Assembly: GCF_003605635.1 (NCBI RefSeq)
Contig: NZ_QMDW01000012.1
Span: 1 to 64,000, forward strand
From: Halonotius pteroides
GTDB taxonomy: Archaea > Halobacteriota > Halobacteria > Halobacteriales > Haloferacaceae
Reading direction: 5' to 3'
DNA length: 64,000 nucleotides
In this document: one piece after another, positions 1 through 64,000 of the stretch
Position numbering within the stretch: position 1 is the stretch's first letter
Layout: each line of letters begins with the position of its first letter
Translations under genes and position numbers: made by a program
Notes under the pieces: model-generated
Databases searched by the model: none
The model's input: the letters and a program-made list of their open reading frames with translations, nothing else
Told to the model about the DNA's origin: nothing

Positions 1-6824: not shown

Positions 6825-8645
6825 ATGGAACTCAACGCGCAGATCGCAGTGACCGTGCTGATGGGGGTGTTCCTCGTCGCGGTCGCCACGTTCCTCACGC
6901 GAATCGAGAACTGGCGGTCGTACACCCCTGTCGGCGGTGGGGGCTCCCTCATCGAGGACTCCAGTTACATCGACGAAGAGAAACCGGCCGGGATCGTCCG
7001 GTGGCTAACGACCGTCGATCACAAGGATATCGGCATCCTCTACGGGTTGTTCGGCACTACCGCCTTTGTGGTCGCCGGGCTGATGGTGATGGTGATGCGG
7101 CTTGATCTCATCACGGCCAACTCGATACTTGGGACAGCAATGTATAATTCTCTGTTGACTAGCCATGGAATCACGATGCTGTTCCTCTTCGGAACGCCGA
7201 TCATCGCGGCGTTCGCCAACTACCTCGTCCCACTGATCATCGGGGCCGACGATATGGCATTCCCCCGGATCAACGCCATCGCCTTCTGGCTGTTGCCGCC
7301 GGCCGCGCTACTGATCTGGGCCGGCTTTTTTGCCAAACCGTTCGGGCTGTTCGGGCCTGCACAGACGGCCTGGACGATGTACACGCCGCTGTCGCTTGGG
7401 GCCGCCGGGCCAAGTGCTGACGCCGTCGGCGGGAGTGGCGTCGACCTCATGCTGCTCGGACTGCATCTCTCCGGGGTTGCGGCGACGATGGGCGCGATCA
7501 ACTTTATCGCCACCATCTTCACCCACCGCGGTGAGGAGGTCTCCTGGGCGAATCTCGATATCTTCTCGTGGACGATCCTCACACAATCTGGACTGATCCT
7601 CTTTGCGTTCCCGCTGCTCGGCAGCGCGCTACTGATGCTGTTGGCTGACCGGAACTTCGGCACCGCTTTCTTTCTCGCCGAAGGCGGTAATATCCTCTGG
7701 CAACACCTCTTTTGGTTCTTCGGCCACCCTGAGGTATACATCCTCATCTTGCCGCCGATGGGAATCATCAGCTACATTCTCCCGCGATTTGCGGGTCGAA
7801 AACTTTTCGGATTCAAATTTGTCGTCTACTCTACGCTGGCGATCGGTGTGCTATCGTTCGGCGTCTGGGCTCACCACATGTTCGCGACTGGGATCGATCC
7901 CCGTATTCGAGCATCGTTCATGGCGGTGTCAATGGCGATTGCGATCCCCTCGGCCGTGAAGACGTTTAATTGGATTACGACGCTGTGGAACGGCCGTGTG
8001 CGGTTGACAACGCCAATGTTGTTCTGTATCGGCTTCATCTCGAATTTCATCATCGGCGGTGTCACCGGCGTCTTCCTCGCGTCGATCCCGATCGACCTCG
8101 TGCTCCATGACACCTACTACGTAGTCGGGCATTTCCACTACATTCTGATGGGTGCCACCGCTTTCGCCATCTTCGCGGGCATCTACTACTGGTTCCCGCT
8201 TGTCACCAACCGGATGTACCAAGCCAGTCTTGCCAAGGCGCACTTCTGGCTCACAATGGTCGCTGTCAACATCACGTTCTTTGCGATGATCCTGCTGGGC
8301 TACGGCGGCATGCCACGGCGGTATGCAACCTACCTACCGCAGTTTGCCACGCTTCATCAGGCTGCCACCTTCGGTGCTGTCCTGCTGTTGATCGGTCAGA
8401 TCATCTGGCTGTACAACATGGTCTCCTCGTGGTTTGAGGGCAAACGCGTCGAAAGCGGCGATCCGTGGGATCTCAACCAAGACAACGTTCGCACCGTCGA
8501 GTGGCAGTGGTTCAAGCAGAAACGCGACACCCAGATCGCAACCGACGGTGGCGACGAGGAGGTCGCGACCGACGGCGGCGAACCTGCCGAGGAGACAGAG
8601 GCGGTCGCTGACGACGCAGCGGCGACCGACGAGCGCGACAACTGA
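6825..8645 (+). CDS. coxA: Cytochrome c/quinol oxidase subunit I
   Basis: A 606-residue heme-copper oxidase subunit I with about 13-14 membrane segments. The ligands are all visible: His114 (low-spin heme, TSHGITM), GHPEVY with His301 and Tyr305 (CuB and cross-linked Tyr), His350-His351 (CuB), and His436/His438 in GHFHYILMG (hemes). GHPEVY marks an A-type enzyme with the Tyr of the K pathway. I chose the ATG at 6825 because the 61 codons upstream in frame encode unlike, polar sequence; a TATA-like ATATCTATATCG lies just upstream. The protein reduces oxygen to water and pumps protons across the cell membrane. No subunit II or III gene is adjacent. The C-terminal 45 residues are an acidic tail. 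Confidence 0.95.
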   Translation: MELNAQIAVTVLMGVFLVAVATFLTRIENWRSYTPVGGGGSLIEDSSYIDEEKPAGIVRWLTTVDHKDIGILYGLFGTTAFVVAGLMVMVMRLDLITANSILGTAMYNSLLTSHGITMLFLFGTPIIAAFANYLVPLIIGADDMAFPRINAIAFWLLPPAALLIWAGFFAKPFGLFGPAQTAWTMYTPLSLGAAGPSADAVGGSGVDLMLLGLHLSGVAATMGAINFIATIFTHRGEEVSWANLDIFSWTILTQSGLILFAFPLLGSALLMLLADRNFGTAFFLAEGGNILWQHLFWFFGHPEVYILILPPMGIISYILPRFAGRKLFGFKFVVYSTLAIGVLSFGVWAHHMFATGIDPRIRASFMAVSMAIAIPSAVKTFNWITTLWNGRVRLTTPMLFCIGFISNFIIGGVTGVFLASIPIDLVLHDTYYVVGHFHYILMGATAFAIFAGIYYWFPLVTNRMYQASLAKAHFWLTMVAVNITFFAMILLGYGGMPRRYATYLPQFATLHQAATFGAVLLLIGQIIWLYNMVSSWFEGKRVESGDPWDLNQDNVRTVEWQWFKQKRDTQIATDGGDEEVATDGGEPAEETEAVADDAAATDERDN

Positions 8646-8988
8646 GCTGACTCGGTGCGGGTTTTATACTGGTATAATTGGCGGCGCTGAGAGCGTATCG
8701 CGCCGTCGTTTTATTTGATAGCACTAGTACCATACACCGACGTAGTGAACAACTTTCGTCGCGACCGGTATTGAGATAATCACTATCGATGGCTGTTGTA
8801 CGGTCAGCCAACCACGGCTGCGTAGGCGGCGATCAGGGGCCACACCCAGAGAAAAAGACGATTAATTCGGACTCGATGCGACGGTGGCCGCTGTCAGGTG
8901 AACCGGTGGTATGTGGCTGTATCTGAGGGTGCGTCGGCCGAGGCGGGGGTGGTGAGCGACTGCTGGCGGCCCACCGGGGGTTGACCAG
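8646..8988. other. Intergenic region downstream of coxA
   Basis: About 340 bp without a clear gene. A T-rich run TTTTATTTG at 8709-8717 may terminate the coxA transcript. On the minus strand, 8804-8893 is open and encodes a short hydrophobic stretch (RLFLWVWPLIAAYAAVVG, then a stop), but it has no ATG or GTG in a suitable place. It may be a tiny membrane peptide with an unusual start or a remnant. Confidence 0.4.
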
Positions 8989-9072
8989 CTATATTACTAG
9001 CACAATGCCGGTCACGAACATCATCAGCGCGATCCCGCCAAGAACGATCCCGAGTAGATCGCTGTCATCCAT
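8989..9072 (-). CDS. 27-residue single-span membrane microprotein
   Basis: An ATG at 9072 opens a 27-codon frame: a polar MDDSDL start, then one continuous hydrophobic helix (GIVLGGIALMMFVTGIVLVI) that ends at the stop. Such tiny one-helix subunits often accompany heme-copper oxidases and other respiratory complexes, and it lies between coxA and the cox-cluster protein. It is divergent from the latter by 78 bp. The design of the peptide is convincing, but size alone makes chance possible. Confidence 0.5.
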   Translation of the reverse strand: MDDSDLLGIVLGGIALMMFVTGIVLVI

Positions 9073-9150
9073 ACATGCTGTTGTGCAGCCGGGGGCAAAA
9101 CGACACCGGTCGGACGAAACGGGTAACCGGCTGCCGACCGCACAGCGGAT

Positions 9151-9513
9151 ATGGCTACGAACGTCGGCGGGCGACAGATCGTTATTGGAATCTACGTCGT
9201 CATCGTCTGTTTCACCGGTGTCGCCGGCTACCTTGCAGCAGGTGTCGTCGGCGAGATTGAGCCACCACGGTTGCTGTTTCTGATCCCGTTTCCCGCAACC
9301 CGCCTCGGGCTGGCGGCCTACGGCGCGATCACGATCGCCCTTTTTCTCGGCGTGCTCCTGATCGCCGTCACCGTCGTCGCCGACCGTATTGACGATGTGG
9401 AGCGGGATCCCATCGAAACGCAAACGACCCCAAACGAGCGGGCGGAATCAGCGGCTGACGACGACGAGCAAACTGAATCTACGGCTGAGAGCAACGACGA
9501 CGGCACAAACTAG
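9151..9513 (+). CDS. Cox-cluster membrane protein
   Basis: A 120-residue protein with two predicted membrane helices (about residues 9-31 IVIGIYVVIVCFTGVAGYLAAG and 51-76) and a strongly acidic, Glu/Thr/Ser-rich cytoplasmic tail. It resembles the small proteins often annotated 'cox cluster protein' beside haloarchaeal cytochrome oxidase genes. The second helix is preceded by PFPATRLGLAAYG. No enzymatic motif is seen; a role in oxidase assembly or as an accessory subunit is inferred from location. Confidence 0.7.
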   Translation: MATNVGGRQIVIGIYVVIVCFTGVAGYLAAGVVGEIEPPRLLFLIPFPATRLGLAAYGAITIALFLGVLLIAVTVVADRIDDVERDPIETQTTPNERAESAADDDEQTESTAESNDDGTN

Positions 9514-9622
9514 TGGCGGCCGCCAAACAGCCGACAAAAAAAGCACCGTCGTAAATCCGACAACTGTCCAGTTTTATCGAACGGACGCATATCTTTAGTT
9601 ATTGTACATGATAGACTATGCT

Positions 9623-9892
9623 ATGAGTGCAGACCCTGCAGACGGTGATGTGTTAACCGCCGCGGTGCAAACCGCCGACGGCACCGGGTATGCCGCATAC
9701 AACGAGCGCGCCGATGGCTCGGTTGCACCGTTCTACGTCGTCTACACCGACAGCGACCGCACCGAGCGGTACGGGTTTATTTGTGGTGCCTGTGGTAGTC
9801 TTGCTGTCGGGATGGATCCGATGGGGCGGCTTGATTGCGAGGACTGCGCCAACAACCGCAAGCCATCCCAGTGGGATGCGGCCTATCTGTAG
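9623..9892 (+). CDS. DUF5816 zinc-ribbon protein
   Basis: An 89-residue haloarchaeal protein of the DUF5816 type. It has an aromatic beta segment (APFYVVYTDSDRTERYGF), a zinc ribbon formed by CGACGS and CEDCAN, and the conserved tail RKPSQWDAAYL. I chose the ATG at 9623 because it begins MSADPADG directly before the conserved part; a GTG/ATG seven codons upstream is possible. Function is unknown. It stands alone between the cox cluster and minD. Confidence 0.75.
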   Translation: MSADPADGDVLTAAVQTADGTGYAAYNERADGSVAPFYVVYTDSDRTERYGFICGACGSLAVGMDPMGRLDCEDCANNRKPSQWDAAYL

Positions 9893-9996
9893 GTAGCACT
9901 CGGCTCCCAACCCGCGGCGCGACGACCGGGTGACCCTTCCAGTCTGTGACATGTTAATAACATGGATTTATGCCCGTGTCGGCGCGAGTGGCGACT

Positions 9997-10908
9997 ATGG
10001 GTGACGGGCGCGTCATTGCGGTCGCGGGGGCGAAAGGCGGCGTTGGGAAGACGACGACCGCGATCAACCTAGGGGTGGCACTCGCCCACGCCGGCCAGAC
10101 AGTGGCCGTTGTCGAGCTCGATTTGGCGATGGCGAACATCGTCGACTTCCTGCAGTTTGAACCCGAACGAACCCTCCACGACGTGTTATCCGGCACCGCC
10201 CCAACAACGGAGGCACTGTATCCGATCGACGACCGCATGCACGTCCTGCCGTCGGGCACCGAGTTGGCGGAGTTCAACGCGATCAACGTCGCCGCGCTGG
10301 CGCCGGTAATCCGGAGCCTTCGACCGGCCTACGATTTTGTGCTGCTTGATACCGCCGCCGGCGTCAGCCCTGAGACGATCTATCCGCTTCGGCTGGCCGA
10401 CGAGGTGCTGATCGTCTCGACGCCGCGGGTCGCCTCGATCCGCGATGGGAAGAAAACCATCGAGTTGGCTCACCGCGTCAACGGCGAGGTGATGGGCGTT
10501 GTCTTCGTCCGGGCTGGCACCGGCCGCGCGCCGCCGCCCGAGCGGCTGGCGACGTTCCTCGAAACCGACCTGATCGGTGCGGTGCCGGAGGATGAAACAG
10601 TCGCGGCCGCCCAGGATATGAGCCAGCCGATCTGTCTGTTCGATCCGGACAGCCCAGCAGCAACGGCGTATCAGGAGATCGCTGACAGCCTCGTTCTTGG
10701 CGACACAGCGGACGACGGGGATGATGACGCCGTGCTCGGAAGGGGTGGGGTCGCCGACCTCCAAAACGCCGAGGCGATCGCCAAAAGCGCGGCCAAAGCC
10801 GATCCCGATGGGATGGACGGAGCGACCAAACCGCTCGAAAGCGATGCGCTCACCACCGGCGACCCCGACGACAACGGCTTCGAGTTTGTCAAACGAAAGG
10901 GCGAATAG
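9997..10908 (+). CDS. minD: MinD/ParA-family ATPase
   Basis: A 303-residue P-loop ATPase with the deviant Walker A motif AGAKGGVGKTTTA (about residues 8-20), a switch region VELDLAMAN and Walker B LLDTAAGVSPE. MinD-type proteins dimerise on ATP and position cell-surface or division structures; haloarchaea have several paralogues. The C-terminal ~70 residues are an acidic, low-complexity tail (TADDGDDDAVLG onward) ending GFEFVKRKGE. It lacks an obvious basic amphipathic membrane-targeting helix apart from that last short basic stretch. I chose ATG 9997; an ATG at 9970 would add nine residues. It is convergent with acs. Confidence 0.85.
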   Translation: MGDGRVIAVAGAKGGVGKTTTAINLGVALAHAGQTVAVVELDLAMANIVDFLQFEPERTLHDVLSGTAPTTEALYPIDDRMHVLPSGTELAEFNAINVAALAPVIRSLRPAYDFVLLDTAAGVSPETIYPLRLADEVLIVSTPRVASIRDGKKTIELAHRVNGEVMGVVFVRAGTGRAPPPERLATFLETDLIGAVPEDETVAAAQDMSQPICLFDPDSPAATAYQEIADSLVLGDTADDGDDDAVLGRGGVADLQNAEAIAKSAAKADPDGMDGATKPLESDALTTGDPDDNGFEFVKRKGE

Positions 10909-10930
10909 CTGATCGTCGGTGGCGACCGAG

Positions 10931-12922
10931 TCAGTCGTCGCCGCCCGTGGCGGTCTGAATGTCGTTGACGATCTCGGGGTTGCGGAGGGTGCTCGTATCC
11001 CCCAGTTTGTCATCGTTGGCGATGTTTTCAAGCAGGCGACGCATGATCTTCCCCGAGCGGGTTTTCGGAAGCTCCGGCGTGAAGACGACCGTTTCCGGGC
11101 GAGCGATCGGGCCGATCGCATCTTCGACGCCTTCGATGACTCGCTCGCGGAGCGCCTCGTCCTCCTTGTGGCCATCCTCAGTAATGACGTAGGCGTAGAC
11201 CGCCTCGCCTTTGATCTCGTGGTCGCCACCGACGACGGCGGCTTCGGCAACACCCTCAACGCCGACGATCGCGGATTCGATCTCCATCGTGCCGAGGCGG
11301 TGGCCCGACACGTTGAGTACGTCGTCGACACGACCGAGAACAGTGACGTAGCCGTCGGCGTCGAGTTTCGCGCCGTCCTCGGGGAAGTATACCCAGTCCG
11401 CCGACTCGTCGCTGTCGACCTGTGAGTACTCCCGCCAGTACTCGTTGATAAATCGGTCGTCGTTGTTGTACAGCGTACGCAGCATGCCGGGCCACGGCTT
11501 GTTGACGACGAGATAGCCGGCCTCACCAGCCCCGATCGGGCTTCCGCGGACATCAACGATATCCGCGCTGACCCCCGGCAACGGCGGGCCCGCCGAACCG
11601 GGTTTCATCTCGCCGATCGCCGGCAGCGTCGTCAGCATCATCCCGCCGGTTTCGGTCTGCCACCAGGTGTCGACGACGGGGCAGGACTCATCGCCGATGT
11701 GTGTGTAGTACCACTTCCATGCGCGTGGGTTGATCGGCTCGCCGACGGTGCCGAGCAGCCGCAACGAGGAGAGGTCATGCGCGTCGGGGTACTCCGTGCC
11801 CCACTTCATGAACGAGCGGATCGCCGTCGGCGCGGTGTACAGCTGGTTGGCTTCGTACTCCTCGATAATCTCCCACAGCCGGTGGCGATCGGGATAATCC
11901 GGCGTCCCCTCGTACATCATCGTCGTCGTGCCCAAGGCGAGCGGCCCGTAGACGATGTAGGAGTGACCGGTGATCCAGCCGATATCGGCCGCACAGAAGT
12001 AGGTGTCCTCAGGTTTGACGTCGAGAACGGCATGCGAGGTCCACGTTGCCCACGAGAGGTAGCCACCCGTCGTGTGTTTGACCCCTTTCGGCTGGCCGGT
12101 CGTTCCGGAGGTGTACATCAAAAACAGCATATCCTCCGCACTGCGGGAAACGGGGTCGACCGTCTCGCCGTCGTGGGCGGCGACGAGGTCGGCGTAAGTG
12201 GTATGCCCCGAAAGATCGTGATCGAAGCCATCGTTGTCGGGAAGACGGTTGACGACGACCGTGTCGGTGTCGTGGTCGACATTAGCCAGCCCCGTCGTTG
12301 CTTTTTCAAGGTGGTTCAACGGATCGCCGCGGCGGTAGTAGCCGTCACAGGTGACCAGATACTCGGAGTCGGCGGCGTTCATCCGGGTTGCCAGCGCGTC
12401 GGCTGAAAAGCCCGCGAAAACGACCGAATGCGGCGCGCCGATCCGCGCGCAGGCAAGCATGGCTACCGGGAGTTCCGGGATCATCGGCATATACAGGGTG
12501 ACGATATCGTCCTCCTCGACGCCGAGATCGCGGAGGGCGGCGGCGAACTCGTTGACCTCGCGGTGGAGTTCCGCGTAGGTGTAGGTGCGGTTGGCCTCAT
12601 CGGTTGGTTCGCCGACCCACTCGATGGCGGCCTCGTCGCCGCGCTCGTCGAGATGGCGATCAAGACAGTTTGCCGCGGCGTTCAGTTCGCCGTCGGCAAA
12701 CCACTCGTAGAACGGGGGGTTGCTGTCGTCGAGAATCTCGGTGTACTCGGTGTCCCAATCGAGCATGTCGGCTGCTCGCGTCCAGCAGTCCGGCCAGTTC
12801 TCATCGAACTCGTCGTAGATGCCGGGATCGGTAGCGTTCGCCTGCTCGACGAAATCAGCCGGCGGTTCGAAGGAATCCTGTTCGGCAAGTCTCGCTTCGA
12901 GGTCGACATCGGGATCAGCCAT
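10931..12922 (-). CDS. acs: Acetyl-CoA synthetase (AMP-forming)
   Basis: A 663-residue enzyme that makes acetyl-CoA from acetate, ATP and CoA. It carries the AMP-binding motif YTSGTTGQPKGVKHT (near residue 280), the signature WWQTETGG, and the C-terminal catalytic/acetylation motif TRSGKIMRRLL. Length matches the family. The start MADPDVDLEARL at 12922 is the usual haloarchaeal one; upstream in-frame codons add a poor extension. It stands alone, convergent with minD. It should feed acetate into the TCA cycle genes found elsewhere in the window. Confidence 0.95.
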   Translation of the reverse strand: MADPDVDLEARLAEQDSFEPPADFVEQANATDPGIYDEFDENWPDCWTRAADMLDWDTEYTEILDDSNPPFYEWFADGELNAAANCLDRHLDERGDEAAIEWVGEPTDEANRTYTYAELHREVNEFAAALRDLGVEEDDIVTLYMPMIPELPVAMLACARIGAPHSVVFAGFSADALATRMNAADSEYLVTCDGYYRRGDPLNHLEKATTGLANVDHDTDTVVVNRLPDNDGFDHDLSGHTTYADLVAAHDGETVDPVSRSAEDMLFLMYTSGTTGQPKGVKHTTGGYLSWATWTSHAVLDVKPEDTYFCAADIGWITGHSYIVYGPLALGTTTMMYEGTPDYPDRHRLWEIIEEYEANQLYTAPTAIRSFMKWGTEYPDAHDLSSLRLLGTVGEPINPRAWKWYYTHIGDESCPVVDTWWQTETGGMMLTTLPAIGEMKPGSAGPPLPGVSADIVDVRGSPIGAGEAGYLVVNKPWPGMLRTLYNNDDRFINEYWREYSQVDSDESADWVYFPEDGAKLDADGYVTVLGRVDDVLNVSGHRLGTMEIESAIVGVEGVAEAAVVGGDHEIKGEAVYAYVITEDGHKEDEALRERVIEGVEDAIGPIARPETVVFTPELPKTRSGKIMRRLLENIANDDKLGDTSTLRNPEIVNDIQTATGGDD

Positions 12923-13172
12923 TGTGTCTGATTTCAGTTGATTATCCATGATAAATCTACCCACCATCTCGCAGCGGGTGAGAACTCAGTGCAGAGGCGA
13001 TAGCAACGAAACCCCATGCAAACGGCGGTATCAGTGGTGTGTCCGCCCGATCAGAGACAGCCAAACGCGCGCTGACAGCGACCGTGTCTGTGTCATTAGC
13101 TGCTACAGCATCGTCATATGTCAACAGCTGTCGTAAGATCTTAGTATAATAACTAATAAGAACAGATAATTG

Positions 13173-14285
13173 ATGAAACTCGCTTACAGCTCGGCGACCG
13201 GTGATGCCCTCCGAAATGAGCTGACCAGTCTAGCGACACAGGAGCATGTCCGAGGACTGCTAGTGTTGGCGACACCATCGGTCGATATCACCACCGATGA
13301 CTTCGAGACCACACTGAGGTCGATGTCGGTGCCGGTCTGTGGCGGGCTGTTTCCACAGGTGATCGTTGACGGCGAGCCGCGAGCGTCGGGGGTGCTGGCG
13401 ATCGGCCTTCCAACAGCGCCGACGGTCACCGTCGTCTCCGAGCTGAGCGAGGCCGACGACGATCTTGATGCGACGCTGCCGGCGGAGGGCTCGGAGGCCG
13501 CCTTCGTCTTTGTCGACGCCCACGCCGACGCCAACGGGGTGGGATCGCTGATCGACGCGCTGTTCCGCACCTACAGCGTCGGGCTCAGCGTTGTCGGCGG
13601 CGGGGCTGGCCGCCTCGACGGCGGCGACGAGCCGTGTCTGTTTACCGGCGATGGCGTCATCAAGGACGCAGCCGTGATGGTTACCATCGACCAACCGATC
13701 GGGATCGGCGTCCGCCACGGCTGGAACGAGGTCGCCGGACCGTTTCGCGTTACCGACGCCGACGGTGGGATGATCCGCGAACTCGACGGCGAACCAGCGT
13801 GTGAGGTCTACCAGGAGGCGATCGAGACCAACACCGACACGACGTTACACCGCGAGGACTTTTTTGAGACGGCAACCGCCCACCCGTTCGGCATCAGCCG
13901 GCTGGATGGCGAGCCGATCGTCCGCGACCCCTTCGCCGTCGACGGCGACGCCATCTCCTGTTTCGGGCCTGTCCCCGAAGGGGAGTTTGTAACGGTGCTG
14001 GCCGGCGACCCCGACTCGCTGATCGGTGCCGCCGAACAGGCAGCCGAAACCGCTCTCACGGAGGAGCCGATCACCGACAGCGCGGGAACTCTTTGTGTGT
14101 TCGATTGTATCTCCCGGCAGCTGTATCTGGATGAGATCTTCGAGCGGGAGGTCGCAGCGATCAACGACGACGGCTGGCCGATGGTTGGCGCGCTGACGAT
14201 CGGCGAGATCGCCAACGACGGCACCGGCCATCTGGACTACTACAACAAAACAGCGGTTGTCGCGGCGGTGAGCGACAGTGCCTGA
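13173..14285 (+). CDS. FIST-domain sensory protein
   Basis: A 370-residue soluble protein with FIST N (about 25-210; features such as GLLVLATPSVDITTDDF and VVGGGAGRLDGG) and FIST C (about 220-350; DCISRQLYLDEIFEREV). FIST domains are thought to bind small ligands such as amino acids and feed them to signalling partners. The gene overlaps the following histidine kinase by 8 bp, so the two proteins are made together, and this one probably supplies the input signal. The ATG at 13173 follows an AT-rich promoter-like region (TTAGTATAATAACTAATAAG at 13141). Confidence 0.85.
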   Translation: MKLAYSSATGDALRNELTSLATQEHVRGLLVLATPSVDITTDDFETTLRSMSVPVCGGLFPQVIVDGEPRASGVLAIGLPTAPTVTVVSELSEADDDLDATLPAEGSEAAFVFVDAHADANGVGSLIDALFRTYSVGLSVVGGGAGRLDGGDEPCLFTGDGVIKDAAVMVTIDQPIGIGVRHGWNEVAGPFRVTDADGGMIRELDGEPACEVYQEAIETNTDTTLHREDFFETATAHPFGISRLDGEPIVRDPFAVDGDAISCFGPVPEGEFVTVLAGDPDSLIGAAEQAAETALTEEPITDSAGTLCVFDCISRQLYLDEIFEREVAAINDDGWPMVGALTIGEIANDGTGHLDYYNKTAVVAAVSDSA

Positions 14286-16158
14286 GCGCCAACAGCGGGT
14301 ACAAGCCCTCTATGAGATCGCGCTCACGATCGGCGGCAAAGAGACGCTCACGGAAACCGCCGACGCCGCGTTGGCGGGCTATCTCCGCAAGCTGAACTGC
14401 TCGGTCGGCGGCATCTTCCGAGCAACCGAGACCGGCTATACGCCGACGGCGACGATCCCAGCCGATCCGGCGGGCAACGCCTTACTGTCGGCCGGGATCG
14501 AGCGACTTGCGGAGCTATCGAGCGATGGGTTCCCCAGCCACACCGAGCCGACCGCCGGGGATCACTGCTATCTGTTTTCGCTGCCTGACTTTGGCGCGCT
14601 CGTCATCGGCAAACAGGGCGGAGAGATCGATACCGCGACGCGGTCGGCGTTGACGCCGCTCAACGAGAAGCTTGCTGAGGCCTGCCGGAACAAGCTCGTC
14701 GAACGTCAACTCCGCGAGCAGCGCAACCGGTTTGAGGCCGTCTTCGACGCCATCCCCGAGCCAGTCGCCGACACCGTCGTCGAGGATGGCACCGAGGAAA
14801 TCATCGCCAGCAACGCCGAGTTTGAGCGAACGTTCGGCGACACCGACGAGACACCCGGCACCGCGATGGTGCCCGAGATCACCGACACCGGCGAATCGAC
14901 ACAGCACAGTCGCCCGATCGACACCGACGACGGCGACCACCGGATCACCACCGAAACGAGCTGTGAGACCGTCGATGGCACCGAGGAGTTCCTCTTCCAT
15001 GGCGTCCCCGTTGCGGGCGACCAGGCTGACGAGTACATCCACCTCTATGTCGATATCACCGACCAGAAACGCCGGGCAGATGAGCTGCGGCGATACGAGC
15101 GACTCGTCGAGAATCTCCCGATCGGCGTCTATCGGACAACGCCGGGGCCTGATGGCGAGTTCAAGCTAGTCAACCAAGGGCTGGTCGACATCCTTGAGGC
15201 CGACTCGAAGGCCTACTTCGAGAACCGGTCGGTCAGCGAGATCTACGCCGACCCCGACGAGCGGGCGGCCTTCAGCGACCGACTGCTGGAGGAAGGAACT
15301 GTCGACAACGTCGAACTCCAGTTTGAGACCGCCGACGGCAACCAGATCTGGGGTGAGGTTTCCGGTATCGTCACCGAAACCGACGACGGCCCGGTGTTTG
15401 AGCTCGCGCTTCAGGACATCACAGCGCGAAAAGAGCGAGATCAGCAGTTAGACGTACTCAATCGAGTGTTACGCCACAATCTCCGGAACGCCCTGAACGT
15501 GATCGATGGCAACGCGGCGATGCTCAACGCAGCGATTGAGGACGATGAACTCCAAAGCCACGTCAAGAGGATCGAACGCCGGGTGTCGAATCTTGAGGCA
15601 CTCAGCGAGAAGGCGGTCACCGTCCGCTCGCTGTTCGATCAGGGGCGGTCGACGACGACGGCCTGCGACATCCAAGCGTTGCTCATGCGGGTCTCAAACG
15701 AGCTTGAGGAGTGCCACCCTGACGCGCGCGTCGTCGTCGACGCTCCCGAGCAATCGCTGTACGTCAACGCCGACGTGCGGCTGAAGATGGCTCTCGCAGA
15801 GCTGGTCAACAACGCCGTCGTCCACAACAACCGGTCGACGCCGGAGGTGACGTTAACCACCGAGACGGTCACACGCGACGGTGAGCAGGCCGTTGAGATC
15901 GTGATCACCGACAACGGCCCCGGCATCCCGAAACACGAACGAAAGGCGATCGAAAGCGGCGAGGAGACGCCACTGCAACACGGAACGGGGCTCGGGCTGT
16001 GGCTGGTCTACTGGGCGATGTCGCTGCTCGGCGGCGATATCCATATTAACGACGCCGACCCCGGCACACGGATCGCTCTCCGGCTCCCGCAGGCCGGCGG
16101 CGACGCACAATCACAGCCTGATGGCGGAACAGGTGTCGCGGTCAACAGCGGCGACTAA
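14278..16158 (+). CDS. PAS-domain histidine kinase paired with FIST
   Basis: A 626-residue cytosolic kinase starting with GTG at 14278 inside the end of the FIST gene. Order: a GAF-like N-terminal domain (1-135), two PAS domains (about 150-265 and 275-385), a HisKA-type helix with His400 in VLRHNLRNALN, and a HATPase domain with NNAVVHN, ITDNGPGIP and GTGLGLW. It lacks a membrane segment and a receiver domain, and no response regulator gene is adjacent, which is usual for haloarchaeal kinases. It ends in a 4-bp overlap with the convergent flavoprotein gene. Confidence 0.88.
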   Translation: MPERQQRVQALYEIALTIGGKETLTETADAALAGYLRKLNCSVGGIFRATETGYTPTATIPADPAGNALLSAGIERLAELSSDGFPSHTEPTAGDHCYLFSLPDFGALVIGKQGGEIDTATRSALTPLNEKLAEACRNKLVERQLREQRNRFEAVFDAIPEPVADTVVEDGTEEIIASNAEFERTFGDTDETPGTAMVPEITDTGESTQHSRPIDTDDGDHRITTETSCETVDGTEEFLFHGVPVAGDQADEYIHLYVDITDQKRRADELRRYERLVENLPIGVYRTTPGPDGEFKLVNQGLVDILEADSKAYFENRSVSEIYADPDERAAFSDRLLEEGTVDNVELQFETADGNQIWGEVSGIVTETDDGPVFELALQDITARKERDQQLDVLNRVLRHNLRNALNVIDGNAAMLNAAIEDDELQSHVKRIERRVSNLEALSEKAVTVRSLFDQGRSTTTACDIQALLMRVSNELEECHPDARVVVDAPEQSLYVNADVRLKMALAELVNNAVVHNNRSTPEVTLTTETVTRDGEQAVEIVITDNGPGIPKHERKAIESGEETPLQHGTGLGLWLVYWAMSLLGGDIHINDADPGTRIALRLPQAGGDAQSQPDGGTGVAVNSGD

Positions 16159-16796
16159 CCGAAGTTTTCGACCTTGGCGGCATCCGGGTCGCCGCCAGCG
16201 GCGTCGATGGCGTCGGTTGCGGCGGTGACGAAGGAATCAAACCCATAGACAAACGCCTGTTCGTCGTCGGTGGTGGTGAGTGCCTCGTCGACAGCAGCAG
16301 CAAAGCTGTCGGCGTCAGTGATCGTGACGGTTGCACCAGCCGAATCGAGTGCCGACAGCCGTGGTTCGTGTACCGGGTCGGTGGCGCGATAGACGAGATG
16401 TACCGCGTTGCCGTCCTCGTGTGCGCGTTCGCCGATCCCAACGGCCGGACCGACGCCAGGGCCGCCGGCCAACACGACGACACGGGCTTCACCCTCGTAG
16501 TATTCAGCACCGAACGGGCCGCTCATCTCGATCTCGTCGCCGGCTGTCAGATCGGCGAGATGATCGCTAAACGGGCCGCTTTCGTCTGGGTCGATCTCGA
16601 CTGTGATCTCGAAGGTGCCGGCCATGTCGGGCGAGGACAGCGTATAAAACCGGGCGTAGTCCTCACCGTCGACAGTTGCCAGCAGCTTGACGAACTGTCC
16701 CGGCTGGGCGTCGAATCCCTCGGGGCTCTCAAACTCGATGGCAACCGTCTCTGGGCCGACAGCGGTCACGTCAGTGACCGGTACCGTCGCATCCAT
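16155..16796 (-). CDS. FAD-binding ferredoxin reductase-like oxidoreductase
   Basis: A 213-residue flavoprotein of the ferredoxin-NADP reductase fold. The FAD domain (1-95) has RFYTLSSPD, the RxY(S/T) flavin motif, and the nucleotide-binding part begins LAGGPGVGPAVG. It ends KVENFG. These enzymes move electrons between NAD(P)H and ferredoxin or another carrier. It is divergent from korA (205 bp between starts), whose enzyme reduces ferredoxin, so coupling is plausible though unproven. Confidence 0.8.
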   Translation of the reverse strand: MDATVPVTDVTAVGPETVAIEFESPEGFDAQPGQFVKLLATVDGEDYARFYTLSSPDMAGTFEITVEIDPDESGPFSDHLADLTAGDEIEMSGPFGAEYYEGEARVVVLAGGPGVGPAVGIGERAHEDGNAVHLVYRATDPVHEPRLSALDSAGATVTITDADSFAAAVDEALTTTDDEQAFVYGFDSFVTAATDAIDAAGGDPDAAKVENFG

Positions 16797-17001
16797 ACGT
16801 TTGCTTCGGGAGCGACGGCAAAGGCTCTTTGCTCCCGGTGGAGCCGCACGCAACGCGGTGATATTACCGATGAAAGCAAAAACAGTTGAAAACAGTCGCT
16901 TCGTTTGTCCATCGCCGGACAGAACTGGGGGATGCTGGCGGTTCGGCGGGTGGTGTTCCAGAAGGCTTTTGATTTGTGGTGAAGTAGGTCGACCACTACC
17001 A

Positions 17002-18765
17002 ATGCCTGCGGATTTCAACTGGGCTGTCGGCGGCGAGGCCGGCGACGGCATCGACTCCACGGGGAAGATCTTCGCTCAGGCACTCTCGCGGGCCGGCCGC
17101 CACGTGTTCACCTCGAAGGATTTCGCCTCACGTATCCGCGGCGGATACACAGCATACAAGATCCGCACGTCGGTCGACCGGGTGCAGAGTGTCGTCAACC
17201 GCCTCGACGTGCTGATCGCGTTGACGCCGCGAACCATCGAGGAGAATCTTGATGAACTCCATGATGGCTCAGTCATCATCTACGACGGCGAGCGCACCAC
17301 AATGGAGGACGCGCCGATCCCCGAGGATGTCGTCGGCCTTGACGTGCCGTTGAAACGGCTCGCCGAGGAGGCCGGCGGCGCGATCATGCGAAACGTCGTC
17401 GCTCTCGGGGCGGCCTGTGCGGTCACCGACTTTCCGATCGAGAACCTCGACAGCGCGCTCGAAAAACGGTTCGGTGCGAAAGGCCAGAAGCTCGTCGAGA
17501 ACAACAAGGACGCCGCCCGGAAAGGCAAAGCCCACGTTGAGGACACCGACGACCACGAGTTTAAGTACGATCTCGAAACGACCGACAACGACTACGTCCT
17601 ACTGAACGGCGACGAGGCCATCGGGATGGGGGCGATCGCCGCCGGCTGTCGCTACTACGCCGGCTATCCGATCACACCCGCGACCGACGTGATGGAGTAT
17701 CTGAAGGGCCGCATCGAGGGGTACGGCGGTCACGTCGTCCAGGCCGAAGACGAGCTCTCGGCGATCAATATGGCACTCGGAGCCGCACGAGCGGGCGCGA
17801 GAGCGATGACCGCAACCTCCGGGCCGGGGATCGACCTCATGGCCGAAACCTTCGGCCTCGTCGCAACGACAGAAACCCCACTGGTGATCGCCAACATCAT
17901 GCGCTCCGGGCCATCGACCGGGATGCCGACCAAGCAGGAACAGGGCGACCTCAACGCGATGCTTCACGGCGGTCACGGCGAGATTCCGCGCTTTGTCCTC
18001 GCGCCGACAACGATCGACGAGTGCTTCTGGAAGACCGTCGAGGCGTTCAATCTTGCCGAAAAGTATCAGTTGCCGGTGTATCTCACGGGCGATCTCTCCT
18101 TGGCAGTGACCGAGCAGACGTTCGAACCCGACGCCTTCGATATGGACGAAGTTGAGATCGACCGTGGAAAACTCGTCGACGAGGAGAACCTCGCGGAGTG
18201 GCAAAACGAGAAGGGCCAGTTCCAGCCACACGCACTTGCCGACGATGGGGTCAGCCCACGGGCAGTTCCCGGCACCGACGACGGCGCGCATATGACGACC
18301 GGGCTCGAACACGACGAACTCGGCCGCCGAACGGAGGACACCGAGATGCGGGTCAAACAGGTCGACAAACGCGACCGAAAGGTCGAAACGGCAAAACAGC
18401 GCGAGAGCTGGCAACCCCGAGAGTTTGGCGACGCCGAGGCCGACACACTGATTCTCTCGTGGGGGTCGAACGAGGGCGCGATGGTCGAGGCCATCGAGAT
18501 GCTCGCAGACGACGGGATCGACGTGCGGTTTATTTCGGTGCCGTACATCTTCCCGCGGCCCGAGCTAGATGACGCCATCGACGCCGCCGAGGACATACTC
18601 GTCGTCGAGTGTAACAGTACCGGCCAGTTCGCCGACCTGATCGAACACGACGCACTCGTCCGGGTCAACCGCATCAACAAGTACAATGGCGTCCGCTTTA
18701 CCGCGGACGAACTCGCCGACAGAATCAGCGGGGCACTTACCGAGGCCCCGGAGGTACCACAATGA
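17002..18765 (+). CDS. korA: 2-oxoacid:ferredoxin oxidoreductase, gamma-alpha fusion subunit
   Basis: A 587-residue subunit in which the gamma domain (about 1-185; GGEAGDGIDSTGKIFAQAL, SRIRGGYTAYKIRTS) is fused to the alpha domain (about 200-587; GYPITPATDVMEYL, AEDELSAINMALGAA). Together with KorB it converts a 2-oxoacid plus CoA to acyl-CoA, CO2 and reduced ferredoxin, replacing the NAD-dependent dehydrogenase complexes. The N-terminus matches the haloarchaeal 2-oxoglutarate enzyme better than the pyruvate one. The ATG at 17002 is preceded by sequence unlike the family. It overlaps korB by ATGA. Confidence 0.92.
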   Translation: MPADFNWAVGGEAGDGIDSTGKIFAQALSRAGRHVFTSKDFASRIRGGYTAYKIRTSVDRVQSVVNRLDVLIALTPRTIEENLDELHDGSVIIYDGERTTMEDAPIPEDVVGLDVPLKRLAEEAGGAIMRNVVALGAACAVTDFPIENLDSALEKRFGAKGQKLVENNKDAARKGKAHVEDTDDHEFKYDLETTDNDYVLLNGDEAIGMGAIAAGCRYYAGYPITPATDVMEYLKGRIEGYGGHVVQAEDELSAINMALGAARAGARAMTATSGPGIDLMAETFGLVATTETPLVIANIMRSGPSTGMPTKQEQGDLNAMLHGGHGEIPRFVLAPTTIDECFWKTVEAFNLAEKYQLPVYLTGDLSLAVTEQTFEPDAFDMDEVEIDRGKLVDEENLAEWQNEKGQFQPHALADDGVSPRAVPGTDDGAHMTTGLEHDELGRRTEDTEMRVKQVDKRDRKVETAKQRESWQPREFGDAEADTLILSWGSNEGAMVEAIEMLADDGIDVRFISVPYIFPRPELDDAIDAAEDILVVECNSTGQFADLIEHDALVRVNRINKYNGVRFTADELADRISGALTEAPEVPQ

Positions 18766-19625
18766 GCTCAGACGTACGATTTACCGACTTCAAATCCGAC
18801 AAACAACCGACCTGGTGTCCCGGCTGCGGTGACTTCGGGACGATGAACGGGATGATGAAAGCACTCGCCAACACCGGCAACGACCCTGACAACACCTTCG
18901 TCGTCGCCGGTATCGGCTGTTCCGGCAAGATCGGAACCTACATGCACAGCTACGCCCTGCACGGCGTCCACGGCCGCGCGCTCCCGCTTGCGGCAGGCGT
19001 CAAGATGGCCAACCCCGAGCTGGAGGTGATGGCCGCCGGCGGCGACGGGGACGGCTACTCGATCGGTGTGGGCCACTTCATCCATGCCGTCCGCCGGAAC
19101 GTCGATATGTCCTACATCGTCATGGACAACCGAATCTACGGGCTGACGAAGGGCCAAGCCTCACCCACCTCACGTGAGGACTTCGAAACGTCGACGACAC
19201 CCGAGGGGCCGAAACAGCCGCCCGTGAACCCGCTCGCGCTCGCGCTGTCGGCGGGGGCGACGTTTATCGCCCAGTCATTTTCGTCGGATGCGATGCGACA
19301 CACCGAGATCGTCCAGGAGGCCGTCGAACACGACGGCTTCGGCTTTGTCAACGTCTTCAGCCCGTGTGTGACGTTCAACGACGTCGACACCTACGACTAC
19401 TTCCGCGACGAACTGGTCGATGTCGGCGAAACCGATCACGATCCAACTGATCTTGAGGCGGCCCAAGACGTGATTCTCGACCCCGAAAAGGAGTATCAGG
19501 GCGTGCTCTATCAGAACGAGCAGGCCAACGCCTACGGCGCGGAACACGGGCTGAGCGAGAATATGGCCGAGATCCCTGACGGCGCGCCCGAGGACGCGAC
19601 TGATCTGGTGCGGGAATTCTACTGA
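18762..19625 (+). CDS. korB: 2-oxoacid:ferredoxin oxidoreductase, beta subunit
   Basis: A 287-residue thiamine-diphosphate subunit. It has WCPGCGDFG and a third cysteine in GIGCSGKIG (probable 4Fe-4S ligands), the TPP motif GGDGDGYSIG...N (about 86-115), and MDNRIYGLTKGQASPT. A later cysteine lies in FSPCVTFND. It is coupled to korA by a 4-bp overlap. The pair is most likely the 2-oxoglutarate:ferredoxin oxidoreductase of the TCA cycle; pyruvate specificity cannot be excluded from sequence alone. Confidence 0.92.
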   Translation: MSSDVRFTDFKSDKQPTWCPGCGDFGTMNGMMKALANTGNDPDNTFVVAGIGCSGKIGTYMHSYALHGVHGRALPLAAGVKMANPELEVMAAGGDGDGYSIGVGHFIHAVRRNVDMSYIVMDNRIYGLTKGQASPTSREDFETSTTPEGPKQPPVNPLALALSAGATFIAQSFSSDAMRHTEIVQEAVEHDGFGFVNVFSPCVTFNDVDTYDYFRDELVDVGETDHDPTDLEAAQDVILDPEKEYQGVLYQNEQANAYGAEHGLSENMAEIPDGAPEDATDLVREFY

Positions 19626-19688
19626 GTCGACACCGAACTGCTGAGGAGGTTGGCTGCCGGCTGCGGGTGTTTCGCTCAGCCGCCGATC

Positions 19689-20378
19689 TTACTGTGTTTG
19701 ATTCGTTGTTTCAGGCGGTTCGACCGGATGCTGGAGTGATTCAAACAGCGCGTGCATCGTCGCGGCGTCAACCAGTGCCTGTGGCTGGAAGCCCAACGTG
19801 AAGATGACATCCGACCCCCCGTCGCCGTACTCGTGGGTCGTCGACAGCAGATAGAGTCGGATCGGCACGCCGCCGTCGCTGCTGAGTTCGCTTGGCACTT
19901 CACCACCGCCACCGGTTTCGAGAACCCCGGTGAACTCCTCGATCGTTCGGGCCTCCCCGAAGATCGACAGCTCAGTCTCACCGGCGGCTTCGAGCTCCTG
20001 GATTGACGCGCCGCCGCCAAGTTCCTCCAGCAGCCGGGTGATAAGCTCGCTCCCGCTGAGTTGAGCTAAGGGGTTCAGCGACTGGCCGGCAAGTGTGACA
20101 GCCGGCGTGCTCAACACGACACACGGCCCAGTGTCTGACTGATAGCCCGTCGTCCACGTGGTAATGCCGACCTCACGGGATTCACCGGCGACCTCAACGG
20201 TTTCGGTGATCGCAAACACCGACGGCCCCGCAGTGTCGTACCCTTCGGTGGCGGCAACCTCGGGATCGAGCGTTGCCGGTGCAGCCGTATACTCCAAATC
20301 GCCCGTGAGCCCGGAACAGCCGGCCAGCCCGGCAACGCCAACAGTACCTATCGCTGTGATGACCTGTCGTCGATACAT
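19689..20378 (-). CDS. DUF6517 lipoprotein
   Basis: A 229-residue exported protein. The N-terminus (YRRQVITAIGTVGVAGLAGCSG) has a twin arginine followed by a hydrophobic stretch and a lipobox with Cys22, so it is probably Tat-exported and lipid-anchored. The mature part fits the haloarchaeal DUF6517 family (TWTTGYQ and VVLSTPAVTLAGQSLNPLA). The start MYRRQ at 20378 gives a clean signal peptide; an upstream ATG adds an unlike leader. It is divergent from the reductase gene at 20480. Function is unknown. Confidence 0.8.
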   Translation of the reverse strand: MYRRQVITAIGTVGVAGLAGCSGLTGDLEYTAAPATLDPEVAATEGYDTAGPSVFAITETVEVAGESREVGITTWTTGYQSDTGPCVVLSTPAVTLAGQSLNPLAQLSGSELITRLLEELGGGASIQELEAAGETELSIFGEARTIEEFTGVLETGGGGEVPSELSSDGGVPIRLYLLSTTHEYGDGGSDVIFTLGFQPQALVDAATMHALFESLQHPVEPPETTNQTQ

Positions 20379-20479
20379 ATCACTGCCCAACAGGTCAGTC
20401 TGCTTCACCGTTTCGGTGCAGGCCATCGGTGACATCGTAGATAACGGGCTTTTTTATCCGCCACAGCAATAGGATGTGT

Positions 20480-21853
20480 ATGTCATCCGACGCCTACGAT
20501 ATCGTGATTGTCGGCGGCGGTACCGCCGGGGCCTTCGCCGCGGCGACCGCCGCCACCGACGGCCTCGATGTCGTGATCATAGAACGAAAATCCGAGGCCG
20601 ACGCCGGTCATATCGCCTGCGGCGACGCCATCAAGGGGAAAAGTACGTTCCCCGACGTGATCGATCTTGACTATCTTAAAGATGAGTCGTTTACCAACCG
20701 CGAGATCAGCCGGGCGGTGTTCGAAAACCCCGCTGACGGCGAGGATATCGAGATCGAGTTCGGTGAACCGGGCGCGGTGCTCGACCGGAAACGCTACGGC
20801 GAAGTTCTCTTGGAGGAAGCCGCCCGCGTCGGCAGCGAGATCCACTACGACACCGTTGTCCAGGATGTCACACAGGCCGCCGACGGTACCGTCACCGGCG
20901 TCGTCGGCACTCACAATGGTGAGCCCGTTAGCTACGACGCCGAAGTTGTCATCGACGCTGCCGGCGCGCTGTCGATCCTCCAAGAGAAAACCGACTTCGA
21001 CGGGAGCTACTTCGATACCAACGTTCGGTACTCACAGTTCTGTTCGGCCTACCGCGAGGTCATCGATGTCGAGGAGCCCGTCGAGTGGAACGACGCCATC
21101 GTGTTTAAGCCGACAAAGGAGCTCGGCTATCTCTGGTATTTCCCACGGACGGCGACGGAGATCAACGCCGGCCTGGGGTTTCAGATGGATCAGCCGGAGA
21201 TGCAGATGGTGCCGGAACTCAAGCGGGCTGTCGAGGATCGTCCGGATCTAATCGAGCCGACCGTCCAGGATAAGCTGGGAGCCGCGTTGCCAACCCGCCG
21301 GCCGTACGACTCGGCGGTCACTGACGGCTACATGGCGGTCGGCGACGCCGCCGGCCACGTCAATCCGACAACCGGTGGCGGCATCCCCGGGGCGGCGAAA
21401 TCGGCCTACTGGGCGACCAAACAGGCGATCGGGGCGATCGCCGACGGCGACGTGAGCGAGGCCAATCTCTGGGAGTACAACCGCAAGGTGATGACCGGAT
21501 TTGGCAAACATTTTGCGGCTATCGACCTCTACAATATTTGGGGAACAACAAGCAGCGTCCAAGAGATCACCGAGATGGTGTCGTCGGTGCCGGGCCAACA
21601 CCTCGCCGACGCCTTAGCCGGCACCGGCACCGCATCGATGCCGCTGTCACTGAAGCTGCGAACGCTCGCTGATACCTTCGGCCACTGGGGTGAACTCATG
21701 GAGCTCGCCAAGGTTCGCTCGAAGGCATCGGAGCTCTCCGAGCACTACGCGCGGTACCCAGCAAGTCCTGAAGGGTTCCCAGCGTGGCAGTCGGTTCGAG
21801 ACGGGATCATGGATGAGCTCTACGAGATCACCGGCGCCGAGCCGAAATACTGA
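20480..21853 (+). CDS. Geranylgeranyl reductase family flavoprotein
   Basis: A 457-residue FAD enzyme with an N-terminal Rossmann motif (IVGGGTAGAFAA), a second FAD motif GYMAVGDAAGHVNPTTGGG (about 281-299) and family features such as ERKSEADAGHIACGDAIKG and RYGEVLLEEAA. In archaea this family reduces the geranylgeranyl chains of ether lipids; haloarchaea have several paralogues, some acting on menaquinone. The start MSSDAYD at 20480 is chosen over an ATG two codons upstream. Which isoprenoid it saturates is not clear. Confidence 0.85.
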   Translation: MSSDAYDIVIVGGGTAGAFAAATAATDGLDVVIIERKSEADAGHIACGDAIKGKSTFPDVIDLDYLKDESFTNREISRAVFENPADGEDIEIEFGEPGAVLDRKRYGEVLLEEAARVGSEIHYDTVVQDVTQAADGTVTGVVGTHNGEPVSYDAEVVIDAAGALSILQEKTDFDGSYFDTNVRYSQFCSAYREVIDVEEPVEWNDAIVFKPTKELGYLWYFPRTATEINAGLGFQMDQPEMQMVPELKRAVEDRPDLIEPTVQDKLGAALPTRRPYDSAVTDGYMAVGDAAGHVNPTTGGGIPGAAKSAYWATKQAIGAIADGDVSEANLWEYNRKVMTGFGKHFAAIDLYNIWGTTSSVQEITEMVSSVPGQHLADALAGTGTASMPLSLKLRTLADTFGHWGELMELAKVRSKASELSEHYARYPASPEGFPAWQSVRDGIMDELYEITGAEPKY

Positions 21854-21924
21854 GCTATCAGGCTGGCTGACAGGAATCGCGGCTGACCACAACCCCTTTT
21901 CGGCGACAGGACAACATCTCGACG

Positions 21925-22764
21925 ATGGCACAAAATGAACTCCCCGTGAGCGACGACTGTCCGATCGCCAACGAGATGCCGATGGTAGGGCTCGGCACAT
22001 GGAAAAACAGCGATCCCGAGGCCTGCGCCGACTCGGTTGCGACCGCCCTCAACACCGGCTATCGGCATATCGACACCGCCCAAGCCTACGACAACGAGGC
22101 CGCCGTCGGCAACGGGCTCGAACAGGCCACCGTCGACCGCGAGGAGATCTTCCTCGCGACCAAGATCTGGATTGACAACCTCTCGTACGACGATGTGTTG
22201 GAAACCGCCGAGGCAAGTCTCGATCGCCTCGGCGTCGACAGCGTCGACCTTTTATACGTCCACTGGCCGTCCCGAACCTACGACGCCGAGGATACCCTCG
22301 CCGCGTTCAACGAACTCTACGAGCAAGGCAAGATTGACCGGATCGGTGTTAGCAACTTCGAGCCCGAACAGCTCGCCGAAGCCATCGAGCTCTCCGACGC
22401 CCCGATCTTCGCCAACCAGATCGAGATTCATCCCCTGCTCCAACAGCAAGAACTACGGGAGGTCTGTGCCGATCACGACGTTGAGCTCGTCGCCTACTCC
22501 CCGCTGGCTCGCGGCGAGGTGTTCGATACCCCCGAGATCGAATCGATCGCCGACGACCACGGCGTGAGTCCGGCCCAGATCAGCCTCGCGTGGCTACGCC
22601 ACCACGGGATCACGGCGATCCCGAAGGCAACGAGCGGAGAACACATCCGCGACAACTGGGCGTCGCTGTCGGTGTCGCTGTCAGATGCGGAGGTCGAAAC
22701 GATCGACGGCATCGACACCACCGACCGGCGAGTCGACCCCGACTTTGGCCCGTGGAACAACTAA
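21925..22764 (+). CDS. Aldo/keto reductase
   Basis: A 279-residue NADPH-dependent aldo/keto reductase with GYRHIDTAQAYDNEAAVG (catalytic Asp and Tyr), ATKIW (Lys), VHWP (His) and the cofactor-loop part IPKATSGEHIRDN. It is closest to the xylose/2,5-diketogluconate reductase type. Natural substrate is unknown. It follows the reductase by 71 bp and could have its own promoter. Confidence 0.9.
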   Translation: MAQNELPVSDDCPIANEMPMVGLGTWKNSDPEACADSVATALNTGYRHIDTAQAYDNEAAVGNGLEQATVDREEIFLATKIWIDNLSYDDVLETAEASLDRLGVDSVDLLYVHWPSRTYDAEDTLAAFNELYEQGKIDRIGVSNFEPEQLAEAIELSDAPIFANQIEIHPLLQQQELREVCADHDVELVAYSPLARGEVFDTPEIESIADDHGVSPAQISLAWLRHHGITAIPKATSGEHIRDNWASLSVSLSDAEVETIDGIDTTDRRVDPDFGPWNN

Positions 22765-22808
22765 CAGGAACACAACCTTCACATACTCCCGCGGGCCAGT
22801 AGGTAGCA

Positions 22809-23570
22809 ATGGCACAGCGGTCACCCGGGTTGATCGGCGCGATCCGCATCGACCTCCTGCGACTCCACGAGACATGGATGGAGGTCGTCTTCCCGCGTCA
22901 ACTTGATCCTGGACACGTTCTTGGGAAGTGGAAGCCGGAGACCGGCGTCCAGACGGCTGGCTACTACTTCTGGGCGGCTGTCGGCCTGCCGCTGGTGTTG
23001 ATCGGCTACCCGCTGTTGTTGGTCGGCTACGGAACGCGATTTTATGCAGTCAAACTCGACAGCGCGGCCACCCGACTCGGCATTCTCGGCGCGGTATTGG
23101 TCTCAGTCGTTGTCTGGGGCGTACTCTCGGCGGTTGCGAGCTATCAGTTCGGGACTGTCGGTACAGTCAGTCTCAACGCCGAAGGGTTCCTTGCGGTCGT
23201 CGCCGCCAGTGTCGTGGCGACAGTCTCGGCGGTATTAGCGGTGTTGTTCAGCCGTGTTGGTGGGCGCGGAACGAGCGTCCTGTTGGCCTACCCGGCTGCA
23301 ATGACCGCGTTGTTTCTCCCGCCGGTCGTCGCCGCGCTGTTCGTTGAGACGCTACAGCAAACCATCTTCCCGGCCAGCGAGCAGCTTGCGATCACGATCC
23401 TCGATGAAATCCTGTTTGTCGGCGGACTCAACGAGATCATCCGCGAACGCTTCACGCTTGAGGGCACCGGCTACGTGCTGATGTGGCTCTCGCTGTCGGT
23501 GCCGTTGGGGTGGTTCCTCGGTGGACTGGTGGCGTTTGCTAACATCATCCGCCCAAAAGACGGGTCATAA
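22809..23570 (+). CDS. Haloarchaeal multi-span membrane protein
   Basis: A 253-residue integral membrane protein with about five transmembrane segments (around 50-72, 88-108, 120-142, 155-176 and 218-242) and a soluble N-terminal part (RIDLLRLHETWMEVVFPRQLDPGHVLGKW, split by charged residues). It does not match a transporter family that I know. It starts 44 bp after the aldo/keto reductase on the same strand. Confidence 0.65.
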   Translation: MAQRSPGLIGAIRIDLLRLHETWMEVVFPRQLDPGHVLGKWKPETGVQTAGYYFWAAVGLPLVLIGYPLLLVGYGTRFYAVKLDSAATRLGILGAVLVSVVVWGVLSAVASYQFGTVGTVSLNAEGFLAVVAASVVATVSAVLAVLFSRVGGRGTSVLLAYPAAMTALFLPPVVAALFVETLQQTIFPASEQLAITILDEILFVGGLNEIIRERFTLEGTGYVLMWLSLSVPLGWFLGGLVAFANIIRPKDGS

Positions 23571-23617
23571 GCGGTCGGCTCCGCTACGTTTAGGCCGTCG
23601 GACTCCATACCGAAGAT

Positions 23618-23812
23618 ATGGAGTTTACGACCGGAACCACCGCTGGACTGTTCGTTGCTATCGTCGCCCTCGGCGTGGGCGGACTGATCGCCGCACCGAT
23701 CCCGATGGCCCCATCAACGATCATGATGATGGTACTGCCGTCGATGGCTGTGTTTGGCGTTATTACCCTCGCTATCGGCGTCAAACACGGTGCGTATCGC
23801 GCAACCAACTGA
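23618..23812 (+). CDS. Small two-helix membrane protein
   Basis: A 64-residue protein with two hydrophobic helices (AGLFVAIVALGVGGLIAAPI and MMMVLPSMAVFGVITLAIGV) and little else. It resembles the small haloarchaeal membrane proteins of the DUF7333 type. Its stop codon is directly against the stop of the convergent DUF373 gene. A TTTAGG box at 23589 lies about 29 bp before the ATG, fitting a leaderless transcript. Confidence 0.65.
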   Translation: MEFTTGTTAGLFVAIVALGVGGLIAAPIPMAPSTIMMMVLPSMAVFGVITLAIGVKHGAYRATN

Positions 23813-24901
23813 TCACTCGCTTACCGGGTCGGTCGGCTGTGTCGCAAGCGCGGTCGCCAGCGTGACCCCAAGGAGGCTCACGAGTATCCCGCTGGCAACG
23901 AAGACGGCGAGTCGCTGGATCGGCGACAGCCCAACCGACCCGACAACGAACTCAACGGTCAGCAGATAGCCGGTGAACCCGCGGGCAATGACCCCAATCG
24001 CCAGCAGCCCTGCTGGCAGGCTCAACATCGCTGTTGGTAGCGGCTCATCGGCGATCCGACGGTCAAGCAGCCGGCCGGTGGCAGCGGTGACAGCCGCACC
24101 CGTCAGCCACGGGCTGCTGCTGTGAAGGAAAGTAGCAGCCACGATCGGAGCCAACGAGTCCGGCAGGGGTGTCACCGCAATGCCACCCGAAACCAAGCCA
24201 ACAATCGTCAACCCAGCCGCGGTCACATACGTGACAAGCGAGACTTGCCCGGAGTACAGTAGTTCTCGGCTCACCTTCGGGAAGCGACCGACGTATTCGT
24301 CGATCCCCAATCCCTTATACAGCACCGCACCGCCGAGAACCGCCGCCAGCCCAGCAAGCGCGACCGCAGGCGAAAACCACAACAGAAGTGCTGGCAGCAA
24401 CAACAGACTGATACCCAGCGGCACCAACACCGTCGTTCGTAACTCCTCGTCGGCAAGAAACTGTTTGAGCAGGTAGTACGTCGACTCGATATCCCGGGCC
24501 TGTCGAACAACTACGCGGTCGACGCCATCGACCTGCAGTCGACTTTCGATCACCGGCAGGAGTCGCTCGTCGTCGGTCGTCCCCGTCACGACAACCGTCG
24601 CCGTCAGATCGTAGTCGGCGGCGAGGTCGTCGATCTGGTCGGCCACCGCGCGGTCAGGGGCAGTCGTCCCCGGTGGGGAAGCCGACACCACCGCTACCAT
24701 CGCGTCGGTGCCAGCATCGTTGAGGTCGCGGGTCACACGGAGGGCTTCCAGCAGACAGTTGACCGTCGTCGCCTCAGGGTCAGCCAGCCCAACATCGGTC
24801 ACCAGCGACCGCACCGCCTCCCAGCCGACAACCGGCGGGGTCACCCCCGTTGCTGTCGTCACGGTGCTGTCCCGGTCGAGACAACAGACCAGCGTCGTCA
24901 C
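23813..24901 (-). CDS. DUF373 family membrane protein
   Basis: A 362-residue protein: a soluble N-terminal domain (1-150; LVCCLDRDSTVT, then NCLLEALRVTRDLNDAGTDA) that fits DUF373, followed by about six transmembrane helices. The N-terminal part has an alpha/beta, nucleotide-binding-like pattern ending VVVRQARDIESTYYLLKQFL. DUF373 proteins are archaeal and unassigned. A sensor or enzyme on the cytoplasmic face of the membrane is possible. Confidence 0.8.
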   Translation of the reverse strand: MTTLVCCLDRDSTVTTATGVTPPVVGWEAVRSLVTDVGLADPEATTVNCLLEALRVTRDLNDAGTDAMVAVVSASPPGTTAPDRAVADQIDDLAADYDLTATVVVTGTTDDERLLPVIESRLQVDGVDRVVVRQARDIESTYYLLKQFLADEELRTTVLVPLGISLLLLPALLLWFSPAVALAGLAAVLGGAVLYKGLGIDEYVGRFPKVSRELLYSGQVSLVTYVTAAGLTIVGLVSGGIAVTPLPDSLAPIVAATFLHSSSPWLTGAAVTAATGRLLDRRIADEPLPTAMLSLPAGLLAIGVIARGFTGYLLTVEFVVGSVGLSPIQRLAVFVASGILVSLLGVTLATALATQPTDPVSE

Positions 24902-25010
24902 AGCCGATCCAAACAGGCGGGCGGCTAAAAAGCCAGTCGGTCGCCGCGGCTCGCGGTGGCGTGGCTACGGGAGTTGGCACAAACAAAAACAGATCCGCCA
25001 CGTCTCCGAC

Positions 25011-25922
25011 TTAGAGCAGCCCTGTCTTCTGGAGCTTCATCAGATCCTCGGTTTCGAGGGTTTCGCCTTCCTTGAACTTCTGGTAGATATCCTCGGCTTC
25101 CTGCTTTTCTTCTTCCATCTTCTCTTGGCGCTCGTCTTTGCGCTCTTCTTCTTCCTCTTTGTCCAGCTCGCGGAGGCGTTTCTGGACGCTGACGAAGTCC
25201 TCGTGGTGGCGGTCGGCGGCCTCTTGGGCCTCGACGAACAGCTCGTGCATCTCGTCGGCCTCGTCGCGCACCTCGTCGGCCTCGCGGTAGGCCTCGATCA
25301 TCTGGTTGTGGTGCTCTTGGGCCTTGTCGGCAAGCTCCGTAACCTTCTGGTGGTGCTGGGAGGCTTCGGAGCGAACTTCCTCGGCTTCCTCGACGAGGTC
25401 GTCGAGTTCACCGCTGTCGTCGACCTTTGCTTTCTTTTCGGCGAGTTCCTCGCGTTTGGCCTCGATCTTCTCGATGAGCTCCTGTTCGTCCTCCGAGGAC
25501 AACACCTCGGTCTGCTGTTGGAACTCCAGATCCTCGATCTCGGATTCGAGCTCCTCGATGGATTTCCCCTCGTCGAGTTCGAGATCCTCCTTCATCTCCT
25601 CGACTTCGTCGAAGAGTTCGTTGGCCTCGGCGTTGAGCTCGTTGCGTTTGTCCTTGTGCTCTTGGACTTCCTCGTTGAGCTCGTCGCGTTTTTCGCGGTG
25701 GTCTTGGGCCTCGTCGACTTTTTCGCGTGTTTTGGCGTTGAGCTCGTCGCGCTTGTCGGCGCGCTCGGATGCCATCTGGTTGAGCTCGTTGCGTCGGTCG
25801 CGGAGCTGCCCAGCGAGTTTGATCAGTTTGCCTTTCGAGCCGTTTTCGAGTCGTTCGTCTGTCAGCTCGACGTTGTCCGCGTCGTCAAGCGTGTCGATGT
25901 CGTATTCAGTTACTACACTCAT
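25011..25922 (-). CDS. Long coiled-coil protein
   Basis: A 303-residue protein that is almost entirely coiled coil, from about residue 30 to 285, with highly charged heptads (RDELNAKTREKVDEAQDHRE type). Its ends are conserved-looking: N-terminal TEYDIDTLDDADNVELTDE and C-terminal YQKFKEGETLETEDLMKLQK, the latter common to a haloarchaeal/archaeal family. The start is the ATG at 25922. It lacks a membrane segment or nucleotide motif. A structural or ribosome/RNA-associated role has been proposed for similar proteins, but I see no direct evidence here. Confidence 0.75.
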   Translation of the reverse strand: MSVVTEYDIDTLDDADNVELTDERLENGSKGKLIKLAGQLRDRRNELNQMASERADKRDELNAKTREKVDEAQDHREKRDELNEEVQEHKDKRNELNAEANELFDEVEEMKEDLELDEGKSIEELESEIEDLEFQQQTEVLSSEDEQELIEKIEAKREELAEKKAKVDDSGELDDLVEEAEEVRSEASQHHQKVTELADKAQEHHNQMIEAYREADEVRDEADEMHELFVEAQEAADRHHEDFVSVQKRLRELDKEEEEERKDERQEKMEEEKQEAEDIYQKFKEGETLETEDLMKLQKTGLL

Positions 25923-26226
25923 GGTTTGAACCTCGGTACCATTGTTGCTCCGACCATGGCAGTGGCCAGCCACTGTGCGATCGACCGTGGATAAGAGTTC
26001 CCGATCATTCGTCGTGCGATGCCACCAGCGCCGGAGGCGTTCTGGTAGCTCTACATTTTGCCGGCCGGAATATAAATACTTCGGTGAAAGAGACCCTGCA
26101 AAGAGCTACCATACCGCCCGAATTCGGCGTATGTGGCTCGTTCACATGACTCCTCAGAGTATAAAAACCATCCCAAGCGGGAATCGATTTCACAGAACTG
26201 ATCGTAGACTAACAGCGACGTTGCCG
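25923..26226. other. Intergenic region upstream of the coiled-coil gene
   Basis: About 300 bp without a gene. Read leftward, TATTTATATTCC (complement of 26069-26080) is a good archaeal TATA box, giving a leader of roughly 120 nt for the coiled-coil gene, unusually long for a haloarchaeon. It may contain regulatory structure, but I found no strong hairpin. Confidence 0.4.
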
Positions 26227-26802
26227 CTACTCCAACATCGAGAGCGCGGCATCGGTATCGCCGTCGAACTCGGCAAGCAACTCCCGGGCCGTCGTACGAA
26301 CCGCCGACCGAACCGGAACATGTACCATTCCCTCGCCGGGTTGGCCATAGACAACGCTGGCCCCGTCGGGTGAGGCGAGGATCGCCGGCAACGCGACCAG
26401 ATCCTCCTCGCCGTCGACGCTGATCGTGACTGGACGCTCGGCACTCGTCGCCGCCTCACGAAGCGTCGTCAACAACGGTTCCGAAAGCGTCGCCGGCGGG
26501 TTTGTGACCGATAGTCGGCGACCCGCAAGATCAGCCAGTGTCGCTTCGACGGCTGGATCGACAGGCTTGCGCTCGGTTCGGCCGTCGACAACGGCGATAT
26601 CCGGCTGGCGGCCGGCATCGGCGAGCGTCGCGGTCACCACGTCGCCGACGGTCAGCAGCCGTGCCGGGGGCGACGACGCGTCTGTCGTGGCTGTTGTGTC
26701 GGCATGCTCGTCGACGGCTGCCAACAGGGCGTCGGGAGCGGTGTAGATCTCACCAAGGGGCTCTTTCAGCTCGCCGCGGAGCGTCTCGGGGAGCTCAAGC
26801 AC
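26227..26802 (-). CDS. GTP-dependent dephospho-CoA kinase (DUF359)
   Basis: A 191-residue DUF359 protein. In archaea this family phosphorylates dephospho-CoA with GTP in the last step of CoA synthesis. Visible family features are LLTVGDVVTATL (about 49-60), IAVVDGRTER, VTNPPATLS and VSVDGEEDLVALPAIL-type strands with acidic residues (actual text TISVDGEEDLVALPA). It is the last gene of the leftward cluster aIF2-gamma, PIN, rpo7, spt4, DUF359, an order seen in many archaea, with a 1-bp gap to spt4. Confidence 0.88.
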   Translation of the reverse strand: MLELPETLRGELKEPLGEIYTAPDALLAAVDEHADTTATTDASSPPARLLTVGDVVTATLADAGRQPDIAVVDGRTERKPVDPAVEATLADLAGRRLSVTNPPATLSEPLLTTLREAATSAERPVTISVDGEEDLVALPAILASPDGASVVYGQPGEGMVHVPVRSAVRTTARELLAEFDGDTDAALSMLE

Positions 26803-26803
26803 A

Positions 26804-27001
26804 CTACCGAACCTTCAGGGCGTAGCTGCCGGCGTCGCCGACGTTCATCTCGGTGGCGATCTCGCTTTCTTCGGGGTGGGAGACGATGACGTAGCCGGCC
26901 CAGTCCTCGGTCAGACTGGAAGACCCGCAGTTTTCACAGGTTTGGCTGTCGGCCTCGTTGACAAAGTGACACTCCCGACAGGCCAGCCGGTCGGCCGCCA
27001 T
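26804..27001 (-). CDS. spt4: Transcription elongation factor Spt4 (RNA polymerase subunit E'')
   Basis: A 65-residue zinc-ribbon protein (CRECHF and CENCGS pairs) with the typical core WAGYVIVSHPEESEIATEM. Spt4 partners Spt5 on RNA polymerase to promote processive transcription. It begins directly at the end of rpo7 (no gap), in the conserved rpo7-spt4 order. Confidence 0.95.
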   Translation of the reverse strand: MAADRLACRECHFVNEADSQTCENCGSSSLTEDWAGYVIVSHPEESEIATEMNVGDAGSYALKVR

Positions 27002-27580
27002 TTAGGCACCCTCCGCCGCCGCGTCCTGCTCGCGCCGTTTGCGGGCCTGCTCCAGCCACTCGTGTTTGCCCAAGCCGGGCTGTTTGGCCGTCAGGCCGAT
27101 CTTCGAGTCCCGCGGGTTGCGCTCGTCGATACTCTTCGTGACGATCCGCGTGCGTACCGCGTCGTCGACGCCAAGAGAGTCGGTCGACTCCGTCGAGGCC
27201 AACTGTTGGTTTTCGGCGTCGTGGGCGAGATACTCATCGGAGATCTGGGAGACGTGGAGCAGCCCATCGACCGGGCCGATCCCGACGAAGGCACCGAACT
27301 CGACGACCTCAACGACGGTGCCGTCGGTGACCTCCTGCATCGAGGGATCGAACGTGATGGCGTCGAACTCCGCCTCGTAGTAGACGCCGGGGCGGTTCGG
27401 CAACACGGTGCCCTCACCGATCTCGTGGACACCGATGACGCTGACGACGCTGCCGACATCCTCGTCCATGCGTCCCTCTAATTTCTCCTGCAGCAGGCGT
27501 TTGACACGCTGTGGCGACACATCCGCCAGCTGTTCCGGCGGCACTTCGACCGTATCTTTGAGTCGTACCCGTTTGTACAT
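27002..27580 (-). CDS. rpo7: DNA-directed RNA polymerase subunit Rpo7 (E')
   Basis: A 192-residue Rpo7: N-terminal RNP-like domain (MYKRVRLKDTVEVPP) and a C-terminal S1 domain (about 82-165; VVEVVEFGAFVGIGPVDGLLHVSQISDEY). It forms the stalk with Rpo4 and binds emerging RNA. The start ATG at 27580 gives the standard N-terminus; a frame that continues upstream runs into the PIN gene and is rejected. The tail past residue 170 is basic, then Ala-rich. Confidence 0.95.
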   Translation of the reverse strand: MYKRVRLKDTVEVPPEQLADVSPQRVKRLLQEKLEGRMDEDVGSVVSVIGVHEIGEGTVLPNRPGVYYEAEFDAITFDPSMQEVTDGTVVEVVEFGAFVGIGPVDGLLHVSQISDEYLAHDAENQQLASTESTDSLGVDDAVRTRIVTKSIDERNPRDSKIGLTAKQPGLGKHEWLEQARKRREQDAAAEGA

Positions 27581-27581
27581 A

Positions 27582-27965
27582 TTATGGTGATCGTATCCCG
27601 AGGGTGGTTTCGCCCTGTCTGCTGACAACGTGAACGCCGTGGGATCGGAGGCGATCACGCAGTGGGGCGTCGTTCGTGACGACGTAATCGAGTTCGCCGT
27701 CGGTGGCTAGCTCAACGATTGCGTCGTCAGCATATGAGGCGTTCGTTTCGACGACACGACACCGACCGGCAAGATCTTTTCCCACACTGGCGGCGGTCGC
27801 GGCCGCGCTGTGGCCGTCGGCGAGCGAATCAAGCTCCGCAATTACCGCCGAGGGGACAACCAACTCGGCGGCGGGGCCGAACAGCCGGTTGAGTTCGTCG
27901 AACACACGGATATCACATTCGACCGGCATCATGAGTGCGTTGGTATCCATCCCGACGACAACCAT
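27582..27965 (-). CDS. PIN-domain protein
   Basis: A 127-residue single PIN domain with the expected acidic residues: Asp near residue 6 (VVGMDTNALMMP), Glu in SAVIAELDSL, Asp in SYADDAIVELA and TNDAPLRDRL. PIN domains are metal-dependent ribonucleases. Its fixed position between aIF2-gamma and rpo7 points to a chromosomal RNA-processing role (Fcf1/Utp24-like) and not a toxin; no antitoxin gene is present. Gaps to both neighbours are 1 bp. Confidence 0.85.
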   Translation of the reverse strand: MVVVGMDTNALMMPVECDIRVFDELNRLFGPAAELVVPSAVIAELDSLADGHSAAATAASVGKDLAGRCRVVETNASYADDAIVELATDGELDYVVTNDAPLRDRLRSHGVHVVSRQGETTLGIRSP

Positions 27966-27966
27966 G

Positions 27967-29196
27967 CTACGCCCGCAGCGTGCCGATACCGATCAGCCGC
28001 CACCGCGCACCGACCCGGCGGTTGATGGCGATGGTCGCGCCGTCGCGGGCACAGACCGGGCGTTTCAGGTTGACCTCGCATTCGCCGTCTCTCGCGCTGG
28101 TCACCGCCCCAACCGTGGTTGCGGTGCCAACGGTCAACATTAGCGGTTCGCCCGTCGAAATGGTCTCAACTTCGTCGTTTTCGCCGACAACGCGGTCGAG
28201 CAGCTCCACGTCCATCTCGAAGCCGTTCCGCGTTGGGGGTAGCGTGCCGGGCTCGCCGGCGACCTGTCCACCGAGGGAGTCGCCCTTCGTAAGGCTCGGA
28301 TCAAGGCCGGTGCCGACGCCGATGAGGCCACCTGGCCCAACAGAATCGGGAGCACCGTCGCCGGCCTGCAGCGACCGGATCGTCGTCGTCAACGGCTGCC
28401 ACTCGGTTTGGCCGCCTTCCTCGACCTCGCGGCCGGGGCGGAGTTCGATCTCGTCGTCCGGGGTGAGTTCGCCGCTGACAAGGCTCCCGCCGACGACGCC
28501 GCCGGCGAGATCCTCCCAGGTCGTCCCCGGGCGGTTGATATCGAAACTCCGGGCAACGAACATCGCGGCGTTGTCGTCGTCGCTGCGAGCCGGCGTCGGG
28601 ATCGTCTCCTCGATCGCACCGATCAACACATCCAGATTCGTCTCCTGTTGGGCGCTGATCGGGACGATCGGGGCGTCCTCGGCGACCGTCCCCTCGACGA
28701 ACGCCTGGATCTGTTCGTAGTTCTCCATCGCCCGCTCGCGGTCGACGAGGTCGAGCTTGTTCTGGGCGATAACGATGTTGTCGATGCCAATGATGTCCAG
28801 CGCCATCAGATGTTCCTCGGTTTGGGCCTGTGGCACGTCCTCGGTCGCCGAGACGACAAGCACCGCGCCATCCATCAGCGACGCGCCGGCGAGCATCGTC
28901 GCCATCAACGTCTCGTGGCCGGGCGCGTCGACAAACGAGACGGTTCGTAGCGGCTCGCTGGCCTCGCCGTCGGGACACTCTTCGTCGACAGTGTAACAGT
29001 CCGGTTCATCGACGCCAGGGCATGTCCGGAACGTCGTATCCGCGTAGCCGAGTCGAATCGAGATACCGCGTTTCATCTCCTCGGAGTGCTGGTCGGTCCA
29101 CGAACCGCTCAGGGCTTCGACGAGCGTCGTCTTCCCGTGGTCGACGTGGCCGACGAGTCCGATGTTCACCTCCGGTTGTGTAGTCTCTTGTGTCAC
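27967..29196 (-). CDS. eif2g: Translation initiation factor aIF2 subunit gamma
   Basis: A 409-residue GTPase that delivers initiator tRNA to the ribosome. It has G1 [11 protein letters not shown]3 DAPGH, G4 NKLD and a zinc-knuckle-like cysteine cluster between ([16 protein letters not shown]). Two beta-barrel domains follow. The start is GTG at 29196: it gives the family N-terminus and has a strong Shine-Dalgarno GAGGAGGTC at 29201-29209, exceptional in this window where most leaders are short. It heads the leftward cluster. Confidence 0.95.
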
Positions 29197-29200
29197 TATT

Positions 29201-29209
29201 GACCTCCTC
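29201..29209 (-). promoter_or_regulatory. Strong ribosome binding site that sets the aIF2-gamma start
   Basis: On the minus strand the sequence GAGGAGGTC is followed by four bases and then GTG. It supports the GTG at 29196 over any upstream start. Confidence 0.75.
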
Positions 29210-29273
29210 AGCGTAGTTCTATCAAAAGTTCGCCCTGAACGACTGATAAAGGTGCTGTTCTGGGTACGTCCCG

Positions 29274-29720
29274 TCACCCCATCTCGTCGTCGGTCGCCTC
29301 AAACGCCGGTCGGTACTGCTCGCCAAAGGCTCGCCGTCGTGCCGTCGCTGCGGCCGCCTCGGGTTCGTTCTGATATGTCGCCGCGATAACCGTCTCGGCG
29401 AACGGAGCCGGGTGCCAGACGATCGCGTCGGCATCATCGCCGCCGAGTATCTCGATGCTGTAGTCAGGATGGTCATCACACCACGCCTCGAAGGCCGCGC
29501 GATCGCCATGGTGGACTTCCAGTAAGGAGGCAAACAGCGCGTCGCGGGCGGTTTCGATCACCTCGCTTGTGACACGATCGTCATACGTTTCGGGCCCAAA
29601 ATCCATTGCCTTCGCCGTCTCCTTGACAACGATCTGGGCGGTCGAGCCCAGCGAGTCGTACGCGTTTTTTGCCACAGCAACCGTCTCGGGTGCGTAGACG
29701 CCATCGGTCTCCATACCCAT
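29274..29720 (-). CDS. DUF5809 family protein
   Basis: A 148-residue haloarchaeal protein of the DUF5809 type: [20 protein letters not shown], then [23 protein letters not shown] and [15 protein letters not shown]. The middle is largely helical and the tail charged. Function is unknown. It follows the DUF5810 gene on the same strand by 17 bp, a pairing common in haloarchaea. Confidence 0.78.
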
Positions 29721-29737
29721 ATGAAACCCCTGCCGCG

Positions 29738-30124
29738 TTAGGACTCTTGTTGTTTGTCGTCACGCTGCATCTCTCGGGTGAGCTCGCGGGCCTCCTCGAT
29801 GATCGCCTGGGCATCGGCGTCGAGGGTCGTGTCGGCGGCGTTGTGTCCCGACGGCTCGCTGTCGATCCCATTCGGCAGGCCACTCGCAGGTTCTGGCTCG
29901 TGGTGGCTGTGTTCGCCGATATGCTCGTGGTCGTCAGTCTCGTCGGCGTGGTCGACAACGCACTCGCCAAGTTCGCCACGCGAAAGCGCGTCCCAGTCGG
30001 CGACAGTCTCGTCTAACCACGCCTCGTGGTCGCCGCCGTGGAGGATCGCGCTGACCGCGAGATGGTCGGCTAACGGCTCGCTACCGCCGAACGGGGATTC
30101 ACAGACCGGACACAGATAGCTCAT
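29738..30124 (-). CDS. DUF5810 zinc-finger-like protein
   Basis: A 128-residue protein starting with a C2H2-like metal site (YLCPVCESPFGGSEPLADHLAVSAILHGG), followed by WLDETVADWDALSRGELG and a His/Glu/Asp-rich low-complexity segment. The tail is helical. It matches the haloarchaeal DUF5810 family, always near DUF5809. Role unknown; metal binding is likely from the cysteines and histidines. Confidence 0.78.
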   Translation of the reverse strand: MSYLCPVCESPFGGSEPLADHLAVSAILHGGDHEAWLDETVADWDALSRGELGECVVDHADETDDHEHIGEHSHHEPEPASGLPNGIDSEPSGHNAADTTLDADAQAIIEEARELTREMQRDDKQQES

Positions 30125-30208
30125 AGAGCAGGTAGCACCGACAGCGGCAAAACAGCACTGCTCGGTTGGGCTGCTGCACGGCGACCCACGCGCAACGACC
30201 CGACTGTG

Positions 30209-30706
30209 CTACTCTGTATCAAAAATATGGGTTTGCTCCGGCTGTTTCGCCATCACGATAGCGTCCTCACCGTCGTCGTAATACCCCGAGAGGCGGGTGA
30301 CCGGCTCAAAGCCCTCCGACCGGTAGAGCCTCCGGGCGCGGCTGTTGTGTTTGCGGACTTCGAGTTTGATCCGGCCGACGCCCTCGACGGTCAGCCCCAA
30401 AACCGCCCGCTGGAGCAGGCGACGACCGATCCCGTTGCCCTGTGCCGTCGGGTGGACGGCAAGATCCTTGATATGGCCGAGATCACGGCCGTAGGTCGGC
30501 GTCACGTCGGCGACGATGAAGCCGGCAATCGAGCCGTTGGCTGCGGCGATCAAGAAGTTTGGCTCCGCGAGAAAGCCCTCAAAGGCAGGGTAGGGCCACG
30601 GCTGCTCGAAGACCTGCGTTTCGATCCGGTAGATCGACAGCAGGTCGGCGCGGGTGGCCTCCCGTATCAGCGGGCTGTCCTCATCGGGGGTGATCGATGT
30701 CGCCAC
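30209..30706 (-). CDS. rimI: Ribosomal-protein-alanine N-acetyltransferase RimI-like
   Basis: A 165-residue GNAT acetyltransferase. The acetyl-CoA site is LAVHPTAQGNGIGRRLLQ (about 92-109), followed by KLEVRKHNSRARRLYRSEGF and the conserved GYYDDGEDAIVM, which is typical of archaeal RimI/Ard1 N-terminal acetyltransferases. No ATG is in frame; I propose the GTG at 30706 (VATSITPDEDSPL). A TATA-like stretch lies just upstream (complement of TACAAAAG-type sequence near 30733). Confidence 0.85.
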   Translation of the reverse strand: MATSITPDEDSPLIREATRADLLSIYRIETQVFEQPWPYPAFEGFLAEPNFLIAAANGSIAGFIVADVTPTYGRDLGHIKDLAVHPTAQGNGIGRRLLQRAVLGLTVEGVGRIKLEVRKHNSRARRLYRSEGFEPVTRLSGYYDDGEDAIVMAKQPEQTHIFDTE

Positions 30707-30785
30707 GATACATGTGTACCTACCGGGCAGGATACAAAAGGACGCTGTCTCACCGGGCAGCACACGGGCGATCTGCGGTGGCGAT

Positions 30786-32765
30786 CTACCGGTCGTCGGC
30801 GTCAACGTACGCGGAGACAAGCTTCCGCTGGGCAGCCCGGAGATGTTGGTGGAAGGTCTGGCGGGTGATATCCATCGTGTCGGCGATCTCCGCGCCGTCG
30901 ACCGGTCGTGGCCACTCGAAGTAGCCGTTAAGCACCGCCGCCTCAAGGGCCTCCTGCTGGCGGTCGGTGAGTTGCTCGTCGATCTCGGCGGTAAACTCGT
31001 TGAGCCTGCGGTCACGGCGGTCACGCTGGGTGCGCGCCCGCAGATCAACCTCTTCGTAGGCGTTGGCAAGCACCTCAAGCAGCGACCGCACATTTCGTTC
31101 CGGTGGGGTCTCGACGGTCAAAACCGCGCCATCGGTGGTCGCCGTGATGCCGGTGATGACCGCGCCGTGGTCGGCCAACAGCTCCGCAGGAACGGTGGTC
31201 TCAACGGTTGCCGCCACCGTCCGCTCCGTGTCGGTCGCCGAGACCGTGCGGGCGTCGCTCACGAACGAGAGCGATTCCAACTCCGTTGTTGGAGCGTCAC
31301 AGGACTCAACGGCGAGATACCACTCACAGCGGCCGTCGCTGGCACGGGTCGTCCCGACGCGTTCGACCGGTGTCCCAAGCGTCTCGGCGATCTGTGACAG
31401 CGGGAACGTTCGATCACGGATATCGATCTGGAGCTCGGTGACCTGATCGGTCGTGAGCACCCGGGTCGTTTCGACGGCGTGGATCCCGTTGGCGATCATC
31501 TTGGCGAGGGAGGTGAGGATGGGCTGTTCTCTGTCGTCAAGGAGTGCCGCATCGTCCGCGTAGACGCCGAGCAGTCCGAACCGACGATCACGGTAACACA
31601 ACGGGATGACAAGCAGGCACTCGGCGGCGACTGTCTCAGGGGCGAGTTCGCCATCGGCACAGCCGGAACACCGCCGCGGCTCATTGGTCTCGGTGGCGGT
31701 CTGAATCGGGGCTGCCAGCTCCGAGACCGACACCGACGAGGGGAGCGAACAGTCGCTGCTGGCGGTAATCCGAAAGTCCTCGTCGTCAACACAGCCGATC
31801 CAGCCGGCGGTATAGCCCGGCTCAGCGGCGACAGCCTCACAGACGCGGTGTTCGATCACCTCACGGTCGGTCGCGTCCAACAACACAGCCGAGACCTCAC
31901 GGAGCAGCCCGTCGACCCGGTCAAGAAGCCGGCGGAGCATCCGGCGGTGCTGGCTGAGCTTGTCGGCGCGGTCGGCGGCGATTTCGGTGGCCTCCCGGCG
32001 GTCGGTCACATCGATCTGAAAGCCGACGTAGTGGGTGAGCTCGCCGTTTTCGTCGTGGATCGGCGCGATCGTCAGCTCGTTCCAAAACGGGGTGCCATCC
32101 TTCCGGTAGTTCCGCACCTCGACGGTTGTCGGTTCCTCGTTGTCAATCGCCGACGCAAGCTGTGCCTTGGTCTCCGGATCGGTGCCAAGCCCCTGGAGCA
32201 GCCGTGGGTTTCGACCGAGCATCTCCTCGGCGTCGTAGCCGGTAAACTCACCCCAGGTGTCGTTGACGTAGACAAGCGGGTTGTCCGACAACGAGGGATC
32301 GGTCAGACTGACGCCGATCGGCGCGGCCTCGATCGCGCGCTGTAGCTCTGTGGCGTCGGGTTCGTGGTTGGTAACATCCGGTTGCGGTGTCGATCCCCTG
32401 TCGTCGACAGCAGTTGACGGCAACACGGCGAGCAGCCGCTCGGTCGTATCCGCGCCGTTGTTGTGGACGTATCTATCGATATCAGCCTCAAACGACAGCG
32501 GGAGTTCGTCCTTGTCGAGATGAGTGACCAAGATGAACGGCAGGTCAGGATCAAGCTGTCGGACAGCCGAACGCAACGCGAGGCCGTCGTCGCCAGGGAG
32601 GGTGTACTCGCTGACCAGACAGTCGATGGCCGTCGTGCCGAGCATCCCCAGCGCGGCTGTGGCGGTGTCAGCGGTCTGTACCGCACAGCCGGCGGCCGCA
32701 AGCGCGTCGGTCAGCCGATTGGTGGTATCGGATGCGGAGACCACCAGCACACGCGGGGCAGGCAT
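30786..32765 (-). CDS. Bat-like regulator: receiver, PAS, GAF and HTH-10
   Basis: A 659-residue multidomain regulator. Order: a receiver-like domain (1-115; lacks a clean phospho-acceptor context, with CLVSEYTLPGDDG), PAS with PAC (about 140-265; GRNPRLLQGLGTDPETKAQL, typical of flavin-type PAS but with RNPRLLQG in place of the LOV GRNCRFLQG cysteine), a GAF domain (290-440), the bacterioopsin-activator domain, and C-terminal HTH-10 (LTDRQQEALEAAVLNGYFEWPR, then TFHQHLRAAQRKL). Bat activates rhodopsin genes in Halobacterium. It is divergent from halorhodopsin with 158 bp between starts, so that gene is the likely target. Confidence 0.88.
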   Translation of the reverse strand: MPAPRVLVVSASDTTNRLTDALAAAGCAVQTADTATAALGMLGTTAIDCLVSEYTLPGDDGLALRSAVRQLDPDLPFILVTHLDKDELPLSFEADIDRYVHNNGADTTERLLAVLPSTAVDDRGSTPQPDVTNHEPDATELQRAIEAAPIGVSLTDPSLSDNPLVYVNDTWGEFTGYDAEEMLGRNPRLLQGLGTDPETKAQLASAIDNEEPTTVEVRNYRKDGTPFWNELTIAPIHDENGELTHYVGFQIDVTDRREATEIAADRADKLSQHRRMLRRLLDRVDGLLREVSAVLLDATDREVIEHRVCEAVAAEPGYTAGWIGCVDDEDFRITASSDCSLPSSVSVSELAAPIQTATETNEPRRCSGCADGELAPETVAAECLLVIPLCYRDRRFGLLGVYADDAALLDDREQPILTSLAKMIANGIHAVETTRVLTTDQVTELQIDIRDRTFPLSQIAETLGTPVERVGTTRASDGRCEWYLAVESCDAPTTELESLSFVSDARTVSATDTERTVAATVETTVPAELLADHGAVITGITATTDGAVLTVETPPERNVRSLLEVLANAYEEVDLRARTQRDRRDRRLNEFTAEIDEQLTDRQQEALEAAVLNGYFEWPRPVDGAEIADTMDITRQTFHQHLRAAQRKLVSAYVDADDR

Positions 32766-32923
32766 ACTCGCCGGTTTGTATCGGACACCTAAAAGCTACC
32801 CCGATTCGGTGACAACGACGCTGCCACCGTGTGCGTCATGCTGTCGTCGTGTCAATTCATTCACAGTAGTTACGGAATATCCAATCAATTTTAGTGGTTA
32901 CCGGCCAAATAGACAGATGGATT

Positions 32924-33754
32924 ATGACAGCACTCACAGCAGCCACACCAGCGGTCGCACTGACGAGCGATCTCACACAATCGGAGCTGTTCACACAGAT
33001 CGCGGGTAACACATCGCTGTCGGCCTCATTTTGGATCAATATCGCCCTGGCTGGGTTTGCGATCCTCCTGTTTGTGTATATGGGGCGGAACGTTTCGGAT
33101 TCGCGTGCCCAACTGATCTTCGTGGCGACAATGATGGTACCGCTTGTTTCGATTTCGAGCTATACCGGGCTCGTGTCGGGACTGTCAGTAGGGATGATTA
33201 GCGTTCCCTATCCGGGCGGCGGCTCAGAGGAGGTGCTCATCATGTGGGGTCGATACCTCACGTGGGCGCTGTCGACACCGATGATCCTCATCGCGCTTGG
33301 CCTACTGGCGGGCACCAACCTGACAAAGCTGTTCACCGTTGTTGTGATGGATATCGGCATGTGTGTCACCGGGCTCGCCGCCGCGTTGACCACATCCTCA
33401 CTCCTACTGCGCTGGTTTTGGTATCTCCTCAGCTGTGCGTTCTTCGTGGCCGTCATCTATATTCTCCTTGTGGAGTGGCCCACGGACGCACGTGAGGCCG
33501 GCACCGCGGAGATCTTTAGCACGCTAAAAACGCTGACCGTAACCCTGTGGCTTGGCTACCCGATCTTTTGGGCACTCGGCTCTGAGGGGCTGGCTATTCT
33601 CACGACGACACAGACATCGTGGGCCTACAGCCTGCTCGATGTCGGCGCGAAGTACATCTTCGCGTTCCTGCTGCTGCGGTGGGTTGTTGCAAACCAGAAC
33701 GTGGTCGGGAATATCGCCGGCGGCTCACTCGGTTCGGTCTCGTCGGCTGACTAA
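32924..33754 (+). CDS. hop: Halorhodopsin, light-driven chloride pump
   Basis: A 276-residue seven-helix retinal protein closely resembling known halorhodopsins (RYLTWALSTPMILIALGLL, IGMCVTGLAAALTTSS, RWFWYLLSCAFF). Helix C has Thr113, Ser117 and Ala124 at the positions of the proton-pump Asp85, Thr89 and Asp96, the TSA signature of chloride pumps; the retinal Schiff-base lysine is Lys243 (DVGAKYIFAF). It moves chloride into the cell. The ATG at 32924 is preferred over an upstream GTG. A weak TTTTAGTGG box lies about 30 bp upstream. Its retinal can come from blh at 49254. Confidence 0.96.
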   Translation: MTALTAATPAVALTSDLTQSELFTQIAGNTSLSASFWINIALAGFAILLFVYMGRNVSDSRAQLIFVATMMVPLVSISSYTGLVSGLSVGMISVPYPGGGSEEVLIMWGRYLTWALSTPMILIALGLLAGTNLTKLFTVVVMDIGMCVTGLAAALTTSSLLLRWFWYLLSCAFFVAVIYILLVEWPTDAREAGTAEIFSTLKTLTVTLWLGYPIFWALGSEGLAILTTTQTSWAYSLLDVGAKYIFAFLLLRWVVANQNVVGNIAGGSLGSVSSAD

Positions 33755-34116
33755 CAGCAGGCGTCGTGTCATACCCGGTTGCGGTTTCACATGTTACTCG
33801 TACGCGACTGAGCGAAATAGCGATAAGCGCGATGCGGTTGTTACTGGCCGGCATGCGAGATAACAATCCGTCCCAGTTGCTACCCACTCTCGGTTGGGTG
33901 GTGACGCCCCTCGCCGTGACCGCAGGAAGGGTTTGACCGCGGATACTCGTTGCCACGATCAAGCCGATCAGCAGCTGCACCCACAGGCGTAGCGAGAGGG
34001 TCGACATCCTCCAACCGTAGAGACGAAGCGCGTCCTGTCCGGACGTAACGACTAACAATACCACAGATAGTCGGACAATCGTAACACTAATCATAGCATG
34101 TAGTAACTATTGGTGT
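33755..34116. other. Intergenic region with possible gene remnant
   Basis: About 360 bp between hop and the ABC operon. On the minus strand, 34094 down to about 33800 is open and encodes two hydrophobic stretches (TIVRLSVVLLVVTSG and LRLWVQLLIGLIVATS), but the frame then runs antisense into hop. It might be the decayed start of a membrane-protein gene; I do not call it a gene. The end of the region is AT-rich and probably holds the ABC operon promoter. Confidence 0.35.
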
Positions 34117-34911
34117 ATGTCTAATAACGGACGTTCGCGACGACAGTACCTCACCACAATCGGTGGGACTGCGGTTACCCTTTCTGTAGCTGGCTGTGCC
34201 AGCGACACTGGCTCCAACGGGGGAGCGGAGACACAGGCCGTCACGGCTGGAACCGCACCGGGGTTCCCGCCGTTCGAGATGAAGGAGGATGGCGAACTGG
34301 TCGGGTTCGACGTCGACCTGCTTGAGGCGGTTATCGGTCAGACCGACTACACGCTGTCTGGGTGGGAGGAGTTCGAGTTTGATTCACTTATTCCGGCGCT
34401 GACCAACAACAACATCGATGTCATCGCGGCCGGGATGACGATCAACGACGACCGAGATCAGGCGATCGACTTTACTGACCCCTACTACACGTCGAATCAA
34501 GCCGTCGTCGTGCGGTCAGACGGTGAGTTTTCCCCGGAGAGTCTCTCGAACCTCGCCGACCGCCAGATTGGGGCCCAAAGTGGAACAACGGGCGAAAGCG
34601 TTGTCGACGACGAACTCGTTGGCAGCGAGATAACCGAAAGCCAGTATAGTGCCTATGGCAACTACGTGCTGGCTATCGAGGATCTGGAGAACGGCAACAC
34701 CGACGCGGTGATGATCGACGTGCCGGTGGCCGAGACGTTCGCCGCGAACCGCCCCGTCGAGGTGGCATTCGTCTATGAGACCGACGAGGCGTTCGGGTTC
34801 GGCCTCCGCAGCAACGCCGATGATCTCACGTCGTCGCTCAACAGTGGGCTGTCAACGGTGCAAGACGACGGCACCTACGAGGAACTGACGGCCGAATGGT
34901 TCGCCGAGTAA
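34117..34911 (+). CDS. Polar amino-acid ABC transporter, substrate-binding lipoprotein
   Basis: A 264-residue family-3 solute-binding protein. Its signal peptide has RRQYLTTIGG and ends in a lipobox with Cys29 (SVAGCASD), so it is probably Tat-exported and lipid-anchored. The mature protein has GFPPFEMKEDGELVGFDVDLL, VIAAGMTINDDRDQAIDFT and IGAQSGTTGES, all typical of glutamine/cystine/arginine-binding proteins. It heads a four-gene operon, 4 bp before the first permease. Which amino acid is bound is not evident. Confidence 0.92.
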   Translation: MSNNGRSRRQYLTTIGGTAVTLSVAGCASDTGSNGGAETQAVTAGTAPGFPPFEMKEDGELVGFDVDLLEAVIGQTDYTLSGWEEFEFDSLIPALTNNNIDVIAAGMTINDDRDQAIDFTDPYYTSNQAVVVRSDGEFSPESLSNLADRQIGAQSGTTGESVVDDELVGSEITESQYSAYGNYVLAIEDLENGNTDAVMIDVPVAETFAANRPVEVAFVYETDEAFGFGLRSNADDLTSSLNSGLSTVQDDGTYEELTAEWFAE

Positions 34912-34915
34912 TCCA

Positions 34916-35590
34916 ATGGTTCAAACGGGCGACTGGGTGTTCGTCCTGAGTAACGCTGACACGCTACTGTTCGGACTTGTCGTTACCGTTGTGCTGACAC
35001 TGACGAGTCTGTCGGTGGGGTTCCTGCTGGGATTCCCGGCTGGGGCCATCGAGGTGTACGGCGATGGGGTTCTCCGGCGGGTGGTCACGGTTGCGGGTGG
35101 GCTTCTTCGCGGGACGCCTATTGTCGTTATCCTGCTGGTGTTGTTTTTTGTGGTATCGGTATCGGAGTCGGCGTTTATTACGGCGACGGTGGGGCTCGGA
35201 CTGCGGAGTGCCGCCTACCAATCACAGCTGTTCCGTGGCGCGCTGCAGAGCGTTGACGAGGGGCAACTGGAGGCCGCCCGCGCAACCGGGATGGGAAAGC
35301 TGCAGGCGATCCGGCATGTCGTCGTCCCGCAGGCACTACGTCGAAGCATGCCAGGCTTTCAAAACGAGTTCACAATCGTTCTGAAAGATACGTCGATCGC
35401 CTTCGCTATCGGGCTTGCAGAACTGCTGACACAGGGGTATAACCTCTTTACGCAAAGCGGACGCTCGACGGCCGTTCTTGAGGTGTTCCTCGTCATCAGC
35501 GCGGTCTACTTTGTTTTGACGTTCCTCACGAACCGTGGGTTGGACAGGGTGAGCGACTACTATGCGATACCCGCAGGTGAAAACAGATGA
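34916..35590 (+). CDS. Amino-acid ABC transporter permease 1
   Basis: A 224-residue HisM/GlnP-type permease with about five membrane helices and the EAA motif EAARATGMGKLQAIRHVVVPQALRR split around Gly (about 119-143), which contacts the ATPase. The family signature RGTPIVVILLVLFF is at about 62-75. It starts 4 bp after the binding-protein gene and overlaps the ATPase gene by 4 bp (ATGA), so it belongs to the operon. The start ATG at 34916 sits a few bases after the previous stop. Confidence 0.92.
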   Translation: MVQTGDWVFVLSNADTLLFGLVVTVVLTLTSLSVGFLLGFPAGAIEVYGDGVLRRVVTVAGGLLRGTPIVVILLVLFFVVSVSESAFITATVGLGLRSAAYQSQLFRGALQSVDEGQLEAARATGMGKLQAIRHVVVPQALRRSMPGFQNEFTIVLKDTSIAFAIGLAELLTQGYNLFTQSGRSTAVLEVFLVISAVYFVLTFLTNRGLDRVSDYYAIPAGENR

Positions 35591-36330
35591 CGCTACTCAG
35601 AATCGATGATGTCTACCAGTCGTATGAAGCCGAACAGGTTTTGCAAGGCGTGAGCTTCGATATGCAGCAGGGCGATGTTGACGTGTTGATGGGGCCAAGC
35701 GGCAGCGGGAAGTCAACGATGTTGCGTTGCATCAACCGCCTCACTGAGGTCGACAGCGGCGACATCTGGTTGGGCGATACCCACGTTACCGCACCCGAAA
35801 CCGATGTGAATGAACTCCGTCAGGATGTGGGGATGGTGTTTCAGGATTTCAATCTCTTTGCCCACCTCACAGCTCTAGAGAACATTACACTCGGGCTCAA
35901 GCGGGTCAAAGGAGTCCACGCCGAGCAGGCCCGCGAGCGAGCCAGAGGCCACCTCGATCAGGTTGGGCTTGGCGATCAGACTGATGCATACCCCGCGGAG
36001 CTTTCAGGCGGGCAGAAACAGCGGGTTGGCATCGCCCGGGCACTGGCGATGGAGCCAAAGCTGATGTTGTTCGACGAGCCCACGAGCGCCTTAGACCCAG
36101 AACTTGTCGGAGATGTGGTCGCCGTGATGCAAGACCTCGCCGCAGGCGGCATGACAATGCTGGTCGTCAGCCATGAGATGGGCTTTGCGCGATCGGCCGC
36201 TGACGACATTCACTTTCTCGATAACGGCCAGATCGTTGAGTCAGGGCCGCCGGAACAGCTATTCGAACAACCGGAGCAAGACCGAACGGCGGGGTTCCTC
36301 TCCGGGCTTCAGGCAGATGGCCCCCAATGA
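35587..36330 (+). CDS. Amino-acid ABC transporter ATP-binding protein
   Basis: A 247-residue ABC ATPase of the GlnQ/HisP type. Walker A is MGPSGSGKST (about 35-44), the signature LSGGQKQRVGIARAL, Walker B LMLFDEPTSALDPE and the switch histidine VVSHEMGF. It energises uptake through the two permeases. It overlaps both neighbours by 4 bp. All catalytic motifs are intact. Confidence 0.95.
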   Translation: MTLLRIDDVYQSYEAEQVLQGVSFDMQQGDVDVLMGPSGSGKSTMLRCINRLTEVDSGDIWLGDTHVTAPETDVNELRQDVGMVFQDFNLFAHLTALENITLGLKRVKGVHAEQARERARGHLDQVGLGDQTDAYPAELSGGQKQRVGIARALAMEPKLMLFDEPTSALDPELVGDVVAVMQDLAAGGMTMLVVSHEMGFARSAADDIHFLDNGQIVESGPPEQLFEQPEQDRTAGFLSGLQADGPQ

Positions 36331-37304
36331 GCACCGAGGAATCGTCGGCTGTTGACGATGTCGGCATTGCTGCGGGTGTCTCCGTTGAGCGGCCGTGGGC
36401 ACTGCTGGTGCTCGCTGGGTTCTGGGGATGGCTGGGTAGCCGCTGGATCAACGATTTTCTTCTGCCTGACTCGATAGCCGTTTCGAGCGAGCGGTCGTTC
36501 GTCCCTGTCGACCCCGTCGCTGCGGCGGCCGAAACTCTTGGCTCGGTGGCCGCCGCACTTGGCCCGGTAGGTGCACCTGTCGACGTGGTGGCGAGTCTGG
36601 TCGGGTTCGTCGCCGGGAGCCTCCCCCACCTCCCCCCACTGGCGCGGGGCGCGTGGCTCACCCTCCTGTTGACGGTGGCAGGTATCGGATTCGGCTTTGT
36701 GTTGGCGGTGCCGCTGTCAGTTGGTCGCGTCTATGGTGGCCGCTGGCTCCGGTGGCTCTCGCTTTCGTATACGGAGCTCATCCGCGGAACCCCGCTGTTG
36801 GCCCAACTGTTCGTGCTGTACTTTGGACTCCCACTGACGCAGGTTATTCGCGAACTTCCCGGCGTCGGTGCTGGCCCTCTCCCAGCGCAGGCGTTTTGGG
36901 TTGCCGTTGTCGGGTTCACACTCAACAGCGCCGCCTACCAAGCCGAGTATATCCGCTCGGCGTTGGAATCGGTCGACGCCGGCCAGCTGACCGCAGCCCG
37001 TGCGGTCGGCCTTTCGAGGGCGGAGGGGATCCGTTATGTCGTCTTACCACAGGGGCTCAGGTACGCGATCCCTGGGTGGTCTAATGAACTCATCTATCTC
37101 ATCAAATACTCCTCACTGGCGGCGTTTATTACGGTTCGAGAGCTGTTTTTCCGAGCGGAAGCCATCGCCAATGATACGTTCCGGTATACAGAACTGTTCG
37201 TGCTCGCAGCACTGTTCTATCTCGCATTGGTTCTCTCCGCGTCGGTGGTTATGGGGTGGGTTGAGGAGCGATCATCGGTGCCGGGCGTCGGCGGACGACA
37301 GTGA
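36327..37304 (+). CDS. Amino-acid ABC transporter permease 2 with N-terminal extension
   Basis: A 325-residue HisM-type permease. The transporter core (about 105-320) carries RGTPLLAQLFVLYFG and the EAA loop AARAVGLSRAEGIRYVVLPQ. It is preceded by roughly 100 extra residues with one hydrophobic segment (WALLVLAGFWGWLG) and a periplasm-like stretch, unlike the compact first permease. Similar long forms exist in bacterial systems (the extended HisM/GltK type). It ends the operon. Two unlike permeases suggest a heterodimeric channel. Confidence 0.9.
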   Translation: MSTEESSAVDDVGIAAGVSVERPWALLVLAGFWGWLGSRWINDFLLPDSIAVSSERSFVPVDPVAAAAETLGSVAAALGPVGAPVDVVASLVGFVAGSLPHLPPLARGAWLTLLLTVAGIGFGFVLAVPLSVGRVYGGRWLRWLSLSYTELIRGTPLLAQLFVLYFGLPLTQVIRELPGVGAGPLPAQAFWVAVVGFTLNSAAYQAEYIRSALESVDAGQLTAARAVGLSRAEGIRYVVLPQGLRYAIPGWSNELIYLIKYSSLAAFITVRELFFRAEAIANDTFRYTELFVLAALFYLALVLSASVVMGWVEERSSVPGVGGRQ

Positions 37305-37411
37305 GGTGGATGCCGCTGTGTCACTGTCTTCGGGACACTTCACGCGTTTTGCGTACCGATGACAGCGCGGCAACGAAACGCATTTTACTATCGTAGCCAC
37401 CAGTGTCGGAT

Positions 37412-37642
37412 ATGGCTGGACGATACGGCGAACTGGACTACTCAGTTCTCACGAAACGAAGCTTCCTCCTTGGGGTCGCGCTGTTTGCGATCGGGGCCCT
37501 CGGTGAGTTGGGGCTGACCGCCGCAGGGATCTCGGTTCCTGACTGGGAGCGCGCACTGTTGTTCGATATCGAACTGCTTGGCATCCTGATCGGATTGCTG
37601 TCGCCGTTCGTTTTCGGCATCCTGCTACCGCTGACGGAGTAG
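37412..37642 (+). CDS. Small haloarchaeal membrane protein (DUF7860-like)
   Basis: A 76-residue protein with the start MAGRYGELDYSVLTKRSF and two hydrophobic helices (LGVALFAIGALGELGLTAAG and DIELLGILIGLLSPFVFGIL). It resembles a conserved haloarchaeal family of two-helix proteins (DUF7860 type) without known function. A GTG three codons upstream (37403) is an alternative start. TTTTACTAT at 37383 is a suitable TATA box. Confidence 0.7.
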   Translation: MAGRYGELDYSVLTKRSFLLGVALFAIGALGELGLTAAGISVPDWERALLFDIELLGILIGLLSPFVFGILLPLTE

Positions 37643-37687
37643 GTGAGTATCGAAACAGTTAGATCCGACACGTATCGACGAATAGCT

Positions 37688-37942
37688 ATGAGTAGCTCAG
37701 TGCTCGAAGTGCTTCCGGAGATACTTGAGGTAGCCCTGTTTGGGATCGGCGGTGCGGTGCTTTCGCTCGCAGGGACGTACATTGAGCAGGTTGCAGTACA
37801 GACCGCAACAGACGGACAAACAGCCCTCGGCGTATGGGTTGGATTTATCGGACTACTGGCGTTTTTCTTCGCATATCTAGTGATAACCGATACATTTTGG
37901 CCGAAGTTCATCGCACTCAGACGACAGCTTCGAACAAACTGA
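37688..37942 (+). CDS. Small membrane protein of unknown function
   Basis: An 84-residue protein with two membrane helices (about residues 11-30 and 46-68: FGIGGAVLSLAGTYIEQV and WVGFIGLLAFFFAYLVITD). It ends with a basic tail (FIALRRQLRTN), which suggests an N-out or hairpin topology with the C-terminus inside. It follows the previous small membrane gene by 45 bp and may be co-transcribed. No motif is recognised. Confidence 0.6.
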   Translation: MSSSVLEVLPEILEVALFGIGGAVLSLAGTYIEQVAVQTATDGQTALGVWVGFIGLLAFFFAYLVITDTFWPKFIALRRQLRTN

Positions 37943-38114
37943 CGGGACACTGACTGTCCCAACAAATCCTCCATCACATCCGAAACCACTCAGCTGATGT
38001 GACATTTTTTGTGTTAACACTCACCAAGGTTGAGAGATATTGGTGAAACACGCGTATCACTATCAGTTTGTGATGTGACGTTGCACCGAAAGGGGGTTGC
38101 AATAAGATTGCAGT

Positions 38115-38140
38115 GCTACCACCATGTTCAGTGGGGTAGC
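38115..38140. repeat. Inverted repeat (stem-loop)
   Basis: GCTACC at 38115-38120 pairs with GGTAGC at 38135-38140 around a 14-base loop in which further AC/GT pairs are possible. It is 20 bp before the next hairpin and could be part of one structured RNA. Confidence 0.4.
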
Positions 38141-38160
38141 GGGGTTCTAGGGGGGTCAAT

Positions 38161-38183
38161 GTCGCCATTACATCGGTGGCGAC
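38161..38183. repeat. Inverted repeat (stem-loop)
   Basis: GTCGCCA at 38161-38167 pairs with TGGCGAC at 38177-38183 around a 9-base loop. Confidence 0.45.
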
Positions 38184-38670
38184 ACTCATTGATTGGTGGG
38201 TGGAATGTAAATACCTGCCGCCGAGAATATCAGACCTAATAATTTGAGACAATATCGGTTGACAGCGAAGAGGTCGCTATCTCAGGGATGCTGAATCGAC
38301 TACACGGCGAGCGACAGTGCGTCGACTAGAGTCTGTAGAAAACTGCGAAGGAAGGGAAGTGGGGGAACTTCCACACCTGTTCAGTTGGGGGGTAGTCGCC
38401 TTGATCGCATCAAGGGACTATCGTAGTATCGGCGAGAGAGATATAAATAGATTTTGTGCCAAAAATCAAAATTGGTATTTTGAGTAGTGGTGTTTCCGAG
38501 GCAACGATGGGACGAGCGCACCCAACGACCAACCTGACAGAAGATAGCTCCACACGAAACAGTCCCGTTTGCACTATACATGCCACAGTAGCACACAGAA
38601 GTCAGCGACGCGACGTCCCAACGGCTCACCGTCGTGAGAGGCGATAAAAATCGAACCGGGGGCGCGCTGT

Positions 38671-40650
38671 TTAGTCGTCGGCCGGCGTAGCACCGCTGCC
38701 GCTGTCGCCGGTTGCCTGCTCTTTCGTCCACGAGAGCTTACCACCGGCGGCGAGGATATCCCGCTCGCGTTCGGAGGCGTGAAGCTGGGCGGTGAACTCC
38801 CAGTCGTCGTTGACACGGCAGGTGAACTGTTCCTCGCCGTTGCGAACGCCGGCACCGACATCGTCAACAACGGTGATGTCGTCGCCCTGCTCGATCTGCT
38901 CGTAGGTATCGTCGTCGATCGTCAGCGGAACGATCCCGAAGTTGAACAGGTTCGCGCGGTGGATCCGGGCGAAGCTCTGGGCGAAAACGGCCTCGATGCC
39001 GAGATACATCGGACACAAGGCGGCGTGTTCACGCGAGGAGCCTTGGCCGTAGTTCTCGCCGGCAACGAGCGTGCCGCCGTCGGCTTCCAGCGCGCGGTCG
39101 GCGAAGGTGTCGTCGACCCGCGAGAGGGTGAACTCCGAGAGCTTCTCGATGTTCGACCGGTACATCAGGATATCCGCCGTCGCCGGAATGATGTGGTCGG
39201 TCGTGATGTTGTCGTCCATCTTGAGGATGCTCTCGCCGCCGACAGTGTCGCCGAGCGGATCTTTCAGCGGCACGTCGCCGATGTTCGGCCCCTTGATAAG
39301 CTCGTCGTCGATCGACTCGTTGGGGTCGATCAGGTCGGCATCGGAGCCGTCGTACTCGTCGGGCAGTTCGATGCCCGGCGATTCGAGGTCGCCGAGTTCC
39401 TCGGCAAGATCGCGTGGATCGACGATCTCACCTTTGATCGCCGCGGCGGTGGCGACCTCCGGCGAACAGAGGTAGACGCTGTCGTCTTCGATCCCGGAGC
39501 GACCCTCGAAGTTGCGGTTGAAGGTGCGCAGCGAGACCGAGTCCGAGGCCGGCACGTGGCCGATCCCGATACAGGCCCCACAGGTCGCCTCCGAGAAGTT
39601 GACGCCAGCGGCCATCAGCTCAGCCGTCCAGCCCTGTCGGGCCAGAATCTCGGCGGACTGCTTGGAGGCGGGGGCGACGATCATCTCGGTGTGTTTGGCG
39701 ACTTCGCGGCCCTTGAGCATCTTCGCGCCCGGCAGGATGTCCTCGTAGCTGCCGTTCGTACAGGAGCCGATCATGACCTGCTCGACGCGCTCGCCTTCGA
39801 CCTCGCGGACGGGCACGACGTTATCGGGCATGCTCGGTTTGGCGATAAGCGGTTCGAGCTCCGAGAGGTCGACAACGATCTCGTCGGCGTACTCGGCGTC
39901 GGCGTCGGGTTCGAGTTTCTCGAAGTCCTCGGGTCGGCCGACGCGTTCGAGGTAGTCCTTCGTCTGCTCGTCGGTCGGGAAGATCGACGACGTGGCACCG
40001 AGCTCGGTGCCCATGTTGGTGATCGTCGTCCGCTCAGGCACCGTCAACGACTCAACGCCGGGGCCGGTGTACTCGAAGACCTTGCCGACACCGCCCTTAA
40101 CCGAGAGGCGGCGCAGCATCTCAAGAATGACATCCTTCGCGGAGGCCCACCCCTCAAGTTCACCCTCAAGCCGAACGTTGACGACTTCCGGCATCTCGAC
40201 GTAGTAGGGGCCGCCACCCATGGCGACAGCGATGTCGAGGCCACCAGCACCGATCGCAAGCTGGCCCAGCCCACCGGGGGTCGGCGTGTGGCTGTCCGAC
40301 CCCAGCAGCGTCTTGCCGGGGGCGGCGAAGTTCTCCTTGTGGACGTTGTGGCAGATGCCGTTGCCCGGACGGGAGAAGTGTGCGCCGAAGGTGCCCGCGG
40401 CCGACCGAAGAAAACGGTGGTCGTCGGTGTTCTTGAAGTCGAACTGGTAGGTTTGGTGGTCGCAGTACTGGGCCGCGAGCTCGGTCTGAACATCTTCGAG
40501 CCCGAGAGCCTCAAACTGTAGCCAGACCATCGTGCCGGTCGTATCTTGCGTGAGGGTCTGATCGATGTCGATACCGATCTCCTCTCCAGGGGTAAGTTCC
40601 CCTTCGACGAGGTGATCGTCAAGGATTTTTTCTGTAAGTGTCTGTCCCAT
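38671..40650 (-). CDS. acn: Aconitate hydratase
   Basis: A 659-residue aconitase that interconverts citrate and isocitrate in the TCA cycle. The 4Fe-4S cysteines are in IGSCTNGS and ATCGACIG; substrate-binding parts include GSDSHTPTPGGLG, FEGRSG and the swivel-domain GENYGQGSSREHAAL. The size fits the archaeal/bacterial short aconitase group, shorter than bacterial AcnA (about 890). It is monocistronic, with a short AT-rich leader. Together with korAB and mqo it covers part of the oxidative TCA cycle. Confidence 0.95.
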   Translation of the reverse strand: MGQTLTEKILDDHLVEGELTPGEEIGIDIDQTLTQDTTGTMVWLQFEALGLEDVQTELAAQYCDHQTYQFDFKNTDDHRFLRSAAGTFGAHFSRPGNGICHNVHKENFAAPGKTLLGSDSHTPTPGGLGQLAIGAGGLDIAVAMGGGPYYVEMPEVVNVRLEGELEGWASAKDVILEMLRRLSVKGGVGKVFEYTGPGVESLTVPERTTITNMGTELGATSSIFPTDEQTKDYLERVGRPEDFEKLEPDADAEYADEIVVDLSELEPLIAKPSMPDNVVPVREVEGERVEQVMIGSCTNGSYEDILPGAKMLKGREVAKHTEMIVAPASKQSAEILARQGWTAELMAAGVNFSEATCGACIGIGHVPASDSVSLRTFNRNFEGRSGIEDDSVYLCSPEVATAAAIKGEIVDPRDLAEELGDLESPGIELPDEYDGSDADLIDPNESIDDELIKGPNIGDVPLKDPLGDTVGGESILKMDDNITTDHIIPATADILMYRSNIEKLSEFTLSRVDDTFADRALEADGGTLVAGENYGQGSSREHAALCPMYLGIEAVFAQSFARIHRANLFNFGIVPLTIDDDTYEQIEQGDDITVVDDVGAGVRNGEEQFTCRVNDDWEFTAQLHASERERDILAAGGKLSWTKEQATGDSGSGATPADD

Positions 40651-40826
40651 AACGTTCGCAGGTCGTGTCTACGCGGACATAAATCCCGCGTATACCGTGA
40701 GAAACCGAATCAGCGCCGGTAGTGGGCCGCTACGGTGGGTTCGACCCACAAAGCCACCGGGGTACTGTGCGATCACAGCCCATCGGCTCCGGTACTGTTT
40801 TTGATGTCGCCGGCGACCGCTCAGCC

Positions 40827-41291
40827 ATGTTTGAATCCGGCGCGTTCGTCGGCGAGTATCTCAATCCGATCACCGGCAGCCAGAGACAACCCAACGGCGT
40901 CGACCTCACCGCCGCCGCGATCTACGAGCAGACAACCGCCGGCCGGATCGGCCGAGGGGGAAAGACGATCGGTGATCGCCAGGAGGTTGACGCCGACGAC
41001 GGCGTTTTTCGGCTCGATCCGGGGGCATACATCCTCCAGTACGCCGAAACTGTCCAGATCCCAGCGGGCCATGTCGGCTTCATCTATCCACGGTCGTCGC
41101 TGATGCGGAACTCCTGTATGCTACACACGGCGGTTTGGGACGCCGGCTACGAGGGTAAAGGCGAGGGGCTGTTGGAGGTCCACCACGGCATCGAGATCGA
41201 AAATGGTGCACGCGTCGGCCAACTTGTCTTCGCCGAGGCTGACCACGAGACAACCTACGACGGCGACTATCAGGGTGAGCGAACGGGATAA
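40827..41291 (+). CDS. dUTPase/dCTP deaminase-family protein
   Basis: A 154-residue nucleotide hydrolase of the Dcd/Dut family. It has PNGVDLTAAAIYE, GHVGFIYPRSSLMRNSCML (the PRSS substrate motif), AVWDAGYEGKGEGLLEVHH and a C-terminal tail YDGDYQGERTG. Such proteins remove dUTP (or deaminate dCTP) to keep uracil out of DNA. ATG 40827 starts the family N-terminus MFESGAFV; a longer upstream frame is not conserved. The haloarchaeal forms are usually called dUTP diphosphatases. Confidence 0.88.
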   Translation: MFESGAFVGEYLNPITGSQRQPNGVDLTAAAIYEQTTAGRIGRGGKTIGDRQEVDADDGVFRLDPGAYILQYAETVQIPAGHVGFIYPRSSLMRNSCMLHTAVWDAGYEGKGEGLLEVHHGIEIENGARVGQLVFAEADHETTYDGDYQGERTG

Positions 41292-41325
41292 AACGCCAGC
41301 ACCGAGGCAAACAACTGACGGCTGG

Positions 41326-41892
41326 TCAGTCGTCCATATCGATCGCCGTCAGGTCGGTGTCGCCGATGGGTGGTGCTTTTCTGAGTTCTGGGCCGATCAT
41401 CGACATCTGGTAGATGGCGTCGGGATCGAAATGCTTGTGAGTGAATTTAAACACCGTGTGTTCGAGCGCGCCGTCAAGCGTCGGGAGCGTGTGGATGAGT
41501 TGATGACGGGTACCGTTGTTGCGGTCAAGAACGTAGACCTCAATATCGTCAGTCGGCACGAACACATCATCGGGCTTGAGCACGACCTCGTACGGTCGAT
41601 TTGTGTGGCTGAAAACGAGGGTATCCGCCAGCGGATCGTTACCGAACTGGACGATCTCAGGGGCCGCAGCCCACCCAGGATCTAACACGCGGTCGATCTC
41701 GCGGTAGTCGACGATGTTGCGGATCGTCGTCCGCTCGCGGATCTCCTGGAGATCCGGCACCGATCGGCTCTGGAAAGAGGTGACGAGATCTTTGACGAGA
41801 CCCCGGAGGGTATCGTCGCTCGCCGCCGAATCGGTGGCTGTCTCGGTGGCTTCGGAGCGGATAACGTTCGGTGAGTTTTCGTGTCGTTTCAT
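41326..41892 (-). CDS. Haloarchaeal protein of unknown function
   Basis: A 188-residue acidic protein that I do not recognise. The start MKRHENSPNV at 41892 is chosen because the frame above it is Arg/Ser-rich noise. Residues 30-75 form a helical region (LRGLVKDLVTSFQSRSVPDLQEIRER), and the rest looks beta-rich (TLVFSHTNRPYEVVLKPDDVFV, split by charged residues). There are no cysteines and no membrane segment. It converges on the dUTPase gene with a 34-bp gap. Confidence 0.65.
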   Translation of the reverse strand: MKRHENSPNVIRSEATETATDSAASDDTLRGLVKDLVTSFQSRSVPDLQEIRERTTIRNIVDYREIDRVLDPGWAAAPEIVQFGNDPLADTLVFSHTNRPYEVVLKPDDVFVPTDDIEVYVLDRNNGTRHQLIHTLPTLDGALEHTVFKFTHKHFDPDAIYQMSMIGPELRKAPPIGDTDLTAIDMDD

Positions 41893-42139
41893 CGGTGAAT
41901 CGAACCGCTGCCGGTATCTATTCTCTCTTGGTGGTGGACTCTCAAAACTGTTTCTCACAGCGGAGCGGGCGGTCGCGGTCAACCGGCGTGTGGCAACACG
42001 TAACACGGCGATACCGGCGGTTAATGATGGCGTTACAGGAACGCGGATTGGGGGGTTGAACCACGGTCACAGCAGGCTACTCACTGTTTTAACACTCTCG
42101 ACAACCACGTTGCTCCTCACGGAGATGTTCGGAGCGAAG

Positions 42140-42213
42140 CGGGCTGGAAGGGACTTGAACCCTCAACCGTCTGGTTAAAAGCCAGACGCTCTGCCAAATT
42201 GAGCTACCAGCCC
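42140..42213 (-). tRNA. tRNA-Lys (anticodon UUU)
   Basis: The reverse strand folds as a tRNA: acceptor GGGCTGG with CCAGCCC, D-arm TAGCTCAATTTGGCAGAGC, anticodon stem TCTGG/CCAGA with loop CTTTTAA (anticodon TTT), and T-arm GAGGGTTCAAGTCCCTT. The base before CCA would be G, as usual for tRNA-Lys. CCA is not encoded and there is no intron. Confidence 0.95.
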
Positions 42214-42290
42214 TCACTGTTGTTTGTCGACAGGCGGTGATAAGGGTTTTTACATCGGTGCGAAACGAGCGTCGACGGCGACGCTGTCGG

Positions 42291-42950
42291 CTACTCGTCA
42301 CCGAAGTAAGCGGCCAGCGCGTCGGCGACGATAGCTCCGGGCGGCTGGTTGTCCATCGAGGCGCGGTGCCGCAGCTCGATGTACTCCTCGGCTGGCAGCG
42401 TCACCGTCATCTCGCCGGGGGTGATATCGTGGTCGCGGAGCGCGGTCTCGGTGTCAGCACCGTCGTTGATCGCGCTGGCGATCGAGCGGATATCTCGTAC
42501 CGTCAACGCAGCATCGAGACTCGCCCACGCCAGCAGATAGCGATCCGCCGCCGGCACACGGGCGATATGTTTCGCCGCTGTCGGCGCGATATGACCGCGA
42601 GCCACGTGGCGGCGGATCGACTGTGGGAGGTCGTGAACGCGGGCCCATTTGCGGATAAACGAGACGGTCACCCCGTCACCGGCGGTTTCGGCGGCCGCCT
42701 TGTAGGAGCCCCGCCCTCGGACGAGAGCCGCACAGGCCGCCGCGCCGCGGAGCATCAGCACGTGGTCGTTGCCACCGACCGCGCCGGTCGCAAAATCGTG
42801 GACGACCTCGGCGGCCTCCGCGACGCTGTCGGGGTCGTCGGGATCAAAGTCGACCGCGTCGGTGGCGCGCTCGCCGGTGATCTCCGGGTCGGCGCGGACG
42901 ACGGGGGTGCCAACCGGTCTCTCGCGGTCTGAGCCGTACTCCGTGGTCAT
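42291..42950 (-). CDS. DUF7119-like protein with KorB/ParB-type helix-turn-helix
   Basis: A 219-residue haloarchaeal protein. Its centre (about 80-160) reads like the HTH region of ParB/KorB (VSFIRKWARVHDLPQSIRRHV, ARGHIAPTAAKHIARVPAA, DRYLLAWASLDAALTVRDIR), and the C-terminus contains a ribbon-helix-helix-like segment (MTVTLPAEEYIELRHRAS). This suggests DNA binding, possibly as a transcription regulator. I recall similar haloarchaeal proteins as DUF7119; partner genes are not evident. Confidence 0.72.
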   Translation of the reverse strand: MTTEYGSDRERPVGTPVVRADPEITGERATDAVDFDPDDPDSVAEAAEVVHDFATGAVGGNDHVLMLRGAAACAALVRGRGSYKAAAETAGDGVTVSFIRKWARVHDLPQSIRRHVARGHIAPTAAKHIARVPAADRYLLAWASLDAALTVRDIRSIASAINDGADTETALRDHDITPGEMTVTLPAEEYIELRHRASMDNQPPGAIVADALAAYFGDE

Positions 42951-43047
42951 TTATCGATCGAAGGGCTGCCCGGGACAAAAGTGCCGCGCACGGTCGGAGC
43001 CGCCACGACAAGCCGAGGGCAAAGTCGGCGTTCCATCCATACAGGTG

Positions 43048-43218
43048 TTAGTCCTGTTGAGCGGACGTGTTCTCTGCCTCGGGTGTGGCCTCGTCTGGTG
43101 TTTCATCGTCGGCAGCCGCCTCTTCGGCCTCCCGGCGCTCCGAAAGGTGTTCCCAGATCTCAGTACAGCCAGCCCCGTCGGAAAGCTCCGCAAGGTGGTC
43201 GGATTCCTCAGTTTGCAT
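43048..43218 (-). CDS. 56-residue acidic protein divergent from the nirA unit
   Basis: An ATG at 43218 opens a 56-codon frame ending at 43048. The first half has the ordered motif LSDGAGCTEIWEHLSERRE (about residues 12-30) with one cysteine and a tryptophan; the second half is an acidic Ala/Glu tail. I recall similar short proteins beside haloarchaeal nitrite/sulfite reductases. It faces 43296 with 77 bp between starts. It is easily missed by gene callers because of its length. Confidence 0.65.
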   Translation of the reverse strand: MQTEESDHLAELSDGAGCTEIWEHLSERREAEEAAADDETPDEATPEAENTSAQQD

Positions 43219-43295
43219 CGTGGGCCTCCGCTATCTCGACTCGTCGCCGAGGGGAAACTACTGATACGTCGTGTTTGGTCGTCGTTTCAATCATC

Positions 43296-43844
43296 ATGTT
43301 ACTGCAACAGTCCCTTTGGCTTAACAAGCGTCTAACCCGTAACACTGACCCGCGCTCAGTGATACCGGATCGTGTTGCAGCTATACCGGACGCCGACATT
43401 ATTCCAAAACCGCACGACAACGGTATATTGTGGCACCGAAACGGTGTCACCGGTGCGGTCAGCGATTGCAGCAGGCGACTCCTACAGGTAGCCGGCAGCA
43501 CAATACGGGATGTGAGCGTTGCCTTACGTATCCTTGATGATGGCGCGTGGCTCTCGGTAAACGACCAGCGACGCGTCAGCGTCAGTGAACTCTGGCGGCT
43601 CCATGCCCCCGGATTTTGCGACTGTCCGCTCGTCGATTTCATCGCCGAGGGGTTCACCGAGGTCTCCGCTGACGGCCGCGACGTGGCGGTGACGACCTAC
43701 GGCGAGTGTATCGCCTGCGGCGAGAGCGGCGTCCCCGGGAAACTCCCGGTTGGCTACATTCACGAAGGGGAATACCGCAACTACGACCGCGAACACGTGG
43801 TGTTGGAACCGATCACGAACCGGCCGGGAGGAAACCAGCAATAG
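43296..43844 (+). CDS. Cysteine-containing protein upstream of the siroheme reductase
   Basis: A 182-residue protein that I cannot place. The C-terminal half has FCDCPLVDFIAEG and ECIACGESG, a CxC and a CxxC pair that could bind zinc or iron-sulfur, and ends with HVVLEPITNRPG. The N-terminal 60 residues are basic and less typical of a halophile, so the true start may lie further in, for instance at the GTG near 43360. It precedes the reductase by 76 bp on the same strand, so a role in its electron supply or maturation can be imagined but is not shown. Confidence 0.55.
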   Translation: MLLQQSLWLNKRLTRNTDPRSVIPDRVAAIPDADIIPKPHDNGILWHRNGVTGAVSDCSRRLLQVAGSTIRDVSVALRILDDGAWLSVNDQRRVSVSELWRLHAPGFCDCPLVDFIAEGFTEVSADGRDVAVTTYGECIACGESGVPGKLPVGYIHEGEYRNYDREHVVLEPITNRPGGNQQ

Positions 43845-43920
43845 TATCCGGTTTAGTGAACCACCGGGGATGGTTGACGCGGAGACTGGTTGTTTACGGG
43901 ATGGACTACTTACAAGAGAT

Positions 43921-45693
43921 ATGCCAACTGACGTTGAGCGATGGAAGTCGGAGGTCTACGGCAATGAGATCCGAGAGCATCTCATGGAGTTCGCCGAGCA
44001 AGGCTGGGACTCAATCCCGGAAGACGAACACGACGCCTGGTTTGAGCGGTTCAAATGGTGGGGGCTGTACCACCAGCGCAACGGCCAAGAGAGCTACTTT
44101 ATGATGCGGATCGGGACGCCAAACGGCGTGCTGAAACCCGGTCAAACCGAGGTTGTCGCCGAGATCGCCGACGAGTACGCCCGCGGTCCAGAAACGAACC
44201 CCGAGTTCGGCGACGGCTACGTCGATTGGACGACCCGCCAATCGATCCAGCTGCACTGGATCAAACTAGAGGATATCCCCGAGATCTTCGAGAAACTTGA
44301 AGCCAACGGGCTGTCGACCCAGCAGGCCTGTGGTGACTCCTGGCGGAACATCACCGGCAACCCGATGGCCGGCAAGGCCCCCGAGTTTGTCGACGCCTGG
44401 CCCGTGATCAAGGAGCTCAATGAGACGTTCAAGGGTGACGACGACCACGCCAACCTGCCCCGCAAATGGAAGGTTTCGGTCACCGGCTCGCCCGACGGCT
44501 CCGGTCAAGGCGACATCAACGACCTCGCGCTTGAACCCGCATTCAAACAGATCGACGGCGAGGAAGTCCGTGGGTTCAACGTTCGGGTCGGCGGCGGTCT
44601 CTCGCGGAACGAGCCCCGCCTCGCACGAGGTATCGACGTGTTTGTTCGCCCCGAAAACGCAGCCGCGGTGGCCGGCGGCATGTCCGCGCTGTTCCGTGAA
44701 CACGGCGACCGCGAGGATCGCTACAACGCTCGGATCAAGTTCCTCGTCGACGAGTGGGGCACCGAAAAGATGCGCCGCGTCCTGCAGGAGGACTTCGTGG
44801 AGTTTGAGCTTGAAACCGCTGGCGAGGATATCCGCGAGCAGTACACCTACAACGCCGGCGGCGAGGAACACGGCGATCTGATCGGCGTCCACGAACAGCG
44901 CGACGGAAAGTACTACGTCGGGCTCAACGTGCTTGTCGGCCGGATGGGTGCCGACGACACGCTCGAACTCGCCGATCTCGCCGGCGAGTACGGCTCCGGC
45001 GAGATTCGCATCAGCCAGCGACAGAATGTGATGATCACTGACGTCCCCGAAGCGGATCTTGACGCCCTGCTCGACGAGCCGCTGCTTGAGAACTACTCAC
45101 CGGATCCCCACCCGTTCATGCGTGGCTCGGTCGCCTGTACCGGCACCGAGTTCTGTTCGCTCTCGATCGTCGAGACAAAAAACCGGCAGGTGCGCTACGC
45201 CCGCTGGCTCAAAGAGAACGTCGAGCTCCCTGACGGCGTCAACGACTTTCATATCCATCTGTCGGGCTGTACGGCCTCCTGTGCCCAGCCGCAGATCGCC
45301 GACATCTCGCTGCGCGGGATGAAGACCCGCAAGGACGGCGAGCCCGTCGAGGCCCTCGATATCGGCCTCGGCGGCGGCCTCGGCGAGAACCCACAGTTCG
45401 CCCAGTGGGTCGGCCAGCGCGTCCCGGCCGACGAGGTGCCTGGTGCGATCGAGAACCTCCTCGCTACCTTCGAGGCCAACCGTGAGGGCGGCGAGACGTT
45501 CCGTGAGTTTATTGCCCGCCACGACGAGGCGGAACTGGAAGAATTCATCGAGCCCGAGGAGACGGACTACGAGGATCCCTACATGCACAACACGAAGATG
45601 ACGTGGTACCCATACGCCGACGACGACGACATGGATGCCTCCCCGGCACCGACCGACGGCGAGGGCAACTCCATCGCGCCGGCCGACGACTAA
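43921..45693 (+). CDS. nirA: Ferredoxin-dependent nitrite/sulfite reductase
   Basis: A 590-residue siroheme reductase with two repeated halves (about 60-330 and 340-560). The 4Fe-4S/siroheme cysteines are visible as ACTGTEFCSL and SGCTASCAQP; the first half has DWTTRQSIQLHW and GDSWRNITGNP, the second QRQNVMITDV. Such enzymes reduce nitrite to ammonia or sulfite to sulfide with six electrons from ferredoxin. The haloarchaeal assimilatory nitrite reductase has this form, but no nitrate reductase or transporter lies nearby, so sulfite is not excluded. The tail past 540 is acidic. ATG 43921 gives MPTDVERWKSEVYGNE. Confidence 0.9.
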   Translation: MPTDVERWKSEVYGNEIREHLMEFAEQGWDSIPEDEHDAWFERFKWWGLYHQRNGQESYFMMRIGTPNGVLKPGQTEVVAEIADEYARGPETNPEFGDGYVDWTTRQSIQLHWIKLEDIPEIFEKLEANGLSTQQACGDSWRNITGNPMAGKAPEFVDAWPVIKELNETFKGDDDHANLPRKWKVSVTGSPDGSGQGDINDLALEPAFKQIDGEEVRGFNVRVGGGLSRNEPRLARGIDVFVRPENAAAVAGGMSALFREHGDREDRYNARIKFLVDEWGTEKMRRVLQEDFVEFELETAGEDIREQYTYNAGGEEHGDLIGVHEQRDGKYYVGLNVLVGRMGADDTLELADLAGEYGSGEIRISQRQNVMITDVPEADLDALLDEPLLENYSPDPHPFMRGSVACTGTEFCSLSIVETKNRQVRYARWLKENVELPDGVNDFHIHLSGCTASCAQPQIADISLRGMKTRKDGEPVEALDIGLGGGLGENPQFAQWVGQRVPADEVPGAIENLLATFEANREGGETFREFIARHDEAELEEFIEPEETDYEDPYMHNTKMTWYPYADDDDMDASPAPTDGEGNSIAPADD

Positions 45694-45784
45694 CCCGCCT
45701 ACGGCGTCGCTCACCACGCTGTTTTACTCGTTTTCAACTGCTTCGAAACAAAGCCTCAAGAACCAGCCGTGCCTACCGGCGACC

Positions 45785-46078
45785 ATGTCAGATCGACTCC
45801 TTTCGGTCAACGCCTACACGACACTTGATCTGCTCGACGGGGAAGCCGAGGCCCACGAGTTCACCGAATCGGCCTACGCCGTTGTCAACGCCACCGCGCC
45901 GCGGAAGAATCCCGACCACGTCAAGCTAGAACTGGAACTCGACAACGCCGAACTGGAACACCTCCCGGCGCATGCCGATCGCGTCCGGCTGACACCTGAG
46001 CAGGCGCGAACCATCGCCGCCGACCTCGAGAAATACGCCAACAAGGTTGAGGCCAACCTCGACGATAGCGACGACTAA
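45785..46078 (+). CDS. DUF6360 family protein
   Basis: A 97-residue acidic protein of the haloarchaeal DUF6360 family, often found beside the siroheme reductase. It starts MSDRLLSVNAYTTLDLLDG and has VKLELELDNAELEHLPAHAD and LTPEQARTIAADLEKYA. The pattern is beta strands then a helix. No catalytic motif. It follows nirA by 91 bp on the same strand. Confidence 0.8.
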   Translation: MSDRLLSVNAYTTLDLLDGEAEAHEFTESAYAVVNATAPRKNPDHVKLELELDNAELEHLPAHADRVRLTPEQARTIAADLEKYANKVEANLDDSDD

Positions 46079-46105
46079 CGTCGCTGGAAAAAACGGGAGT
46101 GGCGA

Positions 46106-47503
46106 TCAGTCGTCGGCTGCTGCGGAATCGACGGCGTCGACCTCAATTGTGTTCTCGTCGGGTTCCGCTCGCGGGAAGTGGCCGATGGTCGCCTCGCGGA
46201 AGGCCGCCTCGTCGAACTCGTAGTCACCCTCAAGGGAGTCAATCAGGGTATGGGTGTCTCGCATCGCGTTTTTCAAACAGGTCGATGCGCCGGGTGAGGG
46301 CGTGATGTTGAAGATGATGTCGTCGCCGACGATCTTCGCCTCGCCCATATCCAGCGATTTGTTGGCGGTGTCGACGATCTGTGGGCGAATCCCACCATAC
46401 CCCTTCGCCCGTTCGATATCCTCCAACTCGACGGTCGGGACGACCTTCTGGACGTGTGGGAGGAACTGCTTGCGGCCGATGACAGGGAGATCGTAGAGTA
46501 GGTTTTCGAGAACAAACGGCAAGAGAATCCGGTCGGCCATGATGTTGGCGTAGCTGAGGAACGCTGCCGGCGTGAAACCGAACACGTCGAAAAAGTCCGG
46601 TACCGACGACAGCCGGCCGCGTTCGAGCCCGGGGACGACCTTCGCCGTTGGGCCAAACCGGGTGATAGAGTCGTCGTGTACCTCCGCGTCGCCGTGAACG
46701 GCGGCAAACGGGAGTTTCTTCATCTGCAGGGTGTAGACCTTGCCGTTCAAAAGCTGGTCGTCGGCGATAAAGAAGCTTCCCGCGACCGGGAGCAGCGACA
46801 TATCCTCGCCGTAACCGAGCTCCTTGGCGATCTGGAGGCTGTGGGAGCCGGCGGCAACGACCGTCGCGTCGGCGTCGAAGCGCCCCGAATCGGTGGCGAT
46901 GGTATGGCCATCCAGCGTCGGCGTGATGTCGGTGACCTCTGTGTCGGTATACACGTCGACACCCGCCTCCTCGCGGGCCGCCTCGACAAACGATTTCGTC
47001 GTTTCGCCGTAATCAACGACGTAGCCGTCGGGCGTCTGAAGCGCGAGCAGGTCTGTGTCGGGATCGCGGCCCTCGACGACCTTCGGCTCGATGTCGGCGA
47101 TCGCCTCGCGTTCGATGGGCCGGAGTTTCGGAAAGAGGTCGCCGAAGCCCTCCTCGTGGTAGCGGGATTCCAGCTTGGGGACTTCCTCGTCGCCGACCGC
47201 CAACACCATCTTGCTGCGTTTCGAGTGCATCTCGCGGTCAGGGTCGTGGTGTTCAAGATAGCCCGCGAGTAGCTCCGCGCCCTCCTTGACCTCCTCGGCT
47301 TTTTCGAGCGTGTAGTTGGTCTCGATGTCGCCGAAATGCAGGGTTTGTGAGTTGTTGGTGTGGTCGGAGTTGATCGCGCCGAGCTGCGGCTCCTTTTCGA
47401 TCAGTGCAATCGAGTCGATATCGGTGAACATCGCGGTCGTGTACAGCAGCGACGCGCCGCTGATACCGCCGCCGACGATCACAAGGTCGTATTTACCGGA
47501 CAT
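46106..47503 (-). CDS. mqo: FAD-dependent malate:quinone oxidoreductase-like enzyme
   Basis: A 465-residue flavoprotein with an N-terminal Rossmann fold (VIVGGGISGASLLY) and the Mqo-type segment NSDHTNNSQTLHFGDIETNY (about 46-65). In the middle are VVAAGSHSLQIAKELGYG and RFGPTAKVVPGLERG. Mqo oxidises malate to oxaloacetate and passes electrons to menaquinone at the membrane. The start MSGKYDLVIV at 47503 gives the flavin motif at the N-terminus. The L-2-hydroxyglutarate oxidase branch is the main alternative. Confidence 0.82.
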   Translation of the reverse strand: MSGKYDLVIVGGGISGASLLYTTAMFTDIDSIALIEKEPQLGAINSDHTNNSQTLHFGDIETNYTLEKAEEVKEGAELLAGYLEHHDPDREMHSKRSKMVLAVGDEEVPKLESRYHEEGFGDLFPKLRPIEREAIADIEPKVVEGRDPDTDLLALQTPDGYVVDYGETTKSFVEAAREEAGVDVYTDTEVTDITPTLDGHTIATDSGRFDADATVVAAGSHSLQIAKELGYGEDMSLLPVAGSFFIADDQLLNGKVYTLQMKKLPFAAVHGDAEVHDDSITRFGPTAKVVPGLERGRLSSVPDFFDVFGFTPAAFLSYANIMADRILLPFVLENLLYDLPVIGRKQFLPHVQKVVPTVELEDIERAKGYGGIRPQIVDTANKSLDMGEAKIVGDDIIFNITPSPGASTCLKNAMRDTHTLIDSLEGDYEFDEAAFREATIGHFPRAEPDENTIEVDAVDSAAADD

Positions 47504-47644
47504 GAGTGGATCTACCGCCGCTACGTCGGCTGTTGTGCTCCGCACTGATAACTCATATTTTTTATTCTCGATGGTTCGACAACTGACGAATTCTGCATCG
47601 ACGGTCAAGCGGTTGCGTTCGCCGCCGCGTCCGCCAGCGTGAGA

Positions 47645-49153
47645 TCAGTCGGCAGCCGGCGCGTCGGTAGTGAGTGCCGGGTGATCATCTAACACGACGG
47701 TAGCGGCATGTTCGCCGCTGAGCAGACACATCGGCATCCCGATCCCTGGTGCGGTGAACCCGCCGGTGTAGTACAGTCCGTCGACGCCGGTTCGGTGGCC
47801 CGGCCGGAACGGCCCGGTTTGCCACAGCGTATGCGCCAAGCCGAGGGCTGTTCCCTGTGGATCACCAAACCGGTCGGCGTAATCGCTGACACAGGCGGTC
47901 TCCTCGACGACGATGCGGTCGCGGAGGTCGACGCCCGTGTTGGCGGCCAGGTCGGCAAGGATCTGGTCGCGGAACTGCGCCCGTCGCTCCGGGGTGTCAT
48001 CTAATCCGGGTGCCAGCGGCACCAAGATGACGACCGCGTGGTTGCCGTCGGGAGCAACCGTGTCATCGGTCAGTGAGGGCACAGAGAGGTAGTACGCCGG
48101 CTCGTCGGGCCACGCTGGGTCGTCGAAGATGTGCTCAAAGTGGGCGTCCCAGTCGGTCGGCAACACGAGCGTATGGTGGGCCAGCGGCTCGATGTCGCCC
48201 TCGACGCCGAGATACAGCATAAACGCTGCGGGGCCGTAGGTTCGGTCGTCCCAGTACCCAGGGCCGTGGTCGCGGGCGGCCGGCGGGAGCAACTCGCGTT
48301 CGGTGTAGGCTGGGTTGGCGTTGCTGACGACGACCTCGCTGTGGTCAGTGCCGCGGTCGGTCTCAACGTTGAGGCCATCGCTGGTTGGACTGAGCTGTTC
48401 GACAGTCACCCCGGTCTCGATATCGACACCCTGCTGGCGGGCCAGCGTCGCCAGCGCGTCAACGACGCCGGCAATCCCGCCGTCAGGATAGAACACGTTG
48501 CAGTTGAAATCGACATGCGCCATGATGCTGTAGAGCGCGGGCGTGTTGTGCGGCGCGCCACCGAGAAACACAAGCGTGTACTGCAGAAGCTGTTGGAGCT
48601 TTGGATGGTCGAAATAGCGGGCGACGTAGTCGTCCATCGTGCCGAACAGCCGAAGTCGGGGGAGCATCGGGATCAACGCCGGATCGAGATAATCCCGGAG
48701 TCGTTCGCGGCCGGCATACAGCACCCGTTCCATCGCCAGCTCGTAGTTTGTCGCGGCGGTATCGAGATACCGATCCAAGGCCGCCCCCGCGCCATCCTCG
48801 TAGGACTCGAAGATATCGTGAATATTTGCGCGGTTCGGCGCAACGTCGACGCTGTCGCCGTCCTTCCAGTGGACGCGATACTGTGGGTCGAGTCGTTCGA
48901 GCCCGTAGTAGTCGCTCGGTTGCCGGTCGAACTGGTCGAAGAATCGCTCGAAGACGTCGGGCATAAGATACCACGACGGCCCGGTGTCGAAGCGGAACCC
49001 GTCGCGTTCGAGCACGCCCGCGTGGCCGCCGAGATGATCGTGTTGCTCGTACAGTTGTACGTCGACCCCAGCGTCGGCGAGGAAGGCTGCCGTCGCGAGG
49101 CCGCCGAACCCGCCACCGACAACGGTCGCCTGCTGTGGCTGGCTGCTGCCCAT
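47645..49153 (-). CDS. crtI: Phytoene desaturase family carotenoid enzyme
   Basis: A 502-residue CrtI-type flavoprotein. The N-terminal dinucleotide motif is TVVGGGFGGLATAAFLADAG; substrate-side features are HLGGHAGVLERDGFRFDTGPSW (in two parts) and the C-terminal GLYYTGGFTAPGIGMPMCLL. It introduces double bonds into phytoene or a related carotenoid, the route to lycopene and then beta-carotene. It is divergent from blh with 100 bp between starts. CrtD-like bacterioruberin enzymes are related; the blh neighbour favours the lycopene branch. Confidence 0.88.
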   Translation of the reverse strand: MGSSQPQQATVVGGGFGGLATAAFLADAGVDVQLYEQHDHLGGHAGVLERDGFRFDTGPSWYLMPDVFERFFDQFDRQPSDYYGLERLDPQYRVHWKDGDSVDVAPNRANIHDIFESYEDGAGAALDRYLDTAATNYELAMERVLYAGRERLRDYLDPALIPMLPRLRLFGTMDDYVARYFDHPKLQQLLQYTLVFLGGAPHNTPALYSIMAHVDFNCNVFYPDGGIAGVVDALATLARQQGVDIETGVTVEQLSPTSDGLNVETDRGTDHSEVVVSNANPAYTERELLPPAARDHGPGYWDDRTYGPAAFMLYLGVEGDIEPLAHHTLVLPTDWDAHFEHIFDDPAWPDEPAYYLSVPSLTDDTVAPDGNHAVVILVPLAPGLDDTPERRAQFRDQILADLAANTGVDLRDRIVVEETACVSDYADRFGDPQGTALGLAHTLWQTGPFRPGHRTGVDGLYYTGGFTAPGIGMPMCLLSGEHAATVVLDDHPALTTDAPAAD

Positions 49154-49220
49154 ATCGGCTCATGGGGCGGCCCCCGTATCGGCTCGCCGGGCGTTCCCAG
49201 CTCGCAGGATTACGCGACCC

Positions 49221-49230
49221 CATTTATATG
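49221..49230 (+). promoter_or_regulatory. TATA box for blh
   Basis: CATTTATATG at 49221-49230 lies 24-33 bp upstream of the ATG at 49254, exactly the distance expected if the transcript begins at the start codon (leaderless). Confidence 0.6.
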
Positions 49231-49253
49231 TGAACACTCCTCACAAACGTGGC

Positions 49254-50318
49254 ATGAGCGCGCTCAGTGCGCGGGCGATCAGCCGACTGTCTCACCGAAC
49301 GGACAATCACCCGTCGCTGCTGCTCTCACGGGCCGCGTTGCTGGTAGTTGCCGTGACGTTCGCGACGCTGGCCGCAGCCGGGCTGTCGGTGCCGATGGAA
49401 GCCCAGATGATTAGCTATCTCGTGGGGATGATCGCACTCAACCTCCCCCACGGCGGCTACGAACACGTCGCCAACCTCCGGCGACGACGCCCGGAGTTTC
49501 GGTGGCGGTATGTCGGGGTGTATCTCGCGGCTGTCGGTGGCTTTCTCGGCCTGCTGTTGGTCGCGCCGGTTGCCGGCTTGACCCTTGCGGTCACCGTAGC
49601 GATGGCGAAAGGCGGCCTCGGCGGCGTGAGGGTGCTCGATGTGACCAGTGGCACCGACCACCTGCGGACGCGAGCCCAGCGGTTGCTGGCGGCCGGCGTC
49701 CGCGGCGGGAGCGTGATGCTCGTCCCTATCGTCTTCTGGCCCGAGACGTTTCATTCGTTTAGCGCGCTCATGGTCGGCCTCGTCGAGCCGGGCGGGCTCG
49801 CCCCGTATGCGGCGTATTTTCACGTGACACGGCCGGTGATCGCCGGCGGCTACGGGCTGGCACTGGTCGCTCACATCGGGCTTGGCTACCTGCGGGGTGG
49901 CGGTCGCTCGTGGCTCGTTGATGCCGGCGAAAGCCTGCTGTTGACGGCGTATTTCGCGGTCGTCCCGGTCGTTGTCGCCGTCGGGCTCTACTTCCCGCTG
50001 TGGTACTCCGCTCGGCAGGTTGCCCGCGCCCAAAGCGTCGACACCGCCGGGGTCGGCAACGACCGGTGGGATCTTCTCGGCGGCGACGACCCGACGACGA
50101 CGGCGATCCGCGCCTGGGGGCTGTTGGTCGCTGGCGCGATGGCAACGGTCGCCGTGTTGGCGGTTGTCTACTGGGCCGTGCCGAACCCGTTTGCCGACAG
50201 CACGTTGCTGGCCGGCGCGGTCGCGTTTTGGAGTATCTTTATTAGTATCATCGCGCTGCCACACGTTGTCGTCGGCTCGCTGTGGGATCGCGAGCGCGGG
50301 ATCTGGTATGTGCCCTGA
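49254..50318 (+). CDS. blh: Brp/Blh family beta-carotene 15,15'-dioxygenase
   Basis: A 354-residue integral membrane enzyme with about nine helices. It cleaves beta-carotene into two retinals. The family's iron-binding histidines are in LNLPHGGYEHVANL (about 63-76), YFHVTRP and IALPHVVVGSLW. Retinal is the chromophore of the halorhodopsin at 32924, so this gene likely completes the system. The start at 49254 fits the TATA box. Brp, the Halobacterium homologue, is the main alternative name. Confidence 0.92.
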   Translation: MSALSARAISRLSHRTDNHPSLLLSRAALLVVAVTFATLAAAGLSVPMEAQMISYLVGMIALNLPHGGYEHVANLRRRRPEFRWRYVGVYLAAVGGFLGLLLVAPVAGLTLAVTVAMAKGGLGGVRVLDVTSGTDHLRTRAQRLLAAGVRGGSVMLVPIVFWPETFHSFSALMVGLVEPGGLAPYAAYFHVTRPVIAGGYGLALVAHIGLGYLRGGGRSWLVDAGESLLLTAYFAVVPVVVAVGLYFPLWYSARQVARAQSVDTAGVGNDRWDLLGGDDPTTTAIRAWGLLVAGAMATVAVLAVVYWAVPNPFADSTLLAGAVAFWSIFISIIALPHVVVGSLWDRERGIWYVP

Positions 50319-50344
50319 GCGGTGACGGTTGCCGCCGCGACCGC

Positions 50345-50548
50345 TCAGCGTTGATCGCGGCCGAACAACAGATACAGCACCACCCCAAGTAACGGCGCGA
50401 ACAACACCACGAGCGTCCACAGAACCGCCGGGTGGCTGCTGTTGTCGGTGGCGTCATTGTACGTCCAGATCACAAGGACGATCTGTCCGACAAAGGTGAG
50501 CAACGAGAGCACAAATCCGACGAGTGCGAGTTCGAACTGAAGCAGCAT
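50345..50548 (-). CDS. Small two-helix membrane protein, PLDc_N-like
   Basis: A 67-residue protein with two membrane helices (LVGFVLSLLTFVGQIVLVIW and LWTLVVLFAPLLGVVLYLLF) and the short tail GRDQR. The pattern WTYNDA...HPAVLWTLVVLF...PLLGVVLYLLFGR is that of the PLDc_N domain found at the start of cardiolipin synthases and as free small proteins. Function unknown. Confidence 0.65.
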   Translation of the reverse strand: MLLQFELALVGFVLSLLTFVGQIVLVIWTYNDATDNSSHPAVLWTLVVLFAPLLGVVLYLLFGRDQR

Positions 50549-50921
50549 GGTAACGTGTGGAAGCCACAGAGACGGTATATTGCTAATCCGCTCAGCATCT
50601 TTTTTCGCTTTGCTCAGCCCCCACCGCAGGGAAGTTCGGACAATCGATGCTGCGTTTTAATGGTACCGAGCAGCCGCGCTGTTTATGCGTGTGCATCTCT
50701 ATCATAGATATATCAGATCACAGGCACTCCAGCAGTGTACGATTTCAGCAGCAGCAGTTCCATCGAACCGTTCCACTTGGCCCACATCGGGCCGCCTCCG
50801 CAGGGCAGGCACAACGTTTGACGGGGCTACCAGTTGCGAAACACACCGTGTCCCGACACGATCCGTTTAGCGTAGTGGTGAAGACCACACCTGTCGGCAC
50901 CACACAGCGTTCAATCTCATC
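50549..50921. other. Intergenic region without a recognisable gene
   Basis: About 370 bp. It includes T-rich ATCTTTTTTCGC at 50597-50608, reading as a possible terminator, and ATAGATATATCAG near 50705-50717 that could be a TATA element. I see no coding frame with credible composition. Confidence 0.4.
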
Positions 50922-51632
50922 ATGCCACACGAAGCAACAATCGTTGACACGTATCAGATCACACCTCGCGTGAAAGGATTCCGTCTGCGGGTTCCCGACC
51001 ACGAGTTCGAATACAGTCCGGGACAGCACACGACAATCCGGTTTGAGTCGGGTGACGAACGGATCGTCCGACCGTACACCCCGACAAACCTTCCGGGCAG
51101 CGAGGAGCTAGCACTGACGATCAAGCGTTACGACGACGGGCTGGCGTCCTCGTATATGCACCAGAAGCGACCGGGCGATACGGTTGAAATCGGCCCGATA
51201 GAGGGCGCGTTGTCGCTGGGCGAGCCGAGCCGCGATGTCGCTTTCATCGCGTCCGGCACAGGCCTCACGCCGATGATGGCGATGCTCCGGCAGTATCTAC
51301 GCGAGGGCACAGGCCACGCCCATATCATCCTCGGCGAGAAGCGAGAAGAGACGATCATCCACCGGGAGACGCTCAACGAACTGGCGGCGAACAATCCCAA
51401 CCTTGCACTGACATTCGTCCTTTCGGATCCCAACTGGGAATGGACCGGACGGATCGGATACGCACAGGATCACCTCGAAGCCCTGTTCGACGAGTTCACC
51501 GAGCGAGACTTCTACGTGTGTGGGGTTCCCCCAATGGTCGTCCAGACAAAGGAACGACTGGCCGAACTCGGCGGGCCCGACGAGCGCGTGCACAGCGAAG
51601 GGTGGGAGGATAGCGTCGTCGCAGACGACTGA
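50922..51632 (+). CDS. FAD/NAD(P)-binding ferredoxin reductase-type oxidoreductase
   Basis: A 236-residue flavoprotein of the ferredoxin-NADP reductase/cytochrome b5 reductase fold. The FAD motif is RPYTPTN (about 45-51), the nucleotide site ASGTGLTPMMAMLRQ (107-121) and the C-terminal VCGVPPMVVQTKERL. It passes electrons between NAD(P)H and a one-electron carrier. It resembles the flavoprotein at 16155 in fold but is distinct in sequence. No partner gene adjoins it. Confidence 0.85.
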   Translation: MPHEATIVDTYQITPRVKGFRLRVPDHEFEYSPGQHTTIRFESGDERIVRPYTPTNLPGSEELALTIKRYDDGLASSYMHQKRPGDTVEIGPIEGALSLGEPSRDVAFIASGTGLTPMMAMLRQYLREGTGHAHIILGEKREETIIHRETLNELAANNPNLALTFVLSDPNWEWTGRIGYAQDHLEALFDEFTERDFYVCGVPPMVVQTKERLAELGGPDERVHSEGWEDSVVADD

Positions 51633-51739
51633 CGAGGCGATACTGCACTCGCCGCCGCGAGAACCGTTTGCGACCGCCGCGCGAAGCTCGACCGCCCCGG
51701 AGCAACCCTTGGGATGGCGGCGTAAAACAGGGCTTCTGA

Positions 51740-52807
51740 TTACTGTTCGGGAAGGCGACCGGAGAGCCGTGGACAACCGTAGCGATCCATCGCGCCGTCG
51801 GCCACGGCTGCACACAGCAGATCGAGGTCGCTACTCGCGTAGGCTTTCAGGCAAGATGCGAGTCGTGCCGGGTCGACCGGCCCGTCCTCGGCACCGAGAT
51901 ACCACTCAACGAGCGTCGCGTAATCACGGTCAGTCATCCGGGGGTCGGACACATCTGAGAGAGCCGTGGCGTCGATCTCCCAGTCCTCTCGCCAGACAAC
52001 CGGGTCAGCCCCGATGTCGTGGTCGCTGAGCATCACTTGGTTGGCCGCTGTGTCAGAGTGGTCACCCACATCAGCGAGTGTGTCGGCCCCTGTCCTGGTA
52101 GCGACACTCTCCGGGATTGCATGGAAACAGTCGTCCAACACCCGCTCAGCACCGGTTGGCACGACATCACCGCCTGATGCCCGCGAGAGACGGTGAAAGA
52201 GCATGTCGAGAGGGGCGTGGTCGTTCCCGCGGGTGACAAGCGTTGCCCCCTTCGCTTCGGACAGATCTTCGACAACGTGCTCAAGCAGGAGCTGTTCGTC
52301 TCGCGTCGCCGGTTCCTCGCGATGGTACACCGTTGCCTCACCGGGGCGGTCACAGTATGCAAAACAGACGGCACCGATCTCGAACGTCCCCGGGTCGTCG
52401 ACGCGAATGCTTTCTGTCCGGTTCGACGGCCGGGGCTGAACTGTGACGGCGATCAGTTCGTCGCTCGCACCCAACTGGATCAGCCACGGGTCGTCGAGTT
52501 CGGCCGGTGGTGGAGGTGTCTGCCGCTCCGGTGTCTCGATACGCTCGACGCTCCTATCTCCGGACGGAAACAGCAGTTGCGCGTCGAGGGAGTCCGGCCG
52601 GACGATCCCGTCGAACCGGTACCACCCACCCGTTTCCAACGACAGGTCGGTGGCCGGTGGCTCCTGAACTGCTACCCGCAGTTCGGTTCCTTCGATATCA
52701 CTACAGTGTATTGTCGATGTTCCTTCTGTTCGGCCACCCGCGACGTGATCGACCTGCAGTGAAACCGCTGAACTGCGTCCTGCCGGAAGCTCTCTTGAGA
52801 CCCGCAT
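51740..52807 (-). CDS. OB-fold plus exonuclease-like protein
   Basis: A 355-residue haloarchaeal protein that I do not fully recognise. Residues 1-85 look like an OB fold (VDHVAGGRTEGTS, LETGGWYRFDGIVRP). Residues 135-345 have the spacing of a DEDD 3'-5' exonuclease/PolB-type RNase-H fold: FEIGAVCFAYCDRPGE, GATLVTRGNDHAPLDMLF, and the late helix DLDLLCAAVADG with YATLVEWYL. The usual first catalytic DxE is not evident, so it may be inactive or a diverged nuclease. It sits 110 bp left of the IS element's hairpin and points away from it. Confidence 0.6.
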   Translation of the reverse strand: MRVSRELPAGRSSAVSLQVDHVAGGRTEGTSTIHCSDIEGTELRVAVQEPPATDLSLETGGWYRFDGIVRPDSLDAQLLFPSGDRSVERIETPERQTPPPPAELDDPWLIQLGASDELIAVTVQPRPSNRTESIRVDDPGTFEIGAVCFAYCDRPGEATVYHREEPATRDEQLLLEHVVEDLSEAKGATLVTRGNDHAPLDMLFHRLSRASGGDVVPTGAERVLDDCFHAIPESVATRTGADTLADVGDHSDTAANQVMLSDHDIGADPVVWREDWEIDATALSDVSDPRMTDRDYATLVEWYLGAEDGPVDPARLASCLKAYASSDLDLLCAAVADGAMDRYGCPRLSGRLPEQ

Positions 52808-52917
52808 CTGTTCTATTTTATATGGTCTGGACGCATAAAACGATGCGCCGCCTCCGTCTATGAACTAACACGGTGTCGGGTTTTAGCGGTCGGTCTACAG
52901 AGATAGCAGGCAGAGTG

Positions 52918-52938
52918 CCTCGGGGCTTGACCCCGAGG
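52918..52938. repeat. Left-end subterminal hairpin of the IS
   Basis: CCTCGGGG and CCCCGAGG form an 8-bp stem around CTTGA. In this family TnpA recognises such imperfect or perfect hairpins on single-stranded DNA near each end. Confidence 0.75.
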
Positions 52939-52957
52939 GTGAATGCCGTAAGCTCCA

Positions 52958-53371
52958 TTAGACGTGTTCCGTTCGCTCAATGTACTGCTCAATCGTCTGG
53001 CTAGATACCTCACCAGCCGTTCCAATGTAGTACGACTCTTCCCAGAAACCACCACCCCAAAAGTAGTTTTCCAAGAGGTGTTCGTGTTGCTGCCACATTT
53101 CTCTGGCTGTGATACTTTTGATTTTCCGTGCAATCTCGCTTGGGGAATGTTTCGGATGTGCTGAAATAAATAGGTGAACGTGGTCTGGTGAGATATGCAA
53201 TGAGAGTATTTCATAATTGTACTCGCCGCAAACATCTCTGAACGATGCTTCTAACGACTGTTCTATCTCATCAAGCACTGAGTGACGATACTTCGGACAC
53301 CACACGAAGTGGTAGTTGATGTTGTACACCGTGTGATTTGACCGTGTTTCGCCCATATCGGCTAGAGTCAT
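52958..53371 (-). CDS. tnpA: IS200-type transposase TnpA
   Basis: A 137-residue Y1 HUH transposase. The HUH pair is HVH within SPDHVHLFISAHP (about 63-75), and the catalytic tyrosine is in SSQTIEQYIERTEHV at the C-terminus. NINYHFVWCPKYRHSVL is the family N-terminus. It cuts and joins single-stranded ends. An alternative start is the ATG at 53356 (MGETRSNH). The gene reads toward the left end; its start region faces the ribbon-helix-helix gene. Confidence 0.93.
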   Translation of the reverse strand: MTLADMGETRSNHTVYNINYHFVWCPKYRHSVLDEIEQSLEASFRDVCGEYNYEILSLHISPDHVHLFISAHPKHSPSEIARKIKSITAREMWQQHEHLLENYFWGGGFWEESYYIGTAGEVSSQTIEQYIERTEHV

Positions 53372-53381
53372 GCTAAAAACT

Positions 53382-53405
53382 TAAGTATAAGCGTATCTAA
53401 GTATA
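53382..53405. promoter_or_regulatory. Direct repeat between tnpA and the small regulator gene
   Basis: TAAGTATA occurs at 53382-53389 and again at 53398-53405, a spacing of 16 bp. The first copy also fits a TATA box for a near-leaderless transcript of the gene at 53416. Such repeats are suited to a ribbon-helix-helix repressor acting on both directions. Confidence 0.45.
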
Positions 53406-53415
53406 TACCGTAGAG

Positions 53416-53550
53416 ATGACCAAACGCCTCACTGTAGACTTCGAGGACGATTTGTACAAGGAGTTCTCGAAGAAATGCATCGACGCTGAACGTCCGAAAT
53501 CAGAAGTCGTGCGTGAACTTGTCCAAGACTGGGTAAACGACCAAGAATGA
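53416..53550 (+). CDS. 44-residue ribbon-helix-helix protein of the IS
   Basis: The frame encodes a short CopG/Arc-like protein: strand KRLTVDFEDDLYKEF, turn, and second helix SEVVRELVQDWVNDQE. The last codons overlap the tnpB start by ATGA (53547-53550), so it is translationally coupled to tnpB. It probably dimerises and binds the repeats at 53382-53405 to repress transposase genes. Its small size makes it easy to overlook. Confidence 0.75.
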   Translation: MTKRLTVDFEDDLYKEFSKKCIDAERPKSEVVRELVQDWVNDQE

Positions 53551-54851
53551 CACAGGCACAGGCTCTCACCAAGACGCTCGTGTTTCCGCTGGATGTGCAG
53601 AGTGGTAACGAGAGCCTGCTTCACGACGCTCGCTTGGAGTGTCGCCGTGTGTTCAACGAGGTGCTACGTCTCAACTACGATGGATGGGACTGGGACAGGA
53701 TTGAAGACGTTGTTGAGCAGAATGCCGAACTCGTGCAGAACACCGCACAACGCATCATCGACAAAGCCTTCGACGCACTCGACAACTACTACGACAACGA
53801 CGACTGGGGACGCCCGTGGTACAAACACGAAACGTTCCCCTTGCGGATGAACTACGGCGAAGGCTACAACCTCTTTCTCGAAGACGAAACGGTACGGTTC
53901 CGCATTTCAGCGAAACCGTACAACCACGTCAAAGGTGAGCTTCGTGGCACTCCAGACCAGTTCGACCTGCTCACGCAGGCGATGAAAGACGATGACTGGC
54001 ACGTTGGCACTGCCGAAGCTCTCGTCCGACACGGACGCGAGGAATTGCACGTCACCGTCACGAACGAAACCGCAGAAGTCAGTGCAAAGACAACGGCAGA
54101 AACCGTTGTCGGTGTCGATATTAACGAAGATTGTATTGCACTGGCGGCACTGACCGAGAGCGGTATCGAAGATTCGGTTGTCATCGACTATCCAGAAATT
54201 AAGGAGGAACGACACCACTACTTCACGATGCGGAAACGGATGCAAGAGGCTGGACAGACTGCATTCAACGACGTGTTCCGCGACAAAGAACAACGGTTCG
54301 TTCACGACCAGCTACATACTGTGTCACGGCGCGTGGTCGAGTGGATTCAGCGGTTCGACAGTCCTGTGATTGTCTTTGAAGACCTCAAGGACATGAGAGA
54401 CGACATCGAGTACGGGACACGCATGAACCGCCGTCTGCACTCACTCCCCTTCGCCAAACTCCGCGACTTTATTACCTACAAAGCCGCGTGGTGCGGTATT
54501 CCGTCAGATGACGTTGACCCGGAGTACACCAGCCAGCAATGCCCGCTGTGTGGACACACAGAACGGGCGAACCGGGATAAAAAGCGATTCAAATGTCGTG
54601 AGTGCGAACACCAAGACCACGCCGACCGTGGTGCTGGTGTGAGTGTCGCGCAGAAGTGGCTACGAAAGCAAGACAATCGAAATGTGCCTGCTCTCAACAC
54701 ACTCCCGCAGGTGCGGAAGTGGGAGTTGCGACGGCAGGCATCGGGGCCTGTGGACGGCCCGACCGTGACCCACCACACCGCTCAAGGCCACCAGACCGAT
54801 GATGTGTCGGGTGTGTCCGACCAATCCACGGGAAGAAGCTCCGGGGCTTGA
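53547..54851 (+). CDS. tnpB: TnpB RNA-guided nuclease of IS605 family
   Basis: A 434-residue OrfB/TnpB protein. The RuvC-like catalytic acids are Asp191 (VGVDINEDC), Glu278 (VFEDLKDM) and Asp360 (HADRG); the zinc finger is CPLC at 332-335 and CREC at 350-353. TnpB proteins are RNA-guided DNA nucleases that help the element persist. All catalytic residues are present, though the usual DxNAA after the third acid is DRGAG. The stop codon lies in the loop of the right-end hairpin. Confidence 0.92.
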   Translation: MTQAQALTKTLVFPLDVQSGNESLLHDARLECRRVFNEVLRLNYDGWDWDRIEDVVEQNAELVQNTAQRIIDKAFDALDNYYDNDDWGRPWYKHETFPLRMNYGEGYNLFLEDETVRFRISAKPYNHVKGELRGTPDQFDLLTQAMKDDDWHVGTAEALVRHGREELHVTVTNETAEVSAKTTAETVVGVDINEDCIALAALTESGIEDSVVIDYPEIKEERHHYFTMRKRMQEAGQTAFNDVFRDKEQRFVHDQLHTVSRRVVEWIQRFDSPVIVFEDLKDMRDDIEYGTRMNRRLHSLPFAKLRDFITYKAAWCGIPSDDVDPEYTSQQCPLCGHTERANRDKKRFKCRECEHQDHADRGAGVSVAQKWLRKQDNRNVPALNTLPQVRKWELRRQASGPVDGPTVTHHTAQGHQTDDVSGVSDQSTGRSSGA

Positions 54852-54875
54852 CCCCGGAGCAGTTCACTCAGCATG
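54700..54875 (+). ncRNA. Candidate omega/reRNA at the IS right end
   Basis: In characterised TnpB systems the guide RNA is made from the 3' end of tnpB through the right end, with the guide being the flanking DNA just outside it. Here that would be the last ~150 bp of tnpB plus the hairpin, with the guide starting a few bases past 54860. Position is inferred from the family; boundaries are approximate. Confidence 0.35.
54838..54860. repeat. Right-end subterminal hairpin of the IS
   Basis: GCTCCGGGG and CCCCGGAGC form a perfect 9-bp stem around CTTGA. The tnpB stop TGA is bases 54849-54851, inside the loop. Confidence 0.75.
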
Positions 54876-55165
54876 GCCCCGGAGATATATCACCTACTGA
54901 GAATTCAAACAGAGCCGAAAAGTTTGTATATTTTCCGGACGGTGCCGGTAAGTCGGTGGCCTCGGCACTCATAGGGCTCGTCACGGACAGGAGCCACCCC
55001 GCCTCGGAGCGGTGGTGTCGTCATCGGCCAGTCAAAACGACGCGCGACGGCGAAAAGACAGTTGCGCTCGGTATGTAGCCAGCGGCCACGTTGGAGCCGA
55101 CCCAATGTTCATTGCTGGCAATCACCTACCCATGTTGCATGCGATCGAGCAAGAACAAATCGAAG
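54861..55165. other. Intergenic region right of the IS
   Basis: About 300 bp without a gene. TTTGTATATTTTCCGG at 54925-54940 may be a promoter. The region is the original flank into which the IS inserted and would provide the guide for an omega RNA. Confidence 0.35.
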
Positions 55166-55414
55166 ATGGGTGCCTCGGCTGGTGCCTCAATCGGTGCATC
55201 ACTCGGCGGAAAAGTTGGCCCGTTCGGGGCGGGTATCGGCGGCGGGTTAGGCGGTGCGGCCGGCTACATCGCCGGCTCGCTGGTTCCCGACTGCGGCGGA
55301 AGGAAACTCCTGTCCGACGGTGGCCAGCCGGTCGACAACGATCACGCTCAACACGACAGTGACAGTACGGACGAACGCGACGACGGCGTGGTGATTCCTG
55401 TTACTGAGGCCTGA
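55166..55414 (+). CDS. Glycine-zipper small protein
   Basis: An 82-residue protein. Residues 1-40 form a Gly/Ala-rich membrane-active helix pair (GASAGASIGASLGGKVG and GAGIGGGLGGAAGYIAGSLV) of the glycine-zipper type, followed by PDCGGRKLL and an acidic Asp/His/Ser-rich tail. ATG 55166 is chosen because it begins the repeat directly; an upstream ATG at 55091 is possible. Such proteins can oligomerise in membranes; function here is unknown. It converges on rfcS with a 9-bp gap. Confidence 0.55.
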   Translation: MGASAGASIGASLGGKVGPFGAGIGGGLGGAAGYIAGSLVPDCGGRKLLSDGGQPVDNDHAQHDSDSTDERDDGVVIPVTEA

Positions 55415-55423
55415 CGCTCCGGC

Positions 55424-56401
55424 TCAACTGTCGTCTAACGCCAGCGACGCCAGCAGTGCCTCAAGCTGCACCTGTTCGTTCGCGCCCTCGGTAATCCGGT
55501 AGTCAGCCTCACCGATCCGCTCCAGCAACCGGACGGCCGCCCGCTCGTCGATGCCGAGATCCCACACCGATCGATGTAGTTGGTCGATGATGTCGCCGCC
55601 GGCCATCCCGGTGTCGGTCAGCAGCGTGTCGAGTGTCGCCCGCGATTTGGCGAAATCACCGTTGATCGCATCAGTGATCATCGCCTCGATCTCCTCAGGC
55701 CGAGCCGTTGAGGTGATGAGATAAACCGCTTCCTCGTCGACAATCTCACCCGTCGTGGCGGCGGCCTGGAGGCTGTTGATCGCCCGCCGCATGTCGCCGC
55801 CCGCAGCGTAGACCAGGGCCTCCCGGCCGTCGTCAGTGAGTTCGATATCTTCGATGGCGGCGATCTCGTCGACTTGGGCGGCGATTGCCTCGTCCGACAG
55901 CGGCGAAAACCGGAAGACGGCACACCGCGATTGGATCGGGTCGATGATCTTCGAGGAGTAGTTACAGGAGAGAATGAACCGAGTGTTGTCAGAGAACTGC
56001 TCCATCGTCCGGCGTAGTGCTGACTGCGCCGCATCTGTGAGCGAGTCTGCCTCATCAAGAAAGATAATCCGGTAGTCGTAGCCGCCGAAGGAGGCCCGCG
56101 CGAAGTTCTTGATCCGGTCGCGCACCACGTCGATCCCGCGCTGGTCAGAGGCGTTGAGTTCGAGAAAATTGCCCTGCCAGTCGTCGCCGTAGACCTGCCG
56201 GGCGATGGCGGTTGCGGCGGTCGTTTTGCCGATGCCCGCACCACCCGAAAAGAGGAGATGCGGGAGATCGTGTTGGTCGATGTAGCTCTGGAGGCGTTCG
56301 ACGATGTCGGCTTGGCCCTTGATGTCGTCGAGGGTCTGTGGCCGATACTTTTCGATCCAGATCTCTCGGCCGGTGGCCCCCGTGGCGTCGGCGTCGCTCA
56401 T
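55424..56401 (-). CDS. rfcS: Replication factor C small subunit
   Basis: A 325-residue AAA+ clamp-loader subunit that loads the PCNA ring on DNA. It has [17 protein letters not shown], Walker [10 protein letters not shown], Walker [11 protein letters not shown], sensor and the SRC motif [10 protein letters not shown] with the arginine finger. The start MSDADATG at 56401 fits the family. It is divergent from samp2 (102 bp between starts). Confidence 0.95.
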
Positions 56402-56503
56402 ACTGTAGTTGGCGGCCGGGAGGCAGATAAACACCCCGAGACCGACTCGGTACACGACACGAGGAGTCGACAACTTTTCGCAGTCGCCGGCGATAGCTGT
56501 GGT

Positions 56504-56704
56504 ATGGACGTGACCGTCGAGGTCGTCGGTGAGACCACCCATCAGGTGAGCATTGACAACGGGGCAACCTACGCTGACCTGCTGGCAGCGATCAACTACA
56601 GCCCACAGGAGGTGTCGGTGCTTGTCGGCGGCAGCCCAGTCCCCGAAGACCAGTCCGTTGGGGCCGAAACGGTACGGGTCGTCAGGCTGATCAAAGGCGG
56701 GTAA
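56504..56704 (+). CDS. samp2: Ubiquitin-like small archaeal modifier SAMP2
   Basis: A 66-residue beta-grasp protein ending in the diglycine RLIKGG, which the E1-like UbaA activates for attachment to protein lysines (sampylation) and for tRNA thiolation. The sequence pattern ([36 protein letters not shown]) closely follows SAMP2 of Haloferax volcanii. ATG 56504 gives the standard start. It is a single gene facing rfcS. Confidence 0.92.
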
Positions 56705-56773
56705 CAGACCGATCTAGCCCGGCTGACGCGTCGGGACGGGAGTATTTTTACTCTGGCGTTCGCTACGGCCGGT

Positions 56774-57262
56774 ATGTACTCGACGCCGACAGACCTCTCT
56801 ATCGAACTCCCAAACGGGGGGCCGGGGCCCGATCCGCTCCGCGTCGATCAGGTCGATGCCGATTTTGTCGTTCTCCTGTTTCACCGCGATTTTCACTGTA
56901 GCAACTGCCAAACACAGGCCAGCGAGGTCGCCGCTCGCTACAACGAGTTCCGCCAACACGATGCAGCCATCGTCTCGATCCTGCCGGAGTCAAAAGAGCG
57001 AGCCGCCGAGTGGGCCGACAGCTACGACCTCCCGTTTCCGGTCGTGGCCGATCCCGATAGCAGAACCGCCGACCGGTTCGGCCAACCCGTCCGCTTTGGC
57101 GTCCTTGGCAGGCTCCACGATCTGATCGGCCGGATGCCGCTGGTGGTGATCATCGACCGCCGCGGCGAGGAGCCACGGCTGGTGTACTCCTATGTCGGTG
57201 ACGCACCCGGGGATCGCCCGACGGTCGACAGCCTTCTCTTAGAGCTTGAGCGCAATGTGTAG
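56774..57262 (+). CDS. Peroxiredoxin-like (AhpC/TSA) protein
   Basis: A 162-residue thioredoxin-fold protein. FHRDFHCSNCQTQASEV (about 37-53) holds a CxxC pair where peroxiredoxins have the peroxidatic site. LPFPVVADPDSRTADRFG follows and the end has PLVVIIDRRGEEPRLVY. It may reduce peroxides or disulfides; the CSNC pair is unlike the usual PVCT of classical peroxiredoxins, so a thiol-disulfide role is possible. It runs directly into the next gene with no gap. Confidence 0.75.
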   Translation: MYSTPTDLSIELPNGGPGPDPLRVDQVDADFVVLLFHRDFHCSNCQTQASEVAARYNEFRQHDAAIVSILPESKERAAEWADSYDLPFPVVADPDSRTADRFGQPVRFGVLGRLHDLIGRMPLVVIIDRRGEEPRLVYSYVGDAPGDRPTVDSLLLELERNV

Positions 57263-57727
57263 ATGAGCGACCAGGTGTCGATCCGGCGTGGCGATCCGAC
57301 AGACCGACTCGCCGTTGTCCGGCTGTTCGACGCCGCGATGCTCGATACTGAGTTCGACCGCCTCAGTCGACAACTCACCGGAACAGACGGAGCGGTTCTC
57401 ATCGCCACCCGCGGGGAGACACCAGTCGGGGCGATCGCCCTCGATTACTCGCCGGCAAGCGACGAGAAGCGAGTCGCTGTCGACGACGATACGGATCCGG
57501 TGGGGATCACAGCGATCGCCGTCCAGCGGCGACGACGCGACCGCGGGATCGGTCGGACGCTCATCGAAGCGGCTGCCAACCACGTTACACCGCGGCCGCT
57601 GACCGCTAGGTTCGACAAGGAGGTACAGCCATTTTACGACGCCTGTGGCTTCGAGATCGGCTCCCGCGACGATCGGTACTGGGGGATTCGTTGGCCGGAG
57701 CCGACGGCGTCGACGGAGACAACTTAG
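57263..57727 (+). CDS. GNAT-family N-acetyltransferase
   Basis: A 154-residue acetyltransferase with the acetyl-CoA loop ITAIAVQRRRRDRGIGRTLIE (in two parts, about 78-98), and a C-terminal YDACGFEIGSRDDRYWGIR. The ATG follows the previous stop directly, so the two are probably co-translated. The substrate is unknown. Its end overlaps the convergent methylase by 4 bp. Confidence 0.82.
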   Translation: MSDQVSIRRGDPTDRLAVVRLFDAAMLDTEFDRLSRQLTGTDGAVLIATRGETPVGAIALDYSPASDEKRVAVDDDTDPVGITAIAVQRRRRDRGIGRTLIEAAANHVTPRPLTARFDKEVQPFYDACGFEIGSRDDRYWGIRWPEPTASTETT

Positions 57728-58794
57728 TAAGGAGCGTCCGCACCCGCATCGTCGTCATCGAATGGGGTATGTGTTACCCGATACCCCCCATCGGTCGGTT
57801 CCACCGATTCGGCCGCGTACAACCGGAGTGATTGCTCTTGGCTGGTGCGAACAGGCACGTCGTAGTGGGTTGCATCGTAGCTGAACGTCTCGCCGGCGTC
57901 GCGTTCGGCGGCGACAAACTCCCGGTGGGCGGCGAGTCGATCGCTGATGACCTGCCGGGAGAGAGTGGGTGCGTCGTCGATCCGGGCCTCGAAAACCGAG
58001 CCGAACGCCGGATCAAGCTCGTAGCCGACGGAGTTGCGGCCGGCGACGGCCGCTGCCAGCCCGGTTGTGCCGGTGCCAAAAAACGGATCACAGACGGTGT
58101 CACCATAGACGCTGTACATATTGATCAGGCGGTAGGGAAGCCCGAACGGGAAGGCCGCGGAACGATCCCGGAGCTCGGCGGCGGCGAGTGACTGCTCTAC
58201 CCCCCGGAGGTCAGTCCACAGGTCGGAAAACCAGCGGTTGCGCTCCTCCCAGAAGTACGCGGCGTTGTACCGTGGCTCCGCGTTGGGCTGAAACGATCGG
58301 CGGTCGCCACCGTTGCGGAACGGCAGCACGTACTCGTGTTCTAACGTGACGTAAGCGTTAGGCGGTACCATCCCGCTGCCCATGAACTTCGCCGCAGAGT
58401 TTGTTGGTTTCCGCCAGATAATCTCGGGGAGTGGCTCAAAGCCACGGGCGGTGAGCGCGTCGATGATCCGGGCGTGGTTCTGATACACCCGAAACCCACC
58501 GTCCAGCGTTCGGGTCGCGTCCCCGATGTTGATGCAGGCGATGCCGCCGTCGACGAGCACCCGATCAAGGGCGTCCCAGACGGAGTCAAGGATTGCATGC
58601 ATCCCCTCGAAAGCGGCCTCGCCGTCGCCCGCAGCAAGGTGGTCGCCGACGGCCGGATCAAGATCGGTAAACAGCTCGTCCCACATCTCGATCATGGGGT
58701 ACGGCGGGGAGGTGACGACGAGTTCAACGCTATTGTCAGCAAGGCCCGCAAGCCCGCGGGCGTCGTCGATGACAACCCGATGTGTGGTGTCCAT
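57724..58794 (-). CDS. zim: Probable CTAG-specific DNA methylase
   Basis: A 356-residue beta-class amino-methyltransferase. Catalytic motif IV is VVTSPPYPMIEMW (about 28-40) and the SAM motif I comes late (DPFFGTGTTGLAA, about 260-272), the permuted order of N4-cytosine/N6-adenine enzymes. Segments such as IIWRKPTNSAAKFMGSGM and EERNRWFSDLWTDLRG match the orphan CTAG methylase widespread in haloarchaea (Zim). No restriction gene is adjacent. The start MDTTHRVV at 58794 is the family start. Confidence 0.82.
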   Translation of the reverse strand: MDTTHRVVIDDARGLAGLADNSVELVVTSPPYPMIEMWDELFTDLDPAVGDHLAAGDGEAAFEGMHAILDSVWDALDRVLVDGGIACINIGDATRTLDGGFRVYQNHARIIDALTARGFEPLPEIIWRKPTNSAAKFMGSGMVPPNAYVTLEHEYVLPFRNGGDRRSFQPNAEPRYNAAYFWEERNRWFSDLWTDLRGVEQSLAAAELRDRSAAFPFGLPYRLINMYSVYGDTVCDPFFGTGTTGLAAAVAGRNSVGYELDPAFGSVFEARIDDAPTLSRQVISDRLAAHREFVAAERDAGETFSYDATHYDVPVRTSQEQSLRLYAAESVEPTDGGYRVTHTPFDDDDAGADAPY

Positions 58795-58945
58795 CCGTCG
58801 ACTACCCAGATGGGTGTCACGGGCATAAAATATCGCCACCCACAGTGCGGCACGTCTTTGCGTCTGCGTATCGTGGCTCGGATATGGACACACTCGCCAA
58901 TCCGGTCACGTACGCGCGTGAGAAGCCGACTCCGAGGTGGAACCT

Positions 58946-59716
58946 GTGAGCCGCAAAGACGAATACTACAACCGCGCCAAACAGGAGGGCTACCGCACGC
59001 GAGCGGCCTACAAGCTCAAACAGCTTGATCGGGGGGCAGATCTCCTGAGCCACGGCGATACCGTCGTCGATCTTGGGGCCGCCCCTGGAGGTTGGCTCCA
59101 AGTTGCCGCCGAGGAGGTCGGCGAAACCGGCACCGTCGTCGGCGTCGACTTCCAGCGCATCAGGGAGCTTGACCACAGCGCAATCGAGACGATCAAGGGA
59201 GATATGACCGAGGAGCGAACAAAAGACAGTCTCAGCGAGACGATCGGCGAGGGCGGCGCGGATCTCGTCATCTCGGATATGGCACCGAATATGACCGGCG
59301 AGTACGATCTCGATCACGCCCGCTCAGTGCATCTCGCTCGGCAAGCCTTCGGGGTCGCCGAGGATGTGCTGGCGACCGACGGTGATCTTGTGACGAAGGT
59401 GTTCCAAGGCCAAGACCTCGACGCACTCCGCGAGGAGATCGAAGACGGCTTCCAGTACGTCCAGACGATGAACCCTGCGGCCTCCCGGGATAGCTCCTCG
59501 GAGGTCTACCTCGTCGGGAAACACCGGCTGACCGCGCCGATCAGCGTCGGCGAGACCCGTGATGTCGAGATCGTCGATGTCGGCGAGGAGGGTGACGGCG
59601 TCGCAGATATAGACGGCTTTACCGTCTTCGTTCCCGACACAACGACCGGCGACACCGTTGAGGTGGAGATCACGGATATAAAACCAAGCTTTGCGTTCGC
59701 CGAACGCGTCGACTAA
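58946..59716 (+). CDS. rlmE: 23S rRNA 2'-O-methyltransferase RlmE with TRAM domain
   Basis: A 256-residue FtsJ/RrmJ-type methyltransferase (K-D-K-E tetrad: first Lys in AAYKLKQ, Asp in VISDMAPNMTG, Lys in LVTKVFQG, Glu in SSEVYLVG) with SAM motif VVDLGAAPGGWLQVA, plus a C-terminal TRAM domain (about 200-256; GDTVEVEITDIKPSFAFA) that is usual in haloarchaea. It modifies a uridine in 23S rRNA. The start is a GTG; 58946 (VSRKDEYYNRA) matches the family, and a GTG three codons upstream at 58937 is also possible. Confidence 0.9.
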   Translation: MSRKDEYYNRAKQEGYRTRAAYKLKQLDRGADLLSHGDTVVDLGAAPGGWLQVAAEEVGETGTVVGVDFQRIRELDHSAIETIKGDMTEERTKDSLSETIGEGGADLVISDMAPNMTGEYDLDHARSVHLARQAFGVAEDVLATDGDLVTKVFQGQDLDALREEIEDGFQYVQTMNPAASRDSSSEVYLVGKHRLTAPISVGETRDVEIVDVGEEGDGVADIDGFTVFVPDTTTGDTVEVEITDIKPSFAFAERVD

Positions 59717-59828
59717 TCACCCGACAGTCGCCGGAGTGTTGACACCAACTGTGGGTGTGGAATCGGTACACATCCCGGCCGTGATTGATGAGATTTATGT
59801 ATGGCCACGTCATCTATCAATTTGCTGC

Positions 59829-59903
<75 letters not shown>

Positions 59904-59966
59904 TCCTGCTTTCTGACATCCGTCGGATAGCTCAACAGCGTGTTACTACAACCGATGGTAGTGTTG

Positions 59967-60587
59967 TCAGTCCCCATCAGACCCCCATAGCCGTATCATG
60001 ACGACGCCGAACCCGGCGAGTGTCAACAACAGCCGCTCGCCGGACTGTACCAGATGGAAGATCCGCTCGACATTTTTTGGCTCCGTGCCACGGCTCGGAT
60101 CAACGCCGGTGTAGTAGTGGGTGTTGGCAGTTGTTCCGTGGAACATGTCCGTGTCAACGATCGTCTGCAACAGACCGCGCTGTGTGGAGTACAGAAGGTG
60201 ACCTGACAGGTCGTAGAACCGATCCTGCAGCGGCCAGAAGAGATTCACACCGTTGACAGCGCCGTCATAGAGGCTGTGGGCGACAACCATCCCACTAAGG
60301 CTTACCCACGCGACCCGAACGCCGGGGTCGCCGTATCGGCGGCGCAACGCCGACTCCGAGCGGCGGGCGGTATCCCACCAGAGCACGGCCGCGAGTACTG
60401 CCGGAAAAACGAGGGTATGAAGATACGCTCTGTGAGCCCCGGGCAGCCAGATACCAAGCAGCGTGTCAAGATCCGGAACCGCAGCGACGGCCATCACCGT
60501 CAGGATCGCCCGGCGGTCAAAACCCGTCCCAAGGAGGGCCGTTCCGAGAAGGCCCGCGACCGCGATATGGACGAGCGTCGATGGCAT
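59967..60587 (-). CDS. YdjM-like membrane-bound metal-dependent hydrolase
   Basis: A 206-residue protein of the LexA-regulated/YdjM membrane hydrolase family. It begins PSTLVHIAVAGLLG, with PDLDTLLGIWLPGAHRAYLHT (about 38-58) holding the conserved His and Asp residues, and about four to five membrane helices; SGMVVAHSLYDGAVN carries another His. The true reaction is not known. The ATG at 60587 gives the family start. Confidence 0.8.
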   Translation of the reverse strand: MPSTLVHIAVAGLLGTALLGTGFDRRAILTVMAVAAVPDLDTLLGIWLPGAHRAYLHTLVFPAVLAAVLWWDTARRSESALRRRYGDPGVRVAWVSLSGMVVAHSLYDGAVNGVNLFWPLQDRFYDLSGHLLYSTQRGLLQTIVDTDMFHGTTANTHYYTGVDPSRGTEPKNVERIFHLVQSGERLLLTLAGFGVVMIRLWGSDGD

Positions 60588-60644
60588 AGCCACCGATAGG
60601 GAGCAGGCCGATAAGCCGGTTTCGGCGACCGACAACCGGGGAGA

Positions 60645-61772
60645 TTAGTATGTCGGACAGCGCAGCGAGGTCGCACTACCGCCAACAACCGGTAACGCGG
60701 CGCGATCGGCGTCGACCGCAACGCCGGACGCGTCCTCGTGGGGGTCGTCGCCATCGGCACCTTCCGTGGCTGTCGAGTACACGGTGAAGGAGCCGTCGAT
60801 AGCATCGCTAGCACAGAACGCGAGCGCGATCGGGGTATCCAGCGAGGGGCTGTCGATCGCCCGGGTCACCTCGCCGACGGCGTCGCCGTCGGTGTAGAGT
60901 TCGTCGCCGGGCGCACATGGGTCGTCGAGACTGAGTCCGATCAGGCGTCTGCTTGGTCGACCGCGGTTTTCGACCTTCGAGACGACCTCTTGGCCGATAA
61001 AACAACCTTTCTCGAAGTCGACGCCGTGGCGCGCACCGACCGTATTCGGCAGCACACCATCGAGCTCCGCTTCGAACCGCGGCGTGCCGGCCTCAACGGT
61101 CAGAGTCTCCCATGTCTGCTCACCGAATGGCGCGGCGTTCAGTCCGTGGTTGAGAAGCGTATCGAAGACACCAGGGGCGTCGTCGGCTCCACAGATGATC
61201 GTGTAGCCGTCCTCGCCGGTCGGATTGTCGCTGGCGGCGACCGTGACGCCGGCATCGCCCATCGAGCCGCGGTCGAAGTGGAGTTCCGGCTCCGGCGCGC
61301 CCGCGTGGTTGAGCACCGACGCGACCTTTTCGGTTGCCGAGGGGCCGTGAATGCCGAACACACCGAACTCGGTCGATACGTCATCGATGGCGACATCCTG
61401 AACGAAGATCTTCTCCGACCAGTCGGCGACCAAGGCGTCGACCTGTGTGGGCGGTGTAAACAACAGTAGTTGCTCGTCGGCGTTGTAGATGTAGCAGTCG
61501 GTCTCGATTTTGCCCTGTGGATCAAGCACGAAGGCATAACAGCCCCGACCGTCTGTTGGGGGAACGCGGTTGGTAACAACGTTGTCGACGTACTCGATCC
61601 GGTCGTCGCCGGTGACCGAAACGATGCCGTACCCCAACTCGATAACGCCGACCCCGTTGCGAACCGCCCGATGGGCGACGCGGGGGCGGCCGTAGTGGGC
61701 GACGAGTTGCCGACCGCCGCGGTCGAGGTATGTCGCCCCGAGGTCGTCGTGGTGGGCTCCCGACAGTGTCAT
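60645..61772 (-). CDS. ygfZ: YgfZ/GcvT-family folate-binding protein
   Basis: A 375-residue protein of the aminomethyltransferase fold. The signature KGCFIGQEVVSK (about 259-270) with its cysteine is diagnostic for YgfZ, a folate-binding factor for repair or assembly of iron-sulfur enzymes, as opposed to true GcvT. FVLDPQGKIETDCYIY and LPNTVGARHGVDF also fit. The start MTLSGAHHDD at 61772 precedes the conserved domain; the longer frame upstream is arginine-rich and unlike. The haloarchaeal proteins are often labelled glycine cleavage T. Confidence 0.85.
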   Translation of the reverse strand: MTLSGAHHDDLGATYLDRGGRQLVAHYGRPRVAHRAVRNGVGVIELGYGIVSVTGDDRIEYVDNVVTNRVPPTDGRGCYAFVLDPQGKIETDCYIYNADEQLLLFTPPTQVDALVADWSEKIFVQDVAIDDVSTEFGVFGIHGPSATEKVASVLNHAGAPEPELHFDRGSMGDAGVTVAASDNPTGEDGYTIICGADDAPGVFDTLLNHGLNAAPFGEQTWETLTVEAGTPRFEAELDGVLPNTVGARHGVDFEKGCFIGQEVVSKVENRGRPSRRLIGLSLDDPCAPGDELYTDGDAVGEVTRAIDSPSLDTPIALAFCASDAIDGSFTVYSTATEGADGDDPHEDASGVAVDADRAALPVVGGSATSLRCPTY

Positions 61773-61845
61773 ACAGAGGCGAAGACGCCGGGGGAGTAAA
61801 ACAACGGCGAACAGATCGACGCACAGACGATGAAACCGCGACAGC

Positions 61846-62148
61846 TTACAGCCCAAACCGATCGCGGAGCACATCGAGCAGCGAGGGGTCGTCAGGGTCG
61901 ACATCGGCGGTAGGGTCGGGAACCACCTTGTCGGCTGGGTGGATCCGAATGGTGCCATTCTCGTCGTTGACAACAATCAGCCCGTCGTCTTTGAGTGCGG
62001 CCAGCGCCGACTCAATGCGGTCGATATCGGTGTCAACGGCCGCCCGGAGTTCGAGAACGGTCATTCCCTCGTCGGCGCGGTCGACGAGCGCGTCGAGGAT
62101 CCCGACCTCAGCGGCCGGACGATCCCGGTAGGCGGGCTTGGCTCCCAT
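61846..62148 (-). CDS. DUF6432 winged-helix protein
   Basis: A 100-residue haloarchaeal protein with a winged-helix pattern: VGILDALVDRADEGMTVLELR, then DIDRIESALAALKDDGLIVV, and the wing NDENGTIRIHPADKVV. It fits DUF6432 and probably binds DNA, but its target is unknown. It ends with the short helix SLLDVLRDRFGL. Confidence 0.8.
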   Translation of the reverse strand: MGAKPAYRDRPAAEVGILDALVDRADEGMTVLELRAAVDTDIDRIESALAALKDDGLIVVNDENGTIRIHPADKVVPDPTADVDPDDPSLLDVLRDRFGL

Positions 62149-62316
62149 CAGTAGTCTCTACTGTCGGAATCGGTTTACATCTACCGCCGGAAGGATCAAC
62201 ACTGCGCATGAAACAGAGAAAATCGCCGACAGCGACCGACCCACGCAGGCGACAGCGTCAGACAAGCGGCAGACAGAGGGAGTAGCTTTTAGTTGAGTAG
62301 TTCGGTATGAACGGTA

Positions 62317-63390
62317 ATGGGACTCCGGTGTCTGCTCGGCCACGATTTCGATGAGCCCGAGTTACGACGTGAGCGTGAGGAAGACGGCGAGGAAGTCGTC
62401 ATCACGGTCAGCGAGGAAAAGACCTGTAGTCGGTGTGGGTACACAAAGACGGTCAGCGAGAACAAGGAGGTTACCTCGATCGAACAGCTCGCCCAAACCG
62501 CCGGCGACAGCGAGCCGTCGACCACCGGAACCACCGCAACGGCCGAACATACCGGCACAACAGCAGCGACCGGCGAGACAGCCACGGCCGGCGGTGACGC
62601 CGCATCGACGACAACCGATGACGACACACCGGCACCACCTACCGCTGATACGGGGGTGACCGCAGCCGCCGCCGAGACAACCACGCCGGAGCCGACACCG
62701 AGTGCCGATTCGTCGGCTGAGAGCACACACACTGCGGCCGCCGCCGACACCACAGCAGGCGACGGCGCGGAGCTATTGGATACCGACAACGAGTCTGAAC
62801 ACCCCCCAACAGAGTCGGAGCCGACGACTGGAGACGCAACCGAAGACACGGAGTCAACCACGCCACCAACAACGGCCGACGAGAGCGACGATGCCGACGA
62901 CCAAGACGTGCAGGCGGCCGACGACGACGGGATCATTCTCTCAACATCCAACGACGAGTCAAGCGAGGCGGCCACCGGGGAGACGACCGACCGCGAGCCC
63001 GGCGAGTGGCCCGACCACGACACCGATTCGTCGTCAACAACCGGTGAGTGGCCCGAACAGTCCGGCGACGACGAGGGATACGACGCCGAAACGCCGCCTG
63101 ACCAACAGCCCGACGACGTTACGTTCGGCGGTGGGTTTACCCCCGAGGTCGAACCTAAATCGGTCGACGACGAGCCGACCGACACCGAGGATGTGATCGA
63201 GGAGCCAGTCGACGAGGAGTTCACAAAGGCCGGCGAGGCATCGCTGTATGAGCCGACTGTCGATGATATCAACACCGAGTTCTACTGCCCGGAGTGTGGC
63301 TTCAGCCGCCACGCCGGTGCGTCGTCGATGCGGGCCGGCGACATCTGTCCGGAGTGTCGACGAGGGTACATCGCCGAGCGTGAACTGTAG
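62317..63390 (+). CDS. DUF7093-type zinc-ribbon protein with long acidic linker
   Basis: A 357-residue protein with metal sites at each end and a low-complexity middle. The N-terminal part (1-60) has GLRCLLGHDF and EKTCSRCGYTK; residues about 65-300 are Thr/Ala/Glu/Asp/Ser-rich and probably unstructured; the end has FYCPECGFSRHAGASSM and DICPECRRGYI, a second zinc ribbon. It matches a haloarchaeal family recalled as DUF7093. The linker is highly acidic, as halophile linkers are. Function is unknown. Confidence 0.78.
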   Translation: MGLRCLLGHDFDEPELRREREEDGEEVVITVSEEKTCSRCGYTKTVSENKEVTSIEQLAQTAGDSEPSTTGTTATAEHTGTTAATGETATAGGDAASTTTDDDTPAPPTADTGVTAAAAETTTPEPTPSADSSAESTHTAAAADTTAGDGAELLDTDNESEHPPTESEPTTGDATEDTESTTPPTTADESDDADDQDVQAADDDGIILSTSNDESSEAATGETTDREPGEWPDHDTDSSSTTGEWPEQSGDDEGYDAETPPDQQPDDVTFGGGFTPEVEPKSVDDEPTDTEDVIEEPVDEEFTKAGEASLYEPTVDDINTEFYCPECGFSRHAGASSMRAGDICPECRRGYIAEREL

Positions 63391-63552
63391 CCCGCGGTTG
63401 TGATCGGAAACGGAAGCACGCACACCTGTCGTTCTGTGTAGCACCCACACCCTCGTCATGTTTCACCGCGCTGTGTCCCGCCGACCGGCCGCACACTCGC
63501 CACACAGCAAGTGTCAACGCCACGTCGCGTCGAGACGATCAGGAGGGTGGTG

Positions 63553-64000
63553 ATGCTCCCGCGACTCAAACTCCAGGTGGCGGCCAACAGCAAGCCACTC
63601 ACGGTCGGCTTTGTCGTTCTTGGGATCGTGTTGCTCCTAGGATCAGGCTACGTTCTCCTGACACCACCGGTCGAGGAGCCGGCCCCCCAGCCCGATCCAC
63701 AGCCCGACCCCCAGCCTGAAACCGAGAGCTTCGAGACGTTCGGTCTCGATGTTGAGCTGATCGACAGCGCGGTTGTACAGACCGGTTCTCGGGAGTTATC
63801 GCCGACGATTTCCGGGCCGAGTTGGCAGGCCTACGAGGAGGATGAGGTGCTCACCCGCGCGCCGGCCTACTTTTATGAGTATACACCTGAACTGACGTTC
63901 AATGTCACCGCCAACACTACCCGAGACGTAGCTGTCGAGCTGACAACAAGGCTCGTTCGCGAGGAAACGATCACGACCGATCGTGGTGATGAGGAGAACG
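63553..64000 (+). CDS. DUF5305 membrane protein (partial, runs off the window)
   Basis: The frame opens at ATG 63553 after a good ribosome site (AGGAGGG at 63541-63547) and stays open to the window end (149 codons). After a short basic N-terminus (MLPRLKLQVAANSK) is one membrane helix (LTVGFVVLGIVLLLGSGYVLL), then a repeat PQPDPQPDPQPE and an extracellular beta-rich domain with TFGLDVELIDSAVVQTGS and FEYTPELTFNVTANTT-like strands (actual YEYTPELTFNV). This is the DUF5305 pattern, often linked with signal-peptidase-W genes. The remainder lies outside. Confidence 0.75.
   Translation, partial: MLPRLKLQVAANSKPLTVGFVVLGIVLLLGSGYVLLTPPVEEPAPQPDPQPDPQPETESFETFGLDVELIDSAVVQTGSRELSPTISGPSWQAYEEDEVLTRAPAYFYEYTPELTFNVTANTTRDVAVELTTRLVREETITTDRGDEEN

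What the first reader, a model, noticed from the sequence alone, without database searches (positions are those of the whole stretch)
52918..54860. IS200/IS605 element with a built-in ribbon-helix-helix regulator
A 44-residue RHH protein is placed between divergent tnpA and tnpB, overlaps tnpB by ATGA, and has a TAAGTATA direct repeat (16-bp period) in front. It looks like a transposon-encoded repressor that sets tnpA and TnpB levels. It is too short to be called by common gene finders, so it may be widely missed.
Basis: partly seen in the sequence, partly recalled or inferred. Interest (0 to 1): 0.7.

Follow-up and report, generated by a model that had tools for sequence, protein, structure and literature searches.

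The report
Transposon with a swappable built-in repressor
A small archaeal jumping element carries its own tiny DNA-binding protein between its two genes, and near-identical relatives carry a different small protein with a different DNA repeat in the same slot, which suggests an exchangeable self-control switch for the element and its RNA-guided nuclease.

Summary
A complete haloarchaeal IS200/IS605 element (about 52899-54867) has divergent tnpA and tnpB. A 44-codon gene between them passes Pfam's RHH_1 cut-off and overlaps tnpB by ATGA. The TAAGTATA repeat (16-bp period) occurs once in 64 kb. The gene is under purifying selection. The repeat keeps its lag in 31 of 34 distinct relatives, usually as three 8-bp units, the first overlapping the likely tnpA core promoter. 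This supports, without proving, an element-encoded autorepressor.

The main new result: the slot is exchangeable. In 149 related TnpB loci it holds RHH (28), DUF2080 (46, four with an extra gene), a VapB/RHH-like protein (19) or nothing recognised (56). Each class has its own upstream motif. Elements about 94% identical in tnpA and tnpB carry unrelated inserts, with homology breaking at the tnpA start codon and just before tnpB. Promoter, operator and regulator seem exchanged as one cassette, like phage immunity regions. All 82 tree rows with tnpA have a regulator, against 11 of 67 without.

RefSeq annotates the gene in 6 of 7 plasmid copies, so 'widely missed' is not supported. A heteroimmunity prediction was tested and not supported. 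DNA binding is untested.

The parts
52899..54867 (.). whole IS200/IS605 element, 1969 bp; TCTAC flanks it on the left (52894-52898), TTCAC is its right end
   Evidence: left and right ends where sibling sequences stop being alike; coordinates; no empty site found
52918..52938 (.). left-end hairpin CCTCGGGG-CTTGA-CCCCGAGG
52958..53356 (-). tnpA, Y1 (HUH) transposase; first ATG at 53371, conserved start at 53356
   Evidence: Pfam Y1_Tnp 137 bits, NCBIfam transpos_IS200; conserved start
53357..53415 (.). shared promoter region between the tnpA and rhh start codons, 59 bp
53381..53404 (+). putative operator: three 8-bp units TTAAGTAT, AAGCGTAT, CTAAGTAT; the first overlaps the likely tnpA core promoter
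   Evidence: conserved in relatives
53416..53550 (+). rhh, 44-aa ribbon-helix-helix protein, proposed autorepressor
   Evidence: Pfam RHH_1 residues 4-41, 26.8 bits against 20.5; pN/pS 0.32; homologues beside tnpB
53547..54851 (+). tnpB, RNA-guided endonuclease family, 434 aa, start overlaps the rhh stop (ATGA)
   Evidence: NCBIfam guided_TnpB 144.6 bits, Pfam Cas12f1-like_TNB
54682..54819 (+). sot2652-like region, probably part of the omega-RNA
   Evidence: Rfam RF02657 42 bits, below its gathering score 61, E 3.6e-7
54839..54859 (.). right-end hairpin CTCCGGGG-CTTGA-CCCCGGAG

Best explanation
This is an IS200/IS605 element with tnpA on one strand and an rhh-tnpB operon on the other, sharing a 59-bp promoter region. 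The RHH dimer most likely binds the three 8-bp units, which overlap the tnpA core promoter and lie just upstream of rhh-tnpB, so that it represses tnpA and its own operon (negative autoregulation). Translation of rhh and tnpB is probably coupled through the ATGA overlap. Operator and regulator form one cassette that has been exchanged between elements against two others: DUF2080 with a GTATATCC-N3-GGATATAC palindrome, and a VapB/RHH-like protein with an AAGTATTC...CAGTAAAC motif. Shown: gene anatomy, purifying selection, conserved class-specific upstream motifs, exchange of the whole interval. Inferred: DNA binding, repression, coupling, effect on transposition.
For: RHH_1 above the Pfam cut-off; pN/pS 0.32; 29 of 30 RHH loci beside tnpB, 25 of 30 beside tnpA; 16-bp lag in 31 of 34 upstream regions, a relative that lost exactly one 8-bp unit (L075); an AAGTA box 24-26 nt before the tnpA ATG in RHH 18 of 23, DUF2080 29 of 33, VapB-like 16 of 17; class-specific motifs 29 of 34, 45 of 46, 17 of 19 with none in a wrong class; interval from the tnpA start codon to just before tnpB replaced between elements 92-95% identical on both sides; all 82 tree rows with tnpA have a regulator against 11 of 67 without; repeat kept in four RHH loci without a tnpA match.
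Against: No binding, expression or transposition data. The first repeat copy may be conserved as core promoter and not as operator. Motif patterns were drawn from the same sequences they were counted in. The AlphaFold monomer model shows two helices and no N-terminal strand. The 46-aa relatives score below the RHH_1 cut-off (17.4 against 20.5) and keep the repeat less well. Regulator classes show no incompatibility within genomes.
Confidence: 0.72

Rival explanations
1. Antitoxin-like control: the small protein binds TnpB (or TnpA) and blocks it, with TnpB in the place of the toxin of a toxin-antitoxin operon; promoter binding is secondary.
For: All three slot families have antitoxin relatives: CopG/RHH, VAPB_antitox (20.8 bits, below cut-off), and DUF2080, listed as antitoxin SpnP2 in PMC10440598 (passage). 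The gene order (small gene first, overlapping) is that of toxin-antitoxin operons.
Against: The RHH domain fills residues 4-41 of 44, leaving no evident partner-binding segment. Near-identical TnpBs carry unrelated slot proteins, which a specific protein contact would not easily allow. 56 of 149 TnpB rows have no recognised slot protein.
Confidence: 0.12
2. The repeat is only two core promoter boxes, and the RHH protein acts elsewhere, for instance on host genes.
For: The first copy lies where a tnpA TATA box is expected, and this box is shared by all three classes.
Against: The second and middle units are specific to RHH elements at a fixed lag and are kept where no tnpA match is found; the interval is exchanged together with the regulator.
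Confidence: 0.1
3. The RHH protein is an accessory factor of the transposition complex that binds element ends, like relaxosome RHH proteins.
For: TnpA is an HUH enzyme like relaxases, and RHH relaxosome accessory proteins exist (recalled); regulator presence follows tnpA (82 of 82 against 11 of 67).
Against: The only TAAGTA copies in the element are in the promoter; the left-end hairpin is the same in RHH and DUF2080 elements.
Confidence: 0.05

Closest known systems
IS200/IS605 elements with divergent tnpA and tnpB (IS608-like; haloarchaeal IS1341-type tnpB)
   Same: Y1 transposase, TnpB, subterminal hairpins, sot2652-like RNA at the tnpB 3' end
   Different: a third gene, a small DNA-binding protein, between the two; not mentioned in the passages read of PMC3119063, PMC8303175 and PMC12558985
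DUF2080 family transposase-associated protein (PF09853, NF033496)
   Same: small protein in the same slot, often overlapping tnpB by ATGA; already named as transposase-associated
   Different: unrelated sequence; own palindromic upstream motif; no regulatory role found in print
CopG and other minimal RHH autorepressors; ParG
   Same: whole protein is one RHH domain; repeat in its own promoter; gene precedes and overlaps the gene it is thought to limit (CopG-RepB comparison recalled); ParG is the nearest solved relative (both weak)
   Different: here it sits in a transposon, with the operator also over the divergent transposase promoter
Immunity regions of lambdoid phages
   Same: regulator and operators exchanged as one block between otherwise near-identical elements (comparison recalled; exchange)
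   Different: no immunity between elements shown; the indirect test here was negative

Membership tests
IS200/IS605 insertion sequence | Y1 HUH transposase TnpA | tested here: met
   Y1_Tnp 137.4 bits against 23; transpos_IS200 174.7 against 55
IS200/IS605 insertion sequence | accessory TnpB | tested here: met
   guided_TnpB 144.6 bits against 100
IS200/IS605 insertion sequence | subterminal hairpins, no terminal inverted repeats, short target motif at the left end | tested here: met
   hairpins 52918-52938 and 54839-54859, TCTAC before the left end in siblings
IS200/IS605 insertion sequence | clean empty site without target duplication | tested here: inconclusive
   no relative with an intact empty site found
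Ribbon-helix-helix (MetJ/Arc/CopG) superfamily | sequence match to an RHH profile | tested here: met
   RHH_1 26.8 bits against 20.5, nearly full model; a distant homologue falls below, 17.4
Ribbon-helix-helix (MetJ/Arc/CopG) superfamily | strand-helix-helix fold as intertwined dimer | tested here: inconclusive
   monomer model has two helices and no strand; a dimer could not be modelled
Autoregulatory RHH repressor | repeat-type operator in its own promoter | tested here: met
   8-bp units conserved in relatives
Autoregulatory RHH repressor | specific DNA binding and repression | not testable with these tools
   needs EMSA, footprint, reporter
Type II toxin-antitoxin module | small antitoxin gene before and overlapping its partner gene | tested here: met
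   ATGA overlap
Type II toxin-antitoxin module | toxin-binding segment beyond the DNA-binding domain | tested here: not met
   domain covers residues 4-41 of 44
DUF2080 family | match of the window's small protein to DUF2080 | tested here: not met
   no such hit for the window protein; DUF2080 is in siblings only

The most novel reading that the evidence does not exclude
A family of RNA-guided-nuclease transposons carries interchangeable immunity-type cassettes: at least three unlike small DNA-binding regulators, each with its cognate operator, are swapped as one block between the start codons of tnpA and tnpB. If each regulator represses in trans only its own class, the elements would fall into immunity groups, and an incoming element with a foreign operator would escape a resident's repressor.
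Probability: 0.35. Interest if true: 0.8.

Novelty: new variant of a known kind. Interest (0 to 1): 0.62.

Why it matters
TnpB is thought to be the ancestor of Cas12, and how transposons limit their transposase and this nuclease is poorly known. Here a dedicated transcriptional regulator appears built in, and its repeated replacement by unlike regulators with matching upstream motifs gives a natural set of swap experiments. The 'DUF2080 transposase-associated protein', so far without a stated role in the papers searched, gains a testable one as one of several equivalent regulators. It could also bear on the 'stringent copy number control' that PMC3119063 inferred for haloarchaeal IS605 elements (passage).

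Tried and rejected
Empty site: the left flank was searched in 99 family genomes, and the joined flanks were compared with four of the loci found. None reaches the insertion point, so the ends rest on sibling comparison.

Immunity groups or copy-number control by class: regulators within one genome are not of different classes more often than by chance (7 of 21 pairs the same, 8.0 expected, P 0.42), and copies per genome are near Poisson (genomes entered by hand; DUF2080 limited to matches of 108 bits or more; one of three G167 places dropped as a contig-end duplicate; lists were cut).

DUF2080-TnpB fusion: suggested by the open-frame column and rejected after reading four loci.

Viral contigs: the TnpB query found nothing. 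The DUF2080 profile and model gave no credible solved relative (model pLDDT 67.5). The VapB-like profile has no PDB match up to E 1. A sigma-70 scan is uninformative for an archaeon.

The first tree (108 rows) dropped rows through my script error (open frames without a stop, misplaced starts) and was redone with 149 rows. There 14 loci were left out: 10 duplicates, and L030, L035, L071 and L109 (short or early stop). L173 (weak DUF2080 hit) was counted as none; L086 begins at a contig edge and is counted as none without evidence. L077 has no TnpB and was not classed.

Full report
What is there. The window lies in a haloarchaeal draft genome (3.0 Mb, 115 contigs). Between 52899 and 54867 is a complete IS200/IS605-type element: tnpA on the minus strand (52958-53356), a 44-codon ORF (53416-53550) and tnpB (53547-54851) on the plus strand. 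Pfam and NCBIfam identify Y1_Tnp, TnpB and RHH_1 above their cut-offs. Left and right hairpins lie at 52918-52938 and 54839-54859. Siblings keep TCTAC before the left end and CAGTTCAC at the right end and then diverge. The tnpB 3' end matches the sot2652 RNA family below its gathering score (42 against 61 bits, E 3.6e-7); the five other elements examined do the same, so an omega-RNA is likely.

The RHH gene is real. A profile of nine homologues found matches in 40 of 391 class genomes at E 0.01 or better, some of them weak. Of the 30 best loci fetched, 29 have a tnpB homologue directly beside the RHH gene and 25 a tnpA homologue on its other side. Thirty distinct intact sequences give a pooled pN/pS of 0.32 over 435 pairs, with one pair above 1. 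Of 34 copies with distinct upstream regions, 22 end in ATGA overlapping tnpB, 3 use another stop/start overlap, 6 (the 46-aa group) have a short gap before tnpB, and 3 have a broken frame. A search of 294 phylum genomes found it in 8, all of the same order. All 7 haloarchaeal plasmid hits lie beside a TnpB hit. Six of them carry an annotated 'hypothetical protein'; the seventh has an in-frame stop.

The repeat. TAAG and a second TAAG (at most one mismatch) 16 bp on occur in 31 of 34 distinct upstream regions (mean 1.2 after shuffling); lag 8 occurs in 20 of 34 (mean 1.4). The consensus TTAAGtATtTCaGTat.TAAGtAa reads as three 8-bp units; in the window they are TTAAGTAT, AAGCGTAT and CTAAGTAT. 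L075 has lost exactly 8 bp of the array. RHH proteins that bind tandem boxes (MetJ 8 bp, omega 7 bp; recalled) make this a plausible operator. An AAGTA box 24-26 nt before the tnpA ATG is shared by all three regulator classes (RHH 18 of 23, DUF2080 29 of 33, VapB-like 16 of 17), so the first unit probably also serves as the tnpA core promoter.

The slot is exchangeable. I searched 391 class genomes with TnpB (129 have a match at E 1e-120 or better) and obtained all but the last four of the places listed; the list itself was cut. With the RHH loci and a few, 152 non-duplicate loci were classed and 149 entered the tree. In these 149 the slot holds RHH in 28, DUF2080 in 42, DUF2080 followed by a 190-aa protein without a Pfam match in 4, a VapB/RHH-like protein of about 47-55 aa in 19 (VAPB_antitox 20.8 bits, cut-off 27.9), and nothing recognised in 56. 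Five RHH rows entered only through the RHH search. The window's own genome has a second related element whose slot holds the VapB-like gene with an early stop (L002).

Each class has its own upstream motif: TAAG-N12-TAA in 29 of 34 RHH regions, a GTATAT palindrome in 45 of 46 DUF2080 regions, and AGTNYTC...AGTRNAC in 17 of 19 VapB-like regions; none occurs in a wrong class. The patterns were drawn from the same data, so this is description and not an independent test. On the TnpB tree the slot state needs at least 41 changes, 22 among the 93 regulator-bearing rows; well-supported branches alone force 4 for RHH, 7 for DUF2080 and 4 for VapB-like. The labels are still clustered compared with shuffles (mean 77). 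For the same 76 rows the TnpA tree needs 19 changes and the TnpB tree 18, so the slot follows neither gene closely; the TnpA tree has few columns.

Near-identical pairs show the breakpoints. L059 (RHH) and L137 (VapB-like) are 95.2% identical in tnpA and 94.0% in tnpB; homology stops at the tnpA start codon and resumes about 14 nt before tnpB. L126/L185, L136/L154, L171/L185 and L069/L128 show the same. The window's near relative L034 (RHH) and L030 (DUF2080) share the left end and everything from about 9 nt before tnpB (89% identical) but nothing between. Promoter, operator and regulator therefore appear to move as one block.

Association with tnpA. All 82 tree rows with a tnpA match carry a regulator, against 11 of 67 without. 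Rows are related, tnpA was sought only with the window's TnpA, and loci were read over a limited stretch upstream. Four RHH loci without a tnpA match keep the repeat (L065-L068; L067 begins near a contig edge), which fits autoregulation of the operon.

Mechanism. The likeliest reading is an autorepressor: the RHH dimer covers the units, blocks the tnpA core promoter, and limits its own operon with tnpB. DNA binding, repression and coupling are inferred. The main rival is antitoxin-like binding to TnpB; it is weakened by the minimal size of the protein and by unlike proteins serving nearly identical TnpBs. DUF2080 is listed as an antitoxin (SpnP2) in PMC10440598 (passage), and PMC3119063 (passages) infers copy-number control for haloarchaeal IS605 elements. 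A prediction of class-specific immunity was tested and not supported.

Structure. The AlphaFold monomer of the RHH protein has two helices and no strand (pLDDT 80); in RHH proteins the strand pairs across the dimer (recalled), so a monomer model need not show it. The nearest solved protein is ParG by sequence (E 0.029) and by fold (E 1.8), both weak.

Literature. Searches for TnpB with ribbon-helix-helix, haloarchaeal tnpA/tnpB, DUF2080, TnpB with repressor or autoregulation, TnpB with CopG, transposon-encoded repressors, insertion sequences with RHH, and TnpB with antitoxin returned no title, abstract start or passage that describes such a regulator or such a cassette exchange. I read passages of five papers and saw the rest only as listings; the library lacks most subscription papers and all bioRxiv preprints.

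Noticed in passing
54958-55029 (-): A C/D box guide RNA of the sR-tMet family (RF02163, 64.2 bits, gathering score 50) lies about 90 bp beyond the element's right end.
   Followed up: partly
L147, L155, L163, L187 (upstream of tnpB): An extra gene of about 190 aa without a Pfam match sits between DUF2080 and tnpB in four elements, ending at the tnpB start.
   Followed up: partly
L002 (same genome, contig C104): A second element of the same TnpB clade (59% identical) has the VapB-like protein in the slot, with an early stop.
   Followed up: partly
L110-L112, L094 (one genome); L195, L199, L201, L202 (another): TnpB loci without tnpA or a recognised regulator occur in four copies per genome in two genomes, whereas regulator-bearing ones are mostly single. 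Whether loss of the regulator frees copy number was not tested.
   Followed up: no
L072 2812-2909: Two CRISPR-DR24 repeat matches lie on the locus of an RHH-bearing element.
   Followed up: no
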